Source: Mesobacillus subterraneus (GTDB taxonomy: Bacteria > Bacillota > Bacilli > Bacillales > Cytobacillaceae). From it: a DNA stretch of 64,000 bases. Shown one piece after another: positions 1 through 64,000 of the stretch. Every line of letters starts with the position of its first letter. The first letter of the stretch is position 1. The DNA lies in contig NZ_JXIQ01000013.1 in assembly GCF_000934845.1 (NCBI RefSeq), positions 1 to 64,000 on the forward strand, given 5' to 3'. Under the pieces are notes generated by a model. It saw nothing but the letters and a program-made list of their open reading frames with translations. It searched no databases and was not told where the DNA came from. A program made the translations under genes and the position numbers.

Positions 1-288
1 CTTCTATAATAGAAGCCATGATAATTGATTGTTTGTTGACGCTTGTTTGTTTAGTTTTCAAAGAACAATTTAGTTAGCTTATCGCCAGAAGCGACTTTAT
101 TAATATAACCTATTGATTCATTATTGTCAACATCGTTTTTTATTTTTCTTTCAATAAAACTCGAAGTTGCTTTTTAAAATCAATGTTGTTTTTTTGAAGC
201 GAGATTAAATATATCATGTCCAAACTATGTTTGCAATATAATTTTAAAAGAAATATCACAAACAATCCTATTATTAGTTTTTGCATTT

Positions 289-831
289 CTAAATTAATTT
301 TCCCACTACGATTTGTTTGAGTGATTTCAAATCATTCCATACATAAGCCAGCTCTACATATTCCTGTCCACCAATCTTGTCTATTTCTTCCCCTGCCTTA
401 TTAGGCTGAAGACTTTCATAGAACAGACGACTGTGATTTTGTTTAAGCACCCAAACCAGCATGGATGTATAATTTTGCTCTAGTAATGCTTCAATTCCTT
501 CACGCAGAAGCCTCAAGCCCAGTTTTCTTCTTTGGTTTGCTTTCAAAATGTAAATTGCATATAGTTCTCCATCTGCAGTAAACTTCCCTGTACGTTCCTT
601 TCCAAAGGATGCAAAGCCCACTATTTCTCCACCTGGGTTTACCGCGACAAAAACCGGTGAAAGATCGGCCGTTTCAGACAAGTTTTTTTCCCACAACGGT
701 TTCCTATCCTCAATTTTCAAAGAAGCTAAGTAATCTTGGCTTATGATGCCCTCATATGTTTCTTTCCAGCTTTCGACATGGACCTTGGCTATTCCTAGAG
801 CATCTTCTTTTGTTGCCCTTCTTATTTGCAT
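289..831 (-). CDS. GNAT family N-acetyltransferase
   Basis: Predicted cytosolic acetyl-CoA-dependent N-acetyltransferase of about 180 residues; the substrate is unknown. The N-terminus (IRRATKEDALGIAKVHVESW) is the usual GNAT opening. The central strand region (AVNPGGEIVGFASFG) is followed by the acetyl-CoA loop region with QRRKLGLRLLREG at about residues 100-113, a variant of the Q/RxxGxG/A motif, and LFYESL near the end. I start at the second ATG because GGAGGGG sits 6 nt before it and directly abuts the first. It lies just downstream of the EamA exporter on the same strand with a 15 nt gap, so the two are probably co-transcribed. Confidence 0.88.
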   Translation of the reverse strand: MQIRRATKEDALGIAKVHVESWKETYEGIISQDYLASLKIEDRKPLWEKNLSETADLSPVFVAVNPGGEIVGFASFGKERTGKFTADGELYAIYILKANQRRKLGLRLLREGIEALLEQNYTSMLVWVLKQNHSRLFYESLQPNKAGEEIDKIGGQEYVELAYVWNDLKSLKQIVVGKLI

Positions 832-846
832 ATACATCCCCTCCGA

Positions 847-1755
847 TTATATTGAATTTATTTCTGCTCGCTTTTTCATCTTCATGTTTCTTTCATCTAC
901 TAAAAATAATGTTATTCCAGCAATAACAACTAACCCACCAGCAACTTGTGTCCAAATAACGTTTTCTTCTAACAAGTAGTATGCAAGGGCAGTTGCTCCT
1001 ACAGGTTCAAACAGGATTGCCATTGAGATAATCGAGGCGCTAAGCCATTTGATTGACCAGTTAAATAATGTATGTCCAAGCAAAGTCGGGAATAAGGCAA
1101 GAAGGACAAAATATACCCAGTCACTTGTCTCATAATGAAAGAACGAATCTCCAACTGCTAATACATAGAAGAACAGAGTGATTGTGCTAATGGCGTAAAC
1201 AATGAATGTGTATGTTATAAGGGACATTCTTTTTCTGACCGTTTGCCCAAATAATAGATAAACGGTGACTAGCGCACAAGCAGCAATTGCCAAAAAGTCT
1301 CCAAACAAGGCGCTTCCGCTGATTTTAAAATCCCCCCAGCTGATGATGACACTTCCTGAAATTGCAATAATCCCACTAATAATTGCCTTAGCAGATATTT
1401 TCTCCTTAAAGAAAATATAAACCCCCGCAAACGCGAATAATGGCTGGAGTGTGACCAGTACAGTCGAGCTCGCTACCGAGGTATAGTTTAAAGATTCGAA
1501 CCAGAGGATGAAGTGGAAAGCAAGGAACACACCTGATATCCCTGAAAACACCCAATCTTGTTTTGTAATAAGACGCAGCTCAGAAACATATTTTATAAGA
1601 AATACTGGCAACATAATTAACACTGAAAAAAATAACCGATAAAAGGCAATTACTCCAGATGGAGCAGAAGAAACTTTAACTAAAATCGCTGAAGTTGACA
1701 CAGCCACTACACCGATTGCAACAGCAAGGTATGGGTTCACTTTAGGTGTTTCCAT
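847..1755 (-). CDS. EamA/DMT family transporter
   Basis: Integral membrane protein of the drug/metabolite transporter superfamily, about 302 residues, with roughly ten hydrophobic segments arranged as two EamA repeats. It likely exports small metabolites; the substrate cannot be told. The N-terminal repeat opens NPYLAVAIGVVAVSTSAI and contains the family-typical FYRLFFSVLIM stretch. The second half contains LFPTLLGHTLFNWSIKWLSA, typical of EamA half two. The start is the ATG of METPKVNPYL because AGAAGGAGAAG lies a few bases upstream; an ATG 36 nt further upstream has no ribosome site. It heads a two-gene unit with the GNAT gene. Confidence 0.9.
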   Translation of the reverse strand: METPKVNPYLAVAIGVVAVSTSAILVKVSSAPSGVIAFYRLFFSVLIMLPVFLIKYVSELRLITKQDWVFSGISGVFLAFHFILWFESLNYTSVASSTVLVTLQPLFAFAGVYIFFKEKISAKAIISGIIAISGSVIISWGDFKISGSALFGDFLAIAACALVTVYLLFGQTVRKRMSLITYTFIVYAISTITLFFYVLAVGDSFFHYETSDWVYFVLLALFPTLLGHTLFNWSIKWLSASIISMAILFEPVGATALAYYLLEENVIWTQVAGGLVVIAGITLFLVDERNMKMKKRAEINSI

Positions 1756-1908
1756 TTCTCTTCTCCTTCTATTTAAACAATTTGAATACATGTATTTTAC
1801 TATGGAACTGTTCTTTTAGCTCACTTTTATTAAAATTTTTCGTACAAAAGCGTTTATTTTCCCTTCACCAGGGAAAGTAAATACATCTTATTAGGGGCAG
1901 GAGATCAC

Positions 1909-2604
1909 ATGCTTTATTCTATGGATATGGAAATTTTAATAAAGTTAGGCATTTCTGCATTTCTGGGTCTAGTTATCGGACTAGAAAGAGAGATAAAGCG
2001 AAAACCGGTGGGGCTCAAAACAAGTTTGGTCATTTCAATTGTCAGTTGCCTTTTAACAGTAGTTTCTAGTGAATCTGCCTATATGTTTCCAGGCGATGAA
2101 GAGGTAAATATTACAATGGATCCTCTCCGTTTAGCCGCACAAATCGTTTCAGGCATCGGTTTTCTTGGAGCTGGAGTTATTTTAAGAAGGGGAAATGATA
2201 CGATCTCAGGTCTAACGACAGCTGCGATGATTTGGGGTGCAGCTGGAATAGGAATTACTGTTGGTGCAGGCTTTTATTGGGAGGCAATAGCCGGGGTTGC
2301 GTTGCTGATTGTCAGCGTTGAATTGATACCATTTCTGATGACCTTCATTGGTCCAAGACAATTACGTGAGAAGGAAATACGACTTCAATTCAATGTGACT
2401 TCTAGAGAAAGCATCGCTGATATTATCACAAAGATTAAGTCAGAAAAAATCTCTTTGAAAAACGTGCGTATCAAAGATTTAGCAGATGAAACCCAACTTG
2501 TACAGCTGATCGTGACTGTCGATTTCAGAAGGAAAACAACAGATGTTTATGAGGCTGTTTCGGAAATTGAAGGAATAAACCGAGTTGAAATTGAAGGATT
2601 GTAG
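1909..2604 (+). CDS. MgtC/SapB family membrane protein
   Basis: About 231 residues. The N-terminal half has four to five membrane segments with the MgtC signature: GLVIGLEREIKRKPVGLKT near the start, then RLAAQIVSGIGFLGAGVILR and GLTTAAMIWGAAGIGI. The C-terminal half (after about residue 150) is a soluble ACT-like domain. Family members are linked to growth at low magnesium and to P-type ATPase modulation, but the biochemical function of the Bacillus members is not settled. GGGCAGGAGA lies upstream of the ATG. Single-gene unit with its own terminator. Confidence 0.9.
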   Translation: MLYSMDMEILIKLGISAFLGLVIGLEREIKRKPVGLKTSLVISIVSCLLTVVSSESAYMFPGDEEVNITMDPLRLAAQIVSGIGFLGAGVILRRGNDTISGLTTAAMIWGAAGIGITVGAGFYWEAIAGVALLIVSVELIPFLMTFIGPRQLREKEIRLQFNVTSRESIADIITKIKSEKISLKNVRIKDLADETQLVQLIVTVDFRRKTTDVYEAVSEIEGINRVEIEGL

Positions 2605-2607
2605 GAA

Positions 2608-2633
2608 AAGCCGCTGGAATTGCGGCCTTTTTC
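2608..2633 (+). terminator. terminator of mgtC-like gene
   Basis: Stem GCCGC (2610-2614) with GCGGC (2622-2626), 7 nt loop, followed by C and five T. It lies 5 nt after the stop codon. Confidence 0.75.
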
Positions 2634-2711
2634 AATTTAACAGTAAATTTTATCTTGCAAGTCCTTTGAGTTGGAGATATAATCTTTCTTGTACCTTATC
2701 TATTTAGATAC

Positions 2712-2784
2712 GGGGGATTAGCTCAGCTGGGAGAGCGCAACGCTGGCAGCGTTGAGGTCAGGGGTTCGAGCCCCCTATTCTCCA
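2712..2784 (+). tRNA. tRNA-Ala (anticodon GGC)
   Basis: A full cloverleaf folds. The 7 bp acceptor arm (GGGGGAT with ATTCTCC, two G-U pairs) leads into a GCTC/GAGC D arm. The CAACG/CGTTG anticodon arm has loop CTGGCAG (anticodon GGC, which reads alanine GCC/GCU). The T arm is AGGGG-TTCGAGC-CCCCT and the discriminator is A73. The 3' CCA is not encoded. A stand-alone tRNA gene like this is a common integration target; here it sits 0.9 kb from the recombinase cluster, but I see no duplicated tRNA 3' end in the window. Confidence 0.96.
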
Positions 2785-2790
2785 TCATCG

Positions 2791-2820
2791 GAAACCCTTG
2801 CGCAGCAAGGGTTTCTTCTA
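2791..2820 (+). terminator. terminator of tRNA-Ala
   Basis: Hairpin AAACCCTTG-cgcag-CAAGGGTTT followed by CTTCT, a few bases after the mature tRNA end. Confidence 0.75.
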
Positions 2821-2899
2821 TTTATATGATTAGAAAAAGGCTGCCGCAATGACCGCCTATATCTTCTGTCCTTGCACCCGTTAGTGCAACCAGATATAG

Positions 2900-3406
2900 T
2901 TATTTGTGAGAAAGATTTTTTAACCACTTCTCGTTCCACTGAAAATAAAGTTCACTATTTTTACTTTGTAGAAATAAATCTTTAGGGTAAGGTAAAGCGA
3001 GTTCAGGCATATTACTCGGATTAAAATATTGAAGTTCAGCCGTTTCGTTATCTATTGGAATTAATTCACCGCTTTGAATAACGCAATCAAACATAAAGAC
3101 GTTATACTCCACTTGATGACCATTAGGATATTGGTAACGAAAGTCTTTTCCACCAAATACGCCTAATAACTTTTTTGGTACAACATATAAACCTGTCTCT
3201 TCCCATACTTCACGAACTACTGCTTCGGCAGGTGCTTCTCCAAGTTCAATGGCACCAGCAGGAAGACTCCACTTTTCGCCATTTCCTTTGTGTTGTAATA
3301 AAATTTCTCCCAAGTCGTTTCGAACAATTCCTGCTACACTTGGCATAAAAATCAGTCCATTACCGACTTTTTCTCGGAGTTTTTTATAATAATCCGACAT
3401 TCCCAT
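2900..3406 (-). CDS. NUDIX hydrolase
   Basis: A 168-residue pyrophosphohydrolase acting on nucleoside-diphosphate-linked substrates, probably cytosolic. The Nudix box is complete at about residues 52-74: GAIELGEAPAEAVVREVWEE then TGL, matching Gx5Ex7REUxEExGU. The preceding GNGEKWSLPAG is typical. The substrate is unknown. I place the start at the ATG 8 nt after AGGTGG; a GTG 12 nt upstream overlaps that ribosome site. It is the last ordinary gene before the mobile region. Confidence 0.93.
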   Translation of the reverse strand: MGMSDYYKKLREKVGNGLIFMPSVAGIVRNDLGEILLQHKGNGEKWSLPAGAIELGEAPAEAVVREVWEETGLYVVPKKLLGVFGGKDFRYQYPNGHQVEYNVFMFDCVIQSGELIPIDNETAELQYFNPSNMPELALPYPKDLFLQSKNSELYFQWNEKWLKNLSHK

Positions 3407-3563
3407 TTTCCATACCACCTCGAGTTATATGTGTTACAAAGTAAACTCTCCCCAATATACAAAATCACCTGTTGTTCTTCAACTAAATTGCCCTGTTTGT
3501 TCCATAAAGAATTCACCAAAAAAGGCGTTAATCCTTCTTAACACAAATAATGGTATAATTTAA

Positions 3564-3604
3564 AAAATGACCAAACCCATATATACCAAGGGCTTGGTCA
3601 TTTT
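3564..3604 (-). terminator. terminator closing the recombinase operon
   Basis: An 11 bp inverted repeat, AAAATGACCAA (3564-3574) with TTGGTCATTTT (3594-3604). On the minus strand it runs into a T-rich tail. It lies about 65 nt downstream of the last recombinase stop. Confidence 0.7.
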
Positions 3605-3667
3605 ATAACGGTTTTTAATAAAGCGTTAATTTATATTATACGAATAGTTACCTTTTCGAACTTCCAC

Positions 3668-4507
3668 TTACATCCATTGATCATAGATCTCTTTTCGTGC
3701 TTGATGGTACAATCGAGCATACAGCTGCGTTTGATGTAGTCCGTTATGTCCCAATAGAACTTGGATACATTCTAGCGGCATTCCCTTCATGGCTAAATGT
3801 GCAGCAAATGTATGACGTAACGTATGGGGTGTTAAGTGAATCCCTAGCTTTTTTGTATAGCCTTGAAATTTCAAGTTAATCGTACGAGAACACATCGGAC
3901 CTGTCCTTGACGTATTGACAAAAGCAAACGGTTGGGAATCCTCTCGTTTCTCTAAATAGGCTTTCAAATGTACTGCACACTCTCGTGTAAATAGGACAAT
4001 CCGCTCTTTTTTACGTTTCCCATTCGGAATCGTAATCATGCGTTCCGACCAGTTAATATCCTCTTTTTTCATATCAACTAACTCCATAAGACGCACACCG
4101 GTGGCATAAAACACTTCAATAACCGCCCTTTCCTCCACCTTCCCTTTTACCAATTGACGCAATTGTAACAGTTCATCCCTTTGCAGATATCTTGGTAGTT
4201 TATCCTCCGATTTCGGAATGGGTATTTTTTTCGCTGGATCCTTAGTAAGAAAACCTTCTTCTATGCAATATTTAAAAAACAGCTTGATCCCTGCTAATTT
4301 ACTGCTCACTGTAGCAACTTTATATTCCCTTGATTCTAAGGAAGACATCCAACCCCTAATATCTTTCGCATTCATTTCTGTGAATGGCTTCTCACAAAAA
4401 GCCAATAATTGATTCACTGCTAGTATATACAGATTCACTGTCTTTTCCTCTAATCGAAACCTATAATCCTCTTTAAATTGTTTCAAGCAATTATCTGCGA
4501 TTATCAA
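3668..4507 (-). CDS. Tyrosine recombinase/integrase, type A (second copy)
   Basis: A 279-residue site-specific recombinase of the XerC/D-like phage-integrase superfamily. An N-terminal SAM-like DNA-binding domain (to about residue 95) precedes a catalytic domain. Catalytic residues are visible: R in ATGVRLMELV, K in the GKRKKERIV turn, HxxR in HTLRHTFAAHL, and H plus Tyr in LLGHNGLHQTQLYARL. All look intact, so it is probably active. It starts at a TTG preceded by AAGGGGA and follows the stop of the type B gene by 13 nt. It is the fourth and last gene of a four-recombinase operon and is much closer in sequence to the gene at 5413-6243 than to its immediate neighbour. Confidence 0.93.
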   Translation of the reverse strand: MIIADNCLKQFKEDYRFRLEEKTVNLYILAVNQLLAFCEKPFTEMNAKDIRGWMSSLESREYKVATVSSKLAGIKLFFKYCIEEGFLTKDPAKKIPIPKSEDKLPRYLQRDELLQLRQLVKGKVEERAVIEVFYATGVRLMELVDMKKEDINWSERMITIPNGKRKKERIVLFTRECAVHLKAYLEKREDSQPFAFVNTSRTGPMCSRTINLKFQGYTKKLGIHLTPHTLRHTFAAHLAMKGMPLECIQVLLGHNGLHQTQLYARLYHQARKEIYDQWM

Positions 4508-4520
4508 AAAATCTATCCCC

Positions 4521-5402
4521 TTATCCCATATATTTTCGGTAAAGCGAAATGATCTCCCTCTTGGGAAGCCTAGCGTATATTTGTGTCGTCACAACATCAC
4601 TATGACCCAATTCATCTCCAATGAACGCTAAATCTGCCCCTTTCGCCAATAATTCAGTTGCGAAGGTATGACGTAATCGATGTGGATGCAAATTTGTTTT
4701 GAGTTTTGCTTTCTTTCCCAATTTCATTAAAATAAGCTGGATGGTTCGAACGTGTAACCGCTTACCTGTAGAGGTTACAAAAAGTGCCTTCAGAGAATTT
4801 TGACTTAAAGAGATATATCGCTCCAATAAAAGAGCACACTTTTCTGTAAAATGAACAAAGCGGATTTTTTTGCCTTTGCCTACTACGCGCGCTGTACGGT
4901 ATTCAAGATTTACATCCTCTCGATTTAACTCACTTACTTCACTGACTCGACACCCTGTGGTAAGCAAAAATTCCACCAACACCTGATTTCGAAGAGAGGT
5001 GATTTCGCTATGATTACGAATTTTAGCAATTTCATCTTTCTCTAAGTACTTTGGAAGTGTTTGTGAAAGACGAGGAAACCATCGGCTTTTAACTGGTGAA
5101 CTATCTATATAATTTTCATTTATACAAAACTTGTAAAATGAAGATAGAATACTTAGCCGTAGTCTCAATGTTGCTTCACTAAAATGAGCTCCGTTATTTT
5201 TAAACCATTCAAGAATGGTATTTGAGGTCAAAGAGAGATAAGTTTCTTTCATATCCCCAAAAAAGTGTTCTAAAAAATGCCGATATGTAGTAATGGTATT
5301 TTGACTTCGGTTTGAAACTTTTAAACTTAATAAAAACTCTCCAATGATTTCCTGATTACTTTCATTCGGTAAGTCTTTCGACAACTCCCAGTAATTATTC
5401 AT
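4521..5402 (-). CDS. Tyrosine recombinase/integrase, type B (second copy)
   Basis: About 293 residues. N-terminal core-binding domain: EFLLSLKVSNRSQNTITTYR. Catalytic domain: TTGCRVSEV (Arg I), GKGKKIRFV (Lys), HPHRLRHTFAT (HxxR), ELGHSDVVTTQIYARL (His and nucleophile Tyr). The best start is the ATG of MNNYWELS, with AGGAGTGAGAAG directly upstream and 10 nt after the previous stop. An upstream extension to 5447 would overlap the preceding gene and lacks a ribosome site. It pairs with the adjacent type A gene, and the same A/B pairing recurs just upstream. Confidence 0.93.
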   Translation of the reverse strand: MNNYWELSKDLPNESNQEIIGEFLLSLKVSNRSQNTITTYRHFLEHFFGDMKETYLSLTSNTILEWFKNNGAHFSEATLRLRLSILSSFYKFCINENYIDSSPVKSRWFPRLSQTLPKYLEKDEIAKIRNHSEITSLRNQVLVEFLLTTGCRVSEVSELNREDVNLEYRTARVVGKGKKIRFVHFTEKCALLLERYISLSQNSLKALFVTSTGKRLHVRTIQLILMKLGKKAKLKTNLHPHRLRHTFATELLAKGADLAFIGDELGHSDVVTTQIYARLPKREIISLYRKYMG

Positions 5403-5412
5403 CTTCTCACTC

Positions 5413-6243
5413 CTATTGGTATAGATCATATTGTTTTTTACGTGCATGTTCCATTAATCGTGTATAAATGCGAGTACTATTAATATCTACATGACCCAGG
5501 AGATCCTGAATGTAACTTTGAGGCATATTTTTTTCTGCTAGGTGTGCGGCAAATGTATGACGTAAAGTATGGGGGCTCACCTTAAAACCAAGTGATTTGG
5601 AGAAATTACGAAAGTTTTTTTGTATATATTCCCGGTGAAGTGGACCTCCTCTACGATTTGCAAATAAGAACATGCTATTTGTTTCTCGTTTTTCCAGGTA
5701 TAGTTTTAAGCGTTCCGCACAATCGTGCGAAAAAAGGACAAATCTCTCTTTGGTTCCCTTTCCTTTGCGTATCCATATTTGCCTGGTATCCCATTTAATA
5801 TCCTCTAATTTGATTTGTAATAGCTCACTAACCCGTACGCCTGTGGAATATAAGGTTTCAATGATAGGACGAAATTGGTAATCATTCCGTGTTAATTCTT
5901 GTAACTCGGCCAACTGGCGCCTACTTAAGTAGTATGGAAGGACATCATCTTTCTTAGGGGTTTTTACCGTTGACAATGGATTTTTCTTCAGGAGATTTTC
6001 TTCCATACAGTATTGATAAAATGACTTCAATCCTGATAGTTTAATATGTATCGAACGTTTTTTAAGACCTTTTTCCTCTAGGGAGGCAAGCCATGCTCTT
6101 ATATCAGCAGCCTTCACTTCACTAAATCCTTTTTTACAAAAGCTGAAGAATTGTTGAAGCGAAAGTCTATAACTTCGGATTGTTTCTTTACTAAACCTTG
6201 ATTGATGATCGTCAAAAAATGACGCTAATACTTCTTCGTTCAT
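5413..6243 (-). CDS. Tyrosine recombinase/integrase, type A (first copy)
   Basis: A 276-residue tyrosine recombinase closely related to the 3668-4507 product; both share phrases such as LPHTLRHTFAAHLA-like, LLGH and RKxxYDxx at the C-terminus. Catalytic residues: STGVRVSELLQ, GKGTKERFV, SPHTLRHTFAAHLAE, LLGHVDINSTRIYTRL. It follows the type B gene at 6250-7137 by 6 nt, so translation is probably coupled. Its own substrate sites are unknown. Confidence 0.93.
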   Translation of the reverse strand: MNEEVLASFFDDHQSRFSKETIRSYRLSLQQFFSFCKKGFSEVKAADIRAWLASLEEKGLKKRSIHIKLSGLKSFYQYCMEENLLKKNPLSTVKTPKKDDVLPYYLSRRQLAELQELTRNDYQFRPIIETLYSTGVRVSELLQIKLEDIKWDTRQIWIRKGKGTKERFVLFSHDCAERLKLYLEKRETNSMFLFANRRGGPLHREYIQKNFRNFSKSLGFKVSPHTLRHTFAAHLAEKNMPQSYIQDLLGHVDINSTRIYTRLMEHARKKQYDLYQ

Positions 6244-6249
6244 GGTTAT

Positions 6250-7137
6250 CTACCCCATTATATTTTGATAAGATGTAATCATGTCCTCAGTTAGAATACG
6301 TGCATATATACGAGTTGTGTTTAGATTGGAATGTCCCAATTCATCTGCTATAAATTCAATGGTTGCCCCTCTTGCAAGCATGTTTGTAGCAAACGTATGG
6401 CGACAACAATGAGGATGCAACGATTGATTTAACCCAGCCTTTTTTCCAATTTTCCTCGTAATATAATAGATGGATTTGGGTCCTATACGTTGATCGGAAT
6501 TACTCAAGAATAATGGATCTGATTCTTTACAGATTCTTGTATGTATATAGTCCTTCAATACAAGGGCACACTCTTCCGAAAAATGCACCTTTCTAATTTT
6601 CTTTCCTTTTCCCGTTACCTCAGCTGTTCTTTTTTCTAAATTGACATCTTTTATAGAAAGATTAGAAACTTCCGAACTTCTGCATCCTGACGAAAATAAA
6701 AATAGCATCAGTGCACGATCACGAAGAACCGAATTTTCTGTTGTAAGCTTTACTTTAGCAAACTCATTCTCGCTTAAATACTTGGGTAAGGACTTTGGAA
6801 TTTTGGGTCTCCATCTTTTTTTAATAATGACATTTTCTATATACTCTTCCGCAAGACAAAATTGCAAAAATGATGATAGTGCAGTTAGGTAAGCATCTAC
6901 CGTCTTTTCCTTTTTTCCATTAGTGAAATGTAAAAAGCATTTTCTCACTTCATTGGTTGTTAATTGATTTAAAGGAAGAGTACATATGCTCAAGAACCGT
7001 TCTAAAAACCACCGATAGTTTCTTATTGTTCGTTCAGCTTTGTTTTCAAGTTTTAAACTTAGCAAATATTCATCCATGATCGCCCTTGTCGCTTCATCCT
7101 CAAGGTTACTCTTCGTGTAATCACTAGATTCTTTCAT
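6250..7137 (-). CDS. Tyrosine recombinase/integrase, type B (first copy)
   Basis: A 295-residue tyrosine recombinase, the first gene of the operon. Catalytic motifs: SSGCRSSEVS, GKGKKIRKV, HPHCCRHTFATNML and ELGHSNLNTTRIYARI. In the HxxR box the usual LRH is CRH, but the His and Arg remain. It is similar in length and motifs to the 4521-5402 product, giving the order B'-A'-B-A. About 300 bp of AT-rich leader separates it from the intron. Confidence 0.93.
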   Translation of the reverse strand: MKESSDYTKSNLEDEATRAIMDEYLLSLKLENKAERTIRNYRWFLERFLSICTLPLNQLTTNEVRKCFLHFTNGKKEKTVDAYLTALSSFLQFCLAEEYIENVIIKKRWRPKIPKSLPKYLSENEFAKVKLTTENSVLRDRALMLFLFSSGCRSSEVSNLSIKDVNLEKRTAEVTGKGKKIRKVHFSEECALVLKDYIHTRICKESDPLFLSNSDQRIGPKSIYYITRKIGKKAGLNQSLHPHCCRHTFATNMLARGATIEFIADELGHSNLNTTRIYARILTEDMITSYQNIMG

Positions 7138-7415
7138 TTGTTAACCTCTTCTCTATTTTTCTATTAATGATACATATAATAATCTTTAACTAATTTATCT
7201 TTTTATATACATTTGTTAAGGACTAATACAAATCAAAAATATAGTCAACACTTCAGATTAACTTCATAAAATGAGCCATAGTATAACTATTGTTCTATAT
7301 CATAATCAAGCGAAGCTTGGTCAACAAGGTAGTGTGCAACAATCAATTCCTTACAGTTTTTATTACAGGTTTTTCCCTCCATTAAAAGCCACGTACTTGC
7401 CTGTTTGTTGTATTA

Positions 7416-8802
7416 TCAGTTATCGTCAGATGAATCGAGTAGATGACTAGCCATTAGCTGGCTAGTCGACCTCTCACACCTTTCAGTTGTTATTGCCCGA
7501 TGGAGTACTTCGCTAAGAGATATGCGCCAGTATCCCTTACGGGAGTTAGCTGTTTTCATCGCTTTCGTATGGTCTATTCCGTATTTCCGAAGCATTTTAT
7601 ATCTTGTTTTTACTCTTTTCCATCGTTTCCAGATTAATTGCCTTAACCTGTGATTCAACCATTGTTGGATTTCTTTGACGAATATCTTCATGTACGATAC
7701 ACCGTAGTAGTTAATCCAACCCGTGGTTATTTGATTAATCTTTATTGTAATTTTTTCAAAGGTGCCAGGTCTTTTTCGACTTGTCTCTTTTCGTAGTTTC
7801 TCTTTGAATCGTTGTTTTGCCGACCTACTAGGTCGGCATCCAACTTTCCCAAGAGATTCTGTAAGTTGAAACCCAGGAATGTCCCAGATGTTGCCGTACA
7901 TATTTTGCTTTTCTTTTGATTAATTGTTAGCTGTAGATCTTCTTCGATATATTTCGAGACACTTTCCATGACTCGTTCACCTGCACGTTTGCTCTTCACG
8001 TAGATGCAAAATCGTCCGCATATCTTATGAAACGATGTCCTCTTCTTTCCAACTCTCTATCTAGTTTATTTAGATAGACATTAGCTAGAATCGGCGAAAG
8101 AGGTCCTCCCTGTGGAGTCCCTTCTGTTTTCTCGATGTAGATATCTTTGTCTAGAATTCCTGAACGAAGGAATTTCCATATGAGCTTCAATACGATTTTA
8201 TCGGAGATAAATTCCTCTAGGTAGGCTCTTAGCCTTTGGTGATGGATGGTATCGAAATAGCTTTTCAAATCACAATCCACCACCATTTTGTATCCCTCTT
8301 GATAGTATTGTTCTGCTCGTTTTATGGCTTGGTGTGCATCTCTTCCTACTCGAAATCCAAAGCTGTTGTTCGAAAAGTGTGGGTCAATGATGGGATTGAT
8401 GACTTGAAGGATCGCTTGCTGGACCACTCTGTCTAGAACACAGGGGATACCCAAGTATCTTTTCGAGCCATCTGGCTTTGGGATGGCGACTCGTTTGACT
8501 GGTTGAGGAGTATAGGTTCCATCTTCCAGTTTTTGTTTCAATGCTCGATAGTGTTTCCTCATGTGTGATTCCAGTTCATGTACGGTAATCCCATCTATAC
8601 CTGGAGCACCTTTGTTTGATTTTACTTTCTTGTAAGCTTTCCAAAGATTATCATCGGCAATAACTTCTTTTATTAAATTGATACCATCTTGTTCTTTCAT
8701 ATCCATGTTGACATCCCTATGCACTCCTATATACTCTTCAGTTTCGAACTTATCCATCAATAGGGAGCCATCTTTCGGTCTATACCACGATGTTTTCTGC
8801 AT
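7416..8802 (-). pseudogene. ltrA: Group II intron reverse transcriptase/maturase, frameshifted
   Basis: Intron-encoded reverse transcriptase/maturase in three pieces. Piece 1 (8802 to about 7996) holds KGAPGIDGI, the RT core (VDCDLKSYFDTIHH, EGTPQGGPLSPILANVYLNK) and the catalytic YADDF. One T is missing right after YADDF: restoring it gives FCIYVKSKRAGERV, which continues in a second frame (to about 7850). A second single-base slip near 7840-7860 shifts to a third frame carrying the maturase region (GCRPSRSAKQRFKEKLR, then GWINYYG, WKRWKR, NSRKGYWRIS). The normal C-terminus is replaced by readthrough into domain VI. Either genuine decay or several indel errors; the missing domain V favours decay. 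Confidence 0.9.
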
Positions 8803-9214
8803 TGAGTCAGGATGTCTACACCTCCTTGTTTTCCAAGATTTAAGATTGTTCAGTCCTTCATTCCGTTCTTGGAATTACTATGACCTCTGCTGACTTCTCA
8901 CGATAAATCTTGTCCAACCGAATGTTTTACGTTCGTCCGTGAGACCTCCCCGGGTAAGAGCGATAACCTTCTTCTCATGTAACTGCTATATTTACTGCAT
9001 GGGATTTGGGCAGTATTGGACTTTATCTTGTTTGGCAGATTCGTCCGTCCCAATTCAGCCTTTTATATAGTTTCTGTTCGTCAGTTCGAGAATTTGCATC
9101 CGGCTTCCTTCAGATTCCACGTCACCATGGACACTCATGCCATTTGCTAACAGTTCCTACTGCCAAGCCTGTAGTGGACTTTCACCACCAAGTTATCATC
9201 CATGCCGGGCGCAC
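7434..9214 (-). mobile_element. Group II intron, bacterial class C-like, inactivated
   Basis: On the minus strand the 5' end reads GTGCGCCCGG (9214 downward). Next come typical domain I text (GGTGGTGAAAGTCCAC, then AACTGTTAGCAAATGGCATG) and a reverse transcriptase ORF. The 3' end is recognisable as GGTGTGAGAGGTCG, a domain VI stem (CTAGCCAGCTAATGGCTAG) and CTACTCGATT, ending about 7434. The insertion point is immediately after the T-run of a Rho-independent terminator, as class C introns do. The ORF has two frameshifts, and the domain V segment expected before GGTGTGAGAGG appears to be missing, so splicing should be lost. The 3' boundary is approximate to a few bases. Confidence 0.85.
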
Positions 9215-9247
9215 CAAAAAACACCCCCCATTTTCATTAGGGGGTGT
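9215..9247 (-). terminator. Terminator of the Gabija-type operon, intron target
   Basis: Stem ACACCCCC (9221-9228) with GGGGGTGT (9240-9247), with a T-run on the minus strand at 9215-9220. The group II intron begins at the next base. It lies about 45 nt after the helicase stop. Confidence 0.85.
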
Positions 9248-9290
9248 GTGTGAGAAAAACTCGGAAAATTAACTTCTGGAACTAGATCTC

Positions 9291-11087
9291 TTATTTCTCT
9301 TGATAGTAGGTGCCATCATATTCAAACTTAGCCTGTGCTAATTGATGATTTGTTTGATAGGCGTATCCTGAATTTGCTTTCCTACCTTTTTCAGCAAATA
9401 AATGCAGATTTTTTTTTGCCCTAGACCCAATCACATATAACAATTTATTTGAAGCAGATTCCGTAATATAGTTTGGTTGGTTTCTAATAGAACTCCAGTG
9501 AGGAATATATCCCCAAAGTAGGCCAAACGCAATCACCGTTTCAAATTCTTCACCCTTAACACCATAGCAGGTATTTATAACAACACCAGTTGAAGGCTTA
9601 AATATATTCTTAAAGTACTGAATGTCATCTGGAGTGCCTATAAAATCAGTTGATTCATACCGTGTACGAATACCATCAAAGAATATATCCCATTGTTCCA
9701 CTAGCACATAGTAATCATTTAAATCGAGTTCTAGTTTATTGAAAAATGCTTTAAACGCTTTTTCCAAATATAGTATGCCATTTGATTCATTCGGTTTTAT
9801 GGAATTGATTATCTTAAGGTATCTTCTACAGTCTATGTACTCATTTCCCAAAGAACCGTTTGTATAGCCGTTTAAATCATTAATTAGGTGACTCATCCAT
9901 CTAAAACGGCTCATAGATGTTTTAGGGGTTATTTCTGATAAGAATAGCCTTGATAATTTCCACCAAAAACTCTCCCGATTTGTTGGCAATGGTGAAACCC
10001 CTGGTGCATCAAAAGGGATATCTGGTAAAACAGATTTTAATTTTTGTGCAAGTGGGGTTAAAAAATACCACTGGGGTGCTATGATACATATTTCGCTTGG
10101 CTTTACACCTTTTTTAATATTATGAGTAATGATATCAGCAAACTCTTTATAAAGATTATCCTTATTTGTTGTTGTATCAAGTGTTATATATCCATGCTCA
10201 TTTGCACGCTGACCAAGTGCTTCAATATTTACTTCTGTTGACTGAAAATTTCTGAAGAAGTCAACGATTCTTTGTGTAGATCGATAATTTCCAGGAATCT
10301 CTTTGAACACTATATCTTGATTTCCGATTTCCTCTTGTATCTCATATAGACTTTTAGGCGTTCCTCCTAATGAGCCATATATTGCCTGATCTGGGTCCCC
10401 TACTAGAAATAGTTTACACTTATCGCCAGCCACAGTGAGAACTTGTCCAATAATAGCGTATTGTAAATCCTGTGTATCCTGAAATTCATCAACAAAAATA
10501 TGAGAAAATATATTTGCCAGGTGTGAGCGTATTTTCTTATTGTTTATTAACATTTTATAGGAATAATAAAGCAATAAATCAAAATCTATTTCCTTGTTTT
10601 CTAAGATACTCTCATGGAACTCCTTTGCAATTGCATTATTATATGGGTCAGCATTCATATAATTCGCATTTCTATCCAGTCCTGTATTAATATCGCTAAA
10701 AAAAGGAATAGAATGTTTTTTCTTTAGTTCATTTAAAATTTTTCGCTTTTTGTTATCATCAATGATGGAAAATCCGTTAACTAATGCTGGTTCATATGCT
10801 GAATATGGTTTAATAATCCACTGATAGCAAAAAGAATGAATTGTGCCAGCCCAAAGCTGCTCTTGTGGAATGCCAAGGTCATCAAGTCTCCTTTGTATTT
10901 CCTCAGCCGCCCGATTGGTATAAGTGAGTGCAACAATAAACTTCTTTTTACTATCGAACCTCTCTAACTCATAAGCGATTTTGCGAGTTAAAACGCGTGT
11001 TTTTCCGCTACCTGGACAAGCAATCACAAGTGCATTTTTATCCGTTGTCACGGCATCTAGTTGGTTAGAATTTAAACCGTCTAACAT
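9291..11087 (-). CDS. UvrD-like helicase of a Gabija-type defence pair (GajB-like)
   Basis: A 598-residue superfamily 1A helicase. Motifs in order: Q-motif region LNSNQLDAV, Walker A ACPGSGKTRVL (about 28-38), motif Ia ALTYTNRAAEEI, motif II VDEFQDTQ (about 211), motif III GDPDQAIYG, motif IV region with NYRST, motif V GVKGEEFETVIAFG, and motif VI weakly as LLYVIGSRAKKNL (the consensus Arg-rich VALTRA is modified). Its start overlaps the end of the nuclease gene by 7 nt, so the two are translationally coupled. In Gabija systems GajB works with an OLD/TOPRIM nuclease against phage DNA; here this is inferred from architecture. It is longer than the roughly 500 residues of the described B. cereus GajB. 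Confidence 0.88.
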   Translation of the reverse strand: MLDGLNSNQLDAVTTDKNALVIACPGSGKTRVLTRKIAYELERFDSKKKFIVALTYTNRAAEEIQRRLDDLGIPQEQLWAGTIHSFCYQWIIKPYSAYEPALVNGFSIIDDNKKRKILNELKKKHSIPFFSDINTGLDRNANYMNADPYNNAIAKEFHESILENKEIDFDLLLYYSYKMLINNKKIRSHLANIFSHIFVDEFQDTQDLQYAIIGQVLTVAGDKCKLFLVGDPDQAIYGSLGGTPKSLYEIQEEIGNQDIVFKEIPGNYRSTQRIVDFFRNFQSTEVNIEALGQRANEHGYITLDTTTNKDNLYKEFADIITHNIKKGVKPSEICIIAPQWYFLTPLAQKLKSVLPDIPFDAPGVSPLPTNRESFWWKLSRLFLSEITPKTSMSRFRWMSHLINDLNGYTNGSLGNEYIDCRRYLKIINSIKPNESNGILYLEKAFKAFFNKLELDLNDYYVLVEQWDIFFDGIRTRYESTDFIGTPDDIQYFKNIFKPSTGVVINTCYGVKGEEFETVIAFGLLWGYIPHWSSIRNQPNYITESASNKLLYVIGSRAKKNLHLFAEKGRKANSGYAYQTNHQLAQAKFEYDGTYYQEK

Positions 11088-13228
11088 ACTTGATACCTCT
11101 CATAATTGTCAATCAGTAAAATAAGATCATCATTTTCATCTAAGTATTCTTCGCATAATTTTCTTAGCTCGCTATATGATTGCTCAATATCGTTCAGGTT
11201 TTCAAGAGCATCTACAAATTCACAAAATTCATCATAGCTGCAATGTTGCTCTATTCTGTACTTAGCCATTTTTACAAAGTGTTTAAATCCAATATGTCCC
11301 GCTGCAAACGCAATAGCTTTTAATATATAATCTGGAATGAATGTTTCATAAGTCAATTCCTCTGCAAGTGTAAGGGCAAACCATCCTTTTCCTACAACCT
11401 TATCCGCTAGACGAAGTGTTTCAAGTCCAACATTAATATTATCACTGGATTCTAATAAAGCCTTTGAATTGTCTATTGATTTTTTCGATTTATATATTTT
11501 GCTTAATGATTGTATTATTTCTCGCTGATTACCGGTTAAAACAAAATCAACTTCAAAAGTATGTTCTGCATAAAATGCTTCAACCCAAGGATTGTCTTTG
11601 CAGTATAAATCTAGTTTCTGTTTTCTTTCTTCCCCTTTTATTTCAGAGTTTCGAGATTTCCTTTCCTCAACAGTATCATCGTCTTTATTTACTTTTAATG
11701 GTGTAAGTGATATGTCATGATCAGTTATGATGGCACAATGTCTTCTGATTCTTTGATCATGGAATAAATTTGCAATATGGTCGAAGACTGTGCTATTCAT
11801 ATTAATTAAACTGACCCCCATTTCATCAAGGCTTAAACCAAAGACACTTTTAAAAAGAGCTGGTATTAGGACTAGCTCAGCATCTCCTTCAACTAGGATT
11901 ACACCTTTAGCAAACAAAAGGGTACTCCTTGTAGCATCAAGATAACGCTCAATTTTAGTGCACTCATTATCATCAAGTCCATTACTTGGATGACATACGA
12001 CAGTTTCGTTAACCTCTTTACATAGAATATTTACCGACTTTATTTTGTTTGCTGAAGAGATATGTGTCGAATGTGTTGTTGTAATGACCTGTGTATTCTG
12101 AAATTTGTAATTATCGAACAGCGTTTTCTGAATATGCGTATGAATGTGTGCCTCAGGCTCTTCGATTAATAGGAAATGAGCAGCTTTCTCTTCGGTCGGT
12201 TGCTTATACTCATATTCTAATAATTTTAACGTGATATAGATTAAATTTGCCCCGCCCAAGCTTAAATCTTCTAGTTTACCTTGATAGCTTGTATCTTCCC
12301 CATCTCCAACCCATAGTGTTAACGATTGGAACAGTTTATTTATATCTTCAGGAAGTTCAGAACGAATACTTACATTTGGTGCATATGTAAAGCCAATTGT
12401 TGAATCAAGTGTCTTTTTCACCTTTTCAGCCAATTCCTTAATCTCCGAGAGATTACTGATTGTTTCATTCAAATCTGTTACCTTGCTTGTAATATTTGAT
12501 GCAGCAGTTACTTGAATATTTTTTGCACTACCCCTTAATAAATTTAATAACGGGCTTTGTCTATTTTTACGTAATTCTGCCATAACATCTCGAAGAGCTT
12601 TAATATGCGTACATGCAATTTCTGATCGCACTAAAAATATTTGAGATGTTGTAATACCCAGCAAGTCCTTTTTTTCATCATCAGGATTAGGGAAAATAAT
12701 ATTTTCAAAGTCGCCAACCAATTCTTTATATACTGCTTCAACAGAAAAATCAGCTGTACCTCGAAAATGATAAACACCCTCATATTCATTTATAGTTATT
12801 TCGTTTAGAATTTCTTCAAGCTTTTGCTGATCTTTATCTTTATCAATAGATAGCTCGTATAATTTTTTTCTGAATTTTTTATTCGGCCGAAAATAGAAAT
12901 GATAAGAGCCGCTACTTGAAGCTTCATTAACATGTTCAAGTTTATGAGCTAAAATATTCGCTCCCTCACTTGAATCTAAATCTTCAAATTGAAGAGATAT
13001 AATAATCCAATGACCTTGCCATCTAGATAAATTCCTATTAAAATCGGTTTCTATTAATTTAGAAGCACTGATGGGTAGATTATTATCAATCATAAGACGT
13101 AATGCAAAAAATGCATTTGTCTTTCCTGAGCCATTTTCTCCTATAAGCGTATTTACTCCTGGTTGAAATAAAAAGTTTTGTGAACAGAAATTCCTGAAGT
13201 TTCTAATATACAGTTTTGAGATATACAT
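11081..13228 (-). CDS. OLD-family ATP-dependent endonuclease (GajA-like)
   Basis: About 715 residues. An N-terminal ABC-type ATPase opens MYISKLYIRNFRNF, with Walker A IGENGSGKT (about 28-36), signature LSLGGANLIYITLKLLE and Walker B FLLIEEPEAHIH. A C-terminal TOPRIM nuclease follows: LVEGDAELVLIPAL (metal-binding Glu) and IITDHDIS (DxD). This is the class 2 OLD layout that pairs with UvrD helicases and forms Gabija complexes. I start at the ATG preceded by GTAGGAGGGGAG; the frame stays open 31 codons further upstream without a ribosome site. It is larger than classical GajA (about 578 residues), with extra sequence between the ATPase halves and after TOPRIM, so it may be a distinct OLD-UvrD subtype. 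Confidence 0.88.
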   Translation of the reverse strand: MYISKLYIRNFRNFCSQNFLFQPGVNTLIGENGSGKTNAFFALRLMIDNNLPISASKLIETDFNRNLSRWQGHWIIISLQFEDLDSSEGANILAHKLEHVNEASSSGSYHFYFRPNKKFRKKLYELSIDKDKDQQKLEEILNEITINEYEGVYHFRGTADFSVEAVYKELVGDFENIIFPNPDDEKKDLLGITTSQIFLVRSEIACTHIKALRDVMAELRKNRQSPLLNLLRGSAKNIQVTAASNITSKVTDLNETISNLSEIKELAEKVKKTLDSTIGFTYAPNVSIRSELPEDINKLFQSLTLWVGDGEDTSYQGKLEDLSLGGANLIYITLKLLEYEYKQPTEEKAAHFLLIEEPEAHIHTHIQKTLFDNYKFQNTQVITTTHSTHISSANKIKSVNILCKEVNETVVCHPSNGLDDNECTKIERYLDATRSTLLFAKGVILVEGDAELVLIPALFKSVFGLSLDEMGVSLINMNSTVFDHIANLFHDQRIRRHCAIITDHDISLTPLKVNKDDDTVEERKSRNSEIKGEERKQKLDLYCKDNPWVEAFYAEHTFEVDFVLTGNQREIIQSLSKIYKSKKSIDNSKALLESSDNINVGLETLRLADKVVGKGWFALTLAEELTYETFIPDYILKAIAFAAGHIGFKHFVKMAKYRIEQHCSYDEFCEFVDALENLNDIEQSYSELRKLCEEYLDENDDLILLIDNYERYQVC

Positions 13229-13492
13229 ACTCTTCTCCCCTCCTACATCTGAAAAGGCTTCATTACCTATTTTAGCACTTTTTGTAAATATATTGATTGA
13301 TTGCTCGATTAATGAACACATCTGTTGAAACAGAACGGGAATTAATCCACTGGTATAGTAGTAAAAAGTTGGGAACTAAGTTTATATCTGTGTATCCCAT
13401 AAACATTGAAAACATGTTAAATAAAAAAAGCCACGTCATTAGCCTGGCATTTTGTTGCATGTAAAGACTACCTATGTATAATCGATTATTTG

Positions 13493-13627
13493 TTATTTGT
13501 TTTCATTGATTACTTTCCAAACATAATTTGTATAAGTTTTTAACCCTTTTGCAATCTCTACTTGTCTCATTCCTTGCTTATGTAACCGTAATATCATTTC
13601 TTTCTTTGTCAACTTTTCATCTAACAT
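13493..13627 (-). CDS. Small helix-turn-helix protein (44 residues)
   Basis: MLDEKLTKKEMILRLHKQGM then RQVEIAKGLKTYTNYVWKVI and NENK. The middle forms a textbook helix-turn-helix of the homeodomain/resolvase-like kind (L-HKQGMRQVEIAKGL-TNYVWKVI). A ribosome site GGAGAGA lies 7 nt before the ATG. It is on the same strand as, and about 265 bp upstream of, the nuclease gene. Two readings: a small regulator of the defence operon, or the surviving tail of a transposase or resolvase. It is a complete ORF, so I favour a real small protein. Confidence 0.6.
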   Translation of the reverse strand: MLDEKLTKKEMILRLHKQGMRQVEIAKGLKTYTNYVWKVINENK

Positions 13628-14030
13628 TCTGATCTCTCCAATCAAGCATTAATTTTTTCATATTATAAAATCAATAAACACTTTTTGAAAAGTAAGCAAG
13701 AGATGAGGTTTCTCTATTGTGGACATTTGTTGTGATAGAAGTGGAATACTGCTGAAGAAGTTTTTGACAGTATTGGTCTACCATTTAATATAAGTGCTAC
13801 TCCAAAATCTAACCCATTAAACGAAAAAGACGCTATCTTGTTCATAGCGCCCGATTGTTGAATATCATATTTCCTTTTAAGTATTGTTGTTTGTTCAGCC
13901 AAAGAACCAGTTAAAATTATCGTGCACAGTGAAATATTAAAGTGTCAAGAAAGATAGAAAAATTCAACTTTTTACTGTTGAATCTACTCCCACTCTTATG
14001 ATTTGTTATAAAAATTAATTTCGTGTTCAT
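13628..14030. other. Gene-poor stretch between defence genes and IleRS relic
   Basis: No convincing gene. A minus-strand ORF of 62 codons exists at 13714-13902 (contains ASFSFNGLDFGVALILNGRP) but has no recognisable family and no clear ribosome site. It may be decayed coding sequence. Confidence 0.4.
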
Positions 14031-14713
14031 TTACTTTAAAACCTTTACCGAATTAATAATGAGGTTTTTTGGGACTAATTCATCAAATTTTATCGATACT
14101 GTTTGAAGCCAGGAATCAGTCTGAACATAAAGGTCTACTCGTAAATCAACTGGAAGATCTAATTCCTTTCTAAATGTTTGAACAGCACGAACAAATTCTC
14201 TTACTAATCCTACTTCTTTTAACTCCTCTGTCAATTTGGTATCTAATAGTGTCAAGAAATTGCTACCTTCTAATAATTCAAAACCACCCTTGCCTTTTTT
14301 ATCAATAAGTACGTCATCCATTGTTAGAGTGACATTTTCACCTGAATTTAAAGGTAATTGAATCACTTTTTCTTCAATGAATAGTTTCTTATCGGTATCG
14401 TCTAACTTTTCAACTTTATTTTTTCTTCACCAACGGATTTGCCTAACTTTGGCCCGACTACAGCAAAATTTAATTTTAGTTCAATCTCTAATAAATCTTG
14501 GTAATTTCCACTAAATTCAACATCTTTAATGTTCATTTCATTTTTAATAATAGACAAATACTTTTCCAATTGAGATATAGTGGACTCTTCTGTCGGAATT
14601 ACGACCAATTGAGCTAATGGTTGTTTGGTGTTAATTCCTATACTATTTCTAAGGGATCTTGTTAGCTCTTTGCCACCAATTAAAGTCTTTCCTTCACTTG
14701 GTTTGCAATTGTT
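14031..14713 (-). pseudogene. Isoleucyl-tRNA synthetase C-terminal relic
   Basis: Two overlapping frames together read as the C-terminal part of a class I IleRS. The first has RSLRNSIGINTKQPLAQLVV followed by a LEKYLSIIKNEMNIKDVEF region and NFAVVGPKLGKSVGEE. After a one-base slip in an A-run near 14415 comes KVEKLDDTDKKLFIEE, then TMDDVLIDKKGKGGF, LTEELKEVGLVREFVRAVQ and a RKELDLPVDLRVDLYV segment. This matches the tail of the IleRS family that ends with an LAREFVRxIQ-type helix. The catalytic HIGH and KMSKS parts are absent, so it cannot aminoacylate. It is probably the leftover of a second, horizontally acquired ileS, a type that can give mupirocin resistance. Confidence 0.82.
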
Positions 14714-14946
14714 TCAGAATCCAGAACCCATCATGGAATTCAATTTGGGATCATTACATTATGGGTTAAATATGGAACATTTTTTTGTTTTAGGTACATT
14801 TTGCAAAAAGTTGAACGTTGAAAGAAGATAAAAATACTTGTTTGTATCCTAATGATGTAATAGCATGATATATATTCTGAGAAAAGTAATCTTGTCTCTG
14901 TTTAACCTGCAGTATGGAAATCCCACCTAATAAACATTTTTCGCAC

Positions 14947-15165
14947 TTACCCCTTATTACCTTGTTTTTCATAATAAGCCAAGCAAATATAATAAACAGC
15001 TGCTGCAATCAATATAAATAGCCTGTATTCTGTTAATTGATTTTTTTCACTATAGTAATTGGCATCTATTATAGATGTTAATGCCATACCGCCAAATACT
15101 ATGACTCCAATCACCACAAAAACCTTAAAGTTACTGTTATTCGTTATTTTCCTATTAATACCCAA
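14947..15165 (-). CDS. Small two-helix membrane protein
   Basis: A 72-residue hypothetical protein with two hydrophobic helices (VFVVIGVIVFGGMALTSII and YRLFILIAAAVYYICLAYY) and basic ends. It starts at a TTG with GTGGAG about 10 nt upstream. The family is not recognised. It stands alone between the IleRS relic and the ctaG terminator. Confidence 0.55.
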   Translation of the reverse strand: MGINRKITNNSNFKVFVVIGVIVFGGMALTSIIDANYYSEKNQLTEYRLFILIAAAVYYICLAYYEKQGNKG

Positions 15166-15221
15166 TTATTGTCAACTCCACAAATTTATTGTTTTGTTTT
15201 AAAACTATTTTTAATATAAAT

Positions 15222-15245
15222 AAGGCTGTCTATTGCGACAGCCTT
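15222..15245 (-). terminator. Hairpin downstream of ctaG
   Basis: Perfect 9 bp stem AAGGCTGTC/GACAGCCTT with a 6 nt loop. On the minus strand it is followed by ATTTATATT, a modest T-rich tail. Confidence 0.6.
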
Positions 15246-15360
15246 ACTCATGTGAATAATTTATATAAAAGGGGGGGTCCTATTTCTCTTTTATAATAGC
15301 TGTTTTTGTTGCAGATATTATGCATATTTCATTACAATCTAATTACATTATAAATATTAA

Positions 15361-16209
15361 TTAGACTCTTTGATTTTTTCTTAGAGAACTCAAATACTCC
15401 TCTTCGAATTTTTCTAGACGGTCTTCAATCTCGTCATTCCTTTGATCTTTTGCCCAAGCAAAAAAGATGAAAGCAATTACCGTTCCATAAATGATTTCTT
15501 GGATTATTTTCATTAGTGCTCCACCAGCCTGTTGATCATCCAACGAACTAACCCCAAATAACGAGGGGCTGTGTAAATAGGAATTATACAAAAGTTCCTT
15601 AGAGAAAATGATCAATGCACAGGCTGGGGTCAACAGGATGCCCATTCCACACACATAAGCAATTTTATATAACGGTTTCATATTATCCATGCTTTTCACA
15701 GGTGACACAACCGGCCACCACATTATAAATGATAATATTAACAAGAAAATAATGGATAGAGTCATATATAGCGAGCTGCCCATGATAAAATCAAAAATGA
15801 AAGGGACATGGTAAAAAGAGAAAAAGCCATTAAATAACAATAAAGCAAGGATGGGTTTTGTCAGGATATGATTGGTTCTTTTCAAAAAAGATCTTTTAGA
15901 AAAAAATACTTCAAGTTCCTTATCAGGTAAACCGTAAAGAATCAACGGAGGAACCGCCAGGTATATGATGGACTGGATGACCATATGAACCGAGAATAGA
16001 TAGTCACCAACAGCATCGATTGGAGTACCCAAGGCGAAAATAAATAACCCCGCACCGGTGTAGAAAGAAAGTTTTTGCTTTTGGGAAATATGAAAGTTAG
16101 TCGTTCTTTGCTTGTGGTTATAATAAAGAATGATTACAATCCCAATTAAGATAACAAAAATATTCCAATCAAAAACTAACTCTCCTGCTGATTTATATTC
16201 CATATTCAT
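15361..16209 (-). CDS. ctaG: CtaG-family oxidase assembly protein
   Basis: A 282-residue polytopic membrane protein with about seven helices, resembling Bacillus CtaG, needed to build functional heme-copper oxidase. Family features: GAGLFIFALGTPIDAVGDYL, FSVHMVIQSIIYL, LIFNGFF-like with FYHVPFIFDFIM, then MWWPVVSP and LTPACALIIFSKELLYNSY, and LDDQQAGGALMKI near the end. The start ATG has AAGGGGTG 6 nt upstream; a GTG three codons earlier overlaps that site. It lies near a complete qox operon, so it probably serves copper insertion into that oxidase. Confidence 0.9.
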   Translation of the reverse strand: MNMEYKSAGELVFDWNIFVILIGIVIILYYNHKQRTTNFHISQKQKLSFYTGAGLFIFALGTPIDAVGDYLFSVHMVIQSIIYLAVPPLILYGLPDKELEVFFSKRSFLKRTNHILTKPILALLLFNGFFSFYHVPFIFDFIMGSSLYMTLSIIFLLILSFIMWWPVVSPVKSMDNMKPLYKIAYVCGMGILLTPACALIIFSKELLYNSYLHSPSLFGVSSLDDQQAGGALMKIIQEIIYGTVIAFIFFAWAKDQRNDEIEDRLEKFEEEYLSSLRKNQRV

Positions 16210-16235
16210 TAAATTCACCCCTTATAATTGAATAC

Positions 16236-16334
16236 TTATTTGTTCCCTTTCTTATAGGCCTTGTAAAGAAAAAAACCATAAGCGATTAAAAGAACTGCTA
16301 AAACCATGATAAGAACAGTAAATGCCTTAACCAT
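16236..16334 (-). CDS. 32-residue single-span membrane peptide
   Basis: Reads MVKAFTVLIMVLAVLLIAYG then FFLYKAYKKGNK: one transmembrane helix with a short basic cytosolic tail. A strong ribosome site GGGAGGATGCGGA precedes the ATG. It lies 26 nt upstream of ctaG on the same strand. Size and topology recall the tiny CydS/CydX-type subunits of bacterial oxidases, but no sequence identity is claimed. It may be an oxidase accessory peptide co-expressed with ctaG. Confidence 0.65.
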   Translation of the reverse strand: MVKAFTVLIMVLAVLLIAYGFFLYKAYKKGNK

Positions 16335-16432
16335 TCCGCATCCTCCCTTACATGTATAGGTGTTCATATTTAAGCGTAAACTTACCAGCACATAATTTCA
16401 ATAGATTGAAAAAGTAATAAAATTTGATATCA

Positions 16433-16729
16433 TTATAATTGTGGTATTTGAGGTATTAATACAATCCTTGCTAATTGCTGATCTGCCTCTATAAGCAGAT
16501 AACAGTCGCTTCCGATTCCATTTAAATCCCTAATTTCTTTTGGGATATTTATCACTCCATTGTAAATCGTTCGCTTGTTCAAATATGAATCGCTCTCCTG
16601 TGTTTCAATAATAATATTGCCTTGGCGATAGTCTACGAATAATGTGGTGTCTTCATTTATATTCATTACTTTGGTTATTTCTTTAGGAATTGAGACTTGT
16701 CCATTTTTATATAGCTTCCTGATAAACAT
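16433..16729 (-). CDS. AbrB/MazE-type DNA-binding protein with two domains
   Basis: A 98-residue tandem of two SpoVT-AbrB swapped-hairpin domains. The first is RKLYKNGQVSIPKEITKVMN, the second TIYNGVINIPKEIRDLNGIG; both show the xxNGxxxIPKEIR core. It is probably a transition-state-type regulator. It stands next to ctaG and prsA, in the same direction, with AAGGAGGAAAC before the ATG. The target is unknown; nearby oxidase or secretion genes are candidates. Confidence 0.82.
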   Translation of the reverse strand: MFIRKLYKNGQVSIPKEITKVMNINEDTTLFVDYRQGNIIIETQESDSYLNKRTIYNGVINIPKEIRDLNGIGSDCYLLIEADQQLARIVLIPQIPQL

Positions 16730-16803
16730 GCAAGTTTCCTCCTATAAAGGTTCTAAAATAGAATAGATAGTACATATATACAGCACAATTGTTTACTCAC
16801 AAA

Positions 16804-16835
16804 AATCCCTGTCCAATGATACTTGGACAGGGATT
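16804..16835 (-). terminator. prsA terminator
   Basis: 13 bp perfect stem AATCCCTGTCCAA (16804-16816) with TTGGACAGGGATT (16823-16835). On the minus strand the T-rich tail follows. Confidence 0.85.
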
Positions 16836-16858
16836 ACTTTCCTCATTTAGAAATCAGT

Positions 16859-17713
16859 CTAACTGTTGCTCAGTATTCCCTTTAAGTCCTTGTCCTTTAC
16901 AACCAAACCGGCATCTTTCAATTCTTTCTGCATCACCTCTTGAGCTTTTGTCTGATCAATTTTTGAAAGCTTCATTTGATATTCAAGTTCAGACTTCATT
17001 TTATCAAAGGACTTTTTCTTCTTTTTATCAGTTAACTCAATAATATGATAACCAAATGAGGATTTTACAGGTTCACTCACCTCATTAACTTCTAGTGTAT
17101 ACGCAGCTTTCTCAAATTCCGGATCCATCTTTCCTGTTCCAAACCAGCCAAGATCTCCGCCCATATCAGCAGAAGCTTTGTCGGTAGAATACTCTTTTGC
17201 TAAATCTTCAAATTTATTGCCGTTAGCAAGCTTACTCTTAACTTCTTTGGCAGTCTTCTCATCTTTCACGAGAATATGTCTAGCCTTAACTTCAGGCTTG
17301 TAGGCTTCATAGCTATCTTTAAGTTCCTGATCAGTCACCTTGACATCTTTTATTAAGGCTTTTTCCATCAAAAGTTGGCTTTTAAGTACTTCTTTCAATT
17401 CGTTCTCATCTTTAATATTATTTTGGGCAAGAACCATTTCAAAGTTTTCACCTGTTTGATCTTTGATTTCATTTAACTTTTTGCTAACTTCCTCATCAGA
17501 CACTTCGTACTTTTTTGCAAGCACTTTTTCATATACAAGTTCCTGTAATTCTTGTTCTCCGTATTTTTTCTTCATTGCCTTATACAGGTCTTCCTTGGAG
17601 ATATCCCCAGCTTTAGTTTCTGCAACAACCTCCGAATTTGTGTCACCAGACGAACATGCACTTAAACCTGCTATACTGGCTGCTAACGAAAGCGCAATAA
17701 TAGTTTTTTTCAT
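16859..17713 (-). CDS. prsA: PrsA foldase lipoprotein (peptidyl-prolyl isomerase)
   Basis: A 284-residue extracytoplasmic lipoprotein that folds secreted proteins after export. Signal peptide MKKTIIALSLAASIAGLSAC has lipobox LSAC. The parvulin domain at about residues 135-225 includes KARHILVKDEKTAKEV, FEDLAKEYSTDKAS, MGGDLGWFGTGKM and FGYHIIELTD. Flanking N- and C-terminal helices form the NC domain. Start: the ATG after TTAGGAGTGTTAAT. A metal-regulator-like motif lies about 58 nt upstream of the start. It is likely an accessory copy beside the chromosomal prsA; its neighbours (qox, prsW) suggest a role in building envelope proteins. Confidence 0.95.
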   Translation of the reverse strand: MKKTIIALSLAASIAGLSACSSGDTNSEVVAETKAGDISKEDLYKAMKKKYGEQELQELVYEKVLAKKYEVSDEEVSKKLNEIKDQTGENFEMVLAQNNIKDENELKEVLKSQLLMEKALIKDVKVTDQELKDSYEAYKPEVKARHILVKDEKTAKEVKSKLANGNKFEDLAKEYSTDKASADMGGDLGWFGTGKMDPEFEKAAYTLEVNEVSEPVKSSFGYHIIELTDKKKKKSFDKMKSELEYQMKLSKIDQTKAQEVMQKELKDAGLVVKDKDLKGILSNS

Positions 17714-17770
17714 ATTAACACTCCTAATTACGATAATTGAATCAGATACCAAATAAAGGATTTAAACTAA

Positions 17771-17789
17771 ATGCATATGTGCTCATATA
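17771..17789 (-). promoter_or_regulatory. Putative CzrA/SmtB-like operator upstream of prsA
   Basis: On the minus strand it reads TATATGAGCACATATGCAT. It shares the half site TATATGAGCA with sites near qoxA and the ZIP gene. Similarity is by eye only. Confidence 0.4.
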
Positions 17790-17915
17790 GACATTATGTT
17801 ACAATGTTATGGAAAGGTCAAGTTTTTCTATGATCTTCTGTTTTCATGTGTTTCCTGTAAAACGTTATCCATAAAAAGCAATAGAATAATCCTTAAGGTT
17901 TTTTGAGGAGGGAAT

Positions 17916-18611
17916 GTGGTGGTATCAACCATTACAGCAGGAATAGCACCTGGCGTGGCATTATTGAGCTATTTTTATTTAAAAGATAAATATGAGGCTG
18001 AGCCTTTATCCTTAGTTGCTAAAGTTTTCTTTCTTGGGGCCCTGCTTGTTTTTCCAATCATGTTCATTCATTATGTTTTGACTGCTGAGAACATCATTCC
18101 AGGACCGATCTTCGAATCTTTTCTATCGGTCGGGTTTTTGGAGGAGTTTTTTAAATGGTTCATAGTTTATTATACTGTATACAGACACCAGGAGTTTAAT
18201 GAACCCTATGATGGCATCGTATACAGTACAGCTGTGTCATTAGGATTTGCGTCTGCTGAGAATATTTTGTATCTTTTGGCAAACGGAGTCGAATTTGCCT
18301 TGAGCCGAGCATTACTGCCAGTATCAAGCCACGCTTTGTTCGGTGTGATGATGGGATATTATATAGGAAAAGCAAAATTCACGAAGGATTTTCGCCTCTG
18401 GTTATTATTCCTTTCCATAATGGTGCCAGCCTTATTGCATGGAGGATACACATATATCCTGCTTACTATTAAGAATTGGTTTTTCCCCATAACAATATAT
18501 ATGGTGATCTTATGGTTTATTGGAATCAGGAAAACAAAATTGGCAAACTATCTTAGTGACCAGTTTTATAAAAATAGGCCAAATAAAGAAAAACCCTTTA
18601 TTAGTCATTAA
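17916..18611 (+). CDS. prsW: PrsW-family intramembrane protease
   Basis: A 231-residue membrane metalloprotease relative with seven to eight helices. The family motifs are visible: EEFFKW near residue 72 (the EExxK motif), [12 protein letters not shown] around 110, [14 protein letters not shown] around 135 and LHGGYTY near 178. In Bacillus PrsW starts cleavage of the RsiW anti-sigma factor. It starts at a GTG with GAGGAGGGA upstream. It is divergent from prsA. Whether this copy is the housekeeping PrsW is unclear. Confidence 0.87.
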
Positions 18612-18911
18612 TAAGGGGTTATTTTGGGTATATATTCGTAATACCGATTATTACCTTGTTTGAGAACCGACTTCTATAGCATTTTCAACTAGTGATTAAA
18701 AAGACCCTTGAAATCTATGACAAAACAACTCTAGAAGGGTTAATTTACTCCGGTGCATTTAACCTCTTCTGTTTGAATAAAAAAAATATTCATCAATTAA
18801 ATATCAATAAACATACATTGCTTCAAAAGGCAACAATATATCATGAAAAAACCCAAGAAGTTTGACAATTTTTTGAACTTTTCGAATGATGTATAAAAGA
18901 GGTGAATTAGA

Positions 18912-19124
18912 ATGGTAGACATCAGGATGCTTAATCTCATAAAAGTGGTCGGCGGTTTAGCCCTAACTATTGGGTGCGTAATATTTTTATTCGGCTTTTT
19001 TGGAAGCGATTCCAAAATTGTCACAGCTGTCGGGATTGGAACAATTGGGGGTTCAGTGATTATTTTTCTTATGGGTATGTTTTTTGTAGTATCTGAAGAA
19101 GTGTTAAAAAAAACAAATAAGTAG
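18912..19124 (+). CDS. Small two-helix membrane protein
   Basis: A 70-residue hypothetical protein with two hydrophobic helices (VVGGLALTIGCVIFLFGFFG and a second at GTIGGSVIIFLMGMFFVV). AAAGAGGTGAATTAG precedes the ATG. It stands convergent to qoxD. Not recognised; a small accessory membrane protein is a guess. The roughly 300 bp upstream (18612-18911) holds no gene; it starts with an AT-rich terminator-like repeat of prsW (AACCC..GGGTT). Confidence 0.6.
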   Translation: MVDIRMLNLIKVVGGLALTIGCVIFLFGFFGSDSKIVTAVGIGTIGGSVIIFLMGMFFVVSEEVLKKTNK

Positions 19125-19152
19125 ACAGAACTCTGTGTTTGAAGGTAACAAA

Positions 19153-19176
19153 AAGAGCGCCCTAATTGACGCTCTT
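19153..19176 (-). terminator. qox operon terminator
   Basis: Stem AAGAGCG (19153-19159) with CGCTCTT (19170-19176), with a TTTTTG tail on the minus strand. Confidence 0.8.
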
Positions 19177-19188
19177 ATCCTTCTGTTT

Positions 19189-19470
19189 TCAATAACCCCA
19201 CACAAGAGTGAGCAAGGAGCCAAAAATTGTGGCTAGTGCAATAAATACAGCATAATAGATGCTCGTGAAAATTGAACCTTTATCCTCACTCTCTCCAGCA
19301 TGCATGAACACTACCAACTGGACAGCTGCCTGGATAAATGCAGTAAACAGCAGAATAGTCATTCCATTTGTAAAAGAAATATCTATGAAGTAAACCGTAA
19401 GAGCCACTGCCGTAAGAAGTAGTGAGAAAACAAATCCCATTACCTGTTTAAGGGGAAATAATTCTTTCAT
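19189..19470 (-). CDS. qoxD: Cytochrome aa3 quinol oxidase subunit IV
   Basis: 93 residues, three transmembrane helices, typical of QoxD/CyoD: LKQVMGFVFSLLLTAVALTV, TILLFTAFIQAAVQLVVFMH and ALATIFGSLLTLVWGY. Accessory subunit of the proton-pumping menaquinol oxidase in the cytoplasmic membrane. It starts 2 nt after the qoxC stop (ATGATGTAAACATG), so translation is coupled. An upstream ATG at 19518 would overlap qoxC and is not used. Confidence 0.95.
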   Translation of the reverse strand: MKELFPLKQVMGFVFSLLLTAVALTVYFIDISFTNGMTILLFTAFIQAAVQLVVFMHAGESEDKGSIFTSIYYAVFIALATIFGSLLTLVWGY

Positions 19471-19472
19471 GT

Positions 19473-20069
19473 TTACATCATTCCTTTCAAGTAGACGAAG
19501 CTGAAAATAAAGATCCACACCACGTCAAGGAAATGCCAGTACAGTGAAAAAATAAATGATTTATTAGCTGTTTCTGGAGTCAATCCATACTTTTTTATCT
19601 GCATGACAATAGCCAATCCCCAGAAAACTCCGAACGTAACATGAGCACCATGTGTGCCTAGTGTTGTAAATAATGCCGCTGAAAAACCACTTGTTTGAAG
19701 AGTCAATCCTTCGTGGATATATTGAACAAACTCATATATTTCTACACCTATAAACCCAACCCCAAGAACAAGAGTAATGATAAAGAAATTTATCATTGCT
19801 TTTGCTCTTCCGAGTCTCATTGCATTAATCCCTAATCCAATCGTAAAACTGCTGGTTAAAAGCAAGAGTGTCTGAATAATGAGGGTAGGAGCCTTAAATA
19901 CCTCTTCTCCACCAGGACCGCTTCCAGTGCGATCAACCATTATAAAATAAGTCGCAAAAAGTGTTGCAAACAAAGCAATTTCTGCACCCAGGAAGATCCA
20001 GAACCCTAATATTTTCAGGCGATTTTCTTCTGTACTATATTCAAGAGGGAGAGTATGATTTATTTTCAT
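19473..20069 (-). CDS. qoxC: Cytochrome aa3 quinol oxidase subunit III
   Basis: 198 residues with five helices, as in QoxC (subunit III of quinol oxidases is shorter than the seven-helix form). It contains [40 protein letters not shown] and [20 protein letters not shown], typical of the family; the C-terminus has [20 protein letters not shown]. It overlaps the end of qoxB by 4 nt. The role is oxidase stability and proton entry. Confidence 0.97.
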
Positions 20070-22015
20070 TTTTTGATTCCTCCCAATTTCTTCTCAGCTT
20101 CTTTTATTTCATCGACAGTGATGTATCGACCATGGTCTTTCTCGAACGAACGATAGAGCATAGTTGCGAATATGCCTATTAACGAAATAATGGCCAGGGT
20201 CCACATGCTGAATACCATAGCAAAACCAAATACAAAAAAGAAAGAACTCATGATAAATGGCAACCCACTGTTATTTGGCATATGAATTTTTTCTAGCTTA
20301 CCAGGAAACAAGTTGTGCCCATTTTTCTTGGCATCCCAAAATGCTTCAGAAGAGTTCACATGAGGGACTAATGCAAAATTATATTCAGGCACAGGACTCT
20401 TAGTTGCCCACTCAAGTGATCTGGCATCCCAAGGGTCAGATCCGATGTTTCTTGGAGCGTAGCGAGTGCTGTAATAGATATTGTATACGATTAGTATGAA
20501 ACCTACCGCAAGACCAAGTGCGCCTATAAAGGAAATCGTATTCCATATTCCAAAACCAGTCGATTCAGAATAGGTGTACATCCTGCGAGCTTGCCCATCA
20601 AGACCTGATATAAACATCGGGAAGAATGTCAAACATACACTGATTGCGATAAACCAGAATGACCATTTCCCAATTCGTTCATTCAGCATGAAACCAAAGA
20701 TCTTTGGCCACCAATAGGTCATTCCAGCAATCATTGCGAACACGACACCAGGAATGATTACCAGGTGAAAGTGAGCTACAAGGAACATAGTGTTATGATA
20801 TTGATAGTCTGCACTAGCCATTCCCAGCATTACTCCTGTAACCCCACCGATTGTGAAAATTGGAATGAATCCAAGAGAGTATAGCATAGGGACCGTAAAG
20901 GTGATTTTTCCCTTCCAAAGGGTAAGGAGCCAGTTGAAGATTTTAACTCCTGTAGGAATAGCAATCGCCATCGTTGTAATAGAAAAAATACTGTTAACCA
21001 GCGCACCTTGACCCATAGTGAAGAAATGGTGAACCCAGACTACAAATGACAACGCAGATATAGCGACGATGGAAATGACCATTGACTTATATCCATACAG
21101 GTTTCGGCGGGCAAATGTTGGTATGATCTCACTATAGATGCCGAACGCAGGCAAAATTAGGATATATACCTCAGGATGCCCCCACACCCAGAAGAAGTTG
21201 GCCCATAGCATATCCATGCCGCCGTTTGCTGTCGTAAAGAAGTTGGTTCCGAATAATCGGTCCATTGTCCCCATCGCCAGCGCGACCGTTAAAACCGGAA
21301 AAGCGAAAACGATAATCACATTGGTGATCAGCGCTGTCCAGGTAAACATCGGCATTTTCATTAACTTCATGCCAGGTGCCCTCATTTTCAAGATAGTGAC
21401 AATAAAGTTAATACCAGTAATTAATGTTCCTAGACCAGCGATTTGAATCGCAATCATATAGTAATTCGTCCCTACCGAAGGACTAAATTCATTTCCCGCC
21501 AGTGGGAAATAGGATGTCCATCCTGAATCAGGTGAACCACCAACAATGAAGGAAATGTTAAATAACATCGCTCCCATAAAATATAACCAGAAACTTAAAG
21601 CATTCAATCGAGGAAACGCCACATCACGAGCCCCAATTTGCAATGGGACTACAAAGTTCATTAAAGCAGTGACAAACGCCATAGCCATGAACAAAATCAT
21701 GACTACTCCATGTGTTGTAAAAACCTCATTATATTCTTGGGCATTCAAAAGTGTGTTCTCAGGTATAGCCGTCTGGGCACGCATCATTATGGCATCTACT
21801 CCGCCACGGAACAACATCAGCAGAGCTGAAATGAGGTACATGATGCCGATACGTTTATGATCTACTGTTGTTAACCATTGCTGCCATAAATAACCCCACT
21901 TTTTAAAATAAGTAAGGCCTGCAAGTATTGCAATAATCGTTAAGCCGATGGCAACCATCGACGCATATATGGTTGGACTTGGGTTTGGAATAGCAAATCT
22001 CTCAAAGAACTCCAT
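20066..22015 (-). CDS. qoxB: Cytochrome aa3 quinol oxidase subunit I
   Basis: 649 residues, the catalytic subunit of a type A heme-copper quinol oxidase. Ligands are all present: [12 protein letters not shown] (low-spin heme His), [15 protein letters not shown] (CuB His and cross-linked Tyr), WVHHFFTMG (CuB His pair), VAHFHLVI (heme a3 and heme a His). The proton-channel region [17 protein letters not shown] is normal. It has an N-terminal extension with one helix before [13 protein letters not shown]. It oxidises menaquinol and reduces oxygen to water with proton pumping. It follows qoxA by 76 nt. Confidence 0.98.
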
Positions 22016-22091
22016 CTATCGCAACCCCTTTCTGTTATTCATTTAAAATTAACTGCAACATCATTCAGAAACACTGTATTGTTACCTGGTC

Positions 22092-22985
22092 CTACATATC
22101 GTCCATTTTGTCTTGATCCATTGTTTCATTCTCTTTTTCTTTTGATGTCTCTTTCATTTGGTGACCCTCTGGAGGCGGAAGGAAAGATAAATGGGTGCCT
22201 GTAAATGTCTGTTGACCAAGGTGGGCAGGTTCTAACAATTTATCAAATTTTTCTGCAGTCATTGGTTCTGCAGTTGCCTTGATTTCATCTACCCATTTTT
22301 TGTATTCTTCCTGTTCCATTGCTGTAACGTTAAACGTTTGCTCTGCGAATCCTGCACCTGTAAAACTAGCATTCCGCCCACTATATTCTCCCGGAACATC
22401 TGCAGCTAGGTTTAGCTTATTGACCATGTCTGACATAGCGTATTTTTGTCCACCTAATTGCGGAATCCAGAAACTGGAAATCGGTCCAAATGAATAAAGC
22501 CTAAATTCTATCGGCCTATTCGTTGGAATAAAAAGATAGTTCACTGTTTCAATATTCTCTTCCGGGTAACTAAAATGCCACTTCCAATTCGAAGAAGATG
22601 CATAAATGACTAACGGTTCCTGTTTTTCAAACCCCTTAGGTGTTGACTCAACTTCATATGTAGATTTGACAGTAATAACCGAAAGGAAAATGACAATTAT
22701 TATTGGAACGCCAACGAATATCGATTCAATTACTTTACTGCCTTTAATATGTGGCGGTTCATAATTTTCATTTTGCTTTGATGCTCGGTACTTCACCAAC
22801 ATGACAATGAAAAGAACAAAAACAACAATAACAACAAATGCCATGGTCCAAATCGAAATCATGATCACATCTGCTGTTGTACGAGCTTGAGGACCTTTTG
22901 GGTCGAGGACCGTTAATGGTTCACAACCAGAAAGCATGGCGAAAACACCAAAAATTAAAGTTAAAATCAACCATTTTACCTTCAT
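22092..22985 (-). CDS. qoxA: Cytochrome aa3 quinol oxidase subunit II
   Basis: 297-residue lipoprotein: signal MKVKWLILTLIFGVFAMLSG then C (lipobox). Two transmembrane helices follow, then an external cupredoxin domain (WKWHFSYPEENIETVNYLF, FWIPQLGGQKYAM). The CuA ligand set (CxxxC) is absent, as expected for a quinol rather than cytochrome c oxidase. The tail is acidic and charged. It is the first gene of qoxABCD. A metal-regulator-like site lies about 140 nt upstream. Confidence 0.97.
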   Translation of the reverse strand: MKVKWLILTLIFGVFAMLSGCEPLTVLDPKGPQARTTADVIMISIWTMAFVVIVVFVLFIVMLVKYRASKQNENYEPPHIKGSKVIESIFVGVPIIIVIFLSVITVKSTYEVESTPKGFEKQEPLVIYASSSNWKWHFSYPEENIETVNYLFIPTNRPIEFRLYSFGPISSFWIPQLGGQKYAMSDMVNKLNLAADVPGEYSGRNASFTGAGFAEQTFNVTAMEQEEYKKWVDEIKATAEPMTAEKFDKLLEPAHLGQQTFTGTHLSFLPPPEGHQMKETSKEKENETMDQDKMDDM

Positions 22986-23123
22986 TGATTTACCCCTTTC
23001 TTAGATTAACTGAGGAAGTTAGAAGCCTATCCGATAGATTTCGAATACTATGTAAATTACATCACATACAATTTCATAGTTTTTATTCAATGCCACCAAG
23101 AAAAAGAACGCCAAGAATTTAAA

Positions 23124-23146
23124 TATATGAGCATATATACATAAAT
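23124..23146 (+). promoter_or_regulatory. Putative CzrA/SmtB-like operator upstream of qoxA
   Basis: TATATGAGCATATATACATA (first 20 nt of the site): an imperfect inverted repeat nearly identical to the site before the ZIP gene. Its placement about 140 nt ahead of qoxA suggests metal control of this oxidase. Confidence 0.45.
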
Positions 23147-23400
23147 ATCCTAGTAAGCATCTATAGGTTTCTAACACGCTCATAATGTTAACATACTTTA
23201 ATTGGTGGCTTTATTTTAATTTGTGACAAAATGTTGAAGGTTTTATTTTACAAAATGATAAATAGTCGATTTGGCTGACCTGTTTATGTTAACTACCCGT
23301 TAATTGAGAATTGTTTCCTAAAGAGGGTAACTGTTTAAAGAAAATCGTTCAAACAATAGGGGTATGGGAACACTCCTCCACTCCCATTCCGCTTCTGAAA

Positions 23401-23434
23401 CATAAAAAGATCGCTAAACAGCGATCTTTTTATG
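23401..23434. terminator. Bidirectional hairpin terminator
   Basis: 15 bp perfect stem CATAAAAAGATCGCT with AGCGATCTTTTTATG, 4 nt loop. It serves minus-strand transcription of the small protein, MATE and ABC unit. Confidence 0.8.
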
Positions 23435-23612
23435 TTTTTCATTATTATAAATTTTCAGGAAACACCCTGGCAAACAGTCGAAATGCCCACGTAACTAAGT
23501 TCTATTATCGTTGGTTTTATAAACCTCATAAATCTTTTCCGATTCTTGACCTTATTGGAATAGCATCAGGTTCACACCGTCAGCCACTCAGGCTTATATT
23601 TCAATATAGAAA

Positions 23613-23780
23613 CTATTTATCATGGTCATTTGAACCTAACTTTCTTTCCAATTCTATTAATTCCTTATCTGATTTCTTCTTAAATAAATAGATAACACCT
23701 ATAGCCAATAAAGACAAAACAGAATACACAATTATTGTTGGCATAAGCTCAATCAAGTTCAAACCTAATACAAATTGCAT
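23613..23780 (-). CDS. Small single-span membrane protein (55 residues)
   Basis: Reads MQFVLGLNLIELMPTIIVYS, VLSLLAIGVIYLFKKKSDKE, LIELERKLGSNDHDK: one membrane helix then a charged, helical cytosolic tail. GGGAG is 8 nt before the ATG. It lies 34 nt after the MATE stop on the same strand, so it is probably co-transcribed with ABC and MATE. The size and tail resemble small adaptor or regulator proteins. The family is not recognised. Confidence 0.6.
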   Translation of the reverse strand: MQFVLGLNLIELMPTIIVYSVLSLLAIGVIYLFKKKSDKELIELERKLGSNDHDK

Positions 23781-23814
23781 GTCCATCACTCCCAGTTTAT
23801 ATTCTTATCAAAAT

Positions 23815-25143
23815 TTACGCTAACTCTCTTATAACCTGTCTATTTTTTCGGTACCAAATAAACAATCCTGCACGAAGGGCATTATCAGCAGCAATAGAGA
23901 CCCAAACAGCGGGTAGGCCATATCCCAACTTCCACGCAAAAATATAGACTCCAAGTGTTCTGATCACCCAAATCCCAATAATTGTAACGATCATTGGAAA
24001 TGTACTGTTCCCCGATGCCTGGACAGCTGAAGTATCAACAAGGACTGAAGCAAGGAATGGCTGGGAAAACATATCGATCAATAAAACAATCAGCAATAAA
24101 TGCAGGACCGTCTGATCGGTTGTAAACAACATGCCAATCCATGGGCTGCACGCAGCGAGTATCGCCGTAATCAGCGTCATGGAAACAGCAGATTGGATAT
24201 AGCTCCATTTTCGGTATTCCTTTGCATCCTCCAGGTTGTTTTCGCCAATCGCCTGCCCGATCAAGGTGCTGGCGGCGATGGCAAACCCTCCGCCAATCGT
24301 GTAGGCAAAAGTCGTCAGTGTGCCTGCAATGTTATGGGTAGCATAAACCTCGATACCCATCCGGACAATCAGGCCGAAATAAACGACCTGACCCAGACGC
24401 ATGGACAGCCGTTCCAAAGTGGCCGGTAGCGCAAACTTCCCCATGCTGCCAGCCAGGCTTCCGACAAATTTAAAATCATCTTTAGACAAAGCGATAGCTG
24501 GAATCGACTGCGATTTCAGCCACAGCCGGAGAAATCCGTAAACCCTTGCCAAAATCATGGCAATGGCAGCTCCAGTCAGTCCCCATCCTTCTATTGGACC
24601 TACACCGAAAATTAAAATATAGTCCAAAATTACATGAACAGCATTCATTTCGATACCGACCCTAAGTGGCGTCCGTGTATCCCCAATTGCCCGAAAGGTA
24701 GCTGACTGTGCCGTGAACAATGCTACAAACGGTGTTAAACCGAGGATGACCTGGAAATAGATAATGGCCGTACTTTTTAGGGCCTCATCTGCTCCTGCCC
24801 AGTCCAGCAGTGTATCCGAAAACCCAACAGACACCCCGGAAAATATAAGGCCGGCTATTGCGGAGATCAGAAGACCATGAAAGATAACCGACTTGCTCCG
24901 GGCTTCGTTCTTTGCCCCAAAGGCTCTTGATAAAAAAACCGCAAGTGTCGCTGACAATGCGGTAAAAACCCCAATATATGTCATGCTGTAAATATTGGTT
25001 ACACCGACAGCGTTAATGGCCAGCAACCCAAGCTGGGCAATAAAAAACGAATCAACTACTCCTAATAAACTTTGTAAATAGGATTCCCCAATCGCTGGCA
25101 TAGCAATATTAAATACTTTTTTTGCTTTTTTCGGAATCTGCAA
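23815..25143 (-). CDS. MATE family efflux transporter
   Basis: 442 residues, twelve helices in two halves. Typical features: an N-terminal AMPAIGESYLQSLLGVVDSF with FIAQLGLLAINAVGVTN, and the repeat half with IAGTLTTFAYTIGGGFAIAA and STLIGQAIGENN. It is a sodium- or proton-coupled multidrug exporter. Its start follows the ABC transporter stop by about 30 nt, so the two exporters form an operon. It is a paralogue of the gene at 40674-42113 (both share the AERL/LERLSMRxGQVVYFG region). Confidence 0.95.
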   Translation of the reverse strand: MQIPKKAKKVFNIAMPAIGESYLQSLLGVVDSFFIAQLGLLAINAVGVTNIYSMTYIGVFTALSATLAVFLSRAFGAKNEARSKSVIFHGLLISAIAGLIFSGVSVGFSDTLLDWAGADEALKSTAIIYFQVILGLTPFVALFTAQSATFRAIGDTRTPLRVGIEMNAVHVILDYILIFGVGPIEGWGLTGAAIAMILARVYGFLRLWLKSQSIPAIALSKDDFKFVGSLAGSMGKFALPATLERLSMRLGQVVYFGLIVRMGIEVYATHNIAGTLTTFAYTIGGGFAIAASTLIGQAIGENNLEDAKEYRKWSYIQSAVSMTLITAILAACSPWIGMLFTTDQTVLHLLLIVLLIDMFSQPFLASVLVDTSAVQASGNSTFPMIVTIIGIWVIRTLGVYIFAWKLGYGLPAVWVSIAADNALRAGLFIWYRKNRQVIRELA

Positions 25144-25173
25144 AATAATTCCTTCTTTCTTTATAATAAAAAA

Positions 25174-26937
25174 TTAATGGGCCACTCCCTGTTCCTTGCT
25201 TAAGTTTTGGATGTTAAACAGCTGTTCATAAAGCCCGTTTTTGCCCATTAACTCTCCATGTGTTCCTTGTTCTGCCACTTTCCCATCTTTCATGAAAATA
25301 ATTTTATCCACATGCGTGATGGTAGAAAGCCGGTGAGCAATTACAATAGTCGTTCTATTTTTCGCTAATCGATCGAGAGAATCCTGGATTAAAGCTTCCG
25401 ATTCCAAATCCAAGGCAGATGTCGCTTCATCAAGAATCAATATTTTTGGGTTTTTGAGAAACACTCTGGCTATGGCAATTCTTTGCTTCTGGCCACCTGA
25501 TAACTTCACCCCTTTTTCCCCGATTTCCGTGTCATATCCATTGTGCAGGCTAAGAATGAAGTCATGTGCATTGGCAGCCCTGGCAGCTGAAACGACTTCA
25601 TCCTCGACCGCAGAAGGATTACCCAATAAAATATTTTCTCTAATCGTTCCGCTAAACAAAATATTGTCTTGGAGCACCATCCCGATATGGCTCCTGAGGC
25701 TTCGCTGGGTAAAGTCGTTGATATTGATCCCGTCAATTGAAATTCTGCCTTTTTCTATATTATAGAAGCGGGGAATAAGGCTGATGAGAGAGGACTTTCC
25801 TCCTCCGCTCATCCCGACCAAAGCAACGGTACTGCCCGGATGAATCACTAAATTAATATCTTTTAATATATAATTGGCATCTTGGTCATAACGGAACCAC
25901 ACATCCTGAAATTGAATCTCTCCATCCACTTTGGATATTATCTTGGCAGAGGGATGGTCAGTAATATCATAAGGATGATTCCATAATTCCATGACACGCT
26001 CAAGTGAGGCCGATGCCTGTGTTAAAAGAGTGGAGGAATTAACGAGCCTTCGAAGCGGGCTATAGATCCGGTCAAGATACCCAAAAAAGGCGACAAATGT
26101 ACCAAGTGTAACCTCTCCGGTAATCACCTTATATCCTCCGTAGGCAATTACGAGCAAGGGTGCAATATCCGTCAACGTATTGACAACGGAGTTGGTTAGT
26201 GCATTCCAGCGAGTAGCTGCAAGTGCTTTTGCTAGGAATTTTCTGTTTCTCCGATCAAATTGGCCCTGATCATATTCCTCCAATGTAAAGCTTTTGACTA
26301 CCGGCATCCCAGATACACGTTCATGCAGGTATGACTGAACATCTGCAAGGGATTGAGAACGTTCCTTTGTTAATCGTTTTAGACGTTTGTATAATATCCT
26401 TACCGAAATGGCATAAAGGGGAAGAATGGCGATTGCCACAAGGGTCAGCTTAGTGTTGAGAGTGAACATAAAGCCCAGAGCGATCGTTAATGTAAAGATA
26501 TCGAGCCATATATTCATCATCCCTGTTTCGACGATATTCTTCGTTTGTTCCACATCGTTCATGACTCGGGAGATTACTTCACCTGTTTTATTGTTTTGAT
26601 AAAACCTAAGTGAGAGCTTTTGTAAATGATCATACAGCCGATCACGGATATCATATAATATCCTGCTGGTAATTTCCTGCGCATAATATTGACGAAAATA
26701 TTCAACTGGGAAGCGAATAATAATGAATAAAACAAACGCAGCAGCAACGACATAACCGAGCTTTAACAGCTTCTGGGAATTAGATATTTCCGCAAGAAGG
26801 ATTGAGTCAACAGAATACTTCATCACTAAAGGCAGTGTTAAAGGAATTCCGAATTTAACGACACCGATCAGCATTGTAATGACGACAAGTTTCCAGTATG
26901 GCTTGACAAATTGACTGTATATCTTAAAGCTGTACAT
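25174..26937 (-). CDS. ABC transporter half-molecule, permease fused to ATPase
   Basis: 587 residues: a six-helix type IV exporter domain (about 15-310) and an ATPase domain (from about 340). Motifs: Walker A GMSGGGKSS, Q-loop VLQDNILFSG, signature LSGGQKQRIAIAR, Walker B ILILDEATSALD, H-loop IVIAHRLST. A homodimeric multidrug or lipid exporter, similar in plan to LmrA and BmrA. It is the first gene of an exporter operon with the MATE gene. Confidence 0.95.
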   Translation of the reverse strand: MYSFKIYSQFVKPYWKLVVITMLIGVVKFGIPLTLPLVMKYSVDSILLAEISNSQKLLKLGYVVAAAFVLFIIIRFPVEYFRQYYAQEITSRILYDIRDRLYDHLQKLSLRFYQNNKTGEVISRVMNDVEQTKNIVETGMMNIWLDIFTLTIALGFMFTLNTKLTLVAIAILPLYAISVRILYKRLKRLTKERSQSLADVQSYLHERVSGMPVVKSFTLEEYDQGQFDRRNRKFLAKALAATRWNALTNSVVNTLTDIAPLLVIAYGGYKVITGEVTLGTFVAFFGYLDRIYSPLRRLVNSSTLLTQASASLERVMELWNHPYDITDHPSAKIISKVDGEIQFQDVWFRYDQDANYILKDINLVIHPGSTVALVGMSGGGKSSLISLIPRFYNIEKGRISIDGININDFTQRSLRSHIGMVLQDNILFSGTIRENILLGNPSAVEDEVVSAARAANAHDFILSLHNGYDTEIGEKGVKLSGGQKQRIAIARVFLKNPKILILDEATSALDLESEALIQDSLDRLAKNRTTIVIAHRLSTITHVDKIIFMKDGKVAEQGTHGELMGKNGLYEQLFNIQNLSKEQGVAH

Positions 26938-27234
26938 ATTAACTCCTTTTGACCACTATTCCACTAAAAAAATACAAATCTATTGTATTTTCCTAGCCGG
27001 ATTGTATTCTGAAGCCATCAAATATTGAGGGCAAATGCAACAATAACATTGAAAACTAATAAGCTACTTTTTCTATTAAACTCAACACCAGAACCATTTA
27101 TATAATTATGATATCAGGGGGCCTATAAAATGAATAACTTTGTAAACCAGAAAAATCTGTCCACTCTAAAACATAATATCATTATTTAAGGATGGCAAAC
27201 TGCAAATTTTTTCCGTTAACCTTTTCACCCTATA

Positions 27235-27254
27235 CATGGTCATGTATTCATATA
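27235..27254 (-). promoter_or_regulatory. Weak CzrA/SmtB-like motif between ABC exporter and ctaA
   Basis: On the minus strand it reads TATATGAATACATGACCATG, a degenerate version of the shared motif. Confidence 0.25.
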
Positions 27255-27354
27255 TATAATCAATCTTATAATCACGCTTACTCCCTGTCAACGGGGAATT
27301 CCATCAAAGTAGTCTTCGAGTTATTGTGAGAATCTGATATTCATGTTATGTTTT

Positions 27355-27375
27355 TATATGATTATATGCACATAC
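27355..27375 (+). promoter_or_regulatory. CzrA/SmtB-like motif just upstream of ctaA
   Basis: TATATGATTATATGCACATA (first 20 nt), ending about 24 nt before the ctaA ATG, where it could block initiation. Confidence 0.35.
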
Positions 27376-27399
27376 ACAATAGGATTGGATGATTGACAA

Positions 27400-28242
27400 A
27401 TGCGAAACAGGTTCCAAAAATTCACGATTGCTGCTACTATTTTGGCCCTTATCCTTGGAAATTTAGTTGTTGCAACAAATTCTGGCGATGCTTGCGGCTC
27501 TGACTGGCCGAAATGCAATAGTAAGCTAATTCCAAATTTTTCAAGTATTAATATTCTAATTGAATATTCACACAGACTTTTTACCACTTCTTTAGGTTTT
27601 ATCATCCTGATTAATGCAATCCTCGTATGGAAAAAACTTAAAAAATCGAACACGAAATCGATTTGGCCGATTTTATCAATCGTTCTGCTGCTCATCCAAT
27701 CATTGGTTGGGGGTCTGAATGTTTTACTGGGAACTCCGATCGGATTTACAACCCTTGATGTGACTGTAAGTCTTTTTCTGCTGGTATCGGTTATTTATAC
27801 CCATAACATTCTTGAGCCGCCACTTTTAGGTAAGAAGAGTGCACCGCTCCAAAAAGGTTCCTTTGCATTGTTAGTGTTTATTTTTATTGAAACAATCATT
27901 GGGGCTGTTTTCAAGCACTTCCGAATCAGCAAAATGCTTATTACAGATGAAGGCGGAATTTCATATATCTTATATTCAATCCATGGATTACTAGGAATAG
28001 CGGCAGTTTTAGCATCATCTTATATTTTATTCTGGTCCTTAAGAAATAAAACGTTCAGGCTGCTGTCTGTTAGTCTGACTTTCTTTCTCTTATTAGCAGG
28101 AGTGTACGGGTTTGTTTCCAAGGCTAGTTCACTCGCTCCTGTCTATTCTTCATTCCATATGATTTTTACAATTCTGTCTATTTCAGCCGCTAGCTTCCTG
28201 GCAGCCGAGCGAAAAGGTTTTGGGAAAGGAATTACTTCGTAA
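27400..28242 (+). CDS. ctaA: COX15/CtaA family heme A synthase homologue
   Basis: 280 residues, eight helices. CtaA converts heme O to heme A for aa3 oxidases. Matching features: CGSDWPKCN after helix 1 (family CxDWPxCNG, with the paired Cys of the first half), ILIEYSHRLFTT (Glu and His ligand), IHGLLG and FHMIF (His of the second half). The second-half Cys pair is absent. The position beside a qox operon fits heme A supply for it. The upstream ribosome site is weak (GGATGATTGACAA), so expression may be low or regulated. Confidence 0.83.
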   Translation: MRNRFQKFTIAATILALILGNLVVATNSGDACGSDWPKCNSKLIPNFSSINILIEYSHRLFTTSLGFIILINAILVWKKLKKSNTKSIWPILSIVLLLIQSLVGGLNVLLGTPIGFTTLDVTVSLFLLVSVIYTHNILEPPLLGKKSAPLQKGSFALLVFIFIETIIGAVFKHFRISKMLITDEGGISYILYSIHGLLGIAAVLASSYILFWSLRNKTFRLLSVSLTFFLLLAGVYGFVSKASSLAPVYSSFHMIFTILSISAASFLAAERKGFGKGITS

Positions 28243-28263
28243 AATTTTCAGCAAATAATCCAG

Positions 28264-28303
28264 AAAGCAGTTTCCCACAATAGCTATTGGAAAACTGCTT
28301 TTT
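28264..28303. terminator. Bidirectional terminator between ctaA and the ZIP gene
   Basis: Stem AAAGCAGTTTtCC (from 28264) with GGaAAACTGCTTT (to 28302), followed by TTATT. Confidence 0.8.
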
Positions 28304-28318
28304 ATTCTATCTATTTTC

Positions 28319-29047
28319 TCAATGTTCCATAGGCATTAGGACGAGCAATATATAAATCAGCGATGCTCCTAGAAGCAATACGAAAGCTGCTTTCAATCTC
28401 GGCAGTTTTTTATAATTTTTCCAAATGCTCTCATAGAAGGTAATATAGCTAAGTGTACCGATTGCAATTCCGTTTAACATGGTTGGCAGCTTGACTGTTG
28501 TTGGCTGCAAGCTTGCACCAATTATTGAAGATAAGCCCACTGTGATTGATAAGGCTATACAGAGGCCAATAAAAAAAACTGCTTTTCCTCTTGAGTTTAT
28601 AAGTACACCCATCAAGATGAATCCTTCAGGAATATGATGAAAAAATGCTGCAGCAAGGAATATCGACGGATTCAGCAATTGTTGTTGAAGATTTAGTCCG
28701 AGTGCTAATCCTGTTGGTATGCTGTGGACAAGCAGAGCGAAAAAGGGCAAAAAAATCGTCCACTTGCCTGCTTGAGTATCCGGAGCTTTTCTATGAATAA
28801 AAATATCTAAGGTGATCATTACATAAACCCCCAAAAAGATGCCCGCAGCAACACCAATAAAACTTAACTCACTGAATGCTTCGGGAAGTAATTCGAAGCA
28901 TATGAGACCCAAAAGAAGGCCTCCAGAAAAAACATGTATATATCCGCCCCTTTTAACCTTCCCCGTCAGAATGGCTGCAACGTAACCTCCAATTGTCGTT
29001 CCCAGGAAAACAATAAAGAATAGATTGGCTACTCCTCCATAAATCAT
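28319..29047 (-). CDS. ZIP family metal transporter
   Basis: 242 residues, about eight helices. Metal-binding helix IV motif is HSIPTGLALG (about residue 107) and helix V is FFHHIPEGF (about 135), both canonical ZIP signatures. It probably imports zinc or another divalent cation. It lies convergent to ctaA. An operator-like site for the CzrA/SmtB family is about 140 nt upstream, so the gene may respond to zinc. Confidence 0.92.
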   Translation of the reverse strand: MIYGGVANLFFIVFLGTTIGGYVAAILTGKVKRGGYIHVFSGGLLLGLICFELLPEAFSELSFIGVAAGIFLGVYVMITLDIFIHRKAPDTQAGKWTIFLPFFALLVHSIPTGLALGLNLQQQLLNPSIFLAAAFFHHIPEGFILMGVLINSRGKAVFFIGLCIALSITVGLSSIIGASLQPTTVKLPTMLNGIAIGTLSYITFYESIWKNYKKLPRLKAAFVLLLGASLIYILLVLMPMEH

Positions 29048-29402
29048 TCCTCATCAATAGCCTCCGTCCATCACATATGGTTTGTACAATTTATACTCAC
29101 TAGATGTTCTTGTTATGTATAGTTGGGACCCTCCTAGGATAGTAGAAGGAATGCAGTAAAACGATTGTAAAGAACCTTAGTTTATATATATGAGCATATA
29201 CTCATAATAGAAGTGGTATTAATCTTTTATGTATATTTAGGTAAAGTTTTATTTTTTTTTACTGCGGGGTCTTTCATTGACTCTTATGATCGTAATGAAA
29301 AATCGCAACAAGATAACGGGTATTTACGGACTGGCCCCCTCTAACACAAAAGAGCTTATATTGCTGGAATCCGCTATTAATCTTTCATAGTTGCAGCCAT
29401 AA
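29048..29402. other. Intergenic region upstream of the ZIP gene
   Basis: It contains the operator-like site at 29187-29208. No other recognised feature; the rest is AT-rich with a possible decayed patch at 29320-29390. Confidence 0.5.
29187..29208 (-). promoter_or_regulatory. Putative CzrA/SmtB-like operator upstream of the ZIP gene
   Basis: TATATGAGCATATACTCATA (first 20 nt): the best inverted repeat of the set (TATGAG-cata-ta-CTCATA core), nearly identical to the site before qoxA. Confidence 0.5.
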
Positions 29403-29444
29403 AAAAGCCTTCCTTCCTGAAATCAAATCAGGAAGGAAGGCTTT
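29403..29444 (-). terminator. Terminator of the first CDF gene
   Basis: Long perfect stem AAAGCCTTCCTTCCTGA with TCAGGAAGGAAGGCTTT, 7 nt loop, T-rich on the minus strand. Confidence 0.9.
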
Positions 29445-29460
29445 CTTTGCCACTGTTCAT

Positions 29461-30378
29461 TTAATTACAGCCGCCATGGGGATTAGGACATCCGTGTTCT
29501 TCTTTTTCAACCTGGATTGTAGCATGGTCAATTCCAAATTCTTCATGGAGAATGGACTGGGATTGTTTTAAAACTTCATCATGACTCCCCTCTCCTGAGA
29601 TGGAGATGTGACAACTGAGCATATGCTCATCTGATGTAACTGACCATACATGAAGGTCATGTATGCCTTTTACATTTGGTACATTCAACAAAGCAGTTTT
29701 TAATTCATTGGTACTAATGCGGATTGGTGTTCCTTCCATCAGAACGTGGAAAGAATCTTTCGTAACTCTCCAGCCGCTAATTAAAATTAATATACATACA
29801 ATAACGCTGGCAATCGGATCTGCAACACCCCAGCCAAAGAAATAAATTAAAATCGCCGCAACGATTGCCCCTACAGACCCAAGCATATCACCAATAACGT
29901 GGAGGAATGCACTTCTTACATTAAGGTTTTCATCTTTGTCTCCTCTCATAAGAATCCAGGCCGCCACAATGTTTACCAGCAAACCAATAAATGCAACAGT
30001 GAACATTCCAAGGCTCTGGACCTCTGGAGGGTTAAGAAAGCGATTATAAGCTTCATAAAAGATGTACACAGATATAATGATCAATGTCAAACCGTTTAAT
30101 GCTGCTGCGATAATCTCAAACCTTCGATACCCAAAAGATTTGGTTTCACTTGCTTTCCGTTCTCCGAGTTTTAAGGCAAACAGACTTAATCCCAGCGCGG
30201 CGGCATCACTAAGCATATGCCCTGCATCTGAAAGAAGCGCAAGGCTGTTTGTAAGAATCCCCCCAATAACCTCAACCACCATGTATGATGATATAAGGAT
30301 AAAAGACAACATTAACGCCTTTTTATTGCTCGAATGGCCATGACTGTGGCCATGGCCGTGTGAGTGTCCGTTTCCCAT
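29461..30378 (-). CDS. Cation diffusion facilitator, zinc exporter (CzcD-like)
   Basis: 305 residues. His-rich N-terminus (MGNGHSHGHGHSHGHSSNKK), six helices, and a C-terminal cytosolic domain. Metal-site motifs are present: LALLSDAGHMLSDAAALGLS (HxxxD, helix II) and FLHVIGDMLGSVG (HxxxD, helix V). It exports zinc, cadmium or cobalt in exchange for protons. AGGAGGGG precedes the ATG used; an upstream codon adds seven residues. It is downstream of czrA on the same strand and has an operator-like site within 20 nt of its start. Confidence 0.95.
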   Translation of the reverse strand: MGNGHSHGHGHSHGHSSNKKALMLSFILISSYMVVEVIGGILTNSLALLSDAGHMLSDAAALGLSLFALKLGERKASETKSFGYRRFEIIAAALNGLTLIIISVYIFYEAYNRFLNPPEVQSLGMFTVAFIGLLVNIVAAWILMRGDKDENLNVRSAFLHVIGDMLGSVGAIVAAILIYFFGWGVADPIASVIVCILILISGWRVTKDSFHVLMEGTPIRISTNELKTALLNVPNVKGIHDLHVWSVTSDEHMLSCHISISGEGSHDEVLKQSQSILHEEFGIDHATIQVEKEEHGCPNPHGGCN

Positions 30379-30395
30379 ATTGACCCCTCCTAAAA

Positions 30396-30416
30396 ACATG
30401 TATACATACTCATATA
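30396..30416 (-). promoter_or_regulatory. Putative CzrA/SmtB-like operator upstream of the CDF gene
   Basis: On the minus strand it reads TATATGAGTATGTATACATG, about 18 nt before the start codon. Confidence 0.45.
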
Positions 30417-30541
30417 CAAATATAAAGGATTATCTTTAAATGTTCAAACTTTTTTATGTTTATTTATGCCCCACTTACTTTCTTGTTAATAAAAAAATGA
30501 CAATCTTCCTTTTAGAAAATTGCCATTATCCAGATATAATT

Positions 30542-30880
30542 TTAGTGATGACGGGCATGATCGATTGTTTCTTTTAACAAGTCCATAACATGCTGATCGT
30601 CACATGAATAATAAATAGTCGTTCCTTCTCTACGGAACTTTACCAGCCTTAAATTTTTCAAAAATCTCAACTGGTGAGAAATCGTGGTTTGAAGCATGCC
30701 AACCGACTCTGCTATTTGGTTGACCGAATGTTCATTTTTCGACAGCAAATAGAGTATTTTGATTCTTGTCGGATCCGATAAAGCCTTGAAGGTTTGGGAA
30801 ACAATAAAAAGGGTCTCTTCATCTAAAACATCTTGATCTTGGTCTTGTTCCTGGTCCCGAATTTTGTCTTGATCAGCCAT
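30542..30880 (-). CDS. czrA: CzrA-type ArsR/SmtB zinc-responsive repressor
   Basis: 112-residue winged-helix metal sensor. The DNA-binding segment is [20 protein letters not shown] then [14 protein letters not shown]. The alpha-5 zinc site is a perfect DxHx10HxxH: D-Q-H, then H-A-R-H in [17 protein letters not shown]. An acidic leader (DQEQDQDQD) is unusual. Family members repress zinc-export genes and release DNA on zinc binding. It sits 164 nt upstream of the CDF gene and is probably its regulator; the shared operator motif suggests a wider regulon. Confidence 0.93.
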
Positions 30881-30999
30881 TTTACTCTCCTAACAATCCT
30901 TTTCCTATCATTATATCATTCACTTTATCCCAGAAAAAGTTTGTACCCCTTAGAAAACCTCTTCGGCAGCTTTTATAGAAGGAAATTCAATTTAAAAAC

Positions 31000-31206
31000 T
31001 TAAACTCTTATAACTAAATAATCTCCACTTTTCATTTGGACTACATCAGCTTTCATTGCTTTGGCCACGTCCCGAACCATTAACCTCTGCTGTTCTTCAT
31101 TCTCAGCTAACAGGGTAAGCTGACTGCCTCCCAGTATCCTTTCCTTGTTTAAAGTGACAAATGCCAGAATCTCATAACCTGGTCTCTCTGAAGATTCTCT
31201 TCCCAT
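31000..31206 (-). CDS. Capping complex subunit for YIEGIA
   Basis: 68-residue small soluble protein (GYEILAFVTLNKERILGGSQ, then AKAMKADVVQMKSGDYLVIR). It directly follows the YIEGIA membrane gene by 3 nt, the fixed pairing seen in sporulating Firmicutes, where the small partner is called the capping complex subunit. The biochemical role is not known to me. Confidence 0.8.
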   Translation of the reverse strand: MGRESSERPGYEILAFVTLNKERILGGSQLTLLAENEEQQRLMVRDVAKAMKADVVQMKSGDYLVIRV

Positions 31207-31209
31207 TGT

Positions 31210-32121
31210 TTATTCCTTTCCGACAAGATTTGTTTTCATGACCGCATGGCTCTTTTTCGTACTTTCAAGCAAAGGGGTCTTTTTAACGGCTTCAATGAGC
31301 TTATCCTTGTCTTTAATGATTGGAACGAGTGTCACCACAATCCTCCCTTTTTCATAATCCTTCCTTGTAAAATGATACCGTTTAACCCCCAGGGCCCTCG
31401 TTGCTTCAAAAAGTGCAGCCTGCCTTTGTCCGAAGTTGTCCAAAGCAATACGGAAATGTTCCTCGTGAGGGTAAATCACTACAGCCATTCCTTCATTTTT
31501 AAACAATGTGGCAGCATTTTCCGTTCCTAACTGGTTCGTCACATACATTCCATCTACAAACAATTCCGATCCCTTCACTTCAATCTTTCCTTCTTCTACT
31601 TCAGCGATATCTCCGATTGTTTTTCCTTTAGAAAACCTTTTTAATATGTAAAACCCTACTGCACCCGCAATTGTCCCGGAAATGATATTGATTAATTTCG
31701 ACTCACTATCCACAATTTGAATCGTGAGGGCAGTCAAAAAAGAAACAATCAATGAAAAATAATTCCTTGCTTCGAATGTCTTTGCGATTCCGTCGATATA
31801 CGCGTCTCCACGAAAAGCATATTCAGTGTTTTCCACATCTTTCAAACTTTCCCTTTCCGACTTTCTTACATCCCGGAACTGTTGGATGGCAAGCGTCAAA
31901 AAAGTCACTGCGACAAAGTTTTTAGTCATTAACGCCGGAATGGCTACTGCACCAAGGGCAGCAGCGACAAACCCGGTAACCAGATGAATCATATAGCCAT
32001 TCGGATAGCTGGGATATTGCCTGAAATCTTCCTTCACAGTCAGAATCCGTGCCAATGTTCCAACGCAAATAGCCGTAATGATCATAACAATATGCTCAGA
32101 TGATATCATTCCTTCTCTCAT
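31210..32121 (-). CDS. YIEGIA family membrane protein
   Basis: 303 residues with about five helices in the N-terminal two thirds and a soluble C-terminal domain. The family signature appears as DAYIDGIAKTFEARNYFS (about residues 105-122). AAGGAGGCAGCC precedes the ATG of MREGMISSEH; the frame extends five codons upstream over that ribosome site. It is associated with sporulation in Bacillus relatives by phylogenetic pattern. It overlaps none of its neighbours and forms a two-gene unit with its capping subunit. Confidence 0.83.
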   Translation of the reverse strand: MREGMISSEHIVMIITAICVGTLARILTVKEDFRQYPSYPNGYMIHLVTGFVAAALGAVAIPALMTKNFVAVTFLTLAIQQFRDVRKSERESLKDVENTEYAFRGDAYIDGIAKTFEARNYFSLIVSFLTALTIQIVDSESKLINIISGTIAGAVGFYILKRFSKGKTIGDIAEVEEGKIEVKGSELFVDGMYVTNQLGTENAATLFKNEGMAVVIYPHEEHFRIALDNFGQRQAALFEATRALGVKRYHFTRKDYEKGRIVVTLVPIIKDKDKLIEAVKKTPLLESTKKSHAVMKTNLVGKE

Positions 32122-32236
32122 GGCTGCCTCCTTCATTCCTCAGCAGTCATTCCCATTTAGTTTTAGAAAAATACATATCAAATCCAGAGTGAGACTTTTG
32201 TATCCACCCCCTGGAAACACTCCCCCCTTTTTAAAC

Positions 32237-32264
32237 CAAAAAGACCAGTCATTTTCACTGGTCC
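32237..32264 (-). terminator. Terminator of the second CDF gene
   Basis: Stem GACCAGT (32243-32249) with ACTGGTC (32257-32263), with a T-run on the minus strand, right after the CDF stop. Confidence 0.85.
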
Positions 32265-33161
32265 TTAATGGGTATATTCTTCTTTCTCTTTATGGGCAAA
32301 ACTTTCTCCTTCAAGCTGAAGAGTTGAATGCTTTACTTTAAATCTCTCTTTTAAGAGGCTGGTCGCCTTGTTCAGCAAGTCATCGTTATCAAATTTTGGC
32401 TCGACAACGAGATGGCCGCTTAATGAAGGCTGATCGGAAGTGATCGACCAGATATGAAGATCATGGACTTCTTCCACACCTTTCAGTTCTTCAAGTGCCT
32501 TCTTCACCTCATCAATATTAATATGTGTGGGTGCTCCTTCAAGGAGAATATGGACCGACTCTTTCGTCACTCTCCAGCCACTGACTAGCACCAGGATTGA
32601 GACGACAATACTCGCAATTGGATCTGCAAGATTCCAATTAAAGAACAAAATCAGCAATCCAGCCACTATGGCTCCCACAGAACCTAGCATATCGCCAAGA
32701 ACATGTAAAAACGCGCTCCGGAGATTGAGGTTTTCTTTCGTGTTTCCCTTTTGGAGAATCCATGCCGCAACTATATTGACAATCAATCCAGCTACAGCAA
32801 TATATAGCATTCCGGTGTTCACTTCTGGTGGTTCAGAAAACCGGTTGAAGGCTTCCCAAAACACATAAATGGATATTCCAAGTAAAGTGATCCCATTTAA
32901 AAAGGCCACCAATATTTCTATCCTTTTATAGCCGTAGGTCTTGGCAGCTGTGGCTGCCTTCTCACCGATTTTAATCGCAAGCAAACTTAACCCCAGCGAA
33001 ACCGCATCACTTAACATATGCCCAGCATCACTAATAAGCGCAAGACTATTAGTCCAAATCCCGCCAATTAGTTCTACTATCATAAAACCAAAAATCAAAA
33101 TAAAGCTGATCAGGAGTAACTTTTTATTATTGCTGGATTCATGGCTATGCCCTTGCCCCAT
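32265..33161 (-). CDS. Cation diffusion facilitator, second zinc exporter
   Basis: 298 residues, a paralogue of the 29461-30378 product (same LALISDAGHMLSDAVSLGLS and HVLGDMLGSVGAIVAG motifs) but with a shorter His-rich leader (MGQGHSHESS). Proton-coupled divalent metal exporter. GGGGAGGTGTACCA precedes the ATG. It is separate from the czrA-CDF pair; no strong CzrA motif is seen upstream. The gene duplication suggests the site faces high zinc or cadmium. Confidence 0.95.
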   Translation of the reverse strand: MGQGHSHESSNNKKLLLISFILIFGFMIVELIGGIWTNSLALISDAGHMLSDAVSLGLSLLAIKIGEKAATAAKTYGYKRIEILVAFLNGITLLGISIYVFWEAFNRFSEPPEVNTGMLYIAVAGLIVNIVAAWILQKGNTKENLNLRSAFLHVLGDMLGSVGAIVAGLLILFFNWNLADPIASIVVSILVLVSGWRVTKESVHILLEGAPTHINIDEVKKALEELKGVEEVHDLHIWSITSDQPSLSGHLVVEPKFDNDDLLNKATSLLKERFKVKHSTLQLEGESFAHKEKEEYTH

Positions 33162-33432
33162 TGGTACACCTCCCCTTAACGACTAAATTAAGTTTTCTTA
33201 TCCTTTATCCTGTATTTTGATGTTTAAAACTATTCGTCGGTTTGTCTCATATTTTGGAAGATAACTATCACAAAAATAGAAAACATAATTCTCATCTTTG
33301 TCTTTCCGAAACCTTAGTCGTGCGGGTTATGGTGGTGTATGATTAATATACTTCTAATAAATTGCGTTTTTAAAGAACTGCATATTTTCTCCACAAATTT
33401 CGGTTACATTTATCACAATCAAGAAGGTGACT

Positions 33433-34800
33433 ATGTTGAAATTATCTTTAAAGTTAGGTTTGTGGATTTTCATCTGCATTTTACTGATTGAGACAGTTTC
33501 GATGATTTTTTTACATAACAATGTTGTCCACTCGCGAATCGACCAGGAATTAGATTCTTTAAAAGCACGCGGGAACAGTCATCGCGACGTACTGGAAATG
33601 GCTTTTGATGATTCAACCCTTCAGCATATTGGGTTAATGGAATCGCAAACTGACACGGATGTGGTGGTGACCAATTCCGCTGGAGAAGTTTTATTAACAT
33701 CCAAGGAGATAAATGGCGGGATGGAACAAGTCCTTGACCATTCCCTTTCACAGCTTCCACGGCAGGGTGTTATTCTTCAATCGGAATGGAATGAGGAAGA
33801 GTACATAGCCACCGTTACTCCGTACGAAACGGTAACAGATAATGGATATGTTTATATGTTTCGGGATACAGAAAATGTTAAAGCATTCGTCTCCCAGTTA
33901 AACAGGCATTTTATGCTGGCATCGATCTTGATCATATTCTTTATGTTTATTACTATTTTCCTTTTAACAAAGGCACTTACAAGACCGCTTATTTTGATGA
34001 AGGAAGCAACGCGAAAATTGAGTAAAGGAGATTTTTCCGTTTCTGTGCCTGTTCAATCCCATGATGAATTGGGTGAGCTTGCCCAATCTATTCAGACATT
34101 GGCAAACGACTTGAATCATATTAAACAGGAACGAAATGATTTTTTGGCGAGCATATCCCATGAACTCCGGACTCCATTGACTTATATAAAGGGCTATGCC
34201 GATATAGCCCGGCGAACCAATTTAAGCCCACAGGAGCGAACTCACTATTTGCAAATCATTGGTGAGGAATCAGAGCGGATCAACCGCTTATTGGAAGAGC
34301 TCTTCTACCTTGCCAGAATGGATCAAAATGAATTTCTCATCACCAAAGAACGTGTCCGGCTCTTTCCTTTCCTTCATTCTATATACGAAAGAGTTTTACC
34401 CGCGTTTTTAAATAAAAACATACAGTTACATCTCGATAGCGATCATGATGTATATGTCGATATCGATCCCTCACGGTTTGGACAGGTGCTTTCCAATATT
34501 TTAGACAATGCTTTAAAATATTCGAATGAAGGTACTGCAACCACGATCCGGGCATTTAAAAAGGATTGGAATGTTGTCATTTCCATAACGGATCAGGGAA
34601 TCGGGATTCCCGACGAAGACCTTCCCTATGTGTTTGAGCGGTTATACCGTGTTGAAAAATCCCGCGCCAGGATGACCGGCGGATTTGGTTTGGGGCTTGC
34701 GATTGCGAAACAGCTTGTCGAAGTCCATGGTGGATCCATTTCCGTTGAAAGCAGACTTGGAGAGGGGACAACATTTACGATTGTACTTAAGGAGAGCTGA
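33433..34800 (+). CDS. Membrane sensor histidine kinase
   Basis: 455 residues: helix 1 (about 5-27), an external sensor of about 130 residues, helix 2 (about 160-180), HAMP (about 180-235), HisKA with SISHELRTPLTYIKGYAD, and HATPase with NILDNALKYS (N box), DQGIGIPDED (G1) and GGFGLGLAIAK (G2). Its sensor shares features with the kinase at 43619-44995 (RGN-H near the membrane). AAGAAGGTGACT precedes the ATG. It overlaps nothing and lies 2 nt before its response regulator, so the pair is one unit. Confidence 0.95.
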   Translation: MLKLSLKLGLWIFICILLIETVSMIFLHNNVVHSRIDQELDSLKARGNSHRDVLEMAFDDSTLQHIGLMESQTDTDVVVTNSAGEVLLTSKEINGGMEQVLDHSLSQLPRQGVILQSEWNEEEYIATVTPYETVTDNGYVYMFRDTENVKAFVSQLNRHFMLASILIIFFMFITIFLLTKALTRPLILMKEATRKLSKGDFSVSVPVQSHDELGELAQSIQTLANDLNHIKQERNDFLASISHELRTPLTYIKGYADIARRTNLSPQERTHYLQIIGEESERINRLLEELFYLARMDQNEFLITKERVRLFPFLHSIYERVLPAFLNKNIQLHLDSDHDVYVDIDPSRFGQVLSNILDNALKYSNEGTATTIRAFKKDWNVVISITDQGIGIPDEDLPYVFERLYRVEKSRARMTGGFGLGLAIAKQLVEVHGGSISVESRLGEGTTFTIVLKES

Positions 34801-34802
34801 AA

Positions 34803-35489
34803 ATGAAAAAAGTGTTGTTAGTCGATGATGAGCAGAGAATGCTTGATTTGTTGGAATTATATATCGCACCACATGGATATGTTTGTATCAAAAAGAATTC
34901 AGGCAATGATGCCCTTTCCTTTCTCGAGAAGGAACAAGTGGATCTGGTCCTCCTCGATGTCATGATGCCAGATATGGATGGCTTGGAAACTTGTGAAAAA
35001 ATCCGGCAACTCTCCAGTGTACCAGTTATCATGTTGACTGCCCGAAGTGCGGACGAAGATATAGTAAAGGGGCTTAAAAAAGGCGCGGACGATTATGTAA
35101 CCAAGCCATTTAACGAGGAAGTCTTGCTGGCAAGGATCAATGCGGTGATCCGACGGTTAGATTCAAAGTCAGAAAAGGATACCCTTACTTTTTATGGATT
35201 ATCAATAAATGAATCAGCTATGGAAGCATTATACAAAGGCAATCCAATTATATTGACGCCAAAAGAATTCTCTCTTTTGAGCACCTTTATAAAAACTCCT
35301 AACAGGGTGTTCTCGAGGGATTATCTCCTTACTTCATTATGGAGCTTTAAAACAGAAACGGAAAACCGTACAATCGATTCGCATATCAGAAATTTAAGGG
35401 ACAAATTGCGGCAGGCAGGATTTCCCGTCGATCAGCATTTGCTAACGGTTTGGGGTGTCGGATACAAATGGAGTTCTGAACGTTCGTGA
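34803..35489 (+). CDS. OmpR/PhoB-family response regulator
   Basis: 228 residues. Receiver: VLLVDDEQRM start, phospho-acceptor Asp in LVLLDVMMPDMDG, Lys in YVTKPF. The C-terminal winged helix (FYGLSINESAMEALYKGN, TPKEFSLLS, RTIDSHIRNLRDKLR) binds DNA. It is the cognate of the kinase just upstream. Target genes are unknown; the neighbouring arsenic-type permease and YdhK are candidates. Confidence 0.95.
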   Translation: MKKVLLVDDEQRMLDLLELYIAPHGYVCIKKNSGNDALSFLEKEQVDLVLLDVMMPDMDGLETCEKIRQLSSVPVIMLTARSADEDIVKGLKKGADDYVTKPFNEEVLLARINAVIRRLDSKSEKDTLTFYGLSINESAMEALYKGNPIILTPKEFSLLSTFIKTPNRVFSRDYLLTSLWSFKTETENRTIDSHIRNLRDKLRQAGFPVDQHLLTVWGVGYKWSSERS

Positions 35490-35604
35490 ACCTCTTCCAA
35501 TAAGCATTTAAAGTGGTACTTGAATAAGCCAAACTTACGGTACATACACACTATGGTAAAATGATGTGAGCTTTCAATTAATTTAGTTTTGGTTGTGATA
35601 TACA

Positions 35605-36567
35605 ATGAGTTTATTTGAAAAACTATATACTCTGATTATATTTTTAGCAGTAATGATTGGCATTGGGATAGGACAAGTGGGACCAATAAGATCTAATGCG
35701 GAAGGCTTTATTGTTCCTTTATTGGTAGCGATGCTTTATATTACGTTCTTACAAATCCCATTTGAGGATATCAAAAATGCTTTTAAAAATATTAAGTTTA
35801 CCTACACTTCAATCACGATCAACTTTGTCTGGACACCAATCCTGGCATGGCTGCTGGCAATGGTATTTTTAGGTGATAACCCCGCTTTGTATATTGGCTT
35901 TATCATGCTGATGGTTACCCCATGCACTGACTGGTACTTAATCTTTACAGGGATAGCCAAGGGGAATGTAGCATTATCAGCTGCAATTTTGCCTTTAAAT
36001 TTAATCTTGCAAGTCATTTTGCTGCCATTTTATCTTCTCATTTTTGGCGGGACAACAGAGGTTATTGAGTTCACATTTCTAGTGGAAAGTATCTTAATCG
36101 TTTTGTTCATTCCATTAGCTTTAGCTTATCTTACGAAAATGGTCTTGAGAAATAAACAAGAGTTAAGAGAAATTCTAATATCAAGGTTCAGCGTGCTACC
36201 GATCATTTTTTTAAGCCTTGCAATTGTGGCGATGTTTGCTTCTCAAGGTCAATTACTGCTTGATAACTTAGATTTAATGTGGAAAATTACCATCCCCATT
36301 CTATTATTTTTCCTCATCAATTTCTTTGTTGGTCAAAGGGTAGGCCAGCTTATGAAGTTCCCGAACTCCGACAGAACAAGCCTAAGCTTAACTACTTTAG
36401 CAAGGAATTCACCCATTGCTTTAGCCATTGCAATGACCGCATTTCCGGACCAGCCTTTAATCGCTTTAACATTGGTGATCGGTCCATTATTGGAATTGCC
36501 TATCCTTGCAATCATCACCCAGGTTTTATTAATTATTGCAAGAAAGCACACATCCCTTTTGTCATGA
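35605..36567 (+). CDS. Arsenite/bile-acid-sodium symporter-like permease
   Basis: 320 residues, ten helices, of the BASS/ACR3-like superfamily. It contains LVAMLYITFLQIPFED and PCTDWYLIFTGIAKGNVALS (the superfamily discontinuous helix region) and LARNSPIALAIAMTAFPDQP. Annotated members are called arsenic resistance proteins. The substrate is not proved; the canonical ACR3 Cys is at PCTDW here. Terminator-like repeat at its end. Confidence 0.83.
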   Translation: MSLFEKLYTLIIFLAVMIGIGIGQVGPIRSNAEGFIVPLLVAMLYITFLQIPFEDIKNAFKNIKFTYTSITINFVWTPILAWLLAMVFLGDNPALYIGFIMLMVTPCTDWYLIFTGIAKGNVALSAAILPLNLILQVILLPFYLLIFGGTTEVIEFTFLVESILIVLFIPLALAYLTKMVLRNKQELREILISRFSVLPIIFLSLAIVAMFASQGQLLLDNLDLMWKITIPILLFFLINFFVGQRVGQLMKFPNSDRTSLSLTTLARNSPIALAIAMTAFPDQPLIALTLVIGPLLELPILAIITQVLLIIARKHTSLLS

Positions 36568-36577
36568 TGTGTGTTTT
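36546..36577 (+). terminator. Terminator overlapping the permease C-terminus
   Basis: Stem ACACATC (36548-36554) with GATGTGT (36565-36571), then GTTTTA. Confidence 0.55.
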
Positions 36578-36602
36578 ACAACTTTTTATCTTTTAAAAAA
36601 CG

Positions 36603-37223
36603 TCATTCTGCAGCTGAAAGTTCCTCTTCTGTCACCCATTTATGATTTTTCACAACTTCTCCTCCGCTTGTTGGAGTGAAATCAATCATATATACGGTAG
36701 ATCGCTCAGCAGTATCGATTGTCGCTGTTGCCTCGTTCATTCCTTCCATATGCTCTGCCGTCAAAACAACTTCATCACCAGGTTTATAAGGTTGATCTCC
36801 CGCATTTTCCAGCTCTTCATGGATTACCCATTTGTGGTTCGATACTTTCTCGCCTCCTGTTGTTGGGGTATAGGAAACAGCATAAACCGTCGTGTCGTAT
36901 GCTCCGACAACAGTTCCGATTGCTCCATTCATCCCTTGCATATGGTCGGAATTCACCATTACCTCCCTTCCTACTTCAAAGGCAGGATTTTCTGCTTCTT
37001 TCAATCCCTCTGGAACCTCACCAGAATCTGAGTGGTTCATCCCCCCATGGTCCCCTTCGTTGTTTTCGGTATTCTCCTGGCTATCCTTCTGGCTGTTCTC
37101 GTGGCTAGAGTTCTCATGATCCGCACTTTCATTTTCGTTTTCACTGCCAGTATCTGAACAAGCAGCTAAAACAAGTGCGGTAATGACTGATAGAACAAAC
37201 AGCGCTAGTTTCTTAGTTTTCAT
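36603..37223 (-). CDS. YdhK-family (DUF1541) lipoprotein
   Basis: 206 residues. Signal with lipobox LAAC (about residue 21), then an acidic, His-rich linker, then two DUF1541 repeats at about 80-140 and 145-203. The two copies share V-HMxGMN-AT/AIG-V, VYxxxxTPTxGGE and NHKWV. Found with copper and other metal stress loci in Bacillus; direct metal binding is inferred. It converges with the permease. Confidence 0.88.
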   Translation of the reverse strand: MKTKKLALFVLSVITALVLAACSDTGSENENESADHENSSHENSQKDSQENTENNEGDHGGMNHSDSGEVPEGLKEAENPAFEVGREVMVNSDHMQGMNGAIGTVVGAYDTTVYAVSYTPTTGGEKVSNHKWVIHEELENAGDQPYKPGDEVVLTAEHMEGMNEATATIDTAERSTVYMIDFTPTSGGEVVKNHKWVTEEELSAAE

Positions 37224-37458
37224 GACGATTCCTCCTGAATGCTCAATTCTTTGTAATAATTAAGGTACCCGATTAAGTTGCAGAAATTGTGCATTTCTGA
37301 TTACTTTTATTTTTCATCTATATATAATTTATAGTTTTAAATTCCATGCCCATCCTCCCCGCTTGCAAATGAATTCATTTCCAAAATAGAAAGTAATGTT
37401 TACATTGATAAAATTCGGTTAAACAAAATATACACCCAAAAAATGAGGAGGGATTGAA

Positions 37459-37692
37459 ATGGCTAAAATTGCTGTTGAAGAGCCACTTACTGATATTAAA
37501 CAAGCCTTAGAGGAAAAAGGGCATAATGTAGAAATGTTTAGAAATGAAGAAGACTTACCTTCCTGCGACTGCTGCGTAGCAAGAGGGACAGAAGATTTAG
37601 CTGATAACCAGTTAAATAATGTACCAGTTGTGGATGCCACAGCTCGTTCTGTAAACGATGTTGTTTCTAAAGTTGAGAACATTGTAAAGTAA
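37459..37692 (+). CDS. YkuS-family protein
   Basis: 77 residues, a small cytosolic protein with the YkuS core (VEEPLTDIKQALEEKGHNVE, SCDCCVARG with CxCC, ending NDVVSKVENIVK). Function unknown; the CxCC could bind metal. GGAGGGATTGAA precedes the ATG. Confidence 0.85.
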   Translation: MAKIAVEEPLTDIKQALEEKGHNVEMFRNEEDLPSCDCCVARGTEDLADNQLNNVPVVDATARSVNDVVSKVENIVK

Positions 37693-37732
37693 TCAAATAA
37701 GTTCTTGATATAGCACAAGAATTAATAGAGAA

Positions 37733-37759
37733 AAAGCTCGGAGTATTCCGAGCTTTTTT
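37733..37759 (+). terminator. ykuS-like terminator
   Basis: Stem AAAGCTCGGA with TCCGAGCTTT, 4 nt loop, T-run after it. Confidence 0.9.
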
Positions 37760-38007
37760 GTGTACAGGCAGCAAAATATTTTTAACCTTTCCTTGATAAC
37801 CAGTCCAAGCAATAGCCTAGATTCGGTATGCCTCCTCTTTCATTTCCTTCTGTGTTGTTGAGTACTTGAAATCCATTATATGAGAATTAAAAACATGCAC
37901 AGAAGCCCAGCTTTCCCCATATTAATGAAACGTCAGATAAAATAAAGGAGGTATGTGTTTTTTATCCAGCACAACCATTCAGACAGTATGGGCAATATTC
38001 GGGTGAT
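37760..38007. other. Spacer before the copper-storage gene
   Basis: No gene. At the end an AAAGGAGG precedes ATGTG and a T6 run. Removing one T would give an ATG continuing in frame into the Csp-like protein (codons reading PAQPFRQYGQYSGDMGG). Confidence 0.45.
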
Positions 38008-38343
38008 ATGGGAGGTCAAATGGCGAAAGGGTCTTCATTGCTGCATACTATTCAGCACTGTGAAGCAACATGCGAAGATATGGTCACCCACTTGATCGGT
38101 TTACAAAATGATGATAGAAGAGATGTTCAGATTCTATTGTTAAGGGACTGTGCCGATATGTGCACATTAATGGCAAAATACCTTGCACGAAACAGCTTTT
38201 TTTCTAAAACATTGGCAAATATTTGCGCCTATATCTGTGAACAGTGCGCAATGGAATGCTCCAAATACCCTGACCAGATGTCACAGAATTGTGCCCAGGT
38301 TTGCCAGCATTGCGCCCAGGCTTGCAGGGCATTTGCGGCGTAA
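38008..38343 (+). CDS. Four-helix bundle copper-binding protein (Csp/DUF326-like)
   Basis: 111 residues, Cys-rich: HCEATCEDM, RDCADMCTLM, CAYICEQCAMEC, NCAQVCQHCAQACRAF. The regular Cys pattern lines helices that bind many Cu(I) ions. It stores or buffers copper in the cytosol. The ATG at 38008 has only a weak ribosome site; an in-frame upstream stretch matching the family's N-terminus suggests the true start is further up and has been disturbed in a T6 run. The start is therefore uncertain. Confidence 0.85.
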   Translation: MGGQMAKGSSLLHTIQHCEATCEDMVTHLIGLQNDDRRDVQILLLRDCADMCTLMAKYLARNSFFSKTLANICAYICEQCAMECSKYPDQMSQNCAQVCQHCAQACRAFAA

Positions 38344-38609
38344 GTTTGATACCCTGTAGATTAGCTGAAAATAGTGAAAGAAATTACACCAGTAAGGCAA
38401 GATGTATTCTTGGATTTACATGGTGTTTTTTTTATACTTGCCCATTCAGACTGGAGATATCGGGAGAAAACATGTATGTCCCGTGCCTATTTAAGTAATA
38501 ATTTTAAAGAGGTTTTACCTGTACTGACCTACATATATTTAGATTTTCAGACAAAGTACCTTCCTCCTGCAGGATGAATATACTAACAAAAGAGGAGGGT
38601 GATAGACAA

Positions 38610-39119
38610 ATGAATTTGCCTGCCGTCGACTTAGGGATTATGGCTGAACATTTAAGTACCCATGAAGGAGTCAACAATAAGCTGAAAATGTACTATTCCT
38701 CAGTCCAAAATCCTGTTTTAAAAAATATTTTAGAATTGAATATTAATATGTTAAGAAATCATGTCAGGACCATGCTGGCGCTAATTGACCCTGATCGAAC
38801 ACATCAAGTACATTTGCCTGAATTGCAACGTTTTGATTTTAGTATGGATGCTGGAAAGCTCAGTGAAATCGAACAAGATATTGCCCTTGAAGCAAGGTCC
38901 ACAGCCAAGCTGATGGGGAGCGATAACTTCAATTCGGCTTTGATGATGAAGGATCCCAACGTCAAAAATATACATCTTCAAATGGCCTATCAAGATGTAA
39001 GCATGCAGATGATTTATGATCATTTAATAAAGCATACTCATGGAGAATTCATTCCAACTGTCAGTAAAGAAATGCAGTTCATGACTTTGCAGCACTATAA
39101 ACATGTGCAAAATGAATAG
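38610..39119 (+). CDS. CotF-like ferritin-fold protein, copy 1
   Basis: 169 residues, helical. N-terminus: VDLGIMAEHLSTHEGVNNKL; then LELNINMLRNHVRTMLALID, and LEARSTAKLMGSDNFNSALM, MKDPNVKNIHLQMAY. It resembles spore coat CotF/ferritin-like bundle proteins and is a tandem paralogue of the next gene. Start: the ATG with GAGGAGGGTGATAG upstream. Confidence 0.7.
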   Translation: MNLPAVDLGIMAEHLSTHEGVNNKLKMYYSSVQNPVLKNILELNINMLRNHVRTMLALIDPDRTHQVHLPELQRFDFSMDAGKLSEIEQDIALEARSTAKLMGSDNFNSALMMKDPNVKNIHLQMAYQDVSMQMIYDHLIKHTHGEFIPTVSKEMQFMTLQHYKHVQNE

Positions 39120-39260
39120 ACTTTTTAGGTCGGGGAGCCGCTTGTTAGCTGGCTCCCAACTTCTTATGGCAGAAGGAATTTGTGCATTTTTTATGCAGTT
39201 TATTTGATTAAAGAAGTGGTAGAAAGTAGTGAACCCAAAAATAGAACAGGAGGAATCAAT

Positions 39261-39782
39261 ATGTTATTGCCTGCAACTGATATGGGGCTAATTGCCGAAC
39301 ATCTATCAGCCCACGACGGCTTGATTGCAAAAATAAAAATGCATGAAAAAAAGGTCGAGAGCGTCGAATTAAAATATATCCTGAATAAAAAGCTCGATGT
39401 GTTAAGGAGTCATGTGAGATTGATGATGGGCATGCTGGATCCAGCCAAAAGTGATTTTGAAGAGGTTCCAACATTGGACGAGCTTCCATCTGGAAACCAA
39501 TCTGTAGGAAAAGTAAAGAATGGGAGCCAGTTGGACAAGCATATTGCTCTGGAGACAAAAAAGGCGGCTGAGTCCATGGCTTTAGATAACCTGGTTTCTG
39601 CACTTAAGATGAAGGACCCTAAGGTCAAGCATGCACATGTTCAATTTGCTCTTCAAGAGATTGAGATTGTTAAGGATGTTACGGAAATACTAAAAGAAAT
39701 GGGAGCAGAAATCACTCCTCTTGGTACTGAGGAAGAGCAGCAGAAGATCTTGAAGCATTTTGAACACATCTTAAAAGAATAG
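39261..39782 (+). CDS. CotF-like ferritin-fold protein, copy 2
   Basis: 173 residues, helical. TDMGLIAEHLSAHDGLIAKI and DNLVSALKMKDPKVKHAHVQ match the previous gene, so this is a tandem duplicate with the same helix order. Preceded by ACAGGAGGAATCAAT. It may coat spores or sequester metal; neither is shown here. Confidence 0.7.
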   Translation: MLLPATDMGLIAEHLSAHDGLIAKIKMHEKKVESVELKYILNKKLDVLRSHVRLMMGMLDPAKSDFEEVPTLDELPSGNQSVGKVKNGSQLDKHIALETKKAAESMALDNLVSALKMKDPKVKHAHVQFALQEIEIVKDVTEILKEMGAEITPLGTEEEQQKILKHFEHILKE

Positions 39783-39823
39783 TTAATGAACATTATAGAA
39801 AAATAAAAAGAGGTGATATAAAG

Positions 39824-40600
39824 ATGGAACAAGATCACGGACACCATGGGCATAATCAAATGGACCATGGTGCAAACCATGCCAACCATCAACAAACCAC
39901 CCCTGCCGAAGCACTGAGAGTAGGCTGGGAGCTGAATCCGAAGGATATTCAGCCTAGACAGGAGACTGAAATTAAACTTTCCCTTAAAGACAGTCACGGA
40001 ATTCCGGCCACAGCTTTTTCTGTTGTCCATGAAAAACAAATGCACTTATTGGCAATCAGCAAGGACCTTTCCACCTTTCTGCACCTCCATCCTGAGTATA
40101 TTGGTGATGGAGAGTTTACAGTTAAGACAAAGTTTCCAAGTGCTGGTTCCTATAAACTCTTCGCAGATTTTATGCCCGAAGGCGGCACCCAGCAGTTAGC
40201 GACTTTCGAGCATAACGCAGAAGGGGCAGAGAATACACAAACTGTCACACCTGACGAAGTTTTAAAGAAAACGGTAAATGGCCTAGATTTCAAACTATCC
40301 TTCGACCGCTTGGCAGCGAATCAGCATCTTACCATGGCGTTTACGATAACAGATGCTGAACCTCAAGTTCCTGTAAAAGAACTGGAACCTTACCTTGGAT
40401 CAGCTGGTCATGTCGTGATTGTCAGCAGTGACCTGGAGAAGTTCCTTCATGTCCATCCAACTGATGAAAAGACTACTGGACCTACGGTTACTTATATGAC
40501 AACATTCCCAGAGCCAGGTATTTATAAAATTTGGGGACAGTTCAAGCACAAAGAGGAAATGCATACAGTCCCATTTGTAGTCGAAGTTCCATCTGAATAG
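39824..40600 (+). CDS. His-rich two-repeat metal-binding protein
   Basis: 258 residues. The N-terminus is a His-rich leader (HGHHGHNQMDHGANHANHQQ). Two repeats follow at about 75-130 and 195-250, each built around HxxxxSxDLxxFLHxHP with beta-rich ends (GSYKLFADFMPEGG and GIYKIWGQFKHKEE). No signal peptide, so cytosolic. Found with copper-storage genes; likely copper or zinc binding. The family name is not certain. Confidence 0.75.
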   Translation: MEQDHGHHGHNQMDHGANHANHQQTTPAEALRVGWELNPKDIQPRQETEIKLSLKDSHGIPATAFSVVHEKQMHLLAISKDLSTFLHLHPEYIGDGEFTVKTKFPSAGSYKLFADFMPEGGTQQLATFEHNAEGAENTQTVTPDEVLKKTVNGLDFKLSFDRLAANQHLTMAFTITDAEPQVPVKELEPYLGSAGHVVIVSSDLEKFLHVHPTDEKTTGPTVTYMTTFPEPGIYKIWGQFKHKEEMHTVPFVVEVPSE

Positions 40601-40605
40601 CCTGA

Positions 40606-40633
40606 TAATAGCACACTCTCCGTGTGCTATTAT
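40606..40633 (+). terminator. Terminator of the His-rich gene
   Basis: Stem ATAATAGCACAC with GTGTGCTATTAT, 5 nt loop. Confidence 0.8.
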
Positions 40634-40673
40634 TCAATAAAGCTAATCCAACCAAAAGATAGGAGGTGTGGTC

Positions 40674-42113
40674 TTGAAACAACGAATTGAAACAAGCAAA
40701 ATAATGGCAGCAGATACGAACAAAGCAAGGTTAAAGCTGATCATCATCCTTGCCATTCCTGCCGTGATTGAAAATTTCTTTCAAACTATACTCGGGTTTG
40801 TCGATACTTATTTTGTTTCACAAATTAGCCTGGCTGCAGTATCAGCAGTAGGAGTAACAAACGCCCTACTTGCAATTTATTTTGCCTTATTCATGGCAAT
40901 TGGAATTGCGGCAAATGTAAGGATTGCAAATTTCATGGGAGCTGGCTTTCCAGAAAAAGCACGTCATATCTCTCAACAGTCCATCGTCCTTTCGATTGCT
41001 TTTGGTTTGCTCACAGGAATCATAACACTCTTTTTTGCTGAACCTTTACTAAGATTAATGGGGATTGAAGAAGAAGTATTAGAGCTCGGCGCGTTGTATT
41101 TTCGAATTGTTGGAATTCCGTCCGTATTTATGTCGCTCATGTTTGTCATGAGTGCGATCTTAAGAGGAGCCGGCAATACCAGGTCCCCGATGATTGTCAG
41201 TGTCGTAATCAACATCGTAAACGGAATTCTTGACTATCTATTGATATTCGGGTTTTTGTTCATTCCAGAAATGGGCATTATCGGTGCCGCAATCGCAACA
41301 GTCTTTTCCAGAATGGTTGGAAGCCTGTTCCTTGTTTACTATATAAACCGGGAAAAAGTTCTCAACTTCCGCAGGGATTACTGGAAACCCGATTTAACCC
41401 ATCTGAAAGAACTCTCGACACTCGGTGCTCCTGCAGCTGGTGAAAGATTATTGATGCGTGCGGGTCAAATCGTTTATTTCGGATTTGTTGTGGCTTTGGG
41501 AACTAATTCATTCGCTGCCCATCAAATAGCAGGCAATGTTGAAGTTTTTTCTTATATGATCGGCTATGGATTCGCTACTGCTGCGACTATTCTCGTTGGT
41601 CAGCAGGTTGGAGCCGGAAGCTACGAAGAAGCAAAGACATATGCAAAACTATCCACTTATTTCGCTTTCATATCTATGACGGTTCTTGGAATTCTTTTAT
41701 TTTTCCTTGGAGAATGGACAGGCAGTTTTTTCACTGAAGACCAGGCTGTTATCGGAGATATCGGTACAGCATTGAAAATTTCGGGAGTATTCCAGCCGCT
41801 GCTGGCAATCCTTCTTGTCATGACCGGGGCATTCCAGGGAGCAAACAATACAAAGTTTCCTATGTATTTGACCGCTGTTGGGATGTGGGCAGTCCGGACC
41901 GTTCTTGTGTATGTCCTCGCTATCATGCTCGACTGGGGTTTGGCAGGTGTTTGGATTGCCATTGGCATTGACATTGGTTTGAGAGCCATCGTTCTGTTGA
42001 TTCAGTTCAGAAGGGACAAATGGATGGAAATCGAAAAAGCACCTGAACCAAGAGCGGAATGTGATCCACAGACAACAAAGGAAGATTTGCCAGCTTGTGC
42101 AAATAGTTATTAA
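40674..42113 (+). CDS. MATE family efflux transporter, second copy
   Basis: About 479 residues with twelve helices. It shares the MATE layout (AIPAVIENFFQTILGFVDTY, GAPAAGERLLMRAGQIVYFG) with the gene at 23815. The long C-terminal tail is charged with a CDPQTTKEDLPAC segment. I start at a TTG 7 nt after AGGAGG; a GTG 6 nt upstream overlaps that site. A multidrug or metal-related exporter; the substrate is unknown. Confidence 0.93.
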   Translation: MKQRIETSKIMAADTNKARLKLIIILAIPAVIENFFQTILGFVDTYFVSQISLAAVSAVGVTNALLAIYFALFMAIGIAANVRIANFMGAGFPEKARHISQQSIVLSIAFGLLTGIITLFFAEPLLRLMGIEEEVLELGALYFRIVGIPSVFMSLMFVMSAILRGAGNTRSPMIVSVVINIVNGILDYLLIFGFLFIPEMGIIGAAIATVFSRMVGSLFLVYYINREKVLNFRRDYWKPDLTHLKELSTLGAPAAGERLLMRAGQIVYFGFVVALGTNSFAAHQIAGNVEVFSYMIGYGFATAATILVGQQVGAGSYEEAKTYAKLSTYFAFISMTVLGILLFFLGEWTGSFFTEDQAVIGDIGTALKISGVFQPLLAILLVMTGAFQGANNTKFPMYLTAVGMWAVRTVLVYVLAIMLDWGLAGVWIAIGIDIGLRAIVLLIQFRRDKWMEIEKAPEPRAECDPQTTKEDLPACANSY

Positions 42114-42182
42114 TCACTTACTTCAGTAACTGATTAAAGTAAGGAGATACATCAAAAAAATATTTTTAGAGGTGATTTTTTA

Positions 42183-42635
42183 ATGAAACCGTATATGAAA
42201 TTTGCCGGAATGGTTATTGTCTCTACAATTGTTATGTTTATCTTTAAATATCTCAGCACATTTAAGCTGGATCATGTTTTTTTCAGTGAAACCAGGGCTT
42301 ATATGGCCCTTTTAATGGGGGCCACAATGGCTGTGATTATGTTGGCTTTTATGCGCAATATGTTAAAAAACCGCAAATTAAACATAGGAATTGCTGTTGG
42401 AAGCCTTGTCGTTTTCTTCGTTTCACTCTATTTATTGCGAAGCCAGGTCTTGGTTGATGATGTAGACTATATGGAAGCCATGATTCCCCACCATTCCATC
42501 GCCATTTTAACAAGTGAGCGGGCTCAGATAACAGACCCAAGAGTCCGGAGTTTAGCAGACAGCATTATTAAAGCCCAAAAGAAAGAGATTTCTGAAATGA
42601 AGAAATTAATAGATGACCTTGAAGATGAAGAATAG
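42183..42635 (+). CDS. DUF305 membrane protein
   Basis: 150 residues with three membrane helices then a DUF305 core YMEAMIPHHSIAILTSERAQ. The HH pair and neighbouring Met residues are typical metal-contact residues in DUF305 proteins of copper loci. It may be a copper-binding envelope protein. Confidence 0.85.
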   Translation: MKPYMKFAGMVIVSTIVMFIFKYLSTFKLDHVFFSETRAYMALLMGATMAVIMLAFMRNMLKNRKLNIGIAVGSLVVFFVSLYLLRSQVLVDDVDYMEAMIPHHSIAILTSERAQITDPRVRSLADSIIKAQKKEISEMKKLIDDLEDEE

Positions 42636-42640
42636 CATCA

Positions 42641-42666
42641 AAAAAAGCCTCCATGAGGCTTTTTTA
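42641..42666 (+). terminator. DUF305 gene terminator
   Basis: Stem AAAAAAGCCTC with GAGGCTTTTTT, 4 nt loop. Confidence 0.85.
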
Positions 42667-42687
42667 ATGCTTTCTTACAGCTGTCAT

Positions 42688-42924
42688 TTATTTCTGCTTT
42701 CTATTGAGAATAATCCAAACGACCAAGAGAATACCCGCAATGATAAAAACCACCCAGATCAGCTGACTGAACCAAAAAACCATATGATTATACATCATTC
42801 CCCGTCCCATCATCATGCCCATATGTCCTGGAGGAAACCAGACCATCCGAACGACAAATACAAGGAGAAAAATTCCCATCAGTATGAAGAATGACAATAT
42901 TATAGCCGGCAATAAACGTTTCAT
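42688..42924 (-). CDS. Small Met-rich membrane protein
   Basis: 78 residues, two helices, with a Met-rich loop PPGHMGMMMGRGMMYNHMVF. It follows the response regulator by 10 nt on the same strand, so it is probably part of that operon. Met and His clusters suggest copper(I) contact. Family not recognised. Confidence 0.65.
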   Translation of the reverse strand: MKRLLPAIILSFFILMGIFLLVFVVRMVWFPPGHMGMMMGRGMMYNHMVFWFSQLIWVVFIIAGILLVVWIILNRKQK

Positions 42925-42934
42925 ATGATCACCT

Positions 42935-43609
42935 TTATTCTACTTTATATCCCAATCCCCAGACTGTCTTGACGATGTTCTTGCCGATTCCGGCAGTTTT
43001 CAGCTTCTCACGGAGGTTCTTGATATGGGAATCGACAGTCCGGTCATCTCCCGTAAACTCGATGCCCCAAATCTTATCAACAAGCTGCTCCCTCGTCAGG
43101 ACCGTGCCGCGATTTTCAATCAATGCATGCAGAAGATCGAACTCAGTGTGTGTCAGGGATAACATTACATCCTTATAAACGGCTTCCCTGGCAGTAAGAT
43201 TGATAATAATTCCTTGATACTTCAGGATCTCATCCTCTGCTCCTTTACTCTTGGATCTTCTTAGCAGAGCCTTGACCCTCGCAAGCAGCTCCTCTGCCTC
43301 AAAAGGCTTCACCAGATAATCGTCTGCCCCACTGGACAACCCGGCCACCTTGTCTTTGACTGAGCTTTTAGCCGTAAGCATGATGACCGGAACATCGGAT
43401 ACCTTCCTGACATGTTGGATCGTTTGCCAGCCATCCACCAAAGGCATCATGATATCAAGGATGATTAGGTCAAAATCATTCCTTTTTACTTTTTCGAAAG
43501 CCTCCTGACCATTTTCGGCATTTTCGACTTGATAACTTTCCTGCCGCAGATATAGCCCGATCAGCTGTCTCATTTCAAATTCATCGTCTACTACCAATAT
43601 TTTTTTCAT
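42935..43609 (-). CDS. OmpR/PhoB-family response regulator, second
   Basis: 224 residues. Receiver Asp in LIILDIMMPLVDG, Lys in YLVKPFEAEE. Winged helix with TREQLVDKIWGIEFTGDDRT and VDSHIKNLREKLK. It follows its kinase by 9 nt. Start: the ATG after AGGAGACAGTG. Confidence 0.95.
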   Translation of the reverse strand: MKKILVVDDEFEMRQLIGLYLRQESYQVENAENGQEAFEKVKRNDFDLIILDIMMPLVDGWQTIQHVRKVSDVPVIMLTAKSSVKDKVAGLSSGADDYLVKPFEAEELLARVKALLRRSKSKGAEDEILKYQGIIINLTAREAVYKDVMLSLTHTEFDLLHALIENRGTVLTREQLVDKIWGIEFTGDDRTVDSHIKNLREKLKTAGIGKNIVKTVWGLGYKVE

Positions 43610-43618
43610 CACTGTCTC

Positions 43619-44995
43619 CTATTGGTTTTTTAAGTATATAGTGAAAACCGATCCTTGGTTTTCCATGCTTTCGACTTGGATATCACCATCGTGAGCCTCG
43701 ATGATTTGCTTTACCACATAAAGTCCGAGACCCGTTCCTCCCGTTTTCCTTGCTCTTGATTGGTCGACCCTGTAAAACCTCTCCCAAACAAGTGGAATTT
43801 CTTGTTGGGGTATGCCTATGCCTGTATCGCTTATCTCAATGATGACAAGACTTTTCTTTAGGAAAGAACGAATTGATACCCTGCCTTCGGTTGAATACTT
43901 GATTCCATTTTCAATCAGATTATAGAAAACCTGCTCCATTCTGTGAATATCCATATTTAAGTACGGAAGGTCACTTTCCAGATTCGTTGTAATTTCAAGC
44001 CCTTTTTTCTCTGCTGCCGGTCTAAGGCTTGAAGCCACTCTTTCAATGATTCTGTTTATGTCTGCCTGTTCTTTATTCAATTCGAATTGTCCTACCTGCA
44101 GCTTGCTCATTTCAAACAAATCATTGATCATAAAAGAAATACGCTGAGCTTCCTTATTGATGATGTCTAAATATTTGAGGTTCTCCTCTGGATCTTTCGC
44201 CATGCCTTTCATCAATACATCACTGTAGCCCCTGATATAAGTGAGTGGAGTACGGATTTCATGCGATACCGCAGAAAGGAACTGATTCCTGCTGTCTTCA
44301 AAATACTGAAGCTGCTCCCCGAGCGCCTGAATGGAGCTCCCTAACTTCGCAATCTCATCATCGCCTTTATAAAAAATTTCCTGCCTGTATTTCCCCTGTG
44401 ACATGTTCATTGTGGCTTCCTCCATTTGCAAAAGAGGTTTTGTCAGCCTTCTCGACAGGAAGCCAATCAAACCAAATGCCAGAAGGAAGATGCCAATGCT
44501 TGCAGAAATGATGAGCACATTCATGGTGAACACAATGTCTCTTAGAATGGATGAAGGGTAATACATATAAATGTAGCCTTCACCATTTCCTATGGGAGAT
44601 ACAGATATAACATATTTATGCTGTCGCCAATCACCTACCGCAATTTTCCCTTCCTTAATCTTTGAAGCTGCATTTATATGCTCCAGCATTTCATTGTCTG
44701 GAACAGCAGACGATGCGATTATTTTTCCAGCAGGATCGGAAATCAAAACCTCTGTTGGCACTTCCTGTTCCATCATAACGACATGGTCAATCGTTGACTG
44801 TTTAAAATTCTTTTTCAGAATACTAGCGTGATTGTTTCCCCTCGCAACCAGCTCCTGCTCAATATAATCGACGAAAATATTTGTAAACATTCCGTACATC
44901 GTCAATCCAAAGATCAGCAGCAAGGCAATGAAGACGACGCTGAAAATCATCCCAATTTTAAAAGATACACTATTGAATCTGCTATACCATTTCAT
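43619..44995 (-). CDS. Membrane sensor histidine kinase, second
   Basis: 458 residues. Helix 1 (about 10-35), external sensor (LLKKNFKQ-like, VPTEVLISDPAGKIIASSAV), helix 2 (about 165-190), HAMP, HisKA with AVSHEIRTPLTYIRGYSDVL, N box YNLIENGIKYS, G1 DTGIGIPQQE, G2 GGTGLGLYVVK. Its external domain resembles that of the kinase at 33433-34800. First gene of the unit with the regulator and the Met-rich protein. Confidence 0.95.
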   Translation of the reverse strand: MKWYSRFNSVSFKIGMIFSVVFIALLLIFGLTMYGMFTNIFVDYIEQELVARGNNHASILKKNFKQSTIDHVVMMEQEVPTEVLISDPAGKIIASSAVPDNEMLEHINAASKIKEGKIAVGDWRQHKYVISVSPIGNGEGYIYMYYPSSILRDIVFTMNVLIISASIGIFLLAFGLIGFLSRRLTKPLLQMEEATMNMSQGKYRQEIFYKGDDEIAKLGSSIQALGEQLQYFEDSRNQFLSAVSHEIRTPLTYIRGYSDVLMKGMAKDPEENLKYLDIINKEAQRISFMINDLFEMSKLQVGQFELNKEQADINRIIERVASSLRPAAEKKGLEITTNLESDLPYLNMDIHRMEQVFYNLIENGIKYSTEGRVSIRSFLKKSLVIIEISDTGIGIPQQEIPLVWERFYRVDQSRARKTGGTGLGLYVVKQIIEAHDGDIQVESMENQGSVFTIYLKNQ

Positions 44996-45165
44996 CGGAT
45001 GCTCCCTGGTATTTATTCTATATCACTGCTATTTTTCCGGTCTTTTTAATCTATCATACACTATATTGATTAGCGTAAGTAAACTGCATTCCTGATATGG
45101 AAGCTTCCACTTTAAGAGTACTTGATAAATATGGAGATTTCATGGAGAGGAAAATTTTCACATAA

Positions 45166-45196
45166 AAATCCGCTCTGGAATAACACCAAGCGGATT
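45166..45196 (-). terminator. Terminator near the multicopper oxidase relic
   Basis: Stem AATCCGCT with AGCGGATT (to 45196). On the minus strand T-rich sequence follows. Confidence 0.7.
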
Positions 45197-45236
45197 CTTT
45201 ATTTCTTTTTCAAGAAATCTACTAAGTAATGAACCG

Positions 45237-46146
45237 TTAAATATAGCGTAACCTTGTGATCATCCCTCCAGGAGATACTCCATTGTTCGTTTTGTGGAAT
45301 GGCTTCGTTCCGTTTACCGGCCATATACCTGGATTACTAGCAACTAAATCAACATCAAACCTTTTTCCTGAAGGCAGATTAATTGTATCAAGATATTTCC
45401 CTTTTCTTTTAAACGCATCTTCTTCGATTATTTTAAAATCATGCCCATGAATATGCATTGTATGGGACATGTTGGCATTATTGATGAACCGTACCCTTAC
45501 TTTCTCACCGTAGCGGACATCGAGTGGTGTTGTGTCCGGAAAGCTTTTTCCATTAATAGTGAAAAAATTAGGGTTACGATTCAAGTTCTTTGGCTTGAAC
45601 ACCTCTGACTCCAAAGAACTCAGCGCTGGCTGGTCAATTTCCCATTGCTGTATTAACAATACATAGTCCCGGTTAGGGATTTTTATCTCCTGTCTTGGCA
45701 ATACGATCAATACACCCATTAAACCATTGCTTTCTTGCAACGGATTGGAGGAGTGATAAAAAAAGGAACCACTTTGCCATGCTACAAATTGATACAGGTG
45801 TGACTTTCCAGGATGGATAAAGGGAGTTGGTTCAATTTCCGGCATTCCATCTTGAACATTAGGCTTTGATAGTCCATGTACATGGAGCGCTGTTTTTTCT
45901 TCGAGTCTGTTTTCAACTTCAATATAGACTGTTTTCTCCCTCCACAACTACTAAAAGAGGGGCCGAGGTTGAATTGTTGTATCCAACACCATCAATGACA
46001 ATGCCTGAAACAATCTCCCTTTTTATCGGCTCTGCCCTTAGCTTAAAATATCGGCCGCCAGATACTTCCTTATATTCAGCCTTTTTGACATCAGGCATTT
46101 CCAGCAAGTTCTCCCACATCTGCATTGGCCTGTCCTCCCCTGTCAT
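45237..46146 (-). pseudogene. Frameshifted, ligand-depleted multicopper oxidase relative
   Basis: Two frames join into one multicopper-oxidase-like protein. The 5' part has GRYFKLRAEPIKREIVSGIV and VVVEGE. After a one-base slip near 45935 (an A short in a GAGAAAAC run) it continues KTVYIEVENRLEEKTALHVH, FFYHSSNPLQESNGLMGVLI, HTMHIHGHDFKIIE. The canonical HWHG is HVHG and the WYHxH site is FYHSS. The last HCH motif that should hold the type 1 copper is missing; instead the tail reads GTKPFHKTNNGVSPGGM. So even without the frameshift it could not be a normal oxidase. Confidence 0.82.
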
Positions 46147-46317
46147 GGTTTCTCTTCTATCTATATGTGACACGGAGAAGCAATATTAGTTGTTTTCCAG
46201 GCAATCATTAGTAAGAGTAAAGGTTGAGATTTAAGAGTGTACTTTTATTGAAAACTCGGTCTTGTCCGAATACGAAGCTTATACTTATGAAAGCACAAAA
46301 AACAAACTAAATCACCA

Positions 46318-46345
46318 CAAAAGCGGTTCATATCCTGAACCGTTT
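46318..46345 (-). terminator. Terminator of the methyltransferase
   Basis: Stem GCGGTTCA with TGAACCGT (46330-46345), with T-rich tail on the minus strand. Confidence 0.75.
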
Positions 46346-46350
46346 TTCGC

Positions 46351-46902
46351 CTATTTATCTGGAGATAACACCAGTCTTCTCATGATTGAACTCATCAGAC
46401 GTTTTTCGCCTACAACGGATAATCCGGCTGCTTTAATATTTTCCATCGTTTCACGGTTGATGTTTGCACCCCACATCCTTACTGTTATGGGGTTAAGCAC
46501 ATCCATAACCACCCCCGCCATCGGGTTTTCGCTTCTCATATGCTCGAGCATCAATATCTGTCCATCCGGTTTGCAAACCCTTCTTAACTCCTTCAACCCC
46601 TGTACCGGGTCGGGAACGGAACAAAAAACACAGGTAGAGACAATCGTGTCGAAGGTGTGGTCTGGAAAGGGAAGTTCCTGAATATCCGCCTCAATGAGTT
46701 CGATGTTATAAGGAGCGAGCCGGGATGCCTTTTGTTTAGCATACTTCAGCATTTCGCTGCTGAAATCCACTCCAGTCAAGGACTGAATGCTGTCTGGGTA
46801 GGAAGCGAGGTTCGCTCCTGTCCCAACCCCCGCTTCAAGTACTTTTCCGGAAGCAAGGTTTAACAAGTCACGCCTCCAGTCTTCCCTGATCATTTTGTCC
46901 AT
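46351..46902 (-). CDS. Class I SAM-dependent methyltransferase with a disturbed 5' end
   Basis: 183 residues as called (methyltransferase 11-like). SAM motif I LEAGVGTGANLASYPD, the acidic residue in LTGVDFSSEML, motif II IEADIQELPFPDHTFDTIVS. At 46948 an ATG is followed by eleven A (46935-46945). With ten A it would run in frame (MKKKRYNRVSKVYDSMDKM). As written the natural start is out of frame and translation would have to begin at the ATG at 46902. Either a homopolymer error, or slippage-prone control. The substrate is unknown. Confidence 0.8.
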   Translation of the reverse strand: MDKMIREDWRRDLLNLASGKVLEAGVGTGANLASYPDSIQSLTGVDFSSEMLKYAKQKASRLAPYNIELIEADIQELPFPDHTFDTIVSTCVFCSVPDPVQGLKELRRVCKPDGQILMLEHMRSENPMAGVVMDVLNPITVRMWGANINRETMENIKAAGLSVVGEKRLMSSIMRRLVLSPDK

Positions 46903-47192
46903 GCTGTCATAAACTTTCGAGACTCGGTTGTACCTTTTTTTTTTTCATTTAGATTTTGATCCAACAGAAGCCATCCTTTCTGATGAGTAATCTGCTTTTT
47001 GGTATGTGCCCATTTTACGGCAACTTCTGCAGAAATGTTGTAGCTAACCTCTTCCTTTTATAGGGGATGTGAAAAACTAAGCAAGCCGCCAAATAGTCAG
47101 CAGGTTTTTAGTGTAAGGTTTTCGAAGTCATTTCCGCCATTCCTTAATCGCCTTGGCTACAGTTCTGTAACTTGATGTGCTATGGAAACATC

Positions 47193-47689
47193 TCAAGTCC
47201 TTTTGGCCGGACTTAACACAGGAATATAAACGTCGTTATCCTTAACAAACCCTTCAAAAATATCCAATGGCCTTGGCGGCGGTCCTCCAATATTTATTCC
47301 ATTTTTGTTATATTCTCCTCCATGACAAGGACAGTAGAATTGAATTCCTTCCTTTACTTTCTTTTCTTCCGCTTCACCTGCGATGCAACCGAGATGTGTA
47401 CATACTGGAGACATAATTAACAATTCATCTTCCTTCGTTTTGTTCACATTAACAAAACCGTCCAGATTTTGTTCTGTCCAACCATCCTGGACTGTTACTT
47501 TATAAGAAACTTTCTTTGGAAAGGGCCCTTCTCCAATTCGTTTAAAGGACCAAGATTTACCATAGAACTGGTGTCAATATTACTTTCCTCTTTACTGCAG
47601 GCACTTAAACCTGCCGGCAGAAAGGAAAGGGCCAACATCCCTGCTGTCCCTTTTAAAGACTTCCCCAAAAACTTCCGGCGATTCAACAT
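47193..47689 (-). pseudogene. Rieske iron-sulfur protein, frameshifted
   Basis: Tat-type signal MLNRRKFLGKSLKGTAGMLA, then LSAC near residue 30. A one-base slip near the GAGAAGGGCCC segment (about 47520) moves the frame. The second part has SYKVTVQDGWTEQNLDGFVN and the Rieske cluster motifs CTHLGC and CPCHGG. Without the frameshift this would be a QcrA/Rieske-type electron carrier. As sequenced it is broken. Confidence 0.85.
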
Positions 47690-47823
47690 GTAGCTTCATC
47701 TCCATGTTTTTGATCAAACACTACCAAATAATTCCGCAAAAATTATGAATGTGAAATTTGCATTGATGTCGTCTTTAAGTACGCAGAATGCATCCCTGAT
47801 AAAAGGAGTGTAAATCTATCGTT

Positions 47824-48114
47824 TCACTGATTCATCTCAAATTGTGCAGAAATATATGAACTTTTCACTAACATATTTACAGCCTCATTTACTGCACTAT
47901 AGTCTTCTTTTATGGAGTGTTTGTCATTTATGAGAGAATTTTGGAGATCGTTTGCGACAATGTAAGCTAATGCTCTATCTGTGGCACTTCGAATAGAGGA
48001 CAATTGGTTCACAACATCAGCACATGCTTTTTCTGATTCCATCATTTTACCAACCCCGCTGATTTGGCCCTCAATTCTCTTAAGGCGGTTTACTGTTTCT
48101 TTGCTATAGAACAT
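47824..48114 (-). CDS. CsoR/RcnR-family (DUF156) protein with reduced metal site
   Basis: 96 residues, helical, of the metal-sensitive repressor family. The first ligand Cys is kept (EKACADVVNQL). The His-xxx-Cys pair expected in helix 2 is Asp-xxx-Ser (ANDLQNSL). It has only one Cys and so should not bind copper in the CsoR way. It may sense something else or be a constitutive repressor. Confidence 0.82.
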   Translation of the reverse strand: MFYSKETVNRLKRIEGQISGVGKMMESEKACADVVNQLSSIRSATDRALAYIVANDLQNSLINDKHSIKEDYSAVNEAVNMLVKSSYISAQFEMNQ

Positions 48115-48225
48115 GCCGTCCCCTCCTTTTGTAATTTAAATATCATTCTAAACAAAAGGTATGGAGATTTTGTCGAGACTAAGGAATTTTTCACTGAAGA
48201 GTATGGGTAAAGTTTAAAAAGAAAA

Positions 48226-48244
48226 AAGCGGCTCCGTGCCGCTT
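48226..48244 (-). terminator. Terminator of the SHOCT gene at 48345
   Basis: Stem AAGCGGC with GCCGCTT, 5 nt loop, with a T-rich tail on the minus strand. Confidence 0.8.
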
Positions 48245-48344
48245 AAGACAATATATTTCCGTACTTGGCGCTTCTATTTAAAAGGTACCCTCCACATGTG
48301 AGACGGTGAGGAGAGGCTCTAAGACGACCCACCGAGAAGTGCTA

Positions 48345-48596
48345 TTACTGCTCTAATTTTTGTTTTAAACGATCGTACTCTTCTTCTGAAATTTCACCTC
48401 TCGCAAGTCTTTCTTTCAATGTCCCAAGTGAGTTGTTGCCGTCAGTGTTGGTTGAACTGTGATTTGACTTATTCTTAAAAAACACTATGGCTACAGCTAT
48501 AACCACCACGACTATAATGACCAGCAGTATTCCCATTATTCCTGGACCAAAAAATCCTGTTCCCATCCCATTACCGGGCCCGCCACCATTCATCAT
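48345..48596 (-). CDS. SHOCT-domain membrane protein 1
   Basis: 83 residues. A Gly/Met-rich leader (GGGPGNGMGTGFFGPGIMG), one hydrophobic helix (ILLVIIVVVVIAVAIVFF), then the SHOCT motif LKERLARGEISEEEYDRLKQ at the end. First of six similar small proteins in this region. The role is unknown. Confidence 0.85.
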   Translation of the reverse strand: MMNGGGPGNGMGTGFFGPGIMGILLVIIVVVVIAVAIVFFKNKSNHSSTNTDGNNSLGTLKERLARGEISEEEYDRLKQKLEQ

Positions 48597-48731
48597 AAAC
48601 TACACTCCTTTCCTGATCTACTCTATTTATTCCCGTGCGGGTATTAAGTTAAGAATTGAAGGGTGTTATGGAAAGACGTGCACTTTCTTATGTAAAAAGG
48701 TTCACCTCAGAATGTTAGTCTCCAAGATGAA

Positions 48732-48762
48732 GAACCCCATAACACTAGGTACTATGGGGTTC
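48732..48762 (-). terminator. Terminator of the 48816 gene
   Basis: Perfect 10 bp stem GAACCCCATA with TATGGGGTTC. Confidence 0.75.
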
Positions 48763-48815
48763 CAGAATTTTATAATGTTAACAGGAGTAACCTACTCCTG
48801 TTTAGATGGAAGTTG

Positions 48816-49016
48816 TCATCCGCCTTCAACACAAGTTGCCGAGGAACTTCCTAGAAAATTATTTAATTCCTTAAGTAGTGTATTAAGACGATTGCCATCA
48901 ACCACTTTTTCTAAAGGTACTGCTGAAATTGATATGTTATACTTCTGGAAGACAACCACGGAGTTTTCCCAAATCTCAATAATTGACTTTGATGACATAT
49001 TTGGTTGTATTACCAT
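48816..49016 (-). CDS. DUF1858/ScdA-N-like small protein
   Basis: 66 residues, helical (MSSKSIIEIWENSVVVFQKY, LNTLLKELNNFLG). This is the DUF1858/RIC-N fold. The usual central Cys pair (CC) is SIS here; a single Cys remains near the end (ATCVEGG). Function unknown. AAGGAGAATACTAGT precedes the ATG. Confidence 0.65.
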   Translation of the reverse strand: MVIQPNMSSKSIIEIWENSVVVFQKYNISISAVPLEKVVDGNRLNTLLKELNNFLGSSSATCVEGG

Positions 49017-49096
49017 ACTAGTATTCTCCTTTTAAAAACGTTACCTTAACTATATCATTTATTCCTTATAGTCCAAATTGTTAAATAAGAATGTTT

Positions 49097-49127
49097 AAAA
49101 CGCAAGGTTTCATACACCTTGCGTTTT
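49097..49127 (-). terminator. Terminator downstream of lgt
   Basis: Perfect stem AAAACGCAAGG with CCTTGCGTTTT, 9 nt loop. Confidence 0.75.
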
Positions 49128-49288
49128 CATATGCATATACTGCTAAGTAATGCTGTTTGCTCTGTTGCCATGCCCCTGGTGGCTTATAAGCAACTTATTT
49201 GGGCATGGGGATAGTTCCTTCTTCAATAATTCAATCGCGTCTCCAAGCTAGCATTTATAAGATTCAAATGTAGATGTTGAAAGTGCTC

Positions 49289-50110
49289 TTACCTTTGGAC
49301 CGTTTTATCTTTATACCCCATTGCCGATAACCCTTTATACCTTCTAAACCAGAATAGAAAAAGAGCTATGCCAATTAAAGCCAGTGACATGATCTGGGCT
49401 ATCCTAAAACCATCCGTCAACATTAGACTGTCTGTTCTTAGTCCCTCCACAAAGAATCTGCCTGCAGAATAACAGATGAGATAAGTAAGAAAAACTTCCC
49501 CTCGTTTGACTCCAAGCTTTCTGACTCCAAGGAGGATAATGAATCCTGCGAGATTCCATAATGATTCATAAAGGAAGGTTGGATGATAGTAATTTCCATC
49601 TATATACATTTGATTAATAATCCAGTCTGGAAGCATTAGATTTTCAAGGAATACTCTTGTCACCTCTGTGCCGTGCGCTTCCTGATTCATGAAGTTTCCC
49701 CAGCGGCCTATCGCCTGGCCAAGTATAATGCTTGGAGCAGCAATGTCTGCGAGCTGCCAGAAGGAAATCCCTTTTTTTCGCGCATAGACAATGGCTGTTG
49801 CCACTGCTCCGATCAATCCCCCATGAATGGCGATGCCACCTTCCCAAATCGCGATAATTTGTCCCGGATTGTCCAAATAATATTCCAGTTTGAACAAAAC
49901 GTAATAAAGTCTCGCACTAAGAATCGAGATAGGAATAGCCCAGAGCAACAAATCCGAAAACACATCCTGTTGCAAACCACGTCTGGTCGCTTCTCTTGTA
50001 GCAATTATCCACCCGAGGAACATTCCAAATCCAATAATAATACCGTACCAATAAATAGTGATAGGCCCTAATTCCAGGGCTATTCGATTAATTGGTTCAA
50101 AGTTCTCCAC
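49289..50110 (-). CDS. lgt: Prolipoprotein diacylglyceryl transferase
   Basis: 273 residues, seven helices. It transfers diacylglycerol to the lipobox Cys of prolipoproteins in the membrane. Signatures: [27 protein letters not shown] (essential His), [17 protein letters not shown] (Lgt signature), [13 protein letters not shown] start at a GTG with GAGGTG 6 nt upstream; the ATG six codons earlier has no clear ribosome site. Probably a second lgt; its location with metal lipoproteins suggests it serves them. Confidence 0.93.
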
Positions 50111-50786
50111 ATACTTCACCTCATTCAAGTCGTATATCCATCATCATACAGAGGAATTTTGAATTTTATATGAAGACGCCGTAATAATTTTGTATAGTAT
50201 CTCCTCGACGTCTTCGGGTTCGGTCCTTTATAAATGAAGAAACGGCTGTATGCAGACCGTTTCTTCTAGGGGGGTTAAAAAGTAACCATCTTCATATTAA
50301 AGGATATTTGTGCATTTTATAAGGATGATCATCTTAAAAAAATAGCCATTCATATCGTTAAACTCATCTAAACCCCTATAAATCATGTTTTTTTACTTGT
50401 GCAACGTTTTTTCCTGATATTTGTCAATGCTGGGACATTTACCGTTTCTTTTATTAAATGAATCTGCTCAATCCTTAATTTCTGCACTTTTTTAAAAATT
50501 GTCTTTAAACAAGACCTATCCCTTCCAGTCAATAATCCAGGAGTGATTTCCAAGTCGTATTGGCTAATAAGGATGGGATTCAATACCGAATCCAGCCGGA
50601 TGAACTCGGATCCCAGTTTGCATGCAGGAAGATGGATTACAAGGAGTATTTGTATTTGCAAAAGAAGGGAAGCAGACGGCCGATAGGCCTCACACTAGCG
50701 ATGACCTCTGGCTTTGGACGGAAGGGCGAGGATTCATTACGTCTCTTTTATAATAATATGAAAGTAAAACCCAAACCCTTAAAATA
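50111..50786. other. Gene-poor stretch with a hairpin and a possible relic
   Basis: A perfect stem AGAAACGG/CCGTTTCTT lies at about 50239-50265. At 50560-50760 one + frame (broken by stops) reads TRIPVCMQEDGLQGVFVFAK and EGKQ, recalling an efflux adaptor tail (IPVxAxQEDGxxGVFV). I do not call a gene. Confidence 0.4.
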
Positions 50787-50787
50787 A

Positions 50788-50804
50788 GCTGCCGAATAGG
50801 CAGC
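50788..50804 (-). terminator. Terminator of the SHOCT gene cluster
   Basis: Stem GCTGCC (50788-50793) with GGCAGC (50799-50804), with a T-rich tail on the minus strand. Confidence 0.7.
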
Positions 50805-50816
50805 CAGATTTTAGAA

Positions 50817-51044
50817 TTAGGTTTTTGAAATCCTTTCATATTCACTCTGGGATATTTCTCCTTTAACGTAACGAAGCTTCAATGCTTCAGCTGGAGATTC
50901 CTTTTGAAATGAATCCTGTGTCTGCCTTTTGAAAGAAAACATTAGGTCAACGACCAGCTTCCTTGCCAGCTTGACCAGTTTGAATAAATCGCCTGTCCTC
51001 AACAGGTAATAGAAGACGATCGCAATTAAAACAAGATTTATCAC
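50817..51044 (-). CDS. SHOCT-domain membrane protein 2
   Basis: 75 residues. One membrane helix (NLVLIAIVFYYLLRTGDLFK), a basic linker, and C-terminal SHOCT (LKLRYVKGEISQSEYERISK). Starts at a GTG with GGGGTGAAATGAA upstream. Same order and strand as its neighbours, so one operon. Confidence 0.8.
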   Translation of the reverse strand: MINLVLIAIVFYYLLRTGDLFKLVKLARKLVVDLMFSFKRQTQDSFQKESPAEALKLRYVKGEISQSEYERISKT

Positions 51045-51059
51045 TTCATTTCACCCCAA

Positions 51060-51350
51060 TCATGATTGGATGGTTCTCAAGATTTGCTGGAACTCTTCAA
51101 AGGTGATTTCCCCTCTGGCGTATCTCAGCTTTACCATTTCTTCTGCTTCGATTGCCTGTGTATTCCCTGGCTTTGGATTGATGGCTGCCCGGTTTTTGAA
51201 AAGAAGGTAAGCTCCAACCGCAATCAGCCCAAGGAAAATTAGTGTCGAGAAATTGAAATACGGCATCATTCCAAACTGGCTGTAGCCAGAAGGACCGTTA
51301 AATCCGTATCCATTTACAAAAGAACCCATATGTCCGCCCATCATGTTCAT
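51060..51350 (-). CDS. SHOCT-domain membrane protein 3
   Basis: 96 residues. An N-terminal Met/Gly-rich stretch (MGGHMGSFVNGYGFNGPSGY), one helix (FSTLIFLGLIAVGAYLLF), then SHOCT (VKLRYARGEITFEEFQQILR). AAGGAGCAG precedes the start. Confidence 0.83.
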   Translation of the reverse strand: MNMMGGHMGSFVNGYGFNGPSGYSQFGMMPYFNFSTLIFLGLIAVGAYLLFKNRAAINPKPGNTQAIEAEEMVKLRYARGEITFEEFQQILRTIQS

Positions 51351-51374
51351 CTGCTCCTTTCAACCATATTAAAA

Positions 51375-51560
51375 TTAAATGAGATTTTTCAGTTTCATGT
51401 ATTCTTCTTCAGAAAGTTTCCCTGCGGCATACCTCAGGTCAATGATCTTTCTTGCTTGATCATCTCCAGTATCCTGAGGATCCGTTTTCCCAAAGAATTT
51501 TTGCAAATCGCCTGTCTTATACAGATAAAAACCGATTGCCAGGATCAATAGTGCAAACAT
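51375..51560 (-). CDS. SHOCT-domain membrane protein 4
   Basis: 61 residues. One helix (FALLILAIGFYLYKTGDLQK) and SHOCT (IDLRYAAGKLSEEEYMKLKN). The KTGDLQKFF segment after the helix resembles the equivalent RTGDLFKLV of protein 2, so the two are recent relatives. Confidence 0.8.
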   Translation of the reverse strand: MFALLILAIGFYLYKTGDLQKFFGKTDPQDTGDDQARKIIDLRYAAGKLSEEEYMKLKNLI

Positions 51561-51616
51561 CGTTCCATTCCTCCCTCAAATTTTTAATTGGAGGCCGGAT
51601 CAACCGGCCTGTATGT

Positions 51617-52051
51617 TTATAGTGCTGTATTTCCCATGCCCTCGAATTTCCTGCTGTTGGCCGCTCCATCTGTCCCATGCATGCCTTTATACATTTCTTC
51701 CAGATCCTGATTGCTCAAATCGGGGTGCATTTCCTGCATATATGGCTTCATTTGCCCAAAGTTGATATTCTGTTCATCCATGAATTTTTGCATATCCTCA
51801 AAATTCCCGGACTCCATCATTTGGTTCATTTCATTGAGGTCGACACCCTGACTCTCCATGTACTTCTGCATGTTTTCAAAATTGCCCTCATCCATGACGC
51901 TGGACATATTGCTAAAATTAATTCCTTGCTGCTTCATATAATCGAAAGGCCCTGCAGGGTTTTCTTTCGCTGATGCCATGTATAGCCCCGTTCCTCCCGT
52001 TGCGATCAGGGCAGCTGCCAATGCTCCAGTAATGATTGTTTTTTTCATCAT
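51617..52051 (-). CDS. Secreted Met-rich three-repeat protein
   Basis: 144 residues with a signal peptide (KKTIITGALAAALIATGGTG, then LYMASAKE). The mature part has three repeats of about 26 residues: MKQQGINFSNMSSVMDEGNF, MESQGVDLNEMNQMMESGNF and MDEQNINFGQMKPYMQ. Each has Q-G/N-[IV]-[ND]-x and several Met. Met density suggests Cu(I) or Ag(I) binding outside the membrane. No family name is offered. Confidence 0.75.
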   Translation of the reverse strand: MMKKTIITGALAAALIATGGTGLYMASAKENPAGPFDYMKQQGINFSNMSSVMDEGNFENMQKYMESQGVDLNEMNQMMESGNFEDMQKFMDEQNINFGQMKPYMQEMHPDLSNQDLEEMYKGMHGTDGAANSRKFEGMGNTAL

Positions 52052-52077
52052 TATAAAACACTCCTTATTTACGTTTT

Positions 52078-52326
52078 TTATAGTAGATTTTCCTTGATTT
52101 GTTCAAACTCCTCGACAGTGATTTCACCCCGTGCCAGTCTGGCCTTTGCCACCTCAAGTGCTTCATTGCTCCCTGACTGGCGGGGTTGCGTTTGGCTGTT
52201 CCCTCTGTTCTGGTTCTGGTTGAAAGCAAGATACAGCAGGTAACCGATTGCCAGGATTATGATGAGCATCATCAGTGATCCACCTCCCATCCCAAAGCCT
52301 CCAAAGTAACCTGGTCCCATCATCAT
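52078..52326 (-). CDS. SHOCT-domain membrane protein 5
   Basis: 82 residues. Leader MMMGPGYFGGFGMGGGSLMM, one helix (LIIILAIGYLLYLAF), Asn/Gln-rich linker, SHOCT (VAKARLARGEITVEEFEQIK). Confidence 0.83.
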   Translation of the reverse strand: MMMGPGYFGGFGMGGGSLMMLIIILAIGYLLYLAFNQNQNRGNSQTQPRQSGSNEALEVAKARLARGEITVEEFEQIKENLL

Positions 52327-52399
52327 TTCCTTCTCCTTTCCATTTCTTTATACTTTCATTCTCTATCAAAAAGATGTAGAAAGTATGGAGGTTACGCGA

Positions 52400-52627
52400 T
52401 TATTTTAAGAGTGTTTCCTTCATTTTCTGGTACTCTTCCACGCCGATTTCCCCTTTTGCTAGCCTCATTTTCAATTGTTCCATCGCTTCACTGGAATCAG
52501 AACGATTTGGCTGATCCGGTCCCTTTTTGTTTTTCAACAGCAAGTAGATCAAGAAGCCAACCAGCAGCAAACCGATAAACCAGCCAATCGGCCCGCAGCC
52601 AGCAGCCGCAAAACTAGGTCCCATCAT
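52400..52627 (-). CDS. SHOCT-domain membrane protein 6
   Basis: 75 residues. Leader MMGPSFAAAGCGPIGWFIGL, one helix, SHOCT (LKMRLAKGEIGVEEYQKMKE). It is the first gene of the run of SHOCT proteins on the minus strand. Confidence 0.83.
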   Translation of the reverse strand: MMGPSFAAAGCGPIGWFIGLLLVGFLIYLLLKNKKGPDQPNRSDSSEAMEQLKMRLAKGEIGVEEYQKMKETLLK

Positions 52628-52858
52628 CGGAATCCCTCCTTTCGTGATGTTGTGTGTGCCTCTATGCTTTAACTATAAAATCGAATCATGGAGAAAATAT
52701 GTAGGAAAATAAAAAAGCAGGGGCATCCTGATCCTGAGTTTCAAAATTTTTGTGTGCATTATAATTCGGTCTACATACTTTTTGCATATTTACAAGGTAG
52801 AATTATAAAATACCCCCCACCGGTTAAAAACACAATTTGATAAGGAGGTACTGCATTA

Positions 52859-54334
52859 ATGGATAAATACGATAAATACAATAGAAGAAAATTTCTCTCT
52901 TATTCCTTAAAGGGAGCCGCAGGATTAGCAGCTATTTCTCTTGTTCCTGTTGGAGTAAGTAAATTTTTAAATAACAACGGCGGAATGATGAATGAAACTG
53001 ATAATAATGAAATTCCATTCAGCGGGGGCACTCCTTTACCTATTCCTCCGCTGCTTAAAAATACCAGTTCGATTCCAAATAAAGCTGAGTTCCAGCTTTC
53101 AGCTCAAATCGCTAAAAAAGAATTCATTGAGGGGAAAGAGACAGACACTTATGGTTACAATGGAAATTATCTCGGTCCTGTCATTAGAGTCAGAAAAGGT
53201 GATGAGGTTTCTATAAAAGTTAAAAACAACCTAAAGGAAGAGACAACAGTCCACTGGCACGGGCTTGAAGTAGACGGGGAAAATGATGGCGGTCCTCACT
53301 CCCGGATTATGCCAGGTGAAACCTGGAATCCAAAGTTTACGATTAATCAGCCTGCATCAACCTTATGGTTTCATCCGCACTTGATCCACAAAACTGGAGA
53401 GCAGGTGTATAAAGGACTCGCAGGTTTATTCTATGTAGATGATGATGTCTCAGATAACTTGAACCTCCCTAATGAGTACGGCGTGAACGACATTCCACTT
53501 GTGATCCAGGATAAGAAGCTTGATGCAAATGGCAGGTTTGAATACAAACTGGGAATGCATGACGTCATGATGGGCCTCCAGGGGGGCACGATTCTTGTCA
53601 ACGGTGCAGTTAACCCTTATCTTGAGGTACCTAAAGGCAAAATGCGCTTTCGCTTGTTGAACGGTTCAAACGCCAGAATTTATGAGTTGCTTTTCAGCAA
53701 TAACCAGAGTTTTTATCAAATAGCGAGCGATGGCGGATTACTTGAACAGCCTGTCGGGATGACAAAATTGGTGATCAGCCCAGGAGAAAGAGCGGAAATC
53801 ATAGTTGATTTCTCTGAATTTAAAGATGGCGATACTGTTGAACTAACAAACCAAGGTACCGAATTCATGAAATTCATGGTAACTGATAAAAAACAAAAAG
53901 ACTTTATTATCCCAAACCAACTAGCAAAAATTGTAAAAATAGATCCATCAAAAGCTTTAAAAACAAGGGAATTCATTTTCCAAGGAATGGGAATAAATGT
54001 AAATATAAATGGTAAACAAATGGATATGGATCGAATAGATGAGTACATGGATATCAATACAACAGAAATCTGGGAAATCTCCAATGAGAGCACTGGGATG
54101 ATGGGAGGAATGGCTCACCCATTCCATGCTCACGGGATCCAATTCCAAATTCTGGACCGTGACGGCAGCCAGCCTCCAGCAAATGAATCCGGCTGGAAGG
54201 ATACGCTCCTTGTCTATCCAGGGGAGAAGGTCAGGGCGATTGCTACTTTCAAGTATCCCGGAATTTTCATGTACCACTGTCATATTCTTGAACATGAAGA
54301 CGCCGGCATGATGGGACAATATAAAGTGGAATAA
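52859..54334 (+). CDS. Multicopper oxidase (CueO/CotA-like)
   Basis: 491 residues. Tat signal: NRRKFLSYSLKGAAGLAAIS. Three cupredoxin domains with all copper sites: HWHGLEVDG, WFHPHLIHKTG, HPFHAHGIQFQ, YHCHILEHEDAGMMGQ (type 1 Cys and axial Met). It oxidises Cu(I) and phenols with oxygen reduction. It contrasts with the decayed relative at 45237-46146. AAGGAGGTACTGC lies before the ATG. Confidence 0.95.
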   Translation: MDKYDKYNRRKFLSYSLKGAAGLAAISLVPVGVSKFLNNNGGMMNETDNNEIPFSGGTPLPIPPLLKNTSSIPNKAEFQLSAQIAKKEFIEGKETDTYGYNGNYLGPVIRVRKGDEVSIKVKNNLKEETTVHWHGLEVDGENDGGPHSRIMPGETWNPKFTINQPASTLWFHPHLIHKTGEQVYKGLAGLFYVDDDVSDNLNLPNEYGVNDIPLVIQDKKLDANGRFEYKLGMHDVMMGLQGGTILVNGAVNPYLEVPKGKMRFRLLNGSNARIYELLFSNNQSFYQIASDGGLLEQPVGMTKLVISPGERAEIIVDFSEFKDGDTVELTNQGTEFMKFMVTDKKQKDFIIPNQLAKIVKIDPSKALKTREFIFQGMGINVNINGKQMDMDRIDEYMDINTTEIWEISNESTGMMGGMAHPFHAHGIQFQILDRDGSQPPANESGWKDTLLVYPGEKVRAIATFKYPGIFMYHCHILEHEDAGMMGQYKVE

Positions 54335-54478
54335 ACACCGATTTGAAAAAGATCATATTTTACTCTTTATAAATATTTTCTGGAAATAAACTTGTCTTTC
54401 CACTTTATCAAATAACATCAGATAATTAAATTTTTCACTTAAAACTTTGGGTGAAAATTTAGATGATAGTAATACATT

Positions 54479-54509
54479 AAAAGGAGTTGGGTTATCCCCA
54501 ACTCCTTTT
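54479..54509 (+). terminator. Terminator near the multicopper oxidase
   Basis: Stem AAAAGGAGTTGGG with CCCAACTCCTTTT, then ATTTG. Confidence 0.8.
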
Positions 54510-54628
54510 ATTTGCTATCCTATAGATTGCTGTCCTTTTTTCTTCATAGTCAACAAAGTAAAGCCAATTATTTCAAATAAAACACAAACCAAAATAGTTA
54601 CATTCAGGTTTTAAAAAAATCATTTTAC

Positions 54629-55702
54629 TTAATGAGCACCAGTCATCAGCGTAATATAGGTAATAAATACAAAAAATACCCCAAAAAGGACTGACAATAG
54701 TACAGAATCTTTTTTAGTAAAACTAAATATCATAAAAACTACAACAATAACCGATAAAAATCCACCAACTATAAAGAAAGAATCTACGTTCAATTTAACT
54801 ACTGTATCGGGTAAAAATGGATGAAACCACTCATACAATGGAGAGTAACCTTCTGTTTGTATCATTGTTTTAATGTCGTGCGGTGGAGATTGAATTCCCA
54901 GGGTTCCAGTCACAATAAATATCAATGATATAAATATACTTTCTGCTTTCATCCATTTAATCGTTGAGGGATAGGGATGTTCTAATTGTTTTTTTCTCAT
55001 CGATATTCCATTTATAAACGCAAAAGCTACTAAAGGAATTATTAGTATATGTTTAACTAATAAAGCCTGCCCATATGGCAACATCCAAGAAGAGACATAA
55101 TCTTTAGGTTCTACAACTAACTTCATGGTCATGAAACCACTTAGAATGATTAAAACTAGAGAAAGAATAGCTGTTGGTGTGAACCAAGACAAAAACTTAC
55201 TCCAATTACGCAAGTCTTTAGAGAAGAAAGAAACAATCAATAATATCCCTGTCCAAACCGTTATACCAAGAAAATGTATTGTGTGAGAGGTCAAGCCATA
55301 CCAAAACGATAAACTGGCCGCATGACTTGAATAACCAACAGCGATTACCATCAAAAGAACGAGAAAAGCTTGAAAATACTTGGGTTTCTTATATAAAACC
55401 ATGAAATATAAAAGAAGTCCTACCCATGAAGTAAACATCCAAGCTTTCCCTACTTCAAAATTATATAAAACTGATTTTAACGTTTGCCAAAAACCTAATG
55501 CTTCAATAAAATAAAAAACTACTTGAACTAGTGGTCCTACTGAAGCAAAAATGATTCCCAGTATCGAAAGAAAATATACTGACCTTGGAATATCAATCGT
55601 TGGTTTATAATTTCCGGGAATGAGCTGTAAAATGATAGCTCCCACTAAAATAGAGAAGGATACATATAAAACAGTTTCAGATACTATTAGGTAATAGGTC
55701 AT
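54629..55702 (-). CDS. CopD-family copper resistance membrane protein
   Basis: 357 residues, nine to ten helices. It contains HAASLSFWYGLTSHTIHFLG and TVWTGILLIVSFF, typical of the CopD family (conserved His). Its start overlaps the copC-like gene by 4 nt, so the two form a pair. Imports or handles copper in the membrane. Confidence 0.9.
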   Translation of the reverse strand: MTYYLIVSETVLYVSFSILVGAIILQLIPGNYKPTIDIPRSVYFLSILGIIFASVGPLVQVVFYFIEALGFWQTLKSVLYNFEVGKAWMFTSWVGLLLYFMVLYKKPKYFQAFLVLLMVIAVGYSSHAASLSFWYGLTSHTIHFLGITVWTGILLIVSFFSKDLRNWSKFLSWFTPTAILSLVLIILSGFMTMKLVVEPKDYVSSWMLPYGQALLVKHILIIPLVAFAFINGISMRKKQLEHPYPSTIKWMKAESIFISLIFIVTGTLGIQSPPHDIKTMIQTEGYSPLYEWFHPFLPDTVVKLNVDSFFIVGGFLSVIVVVFMIFSFTKKDSVLLSVLFGVFFVFITYITLMTGAH

Positions 55703-56280
55703 TTTTTATCCTTTCTGAATAGAAAGAATGCCATAATTAGTATTGTTAAGGAGGCTAATGGCAAAAACCACTTTTTAATGGTTGAACTTCCTATTTGATT
55801 TACTTGTTCATTTCGAGACAAATTGTTATCATTCTTTTTCTGCTCTAAAGCGGGCTGTTCTGGGTCCTCAGTTTGTTTCTCGGTTTCAACTACTTTGTTA
55901 GAAGATTCATTTTGATATTGATTGGGCACTTGAACAGTAAAAGAAATGGTTCCCTCCAATGGATGGCCATCTTCTCCGACTATTTTCCAAATAGCCTTAT
56001 ACTGCCCGTTGCTTAATGGCTTATCTAATTGTCCTATTAATTTATCTTCTTCAATCGTAATATTTTTCACTTCAATTGTCTGGTTATTATATGTTAGAAA
56101 GAGTTCACCAATTGTTTCGATTTTTGTTTCAAAGGTGATATCTATCATATCAATAGGTTCCTTTACAATTTCTGCTTCTGAAGGTTTTGATTCTTTTATA
56201 TAAGAATGGGCGAAGGCCACGATTTTTGAATCGATGCTTAGTAGGATCAAAATTATTAACATAAAGATTTTTTTCAACAA
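55699..56280 (-). CDS. CopC-domain copper resistance protein
   Basis: 193 residues. Signal peptide, then CopC beta-barrel starting AHSYIKESKPSEAEIV (His near the mature N-terminus) with VGEDGHPLEGTISFTVQVP. A linker rich in Glu/Gln and a C-terminal anchor helix (FLPLASLTILIMAFFLF) follow. It binds copper outside the cell, with CopD, as in YcnJ-like fusions. Confidence 0.9.
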   Translation of the reverse strand: MLKKIFMLIILILLSIDSKIVAFAHSYIKESKPSEAEIVKEPIDMIDITFETKIETIGELFLTYNNQTIEVKNITIEEDKLIGQLDKPLSNGQYKAIWKIVGEDGHPLEGTISFTVQVPNQYQNESSNKVVETEKQTEDPEQPALEQKKNDNNLSRNEQVNQIGSSTIKKWFLPLASLTILIMAFFLFRKDKK

Positions 56281-56407
56281 TGAATACCTCCTGTTTAACT
56301 AAAACTTCCTATTATGACATACTATGTATCTTCATTTCAGTGATAAGTGAAATGAAAGGCCATCTTTGCGATCTCAAATTAAATATAAATAAACTACTCA
56401 TGAAGAA

Positions 56408-56435
56408 GCCCACATTCACCATTCCAAATGTGGGC
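56408..56435 (-). terminator. Terminator of the cad operon
   Basis: Stem GCCCACATT with AATGTGGGC, 10 nt loop, and a TTCTTCAT tail on the minus strand. Confidence 0.8.
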
Positions 56436-56447
56436 AAGATACACAAA

Positions 56448-57062
56448 TTAAACTTTCCTTAATACGATTTTTTGGTACATACCATTAAATAATATATCTT
56501 TTTTCTCTATTAATTTTACATTCTCAGACTCAGACAAGATGGCATTAAAGGATATACCAATATCTGTTCCCAATATTCTAATCAATGGCCGAATAAAACG
56601 TTTCGATAGTGGAAGGTCCCTGGTGCTGTCAGCAAATTTATCAAAAACAACAATCTGTCCACCACTTTTCGTAACTCGGACCATTTCATCAAAGGCTTTT
56701 TTGCCATCGGGAACGACAGTCAATATTAAGCTGCCAATGACATAATCAAATGTATTGTCTGGCAAGTTCATGCTTTGGGCATCCATTTGTATAAAATCAA
56801 TTTTTTCGCCTTCGTACTTCTTTCTTGCTTGATTCAGCATGTCTTCTGAAAAGTCTATAGCTGTTACCTTGAGGCTGTTATAAGGGACGTGATTGATATC
56901 CGCCCCTGTACCAACCCCAACGAAAAGCACGGAATCTCCTGCTTTAAACTCTATATCTTGAAATACTCGTTTTCTTGCTTCTAAAAATAGTCCTGAATTA
57001 AAAAAGTAATCGTAGATGGGGGACCAAATTTTATAGATGAATCGATTCCAATTATTATTCAT
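56448..57062 (-). CDS. Class I SAM-dependent methyltransferase
   Basis: 204 residues (methyltransferase 11-like). SAM motif I VLFVGVGTGADINHVP, acid residue VTAIDFSEDML, motif II IDFIQMDAQSMNLPDNTFDY. Third gene of the cad operon, 21 nt after cadA. It might methylate a metal(loid) or an envelope lipid; no target is known. Confidence 0.88.
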   Translation of the reverse strand: MNNNWNRFIYKIWSPIYDYFFNSGLFLEARKRVFQDIEFKAGDSVLFVGVGTGADINHVPYNSLKVTAIDFSEDMLNQARKKYEGEKIDFIQMDAQSMNLPDNTFDYVIGSLILTVVPDGKKAFDEMVRVTKSGGQIVVFDKFADSTRDLPLSKRFIRPLIRILGTDIGISFNAILSESENVKLIEKKDILFNGMYQKIVLRKV

Positions 57063-57083
57063 CTGATAACCCCGTTCATTAAA

Positions 57084-59225
57084 TTATTCTTTTACCCTCA
57101 AAAGTCGTAATCCGTTTAAAGTGACAATAAGAGTAGCTCCCATATCAGCAAATATAGCGATCCATAAGGTAAGCCATCCTGGTATCACTAGCATAAGAGC
57201 AATTAGCTTGATTGCCAGGGAGAATGTAATGTTTTGCTTGATGATCGTTAATGCTTTTCTGCTGAGCTTGATAGTAAACGGCAGTTTCTTGAGATCATCG
57301 CCCATTAAAGCAATGTCTGCAGTTTCCAGAGCCGTATCAGTCCCTGCTCCTCCCATGGCGATTCCTACAGTGGCAGAAGCTAGAGCAGGTGCATCGTTGA
57401 CCCCATCTCCAACCATGGCCACTTTACCATGTTCATCACGCAGTTTCTTGATAAATGCCAGTTTATCCTGTGGAAGAAGTTCCGCTTCGATATCAGACAC
57501 TCCGACTAATTTACCAATTGCATTTCCAGTCCCTTTATTGTCACCTGTCAGCATGATGGTCTTCTTTATACCAAGCTCATGCAATCTGGCAATAGTGGAA
57601 AGGCTGCTTTCCCTAACTTCATCAGCTACTGCAATCAAGGCTGATAAACCATCAGTGGTACCCACAACCATTACTGTTTTTCCTTGAAGCTGTAAATCAT
57701 TAATTTTTTTGCTTTCAGGTGAAATACTGTGATCTAACAACTCTTCAAATAACTTTGGATTTCCAATAAAGTAAGTTAATCCGTTTATTGTTCCTTTTAT
57801 CCCTTTTCCCGTAATCGATGAAAAATCCTCTACAACTACGTCCTTGAAAGAAATTTCTTTTTCCTCTGCTTTTTTTATTATCGCTGATGCAAGAGGATGC
57901 TGAGAATTATATTCTAATGCAGCTATGATACTCAGCAGCTCACTTTCTTTCTGCTCATTATCAAGCATTACATAATCAGTAACTGCAGGTACGCCTTTTG
58001 TTAAAGTACCTGTTTTATCAAATGCGATGGCGTTCAGCGCCCCCGCTTCCTCAAGGTAAACTCCGCCTTTGATTAATACTCCATTCCTCGCTGCATTTCC
58101 TATTGCAGTTACAATTGCAACCGGTGTTGAAATGACAAGTGCACAAGGACAACCTACAACAAGAACAGCAAGACCTTGATAAATCCATTCGCTCCAGTCT
58201 GCTTGGAACAGAAGCGGCGGGATTATGGCCACAAGTGCAGCAATCACAATAATGGCCGGTGTATAATACTTTGCAAACTTATCGACAAAAGCCTGGGAAG
58301 GTGCTCTCTCTGCTTGGGCTTCCTCTACCAGATGGATGATTTTCGCAATTGTTGTATCATCGACCCTTTTTGTTACTTTTACTTCCAGTAAGCCTTCTGT
58401 ATTCAATGTACCTGCGAAAACATCATCATCCACTGATTTTTCCAGCGGTACGGATTCTCCAGTAATTGCTGCCTGGTTAACGGATGAATATCCTTTAACC
58501 ACAGTTCCGTCCATAGCAATTTTTTGACCTGGCTTTACGATCATGATATCACCGATTTGAATATCATCTACTTTAATCAATAGTTCCTGACCATTACGAC
58601 GGATGAGTGCTTCTTTTGGCGCGATATCCATTAATGAACGAATCGAAGCCCGAGCCTTATCCATGGAATATTTCTCAAGCGCTTCAGAGATTGCAAATAA
58701 GATAACAACTACTGCACCCTCGCTCCATTCGCCGATAAAGCCAGCACCGATGATGGCAATCGTCATGAGAGTTCTCATGTCAAACTCTAATCGGAATAAA
58801 TTTTTAAAACCTGTTTTAAATAAAGAAAATCCTCCAATTAAGATGGCTGCCAGAAAAGCAGCAATCGTTGGCAGACTCTCTTCACCATTAATGGATTGAG
58901 AGACATAACCTAAAACCACAAACAGTAATGAAGCCAAAACCGTGGAATATTCCTTCCAGAATGGTTCTTTTTTCTGTGGTTTCATCTCACCTTTTTCTGA
59001 ATAAAGCTTTAAATTTTCAAAGGCTCCTGCCTTTTCCAGCTCTTCAATAGTGGTGTTTCCAAAAACCGTTATTTTTGAAGCACCGAAGTTTACATTTGCA
59101 TCATAAACACCATCCAGGTGTTTAACGTTCTTTTCGAACTTAGTGGCGCAGCCAGCTCAGGTGAATCCTTGGATGCGATAAACGTGCTTCTCAGTATTTT
59201 GATTTTGTTCTAAAGCCTCAGTCAA
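57084..59225 (-). CDS. cadA: CadA-type Cd/Zn/Pb P-type ATPase with in-frame TGA in the HMA motif
   Basis: 713 codons. The N-terminal HMA domain reads [20 protein letters not shown]; homologues have GFTCANC. The TGA is codon 23 (59157-59159). The frame then continues without a break through [15 protein letters not shown] into the ATPase core: TGES (actuator), [15 protein letters not shown] (CPC metal site), [11 protein letters not shown] (phosphorylated Asp), [10 protein letters not shown]. It starts at a TTG overlapping the cadC stop with AAAGGAG upstream. If TGA stops, translation may restart at an ATG at 58985 (MKPQKKEP), making an HMA-less pump. It exports Cd, Zn or Pb. Either selenocysteine, or a nonsense mutation. 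Confidence 0.9.
59123..59142 (-). promoter_or_regulatory. SECIS-like hairpin in cadA
   Basis: On the minus strand: TAAGTTC, loop GAAAA, GAAC-G-TTA. The loop starts 22 nt after the TGA and has G first. The stem has seven pairs with a G bulge. It overlaps codons for FEKN that are conserved in CadA proteins, so protein constraint could also explain it. Confidence 0.45.
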
Positions 59226-59586
59226 GGCTGCTCAACTCCTTTTGATGTTCAAATGCAATACTAATCAATTGTTTTACATGTTCATCCGTAAGAGAATAAA
59301 AAACCAATTTCCCTTCCTTCCTATACTTAGCCAAACCCATATTTTTAAGTAAACGCAAGTGATGTGAAGCAGTTGCAGTTGAAGACCCTACAATATGGCC
59401 AACATCACATACACAAAGCTCATCCTCCAAATATAGAGAGTAGGCTATTTTCATTCTGGTATCATCGGATAACGCCTTAAAAATCTTGGCCACATCTTTT
59501 GTCACTTCAGGATTAAGTATTGCTTTAACACGATTAACCCTTTCTTGATCCACACACGCCACTTGACATACATCGACCTCTTTCAT
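59218..59586 (-). CDS. cadC: CadC-type ArsR/SmtB cadmium/lead-responsive repressor
   Basis: 122 residues. Alpha-3N cadmium site: Cys7 and Cys11 (MKEVDVCQVAC), then the ELCVCDV pair. DNA-binding segment: SSTATASHHLRLLKNMGLAK. Alpha-5 zinc site: DEHVKQLISIAFEHQKE (DxHx10HxxE). It binds its own operators and releases them with Cd, Pb or Zn. First gene of cadC-cadA-methyltransferase, 8 nt overlap with cadA. Confidence 0.95.
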   Translation of the reverse strand: MKEVDVCQVACVDQERVNRVKAILNPEVTKDVAKIFKALSDDTRMKIAYSLYLEDELCVCDVGHIVGSSTATASHHLRLLKNMGLAKYRKEGKLVFYSLTDEHVKQLISIAFEHQKELSSLD

Positions 59587-59606
59587 AAATCCACCTCCAT
59601 CAAACC

Positions 59607-59660
59607 ATATTCAAATACTTGTTTGAATATATTATATTCAAAAATATGTTTGAGTGTCAA
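59607..59660 (-). promoter_or_regulatory. cadC promoter and two CadC operators
   Basis: Two inverted repeats. Site 1 (59607-59630) has ATTCAAATA and TTGTTTGAAT; site 2 (59634-59655) has ATATTCAAAAATATGTTTGA. On the minus strand TTGACA (59655-59660) and TATAAT (59631-59636) are 18 nt apart, with site 2 between them. The same sites could control the divergent PCYCGC gene. Confidence 0.75.
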
Positions 59661-59791
59661 AGTTTATCTCATTTCTTTAGTATCTATATTACTAATCATT
59701 TATTTCCTTCATCAAAGGGAGATTTGATTATGTTATACTTTTAATTAGTCCTATATTTAAAGCATAAAATAGAAAGTGTGGTAATAATAAA

Positions 59792-60283
59792 TTGAAAAAA
59801 TTCATTATACCAATGATTATTGGCTCTATTATCGTTTCCGGTTGTGCCTCAAGTAATAATGAACAGTCCAATGAAGGACATAGTGACAGTCATAGTTCCC
59901 CAACTCAGCCGTCATTAAAATATGAACTAGGTAGCAACAATTGGTCTTCTGTCACTTCTTTAACGAACGATCCAAATATTTTAGAAGCATATCAATTCGC
60001 AGTAGAACATCCAGAAGTTCTAAATTATATGCCATGTTACTGTGGCTGTTACGAAGAAGATGGTCATACATCTAACACGAATTGTTTTGTAGATTCAGTA
60101 AAAGGTGATGTGGCAAACTTAGATACCATGGGCTTTGGCTGACAAGTCTGCGTAGACATCGCCCGTGAGGCGAAATCAGAGTTTGAAAAAGGAACAGACC
60201 TCAGAACGATTAGGGAAAATATAGACAACAAATACAAAGGTGGAGGCATAGAACCTACGCCAACCCCATTACCAAAAGCATAA
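59792..60283 (+). CDS. PCYCGC-motif lipoprotein with in-frame TGA
   Basis: 164 codons including the stop. Signal KKFIIPMIIGSIIVSGC with lipobox VSGC. Then MPCYCGCYEEDGHTSNTNCF, the family signature. After LDTMGFG comes TGA (codon 117, 60140-60142), then QVCVDIAREAKSEFEKGTD and a tail ending PTPTPLPKA, as in homologues that have CxxC here. So TGA replaces the first Cys of CxxC. Starts at TTG with a weak ribosome site. The family function is unknown; Cys clusters suggest metal or redox work outside the membrane. If TGA stops, the protein loses about 46 residues. Confidence 0.85.
60159..60173 (+). promoter_or_regulatory. SECIS-like hairpin in the PCYCGC gene
   Basis: TCGCC, loop CGTGA, GGCGA: a 5 bp GC-rich stem. 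The loop starts 22 nt after the TGA and has G in position two. Same spacing as in cadA. Confidence 0.5.
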
Positions 60284-60300
60284 TACTGAAAAACAAAGAA

Positions 60301-60326
60301 GGCGTTAATCTACTTGGATTAACGCC
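60301..60326 (+). terminator. Terminator of the PCYCGC gene
   Basis: Stem GGCGTTAATC with GATTAACGCC, 6 nt loop. The following 270 bp to 60595 hold no visible gene. Confidence 0.85.
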
Positions 60327-60595
60327 ACTTTACTAATATATTGACGATATTTTTACTTTGTAAAGCGATGAATTTAATTATGGCAGTACTTTCTCTATAA
60401 ACCATATATTTCCTTCCTTTTCTCTCACAATAGATTTAATTCCTTAATTCCCCAGTACTGTTTTCAATAAAATTTTATATATTAAATACCTGCATAGTGT
60501 TTAGTTAAATACCTTTGTAATAATCGGAGTAGTTGGCCTATTTAATTTATTTTATATATAGGAACAACATAGTTATTGGAAATGTTAACTACTTA

Positions 60596-61996
60596 TTAAT
60601 CTAATGGAATAGTAATCTGAACCTTCGTCCATTTCCCATACACACTATCGATTTCTAAAGTTCCTTGATACATATCCAGTAACCTTTTTGCAATTGATAG
60701 TCCTAGCCCATTTCCACCATGTTTTCTGCTTCTTGCTTTATCCACACGATAAAAGCGATTGATCACAAAAGGCAATTCCTCTTCTGGGATACCTTCCCCA
60801 TAATCTTTTACCTCAATCTTCAATTGCCTGTCTGTATGCCTTACATTAATCTGTATGATCTTTTCATCTGTTGAATATTTAGTAGCATTGTCTAATATAA
60901 TGATCATGATTTGTTCTAGGTGGCTCTTTAGTATTTTGATAGTAAAATCGGTGTCAACATCTATAGTGGAGGATATTTTAAAATCATCATTTATTGTTTG
61001 GAAGTTTTCAACTATATCTTCCATAACTTCCTTCATTTTGACTTCTTCCAATGAGTTCATGTTTGTGGTAGATTCTTCTGCTCTTGAGAGAGTCAACAAT
61101 TCCGAAACCAGGTGAATAAGTCTGTTGGTTTCCTTTAAACTTAAATCAATTGAGCGTTCTAACACTTTTGGATTATTTTTCCCCCAACGATTGATCAGCG
61201 ATAAATTTCCATGTATGATGGACAAGGGTGTTTTTAATTCGTGGGAGGCATCTTCTACAAATTGTTGCTGCTGCTGAAATGACTTTTCTAAGTTATCCAT
61301 TAATTCATTAAACATAATCCCTAACTCTGTCATTTCATCTCGTTGCTTGTTAATTTGAACCCTTTCTTTCAGACCATTCTCTTTTATTCTCCTCAGAGTT
61401 CTTATCATTGAATTAATCGGCTTTAGCAGTTGAAAGGAAATAAGTCTGCCGCCGATTAAACTAAGGAGAATAGCAACCACTCCTGCTACGATGACCAACA
61501 TAAATATTTGATTTATCAAGCTATCAAAGTTCTCTAAATTACGGATGATTTCTACTGTTCCTTTAAAGCCATTTACTTCGATTGGCTTCCTAAGGATCAA
61601 CAAACGATCTCCTTCTGGTGAAAAGTCCACCAGTTCCTCTTTTGTTACATTTTTCGGAGATACCCACCCTTGTGGTACCTCGTCTGATATCGTAAATAGC
61701 GGAGAATTGTTTTCCCTCACAATCCTTATCAATTGGTATTTTTCATTCAGAATGTCTAAATAGTGTTCACTTTCCGAAATATTCCCTTTAAAATTTGAAT
61801 CCTGAATGTAGGCTGTTACTTCTTCCATCTTTTTTTGGATGGTTTGTTTTTCTTGGTTAACTACCCAGTTCTGAATGACAAAATACTGCAAAATATTATA
61901 AGAAAAAAATAAAAATAGCATTAAAAGGGCAGCCCATAAAGTTAATTTCCATTTAAGATTGATGCTTTTTGGAATAAAGTCTTTTACGTTTCTCAT
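60596..61996 (-). CDS. Membrane sensor histidine kinase, third
   Basis: 466 residues. Two helices (about 15-40 and 160-185) flank an external sensor; HAMP follows. HisKA has VEDASHELKTPLSIIHGNLS, N box ILDNATKYS, G1 KDYGEGIPEEE, G2 GGNGLGLSIAK. Overlaps its regulator by 4 nt. The set regulator-kinase plus a PepSY gene recalls Bacillus ykoGHI, a suggestion only. Confidence 0.95.
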   Translation of the reverse strand: MRNVKDFIPKSINLKWKLTLWAALLMLFLFFSYNILQYFVIQNWVVNQEKQTIQKKMEEVTAYIQDSNFKGNISESEHYLDILNEKYQLIRIVRENNSPLFTISDEVPQGWVSPKNVTKEELVDFSPEGDRLLILRKPIEVNGFKGTVEIIRNLENFDSLINQIFMLVIVAGVVAILLSLIGGRLISFQLLKPINSMIRTLRRIKENGLKERVQINKQRDEMTELGIMFNELMDNLEKSFQQQQQFVEDASHELKTPLSIIHGNLSLINRWGKNNPKVLERSIDLSLKETNRLIHLVSELLTLSRAEESTTNMNSLEEVKMKEVMEDIVENFQTINDDFKISSTIDVDTDFTIKILKSHLEQIMIIILDNATKYSTDEKIIQINVRHTDRQLKIEVKDYGEGIPEEELPFVINRFYRVDKARSRKHGGNGLGLSIAKRLLDMYQGTLEIDSVYGKWTKVQITIPLD

Positions 61997-62682
61997 TCTC
62001 TCATCACATACCCCATCCCTCTCATCGTTTGAATATAACTTTCTTTATCAACAGAATCCAGTTTATTTCTAAGGTGTCTTACATAAACATCAACGACATT
62101 TGTTTCAATTTCCGCATAATAACCCCATATTTTTTCCAGTAGAACCTCCCTTGTTAAGACACGATTAATATTTTTCATGAACATGAACAATAAGTCATAT
62201 TCCTTTTTCGTTAATTCGATCAATCGTTCGCCTTTTTTTAATAATCTTGATTCAATATTTAATTCTAAATCTTTAAATGATAAAAGCATGCTAGGCAAAT
62301 CATTTCGTTTTTCTTCTCTTCTCATGATGACTCTAATTCTCGCCAGTAATTCTTCAATCGCAAATGGTTTTGGGATATAATCATCAGCGCCGCTATCGAG
62401 CCCCAATACCCGGTCCATTACGCTGTCCCTTGCCGTTATCATAATAATCGGAATATCCTTGACTGCCTTTAATCTTCGGCAAACCTCGATACCGTTTAAC
62501 TTTGGCAGCATTAAATCTAAAAGAATCACATCCCAATTTCTTTCTAATGCTAGTTCAAGCCCTTCTCTCCCATCAAAAGCAGCACTTACATTGTATCCTT
62601 CATGCGTTAACTCAAGTACTATAAATTCCGATAATGCTTCTTCATCTTCAATCACTAAAATATCCAAATTCGTGACCTCCAA
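61993..62682 (-). CDS. OmpR/PhoB-family response regulator, third
   Basis: 229 residues. Receiver: LVIEDEEALSEF, Asp in VILLDLMLPKLNG, Lys in YIPKPF. Winged helix with LTKKEYDLLFMFMKNINRVL and NVVDVYVRHLRNKLDS. First gene of the pair. About 317 bp separate it from the PepSY gene (62683-62999), which contain the repeat below. Confidence 0.95.
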   Translation of the reverse strand: MEVTNLDILVIEDEEALSEFIVLELTHEGYNVSAAFDGREGLELALERNWDVILLDLMLPKLNGIEVCRRLKAVKDIPIIMITARDSVMDRVLGLDSGADDYIPKPFAIEELLARIRVIMRREEKRNDLPSMLLSFKDLELNIESRLLKKGERLIELTKKEYDLLFMFMKNINRVLTREVLLEKIWGYYAEIETNVVDVYVRHLRNKLDSVDKESYIQTMRGMGYVMRE

Positions 62683-62804
62683 ATGTTACTTTATCTATTT
62701 TGTACTACTTTCATAATTTGATTAAAATGACACTATTATTTTAAATCAAAAAGAAAAGTTATGATACAAAATACATATAATTCAAATTAGTGCACTCATA
62801 GGAA

Positions 62805-62892
62805 AGACCAAAAGCGCAAGCGCCTTGGTCAGCCCCGACAAGCGCTGGAGAGCGGACCGAAGCGACTCGAGGGGCTAGGCGCTGGAGCTGGA
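62805..62892. repeat. GC-rich dispersed palindromic repeat
   Basis: Much richer in G and C than its surroundings, with self-complementary parts: AGCGCAAGCGCC, AGCCCC...GGGGCT, AGCGCTGG and GGCGCTGGAGCT. This looks like the REP/bcr-type intergenic repeats found in many copies in Bacillus genomes. Only one copy in the window. Confidence 0.7.
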
Positions 62893-62999
62893 TTATGACA
62901 TCCACAGTAGTTATCCTCACCTAATTAATTTTATAATTTCCTATAAAGTGAATAAGCCCTACTTGCACAAGCAAGCAGGACCTATATTCATTTACGGAA

Positions 63000-63668
63000 T
63001 TACTCTTCTTCACTGTCACTTTCGGAATCATTTTCATCATCCACATCAACCTTTAAGACCTTACCTGTTTTGGCGTCTACTTTTACATCATGTGTTTTTC
63101 CTTGGTCGTCTGTTATTTCAACACCATACACAACAGTTCCGTCTTCATCTTCAAGTTCAGTATCCGTTACTTGGCCTTTTACTTCTTTTAATGCAATAGT
63201 TGTACTTTCTTCAGCCGTAATTTTCGCTTTCTTTTCTAATTGTTGTTGTTCTTGTTGATCGGAAACTTCACCATCTTTATCTTCTTTTTCTTCCTTCTCT
63301 CCTTTTTCATTTTCTTCATCATCATCAGCCTCTACTTTTAGGACCTTACCTGTTTTGGCGTCCACTTTTACATCCTGTTGCTTTCCTTGATCATCAGTAA
63401 CTTCTACGCCATAAACAACTGTTCCGTCTTCATCTTCAAGTTCAGTGCCAGCTGCTTTTCCTGCAACTTCTTTTAGTGCGGCTGAAATGGCTTCTTCCTT
63501 AGTGATGGTTGCTTCTTTCGCCAATTGCTGCTGCTCCTGTTGATCTGTTACCTCTGCCTTTTTACTATCATTGCTTGATGCAAATGCGGAAGAGTTTAAT
63601 AGAGAACCTGCTACTCCTCCTCCTACAATCGCAGCTGCCAATGCTGGTACGATAAGTTTTTTCTTCAT
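63000..63668 (-). CDS. Secreted double-PepSY protein
   Basis: 222 residues. Signal peptide KKKLIVPALAAAIVGGGVAG. Two PepSY repeats (about 50-115 and 150-215), each with DGTVVYGVE and DVKVDAKTGKVLKV, linked by an acidic segment. Acidic C-terminus. PepSY domains often inhibit proteases or sense envelope state. Probably controlled by the neighbouring two-component system. Confidence 0.9.
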   Translation of the reverse strand: MKKKLIVPALAAAIVGGGVAGSLLNSSAFASSNDSKKAEVTDQQEQQQLAKEATITKEEAISAALKEVAGKAAGTELEDEDGTVVYGVEVTDDQGKQQDVKVDAKTGKVLKVEADDDEENEKGEKEEKEDKDGEVSDQQEQQQLEKKAKITAEESTTIALKEVKGQVTDTELEDEDGTVVYGVEITDDQGKTHDVKVDAKTGKVLKVDVDDENDSESDSEEE

Positions 63669-63789
63669 TTTTTCTTCCTCCTCATATTAATGAACTGTGG
63701 TACATCCTTATCTTAAGCCTCTACCATGAAGTAAGTCTGAATTGAATTTAAAATTAAAATAACCTTTAGGTGAAAAAATTTTCATTTTA

Positions 63790-63972
63790 TTATGTGAGTG
63801 CCTTTATCTTCATTACTTGATTGATCATTATGTCTAATTCTTGACTGACATACAAGGCCTCTTTACTTCTTAACCCATATTTCAAGACTACATTATTTAA
63901 CTCTTGTTGCTTTTCTGCCATCAATTTTTCAATCTCCTGTTTTAGTAAAAACAAGTCTTTTTCCAGCACCAT
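63790..63972 (-). CDS. Spo0E-like aspartyl-phosphate phosphatase
   Basis: 60 residues, two helices. It has the Spo0E signature in SQELDIMINQVMK (SxELDxxI). Such proteins dephosphorylate Spo0A-P and restrain sporulation. Near the window end. Confidence 0.8.
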   Translation of the reverse strand: MVLEKDLFLLKQEIEKLMAEKQQELNNVVLKYGLRSKEALYVSQELDIMINQVMKIKALT

Positions 63973-64000
63973 ATTTTATTCCTTAAGCAATTCTCTTCTT

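Follow-up and report, generated by a model that had tools for sequence, protein, structure and literature searches.

Tyrosine recombination involves four protomers and four strand cuts, and these usually come from one or two enzymes. RIT elements, which have terminal inverted repeats, resemble the locus described here in that more than one tyrosine recombinase gene is placed side by side in a single operon, but theirs are three genes of distinct kinds (RitA, RitB and RitC) with overlapping frames, whereas the present four, hereafter the quartet, form two related pairs. The Tn554 family differs in combining one ordinary and one large recombinase with TnpC, while the quartet found in the window (the whole 64,000-nt stretch of Mesobacillus subterraneus DNA that was analysed) has four recombinases of 276-308 aa. 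The closest proteins overall, judged from XerA, XerC and XerD models and structures, are those of the XerC/XerD system with its dif site and of Xer-using integrative elements, and a short two-armed site is also found in the subclade of the window copy, but the quartet consists of four enzymes in two clades, A and B, apart from the host Xer proteins and tied to insertion. GInt and the strand-biased circularizing elements (SE) are, as proposed for the quartet, multi-recombinase site-specific elements with cargo; their gene sets, in the portions of the descriptions at hand, include a recombinase-fold protein without the catalytic residues and a further small protein (PMC5385486, PMC10214605), whereas every one of the four recombinases of the quartet has the full motif and the operon comprises nothing further. 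The ginABCD operon of GInt is described as encoding three integrases, of which GinC lacks the first catalytic arginine, and a small HLH protein, and the element as inserting site-specifically with 10-11 nt direct imperfect repeats and being excised as a circle (excerpts of PMC5385486). GInts target a gene; in relatives of the quartet, direct repeats of about 10-19 nt are seen.

The Lysinibacillus sphaericus S-layer 'insertion elements' (Pollmann et al. 2005) are summarized in a passage of PMC3573754 as containing ORFs for a transposase, an integrase/recombinase and an HTH protein. There, as here, an S-layer gene is followed by recombinase-type ORFs and then by an S-layer-like copy, but that passage describes three ORFs against our four, and the comparison is by description only. 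Switching of the surface protein CwpV of Clostridioides difficile occurs by recombinase-driven inversion. This phase-variable protein, described in an extract of PMC4737114 as protecting against phages, is a working analogy only, inversion standing against tail replacement by an inserted element here. Among the matches listed in the open-access literature there was no earlier account of a four-recombinase system. We consider it probable, at roughly 0.7, that the quartet is the recombination module of a mobile element belonging to a group of its own, apart from RIT, GInt, SE and Tn554; the locus lies outside the definitions of RIT, Tn554-type and GInt elements.

A conserved operon of four recombinases

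The original prediction of four intact tyrosine recombinases in one operon, in the order B'-A'-B-A, is confirmed by the open reading frames and by domain matches (Table 1), since all four window proteins match Phage_integrase (E 6e-37 to 1e-39) and contain a SAM-like core-binding domain, and a residue check likewise bears out that each keeps the complete R-K-HxxR-H-Y set. The frame of B is open to 5447, its likely start at 5402 being preceded by AGGAGTG, and there is no further gene within the operon. B' and B are 45% identical, as are A' and A, against 30-33% across the two kinds, and A' is 91% identical to its Lederbergia lenta orthologue. With the NCBIfam models, A' (221.9) and B' (224.8) score just above the XerA_Arch cut-off of 220, which B misses by 0.1 bits and A by 21 bits, and all four fall below the XerC and XerD cut-offs.

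Table 1. Features of the quartet locus and its surroundings in the window (distances between genes refer to the chosen starts)
Feature	Position	Strand	Remarks
Flanking half of dispersed intergenic repeat, putative target	3455..3524	-	
Right-end core site GTTAAGAAGGATTAACGC	3525..3542	-	around GATTAAC
Hairpin/terminator, part of conserved right end	3560..3608	-	just past gene A
First ATTAACGC box	3623..3630	-	between gene A and hairpin
Recombinase A	3668..4507	-	279 aa, TTG start; 13 nt after B
Recombinase B	4521..5402	-	293 aa from likely start 5402; 10 nt after A'
Recombinase A'	5413..6243	-	276 aa; 6 nt after B'
Recombinase B'	6250..7137	-	295 aa; first operon gene
Decayed group II intron reverse transcriptase	7416..8802	-	RVT_1 and GIIM in separate frames; group_II_RT_mat
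GajB, Gabija system	9291..11087	-	PDLC00127, E 1e-233
GajA, Gabija system	11081..13321	-	PDLC00072, E 2e-288

Orthologous quartets are spread over many genera of Bacilli and are also present in Heliobacterium, yielding 25 genomes, the window included, with open frames in the same order B'-A'-B-A (18 of 29 loci plus the window, G078, G174, G311, G336, G340 and G379), and since the order recurs in 24 further genomes chance can be excluded as its source. The distribution is patchy, at 18 of 397 genomes in the order and 2 of 398 in the class sample, both counts including the own genome. Both the order and the full catalytic sextet are kept in 24 of the 25 genomes, the exception being G336, whose A' lacks the second arginine. 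Among all proteins longer than 250 aa, the near-identical genomes G150, G340 and G379 included, the sextet is kept in A (26/26), B (30/30), B' (35/36, one being truncated) and A' (36/40). Some B proteins carry extra core-binding domains.

In a tree of 24 genomes chosen from 39 loci (proteins above 340 aa cut to the last 300; the empty row IntG000_C188 and the near-copies rel_L013, L021, L022 and L023 left out), A and A' form one clade (100/100) and B and B' another (100/100), both separate from RitA/B/C as well as from the two Xer proteins of the host, five Rit proteins of pHG1 falling outside the A and B clades, on long branches. The four recombinases thus belong to two related clades and not to unrelated families. 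The four type labels require 4 changes where the minimum possible is 3. The tree points to one old pair duplication behind the four types, although transfer between hosts may also have occurred. The deep clostridial A and B proteins are nearer to the A' and B' sides, and their history is therefore less simple than one duplication. The tandem duplication of an A/B pair with all four copies retained, as proposed in the original prediction, is hence supported by the tree; the duplication is, however, not a local event but an old one, orthologous sets being found in many genera.

Right end and surroundings of the window copy

A hairpin and a GATTAAC-type core lie directly past gene A (3525-3608), and the element would accordingly end about 0.14 kb past this gene. 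The 101-nt stretch holding the hairpin stem has a z of -5.6 and the hairpin arrangement recurs in relatives; the TTAACGC box is also present in four of the five other loci with the same kind of right end (L126, G410, G379 and G340, not L128). A GATTAAC-type core was recognised in 17 of 39 loci and not in the other 22, many of which are broken, at contig ends or perhaps have other targets. The hairpin-core end also exists without a quartet, both in congeners and at other places in this genome. In the subclade to which the window copy belongs the core matches a dispersed intergenic repeat, the putative target in place of a surface-protein gene. DNA identity between the window and G410 ends at the right end, and in G410 the core occurs twice in direct orientation, 21.1 kb apart. 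A 35-bp repeat of Metabacillus litoralis was rejected as a boundary, since the alignment shows a partial copy of the right end without the core.

No left core was found in the window, either at up to 2 mismatches to AAGAAGGATTAACGC over the 64 kb or, with shorter core pieces and repeat halves, in the first 24 kb. The ends that the original prediction had been unable to place are thus recovered in part, the right one in the window and both in relatives, where direct repeats and uninterrupted sites are seen, while the left end of the window copy is not found. A tRNA-Ala gene was considered as attachment site of the quartet and rejected, since a NUDIX gene intervenes and the tRNA-Ala 3' end has no second copy in the whole window; it only marks the synteny break.

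That the quartet is accessory and not fixed chromosomal content follows from the comparison with congeners, since none of 20 (two of the assemblies being less than 90% complete) has a close relative, the best match reaching 36% identity. A phage or plasmid origin was rejected: the viral_contigs scan gave no relative and matches elsewhere are distant, tblastn against phages yielding 39 records for B and 249 for A', all below 60% identity and at best 32% and 35% among the matches listed, and plasmids yielding 7 records, at best 35% identical. The cargo of the window copy is probably the upstream region with Gabija, and defence-family genes were matched near 7 of 14 loci outside the S-layer branch (a raw count, from PADLOC on chosen neighbour ORFs). 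As no left core is found, however, the copy could be truncated or unable to move, with Gabija simply lying next to it. It is accordingly a distinct possibility, though not the reading we favour, that the window copy is a relic in a tRNA-Ala island whose left end is lost and whose neighbours are unrelated arrivals, since in addition congener synteny is lost at the tRNA-Ala end or immediately beyond it (at 2784 in two and 2826 in a third) and a decayed group II intron sits between Gabija and the quartet. Four open frames with all catalytic residues and a complete right end are nonetheless in poor agreement with a relic.

Surface-protein targets and dispersed repeats

The mobile-element reading draws on relatives in which both ends are seen. 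In 11 loci of what we term the S-layer branch the right-end core runs into a headless surface-protein tail, and in 8 of these a second core lies upstream, in frame in a long surface-protein (S-layer-type) ORF and in the same reading frame (V-S/T/M-A/S-I-N) in all 8 elements. These core-bounded elements (n=8) span 6.2-27.6 kb and carry a replacement tail together with the quartet; they and G410 are the elements with a second core at the far end, and the direct core repeats of the relatives measure about 10-19 nt. Carriers include Sporosarcina ureae DSM 2281, with an element of 10.8 kb, and Peribacillus deserti DSM 105482. Uninterrupted loci are present in G851, G821 and G842, which belong to the genus of the carrier G555 but are other species and not sister strains of it: the tail displaced in G555 is there joined to an N-terminus, behind the same upstream genes, and the core AAGTGCGATTAAC is intact in G851 and G821, with a single-base difference in G842. 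Furthermore, GTGCGATTAACGC has 10 matches in 19 genomes that carry a quartet or what is left of one, against 0 for the reversed control, and 9 of the 10 are at surface-protein coding sequence, which in one of these 9 is decayed. The G555 target is not itself an SLH gene, Pfam giving only a pectate-lyase-like adhesive domain, but an SLH gene adjoins the target in both G555 and G851. Neither the G851 counterpart nor the G261 target has a Pfam match, and the displaced tail of G174 has no homologue at E 1e-15 in the three other genomes of its genus, which gave no uninterrupted site for it.

Such an arrangement could alternatively be a chromosomal phase-variation device that switches surface-protein tails and is not a mobile element, since several copies are flanked on one side by a surface-protein gene and on the other by a headless tail whose frame stays open over a long stretch (G174 803, G555 650, L132 643, L141 1020, L152 827, G391 679 and L154 1005 aa; in L139 895 aa, the core not being recognised) and since excision between the direct repeats would re-join the N-terminus and the old tail. 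This is made unlikely by the patchy distribution, by targets that differ and cores that are 6 to 28 kb apart, and by the sites that related species have in uninterrupted form. The two readings can in any case be reconciled, since mobile elements may also serve as switches.

The dispersed repeats invite an integron-like reading, in which the quartet is the integrase, the hairpin-core an attI and the repeats attC-like sites whose cassettes are small genes, the NUDIX gene among them. Within the genus, small same-strand genes do have repeats with a palindromic core among them, with a gene duplicated in G015, and many right repeat halves resemble one another, the left halves being of two kinds. This reading is however quite improbable, since congeners have the repeats without the quartet, several of them carrying a lone 280-284 aa recombinase that belongs to a different clade, since integron-integrase models score below cut-off (TIGR02249 at 90-122 bits against 265), and since the S-layer-branch elements are simple two-ended insertions. 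The repeats are furthermore few, the 0-8 sites per genome found with the pattern searched also speaking against a large genus-wide cassette array. Finally, a RIT-like transposon to which a fourth recombinase was added is very improbable, since despite the consecutive recombinase genes in one operon and a doubled core-binding domain in RitA (in the part of PMC8138268 concerned) that resembles the extra domains of some B proteins, the pHG1 proteins RitA, RitB and RitC are placed outside all four types, though on long branches, the genes form two related pairs and not three unrelated kinds, they are 6-13 nt apart and do not overlap, and the ends of the relatives are direct repeats of a short core.

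Proposed mechanism and implications

For the mobile element that we favour, a circular form would recombine its own core with a matching chromosomal core. In the S-layer branch the target core lies in frame inside a surface-protein gene, after the N-terminal part. Integration would join the N-terminus of the resident gene to the tail that the element brings in at its left end, the old tail being left without its head beyond the right end, and excision between the direct repeats would presumably reverse the fusion. The presence of four different complete enzymes leads us to hypothesize that the four strand cuts are shared out among them, one to each enzyme at a fixed half-site. Contrary to what fixed docking would lead one to expect, the C-terminal tails are not unusually conserved, near-copies and deep clostridial loci being set aside. 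A more far-reaching and on balance doubtful proposal is that the quartet defines a sixth group of tyrosine-recombinase transposons, working as an ordered heterotetramer with one enzyme per half-site and strand cut, which was born as a surface-layer tail-swapper altering the phage-exposed surface and was later re-targeted, in the branch of the window copy, for moving phage-defence systems that act inside the cell.

A 2012 survey, in the section concerned with RIT, found it hard to see a need for three recombinases (PMC3414803), and with four complete enzymes conserved together, whether protomers are dedicated can be tested directly. Patchwork evolution has been proposed for the S-layer genes of Lysinibacillus and relatives (PMC4902306, as excerpted), for which the S-layer branch would offer a concrete mechanism. 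Some Bacillus phages furthermore need the S-layer surface for infection, according to a passage of PMC9703825, and the same branch would be a mechanism for changing that surface.

The recombinase quartet as a module

The four recombinase genes of the window (order B'-A'-B-A) are separated by gaps of 6, 10 and 13 nt and each product combines a SAM-like core-binding domain with a phage-integrase catalytic domain, in agreement with the original prediction of four intact tyrosine recombinases in one operon with gaps of 6-13 nt. Their closest named models are XerA, XerC and XerD, with the XerA_Arch cut-off narrowly exceeded by A' and B' and all other model scores below cut-off, and the closest solved structures to A' are likewise XerA, XerC-like and XerD proteins.

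Features in and around the quartet of the window
Feature	Position	Strand or location	Basis
Recombinase B'	6250-7137	minus	ORF, domain matches
Recombinase A'	5413-6243	minus	ORF, domain matches
Recombinase B	4521-5447 (likely start 5402)	minus	ORF, domain matches
Recombinase A	3668-4507	minus	ORF, domain matches
GajB, Gabija pair	9291-11087	upstream of quartet	defence-family match
GajA, Gabija pair	11081-13321	upstream of quartet	defence-family match
Decayed group II intron	7416-8802	between Gabija and quartet	reverse transcriptase split over several frames
Right end		past gene A	hairpin (101-nt stretch, z -5.6) and GTTAAGAAGGATTAACGC

A search with B' gave no close relative in 20 other genomes of the genus (best identity 36%), a sample that includes the incomplete G004 (87%) and G010 (66%). 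B' matches at E <=1e-45 were found in 18 of 397 genomes of the order, the window's own included, and the class sample adds one further genome. A collection of 84,980 genomes yielded 368 candidate stretches encoding a relative, and among the best 80 of these, which were retained, 29 have at least 47% identity while the next has 33%. All four genes are present in open frames and in the order B'-A'-B-A in 18 of the 29, the others being broken, at contig ends or variant, and with seven more sets (the window, G078, G174, G311, G336, G340 and G379) the total comes to 25. Counting three broken loci (G287, G315, G425), 39 distinct loci were available. Hosts of intact sets include Neobacillus, Lederbergia, Sporosarcina, Lysinibacillus, Peribacillus, Gracilibacillus, Ureibacillus and Heliobacterium, and judged by this recurrence the quartet is a standing module. 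The variants include two Peptococcaceae loci with five consecutive recombinase genes, ordered B'-A'-A''-B-A in L143 and with the fourth gene typed B'-like in L146.

A tree of 122 proteins, of the kind proposed in the original prediction, places A with A' and B with B' in one clade each (both 100/100); neither clade includes the host's two Xer proteins or RitA, RitB and RitC of plasmid pHG1. A' is a single clade (98/94). Deep clostridial members fall between the types, so that B', B and A require two, three and two label changes; the labels of all four jointly require four changes, the minimum being three, and the fork joining A and B is weak (81/44). From these clades and label changes we conclude that the predicted A/B pair was indeed duplicated, at an early stage, and that both pairs were retained. 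The deep clostridial history is less simple than one pair duplication, and the quartet genes may have been transferred. The R-K-HxxR-H-Y set, predicted to be kept in all four, is complete in the window; the six residues are present in all 26 A and all 30 B proteins, in 35 of 36 B' (one truncated) and in 36 of 40 A', and among the 25 sets only the A' of G336 departs. The N-terminus is lengthened in 8 of 30 B proteins (total length 514-638 aa), and this extension reads as repeats of the core-binding domain, giving what look like three or four such domains in tandem per protein; in the sole long B scanned, that of L152 (10460-12376), Pfam finds three SAM_1 stretches.

Element ends and in-frame insertion

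Over a stretch that starts 159 bp before B' and ends 143 bp past A, the window is 80.5% identical to Lederbergia lenta (G410) DNA; similarity ceases at that point, where the hairpin and GTTAAGAAGGATTAACGC lie. Past gene A, 17 of the 39 loci have a recognised core, and none was recognised in the other 22. Six of these have the window-type right end (the window, L126, L128, G410, G379 and G340), and the four of them in the tree form one clade (100/99). In the other 11 (G174, G336, G391, G555, G261, L132, L136, L137, L141, L152 and L154) the core, GAAAGTGCGATTAAC or a variant of it, leads into what looks like the C-terminal region of a surface protein; this tail has an open frame of hundreds of codons in some loci and is decayed in others. 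Upstream in eight of these 11, a second core in direct orientation falls between codons 129 and 282 of a long ORF, always in the same frame, which gives V-S-A-I-N or a near form. By Pfam the target ORFs carry SLH domains in G336 and L152 (cores 6.15 and 8.08 kb apart), SbsC_C in G174 and G391 (6.30 and 27.6 kb), Big domains in L137 and L154 (8.04 and 9.5 kb) and a pectate-lyase-like adhesive domain in G555 (10.8 kb), and that of G261 (10.0 kb) gave no Pfam match. In 19 genomes with the quartet or its remains the 13-mer GTGCGATTAACGC has ten matches and its reverse none; nine of the ten lie at surface-protein coding sequence, one of them the decayed tail of G336, and the tenth lies outside any ORF.

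The original prediction had furthermore proposed that genomes lacking the island be used to find the ends, and for G555, which a contig match to L142 identifies as Sporosarcina ureae DSM 2281, the locus is indeed uninterrupted in G851, G821 and G842. The displaced tail of G555 resembles the C-terminal region of complete ORFs in G851 (78%), G821 (74%), G842 (64%) and G631 (60%, all over the matched part), and in the first three the upstream genes are as in G555, namely two genes, presumably for UDP-glucose dehydrogenase and a WecG-like transferase, followed by an SLH gene. The target gene of G555 adjoins the SLH gene and is not one itself. The site reads GAATCGGTAAGTGCGATTAACGCTAACGCTGTAACTGTAACATTC straight through in G851, and in G555 its left part GAATCGGTAATGGCGATTAACGG lies within the upstream gene and its right part GGAAAGTGCGATTAACGCTAATGCTGTAACTGTAACATTC behind the hairpin; G851 and G821 have AAGTGCGATTAAC intact, whereas G842 differs from it by one base and G631 by more. 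Since the site is whole in G851 and split in G555, we conclude from this comparison that the insertion in G555 substituted a new tail in frame, with the former tail remaining behind. A further displaced-looking copy of the G555 tail (91% identity) lies in G850 behind another end-like sequence, AAGTGCGATTAAC (L213, G850:C30, about 1500-3435); a comparison of ORFs over 16 kb there gave no high-identity match to a quartet-type gene.

Hairpin-core ends also occur in fetched stretches that hold no quartet (L116 at 2106, G000:C208, and L117 at 3395, G000:C168, both in the window's own genome; L115 at 13952; L122 at 2849), those of L115 and L122 coming, as judged by eye, after RHS-like genes; they are possibly relics or elements moved in trans. 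In L121 (8243-9913, G216:C27) a tail-like ORF begins at a core, possibly the remnant of a departed element, and the quartet of that genome is on a different contig.

The window's branch and its neighbours

Of the ends left unlocated in the original prediction, the right one is found in the window and both in eight relatives, but a search of the 64 kb of the window gave no second core, and the left end and cargo of this copy are therefore putative. What follows the core in the window's branch is half of a dispersed intergenic repeat, with matches in at least 16 of the 21 genomes of the genus searched. In G410 two directly oriented copies of the hairpin-core end are separated by 21.1 kb, which would fit insertion of one element at another's end. 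Downstream of the window's quartet lie a NUDIX gene and a tRNA-Ala, and similarity to three congeners ends at 2784 (G014, G007) or 2826 (G001), at or just beyond tRNA-Ala(GGC) (2712-2784); extra copies of the tRNA 3' end occur on the same contig in some congeners (26 kb off in G014). This suggests that the tRNA-Ala site is an island hotspot. A short ORF at 14031-14366 with a DUF5915 match is probably the remaining C-terminal end of an isoleucyl-tRNA synthetase gene.

PADLOC, run on chosen neighbour ORFs of 14 loci that lack a recognised right end of the surface-protein type, matched defence families near seven: Gabija in the window and another in L143, Tmn and CBASS parts in G379, type IV restriction in L126, a DruE-like protein in L144, AbiD in L138 and AbiH, 3.4 kb downstream, in G078. 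In six of the seven the match is the closest sizeable gene upstream of B' (disregarding the intron in the window), and the ORFs scanned in L128, G410, L146, L151, G311, G216 and G188 gave no match. Seen among chosen ORFs at 7 of 14 loci, this proximity is a candidate association. Downstream of the G078 quartet (L031) lie an AbiH-family gene (8386-9357) and a further, 379-aa integrase (9764-10903), with SLH/Ig-like surface genes, as judged by eye, nearby. Congener stretches L107, L111, L113 and L114 (G015, G013, G001) contain dispersed palindromic repeats of the type GCGTTGATCC-AAGAA-GGATTAACGC, scattered between small genes that mostly share a strand; one such gene is duplicated in L107. L107 and L111 hold a single recombinase, of 284 aa and belonging to another clade; this is possibly an integron-like system in Bacillaceae.

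Known systems and implications

A passage of a 2023 paper (PMC10214605) distinguishes five groups of prokaryotic tyrosine-recombinase DNA transposons, ICE/IME, SE, GInt, RIT and Tn554. The gene content of the quartet fits none of the last four, as tested or by description, and as regards ICE/IME, the smallest quartet elements, of about 6.2 kb, are mostly filled by tail and quartet. According to a passage in PMC3573754, an S-layer gene, recombinase-type ORFs and an S-layer-like copy were described in Lysinibacillus sphaericus in 2005 as a three-ORF insertion element, and part of the phenomenon was therefore, as far as that passage goes, already reported. No publication on the quartet or its sites appeared among the open-access records listed.

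The loci compared demonstrate, at the level of sequence, the module, its right end, two-ended in-frame insertions and uninterrupted sites. We infer that the element would excise as a circle, that the circle would integrate at the core and that integration would be reversible, conceivably with the four enzymes acting on four different half-sites. Tail swapping would then change the cell surface. Certain Bacillus phages depend on an intact S-layer, according to a passage in PMC9703825, and a modified surface layer could make cells more or less sensitive to phage.
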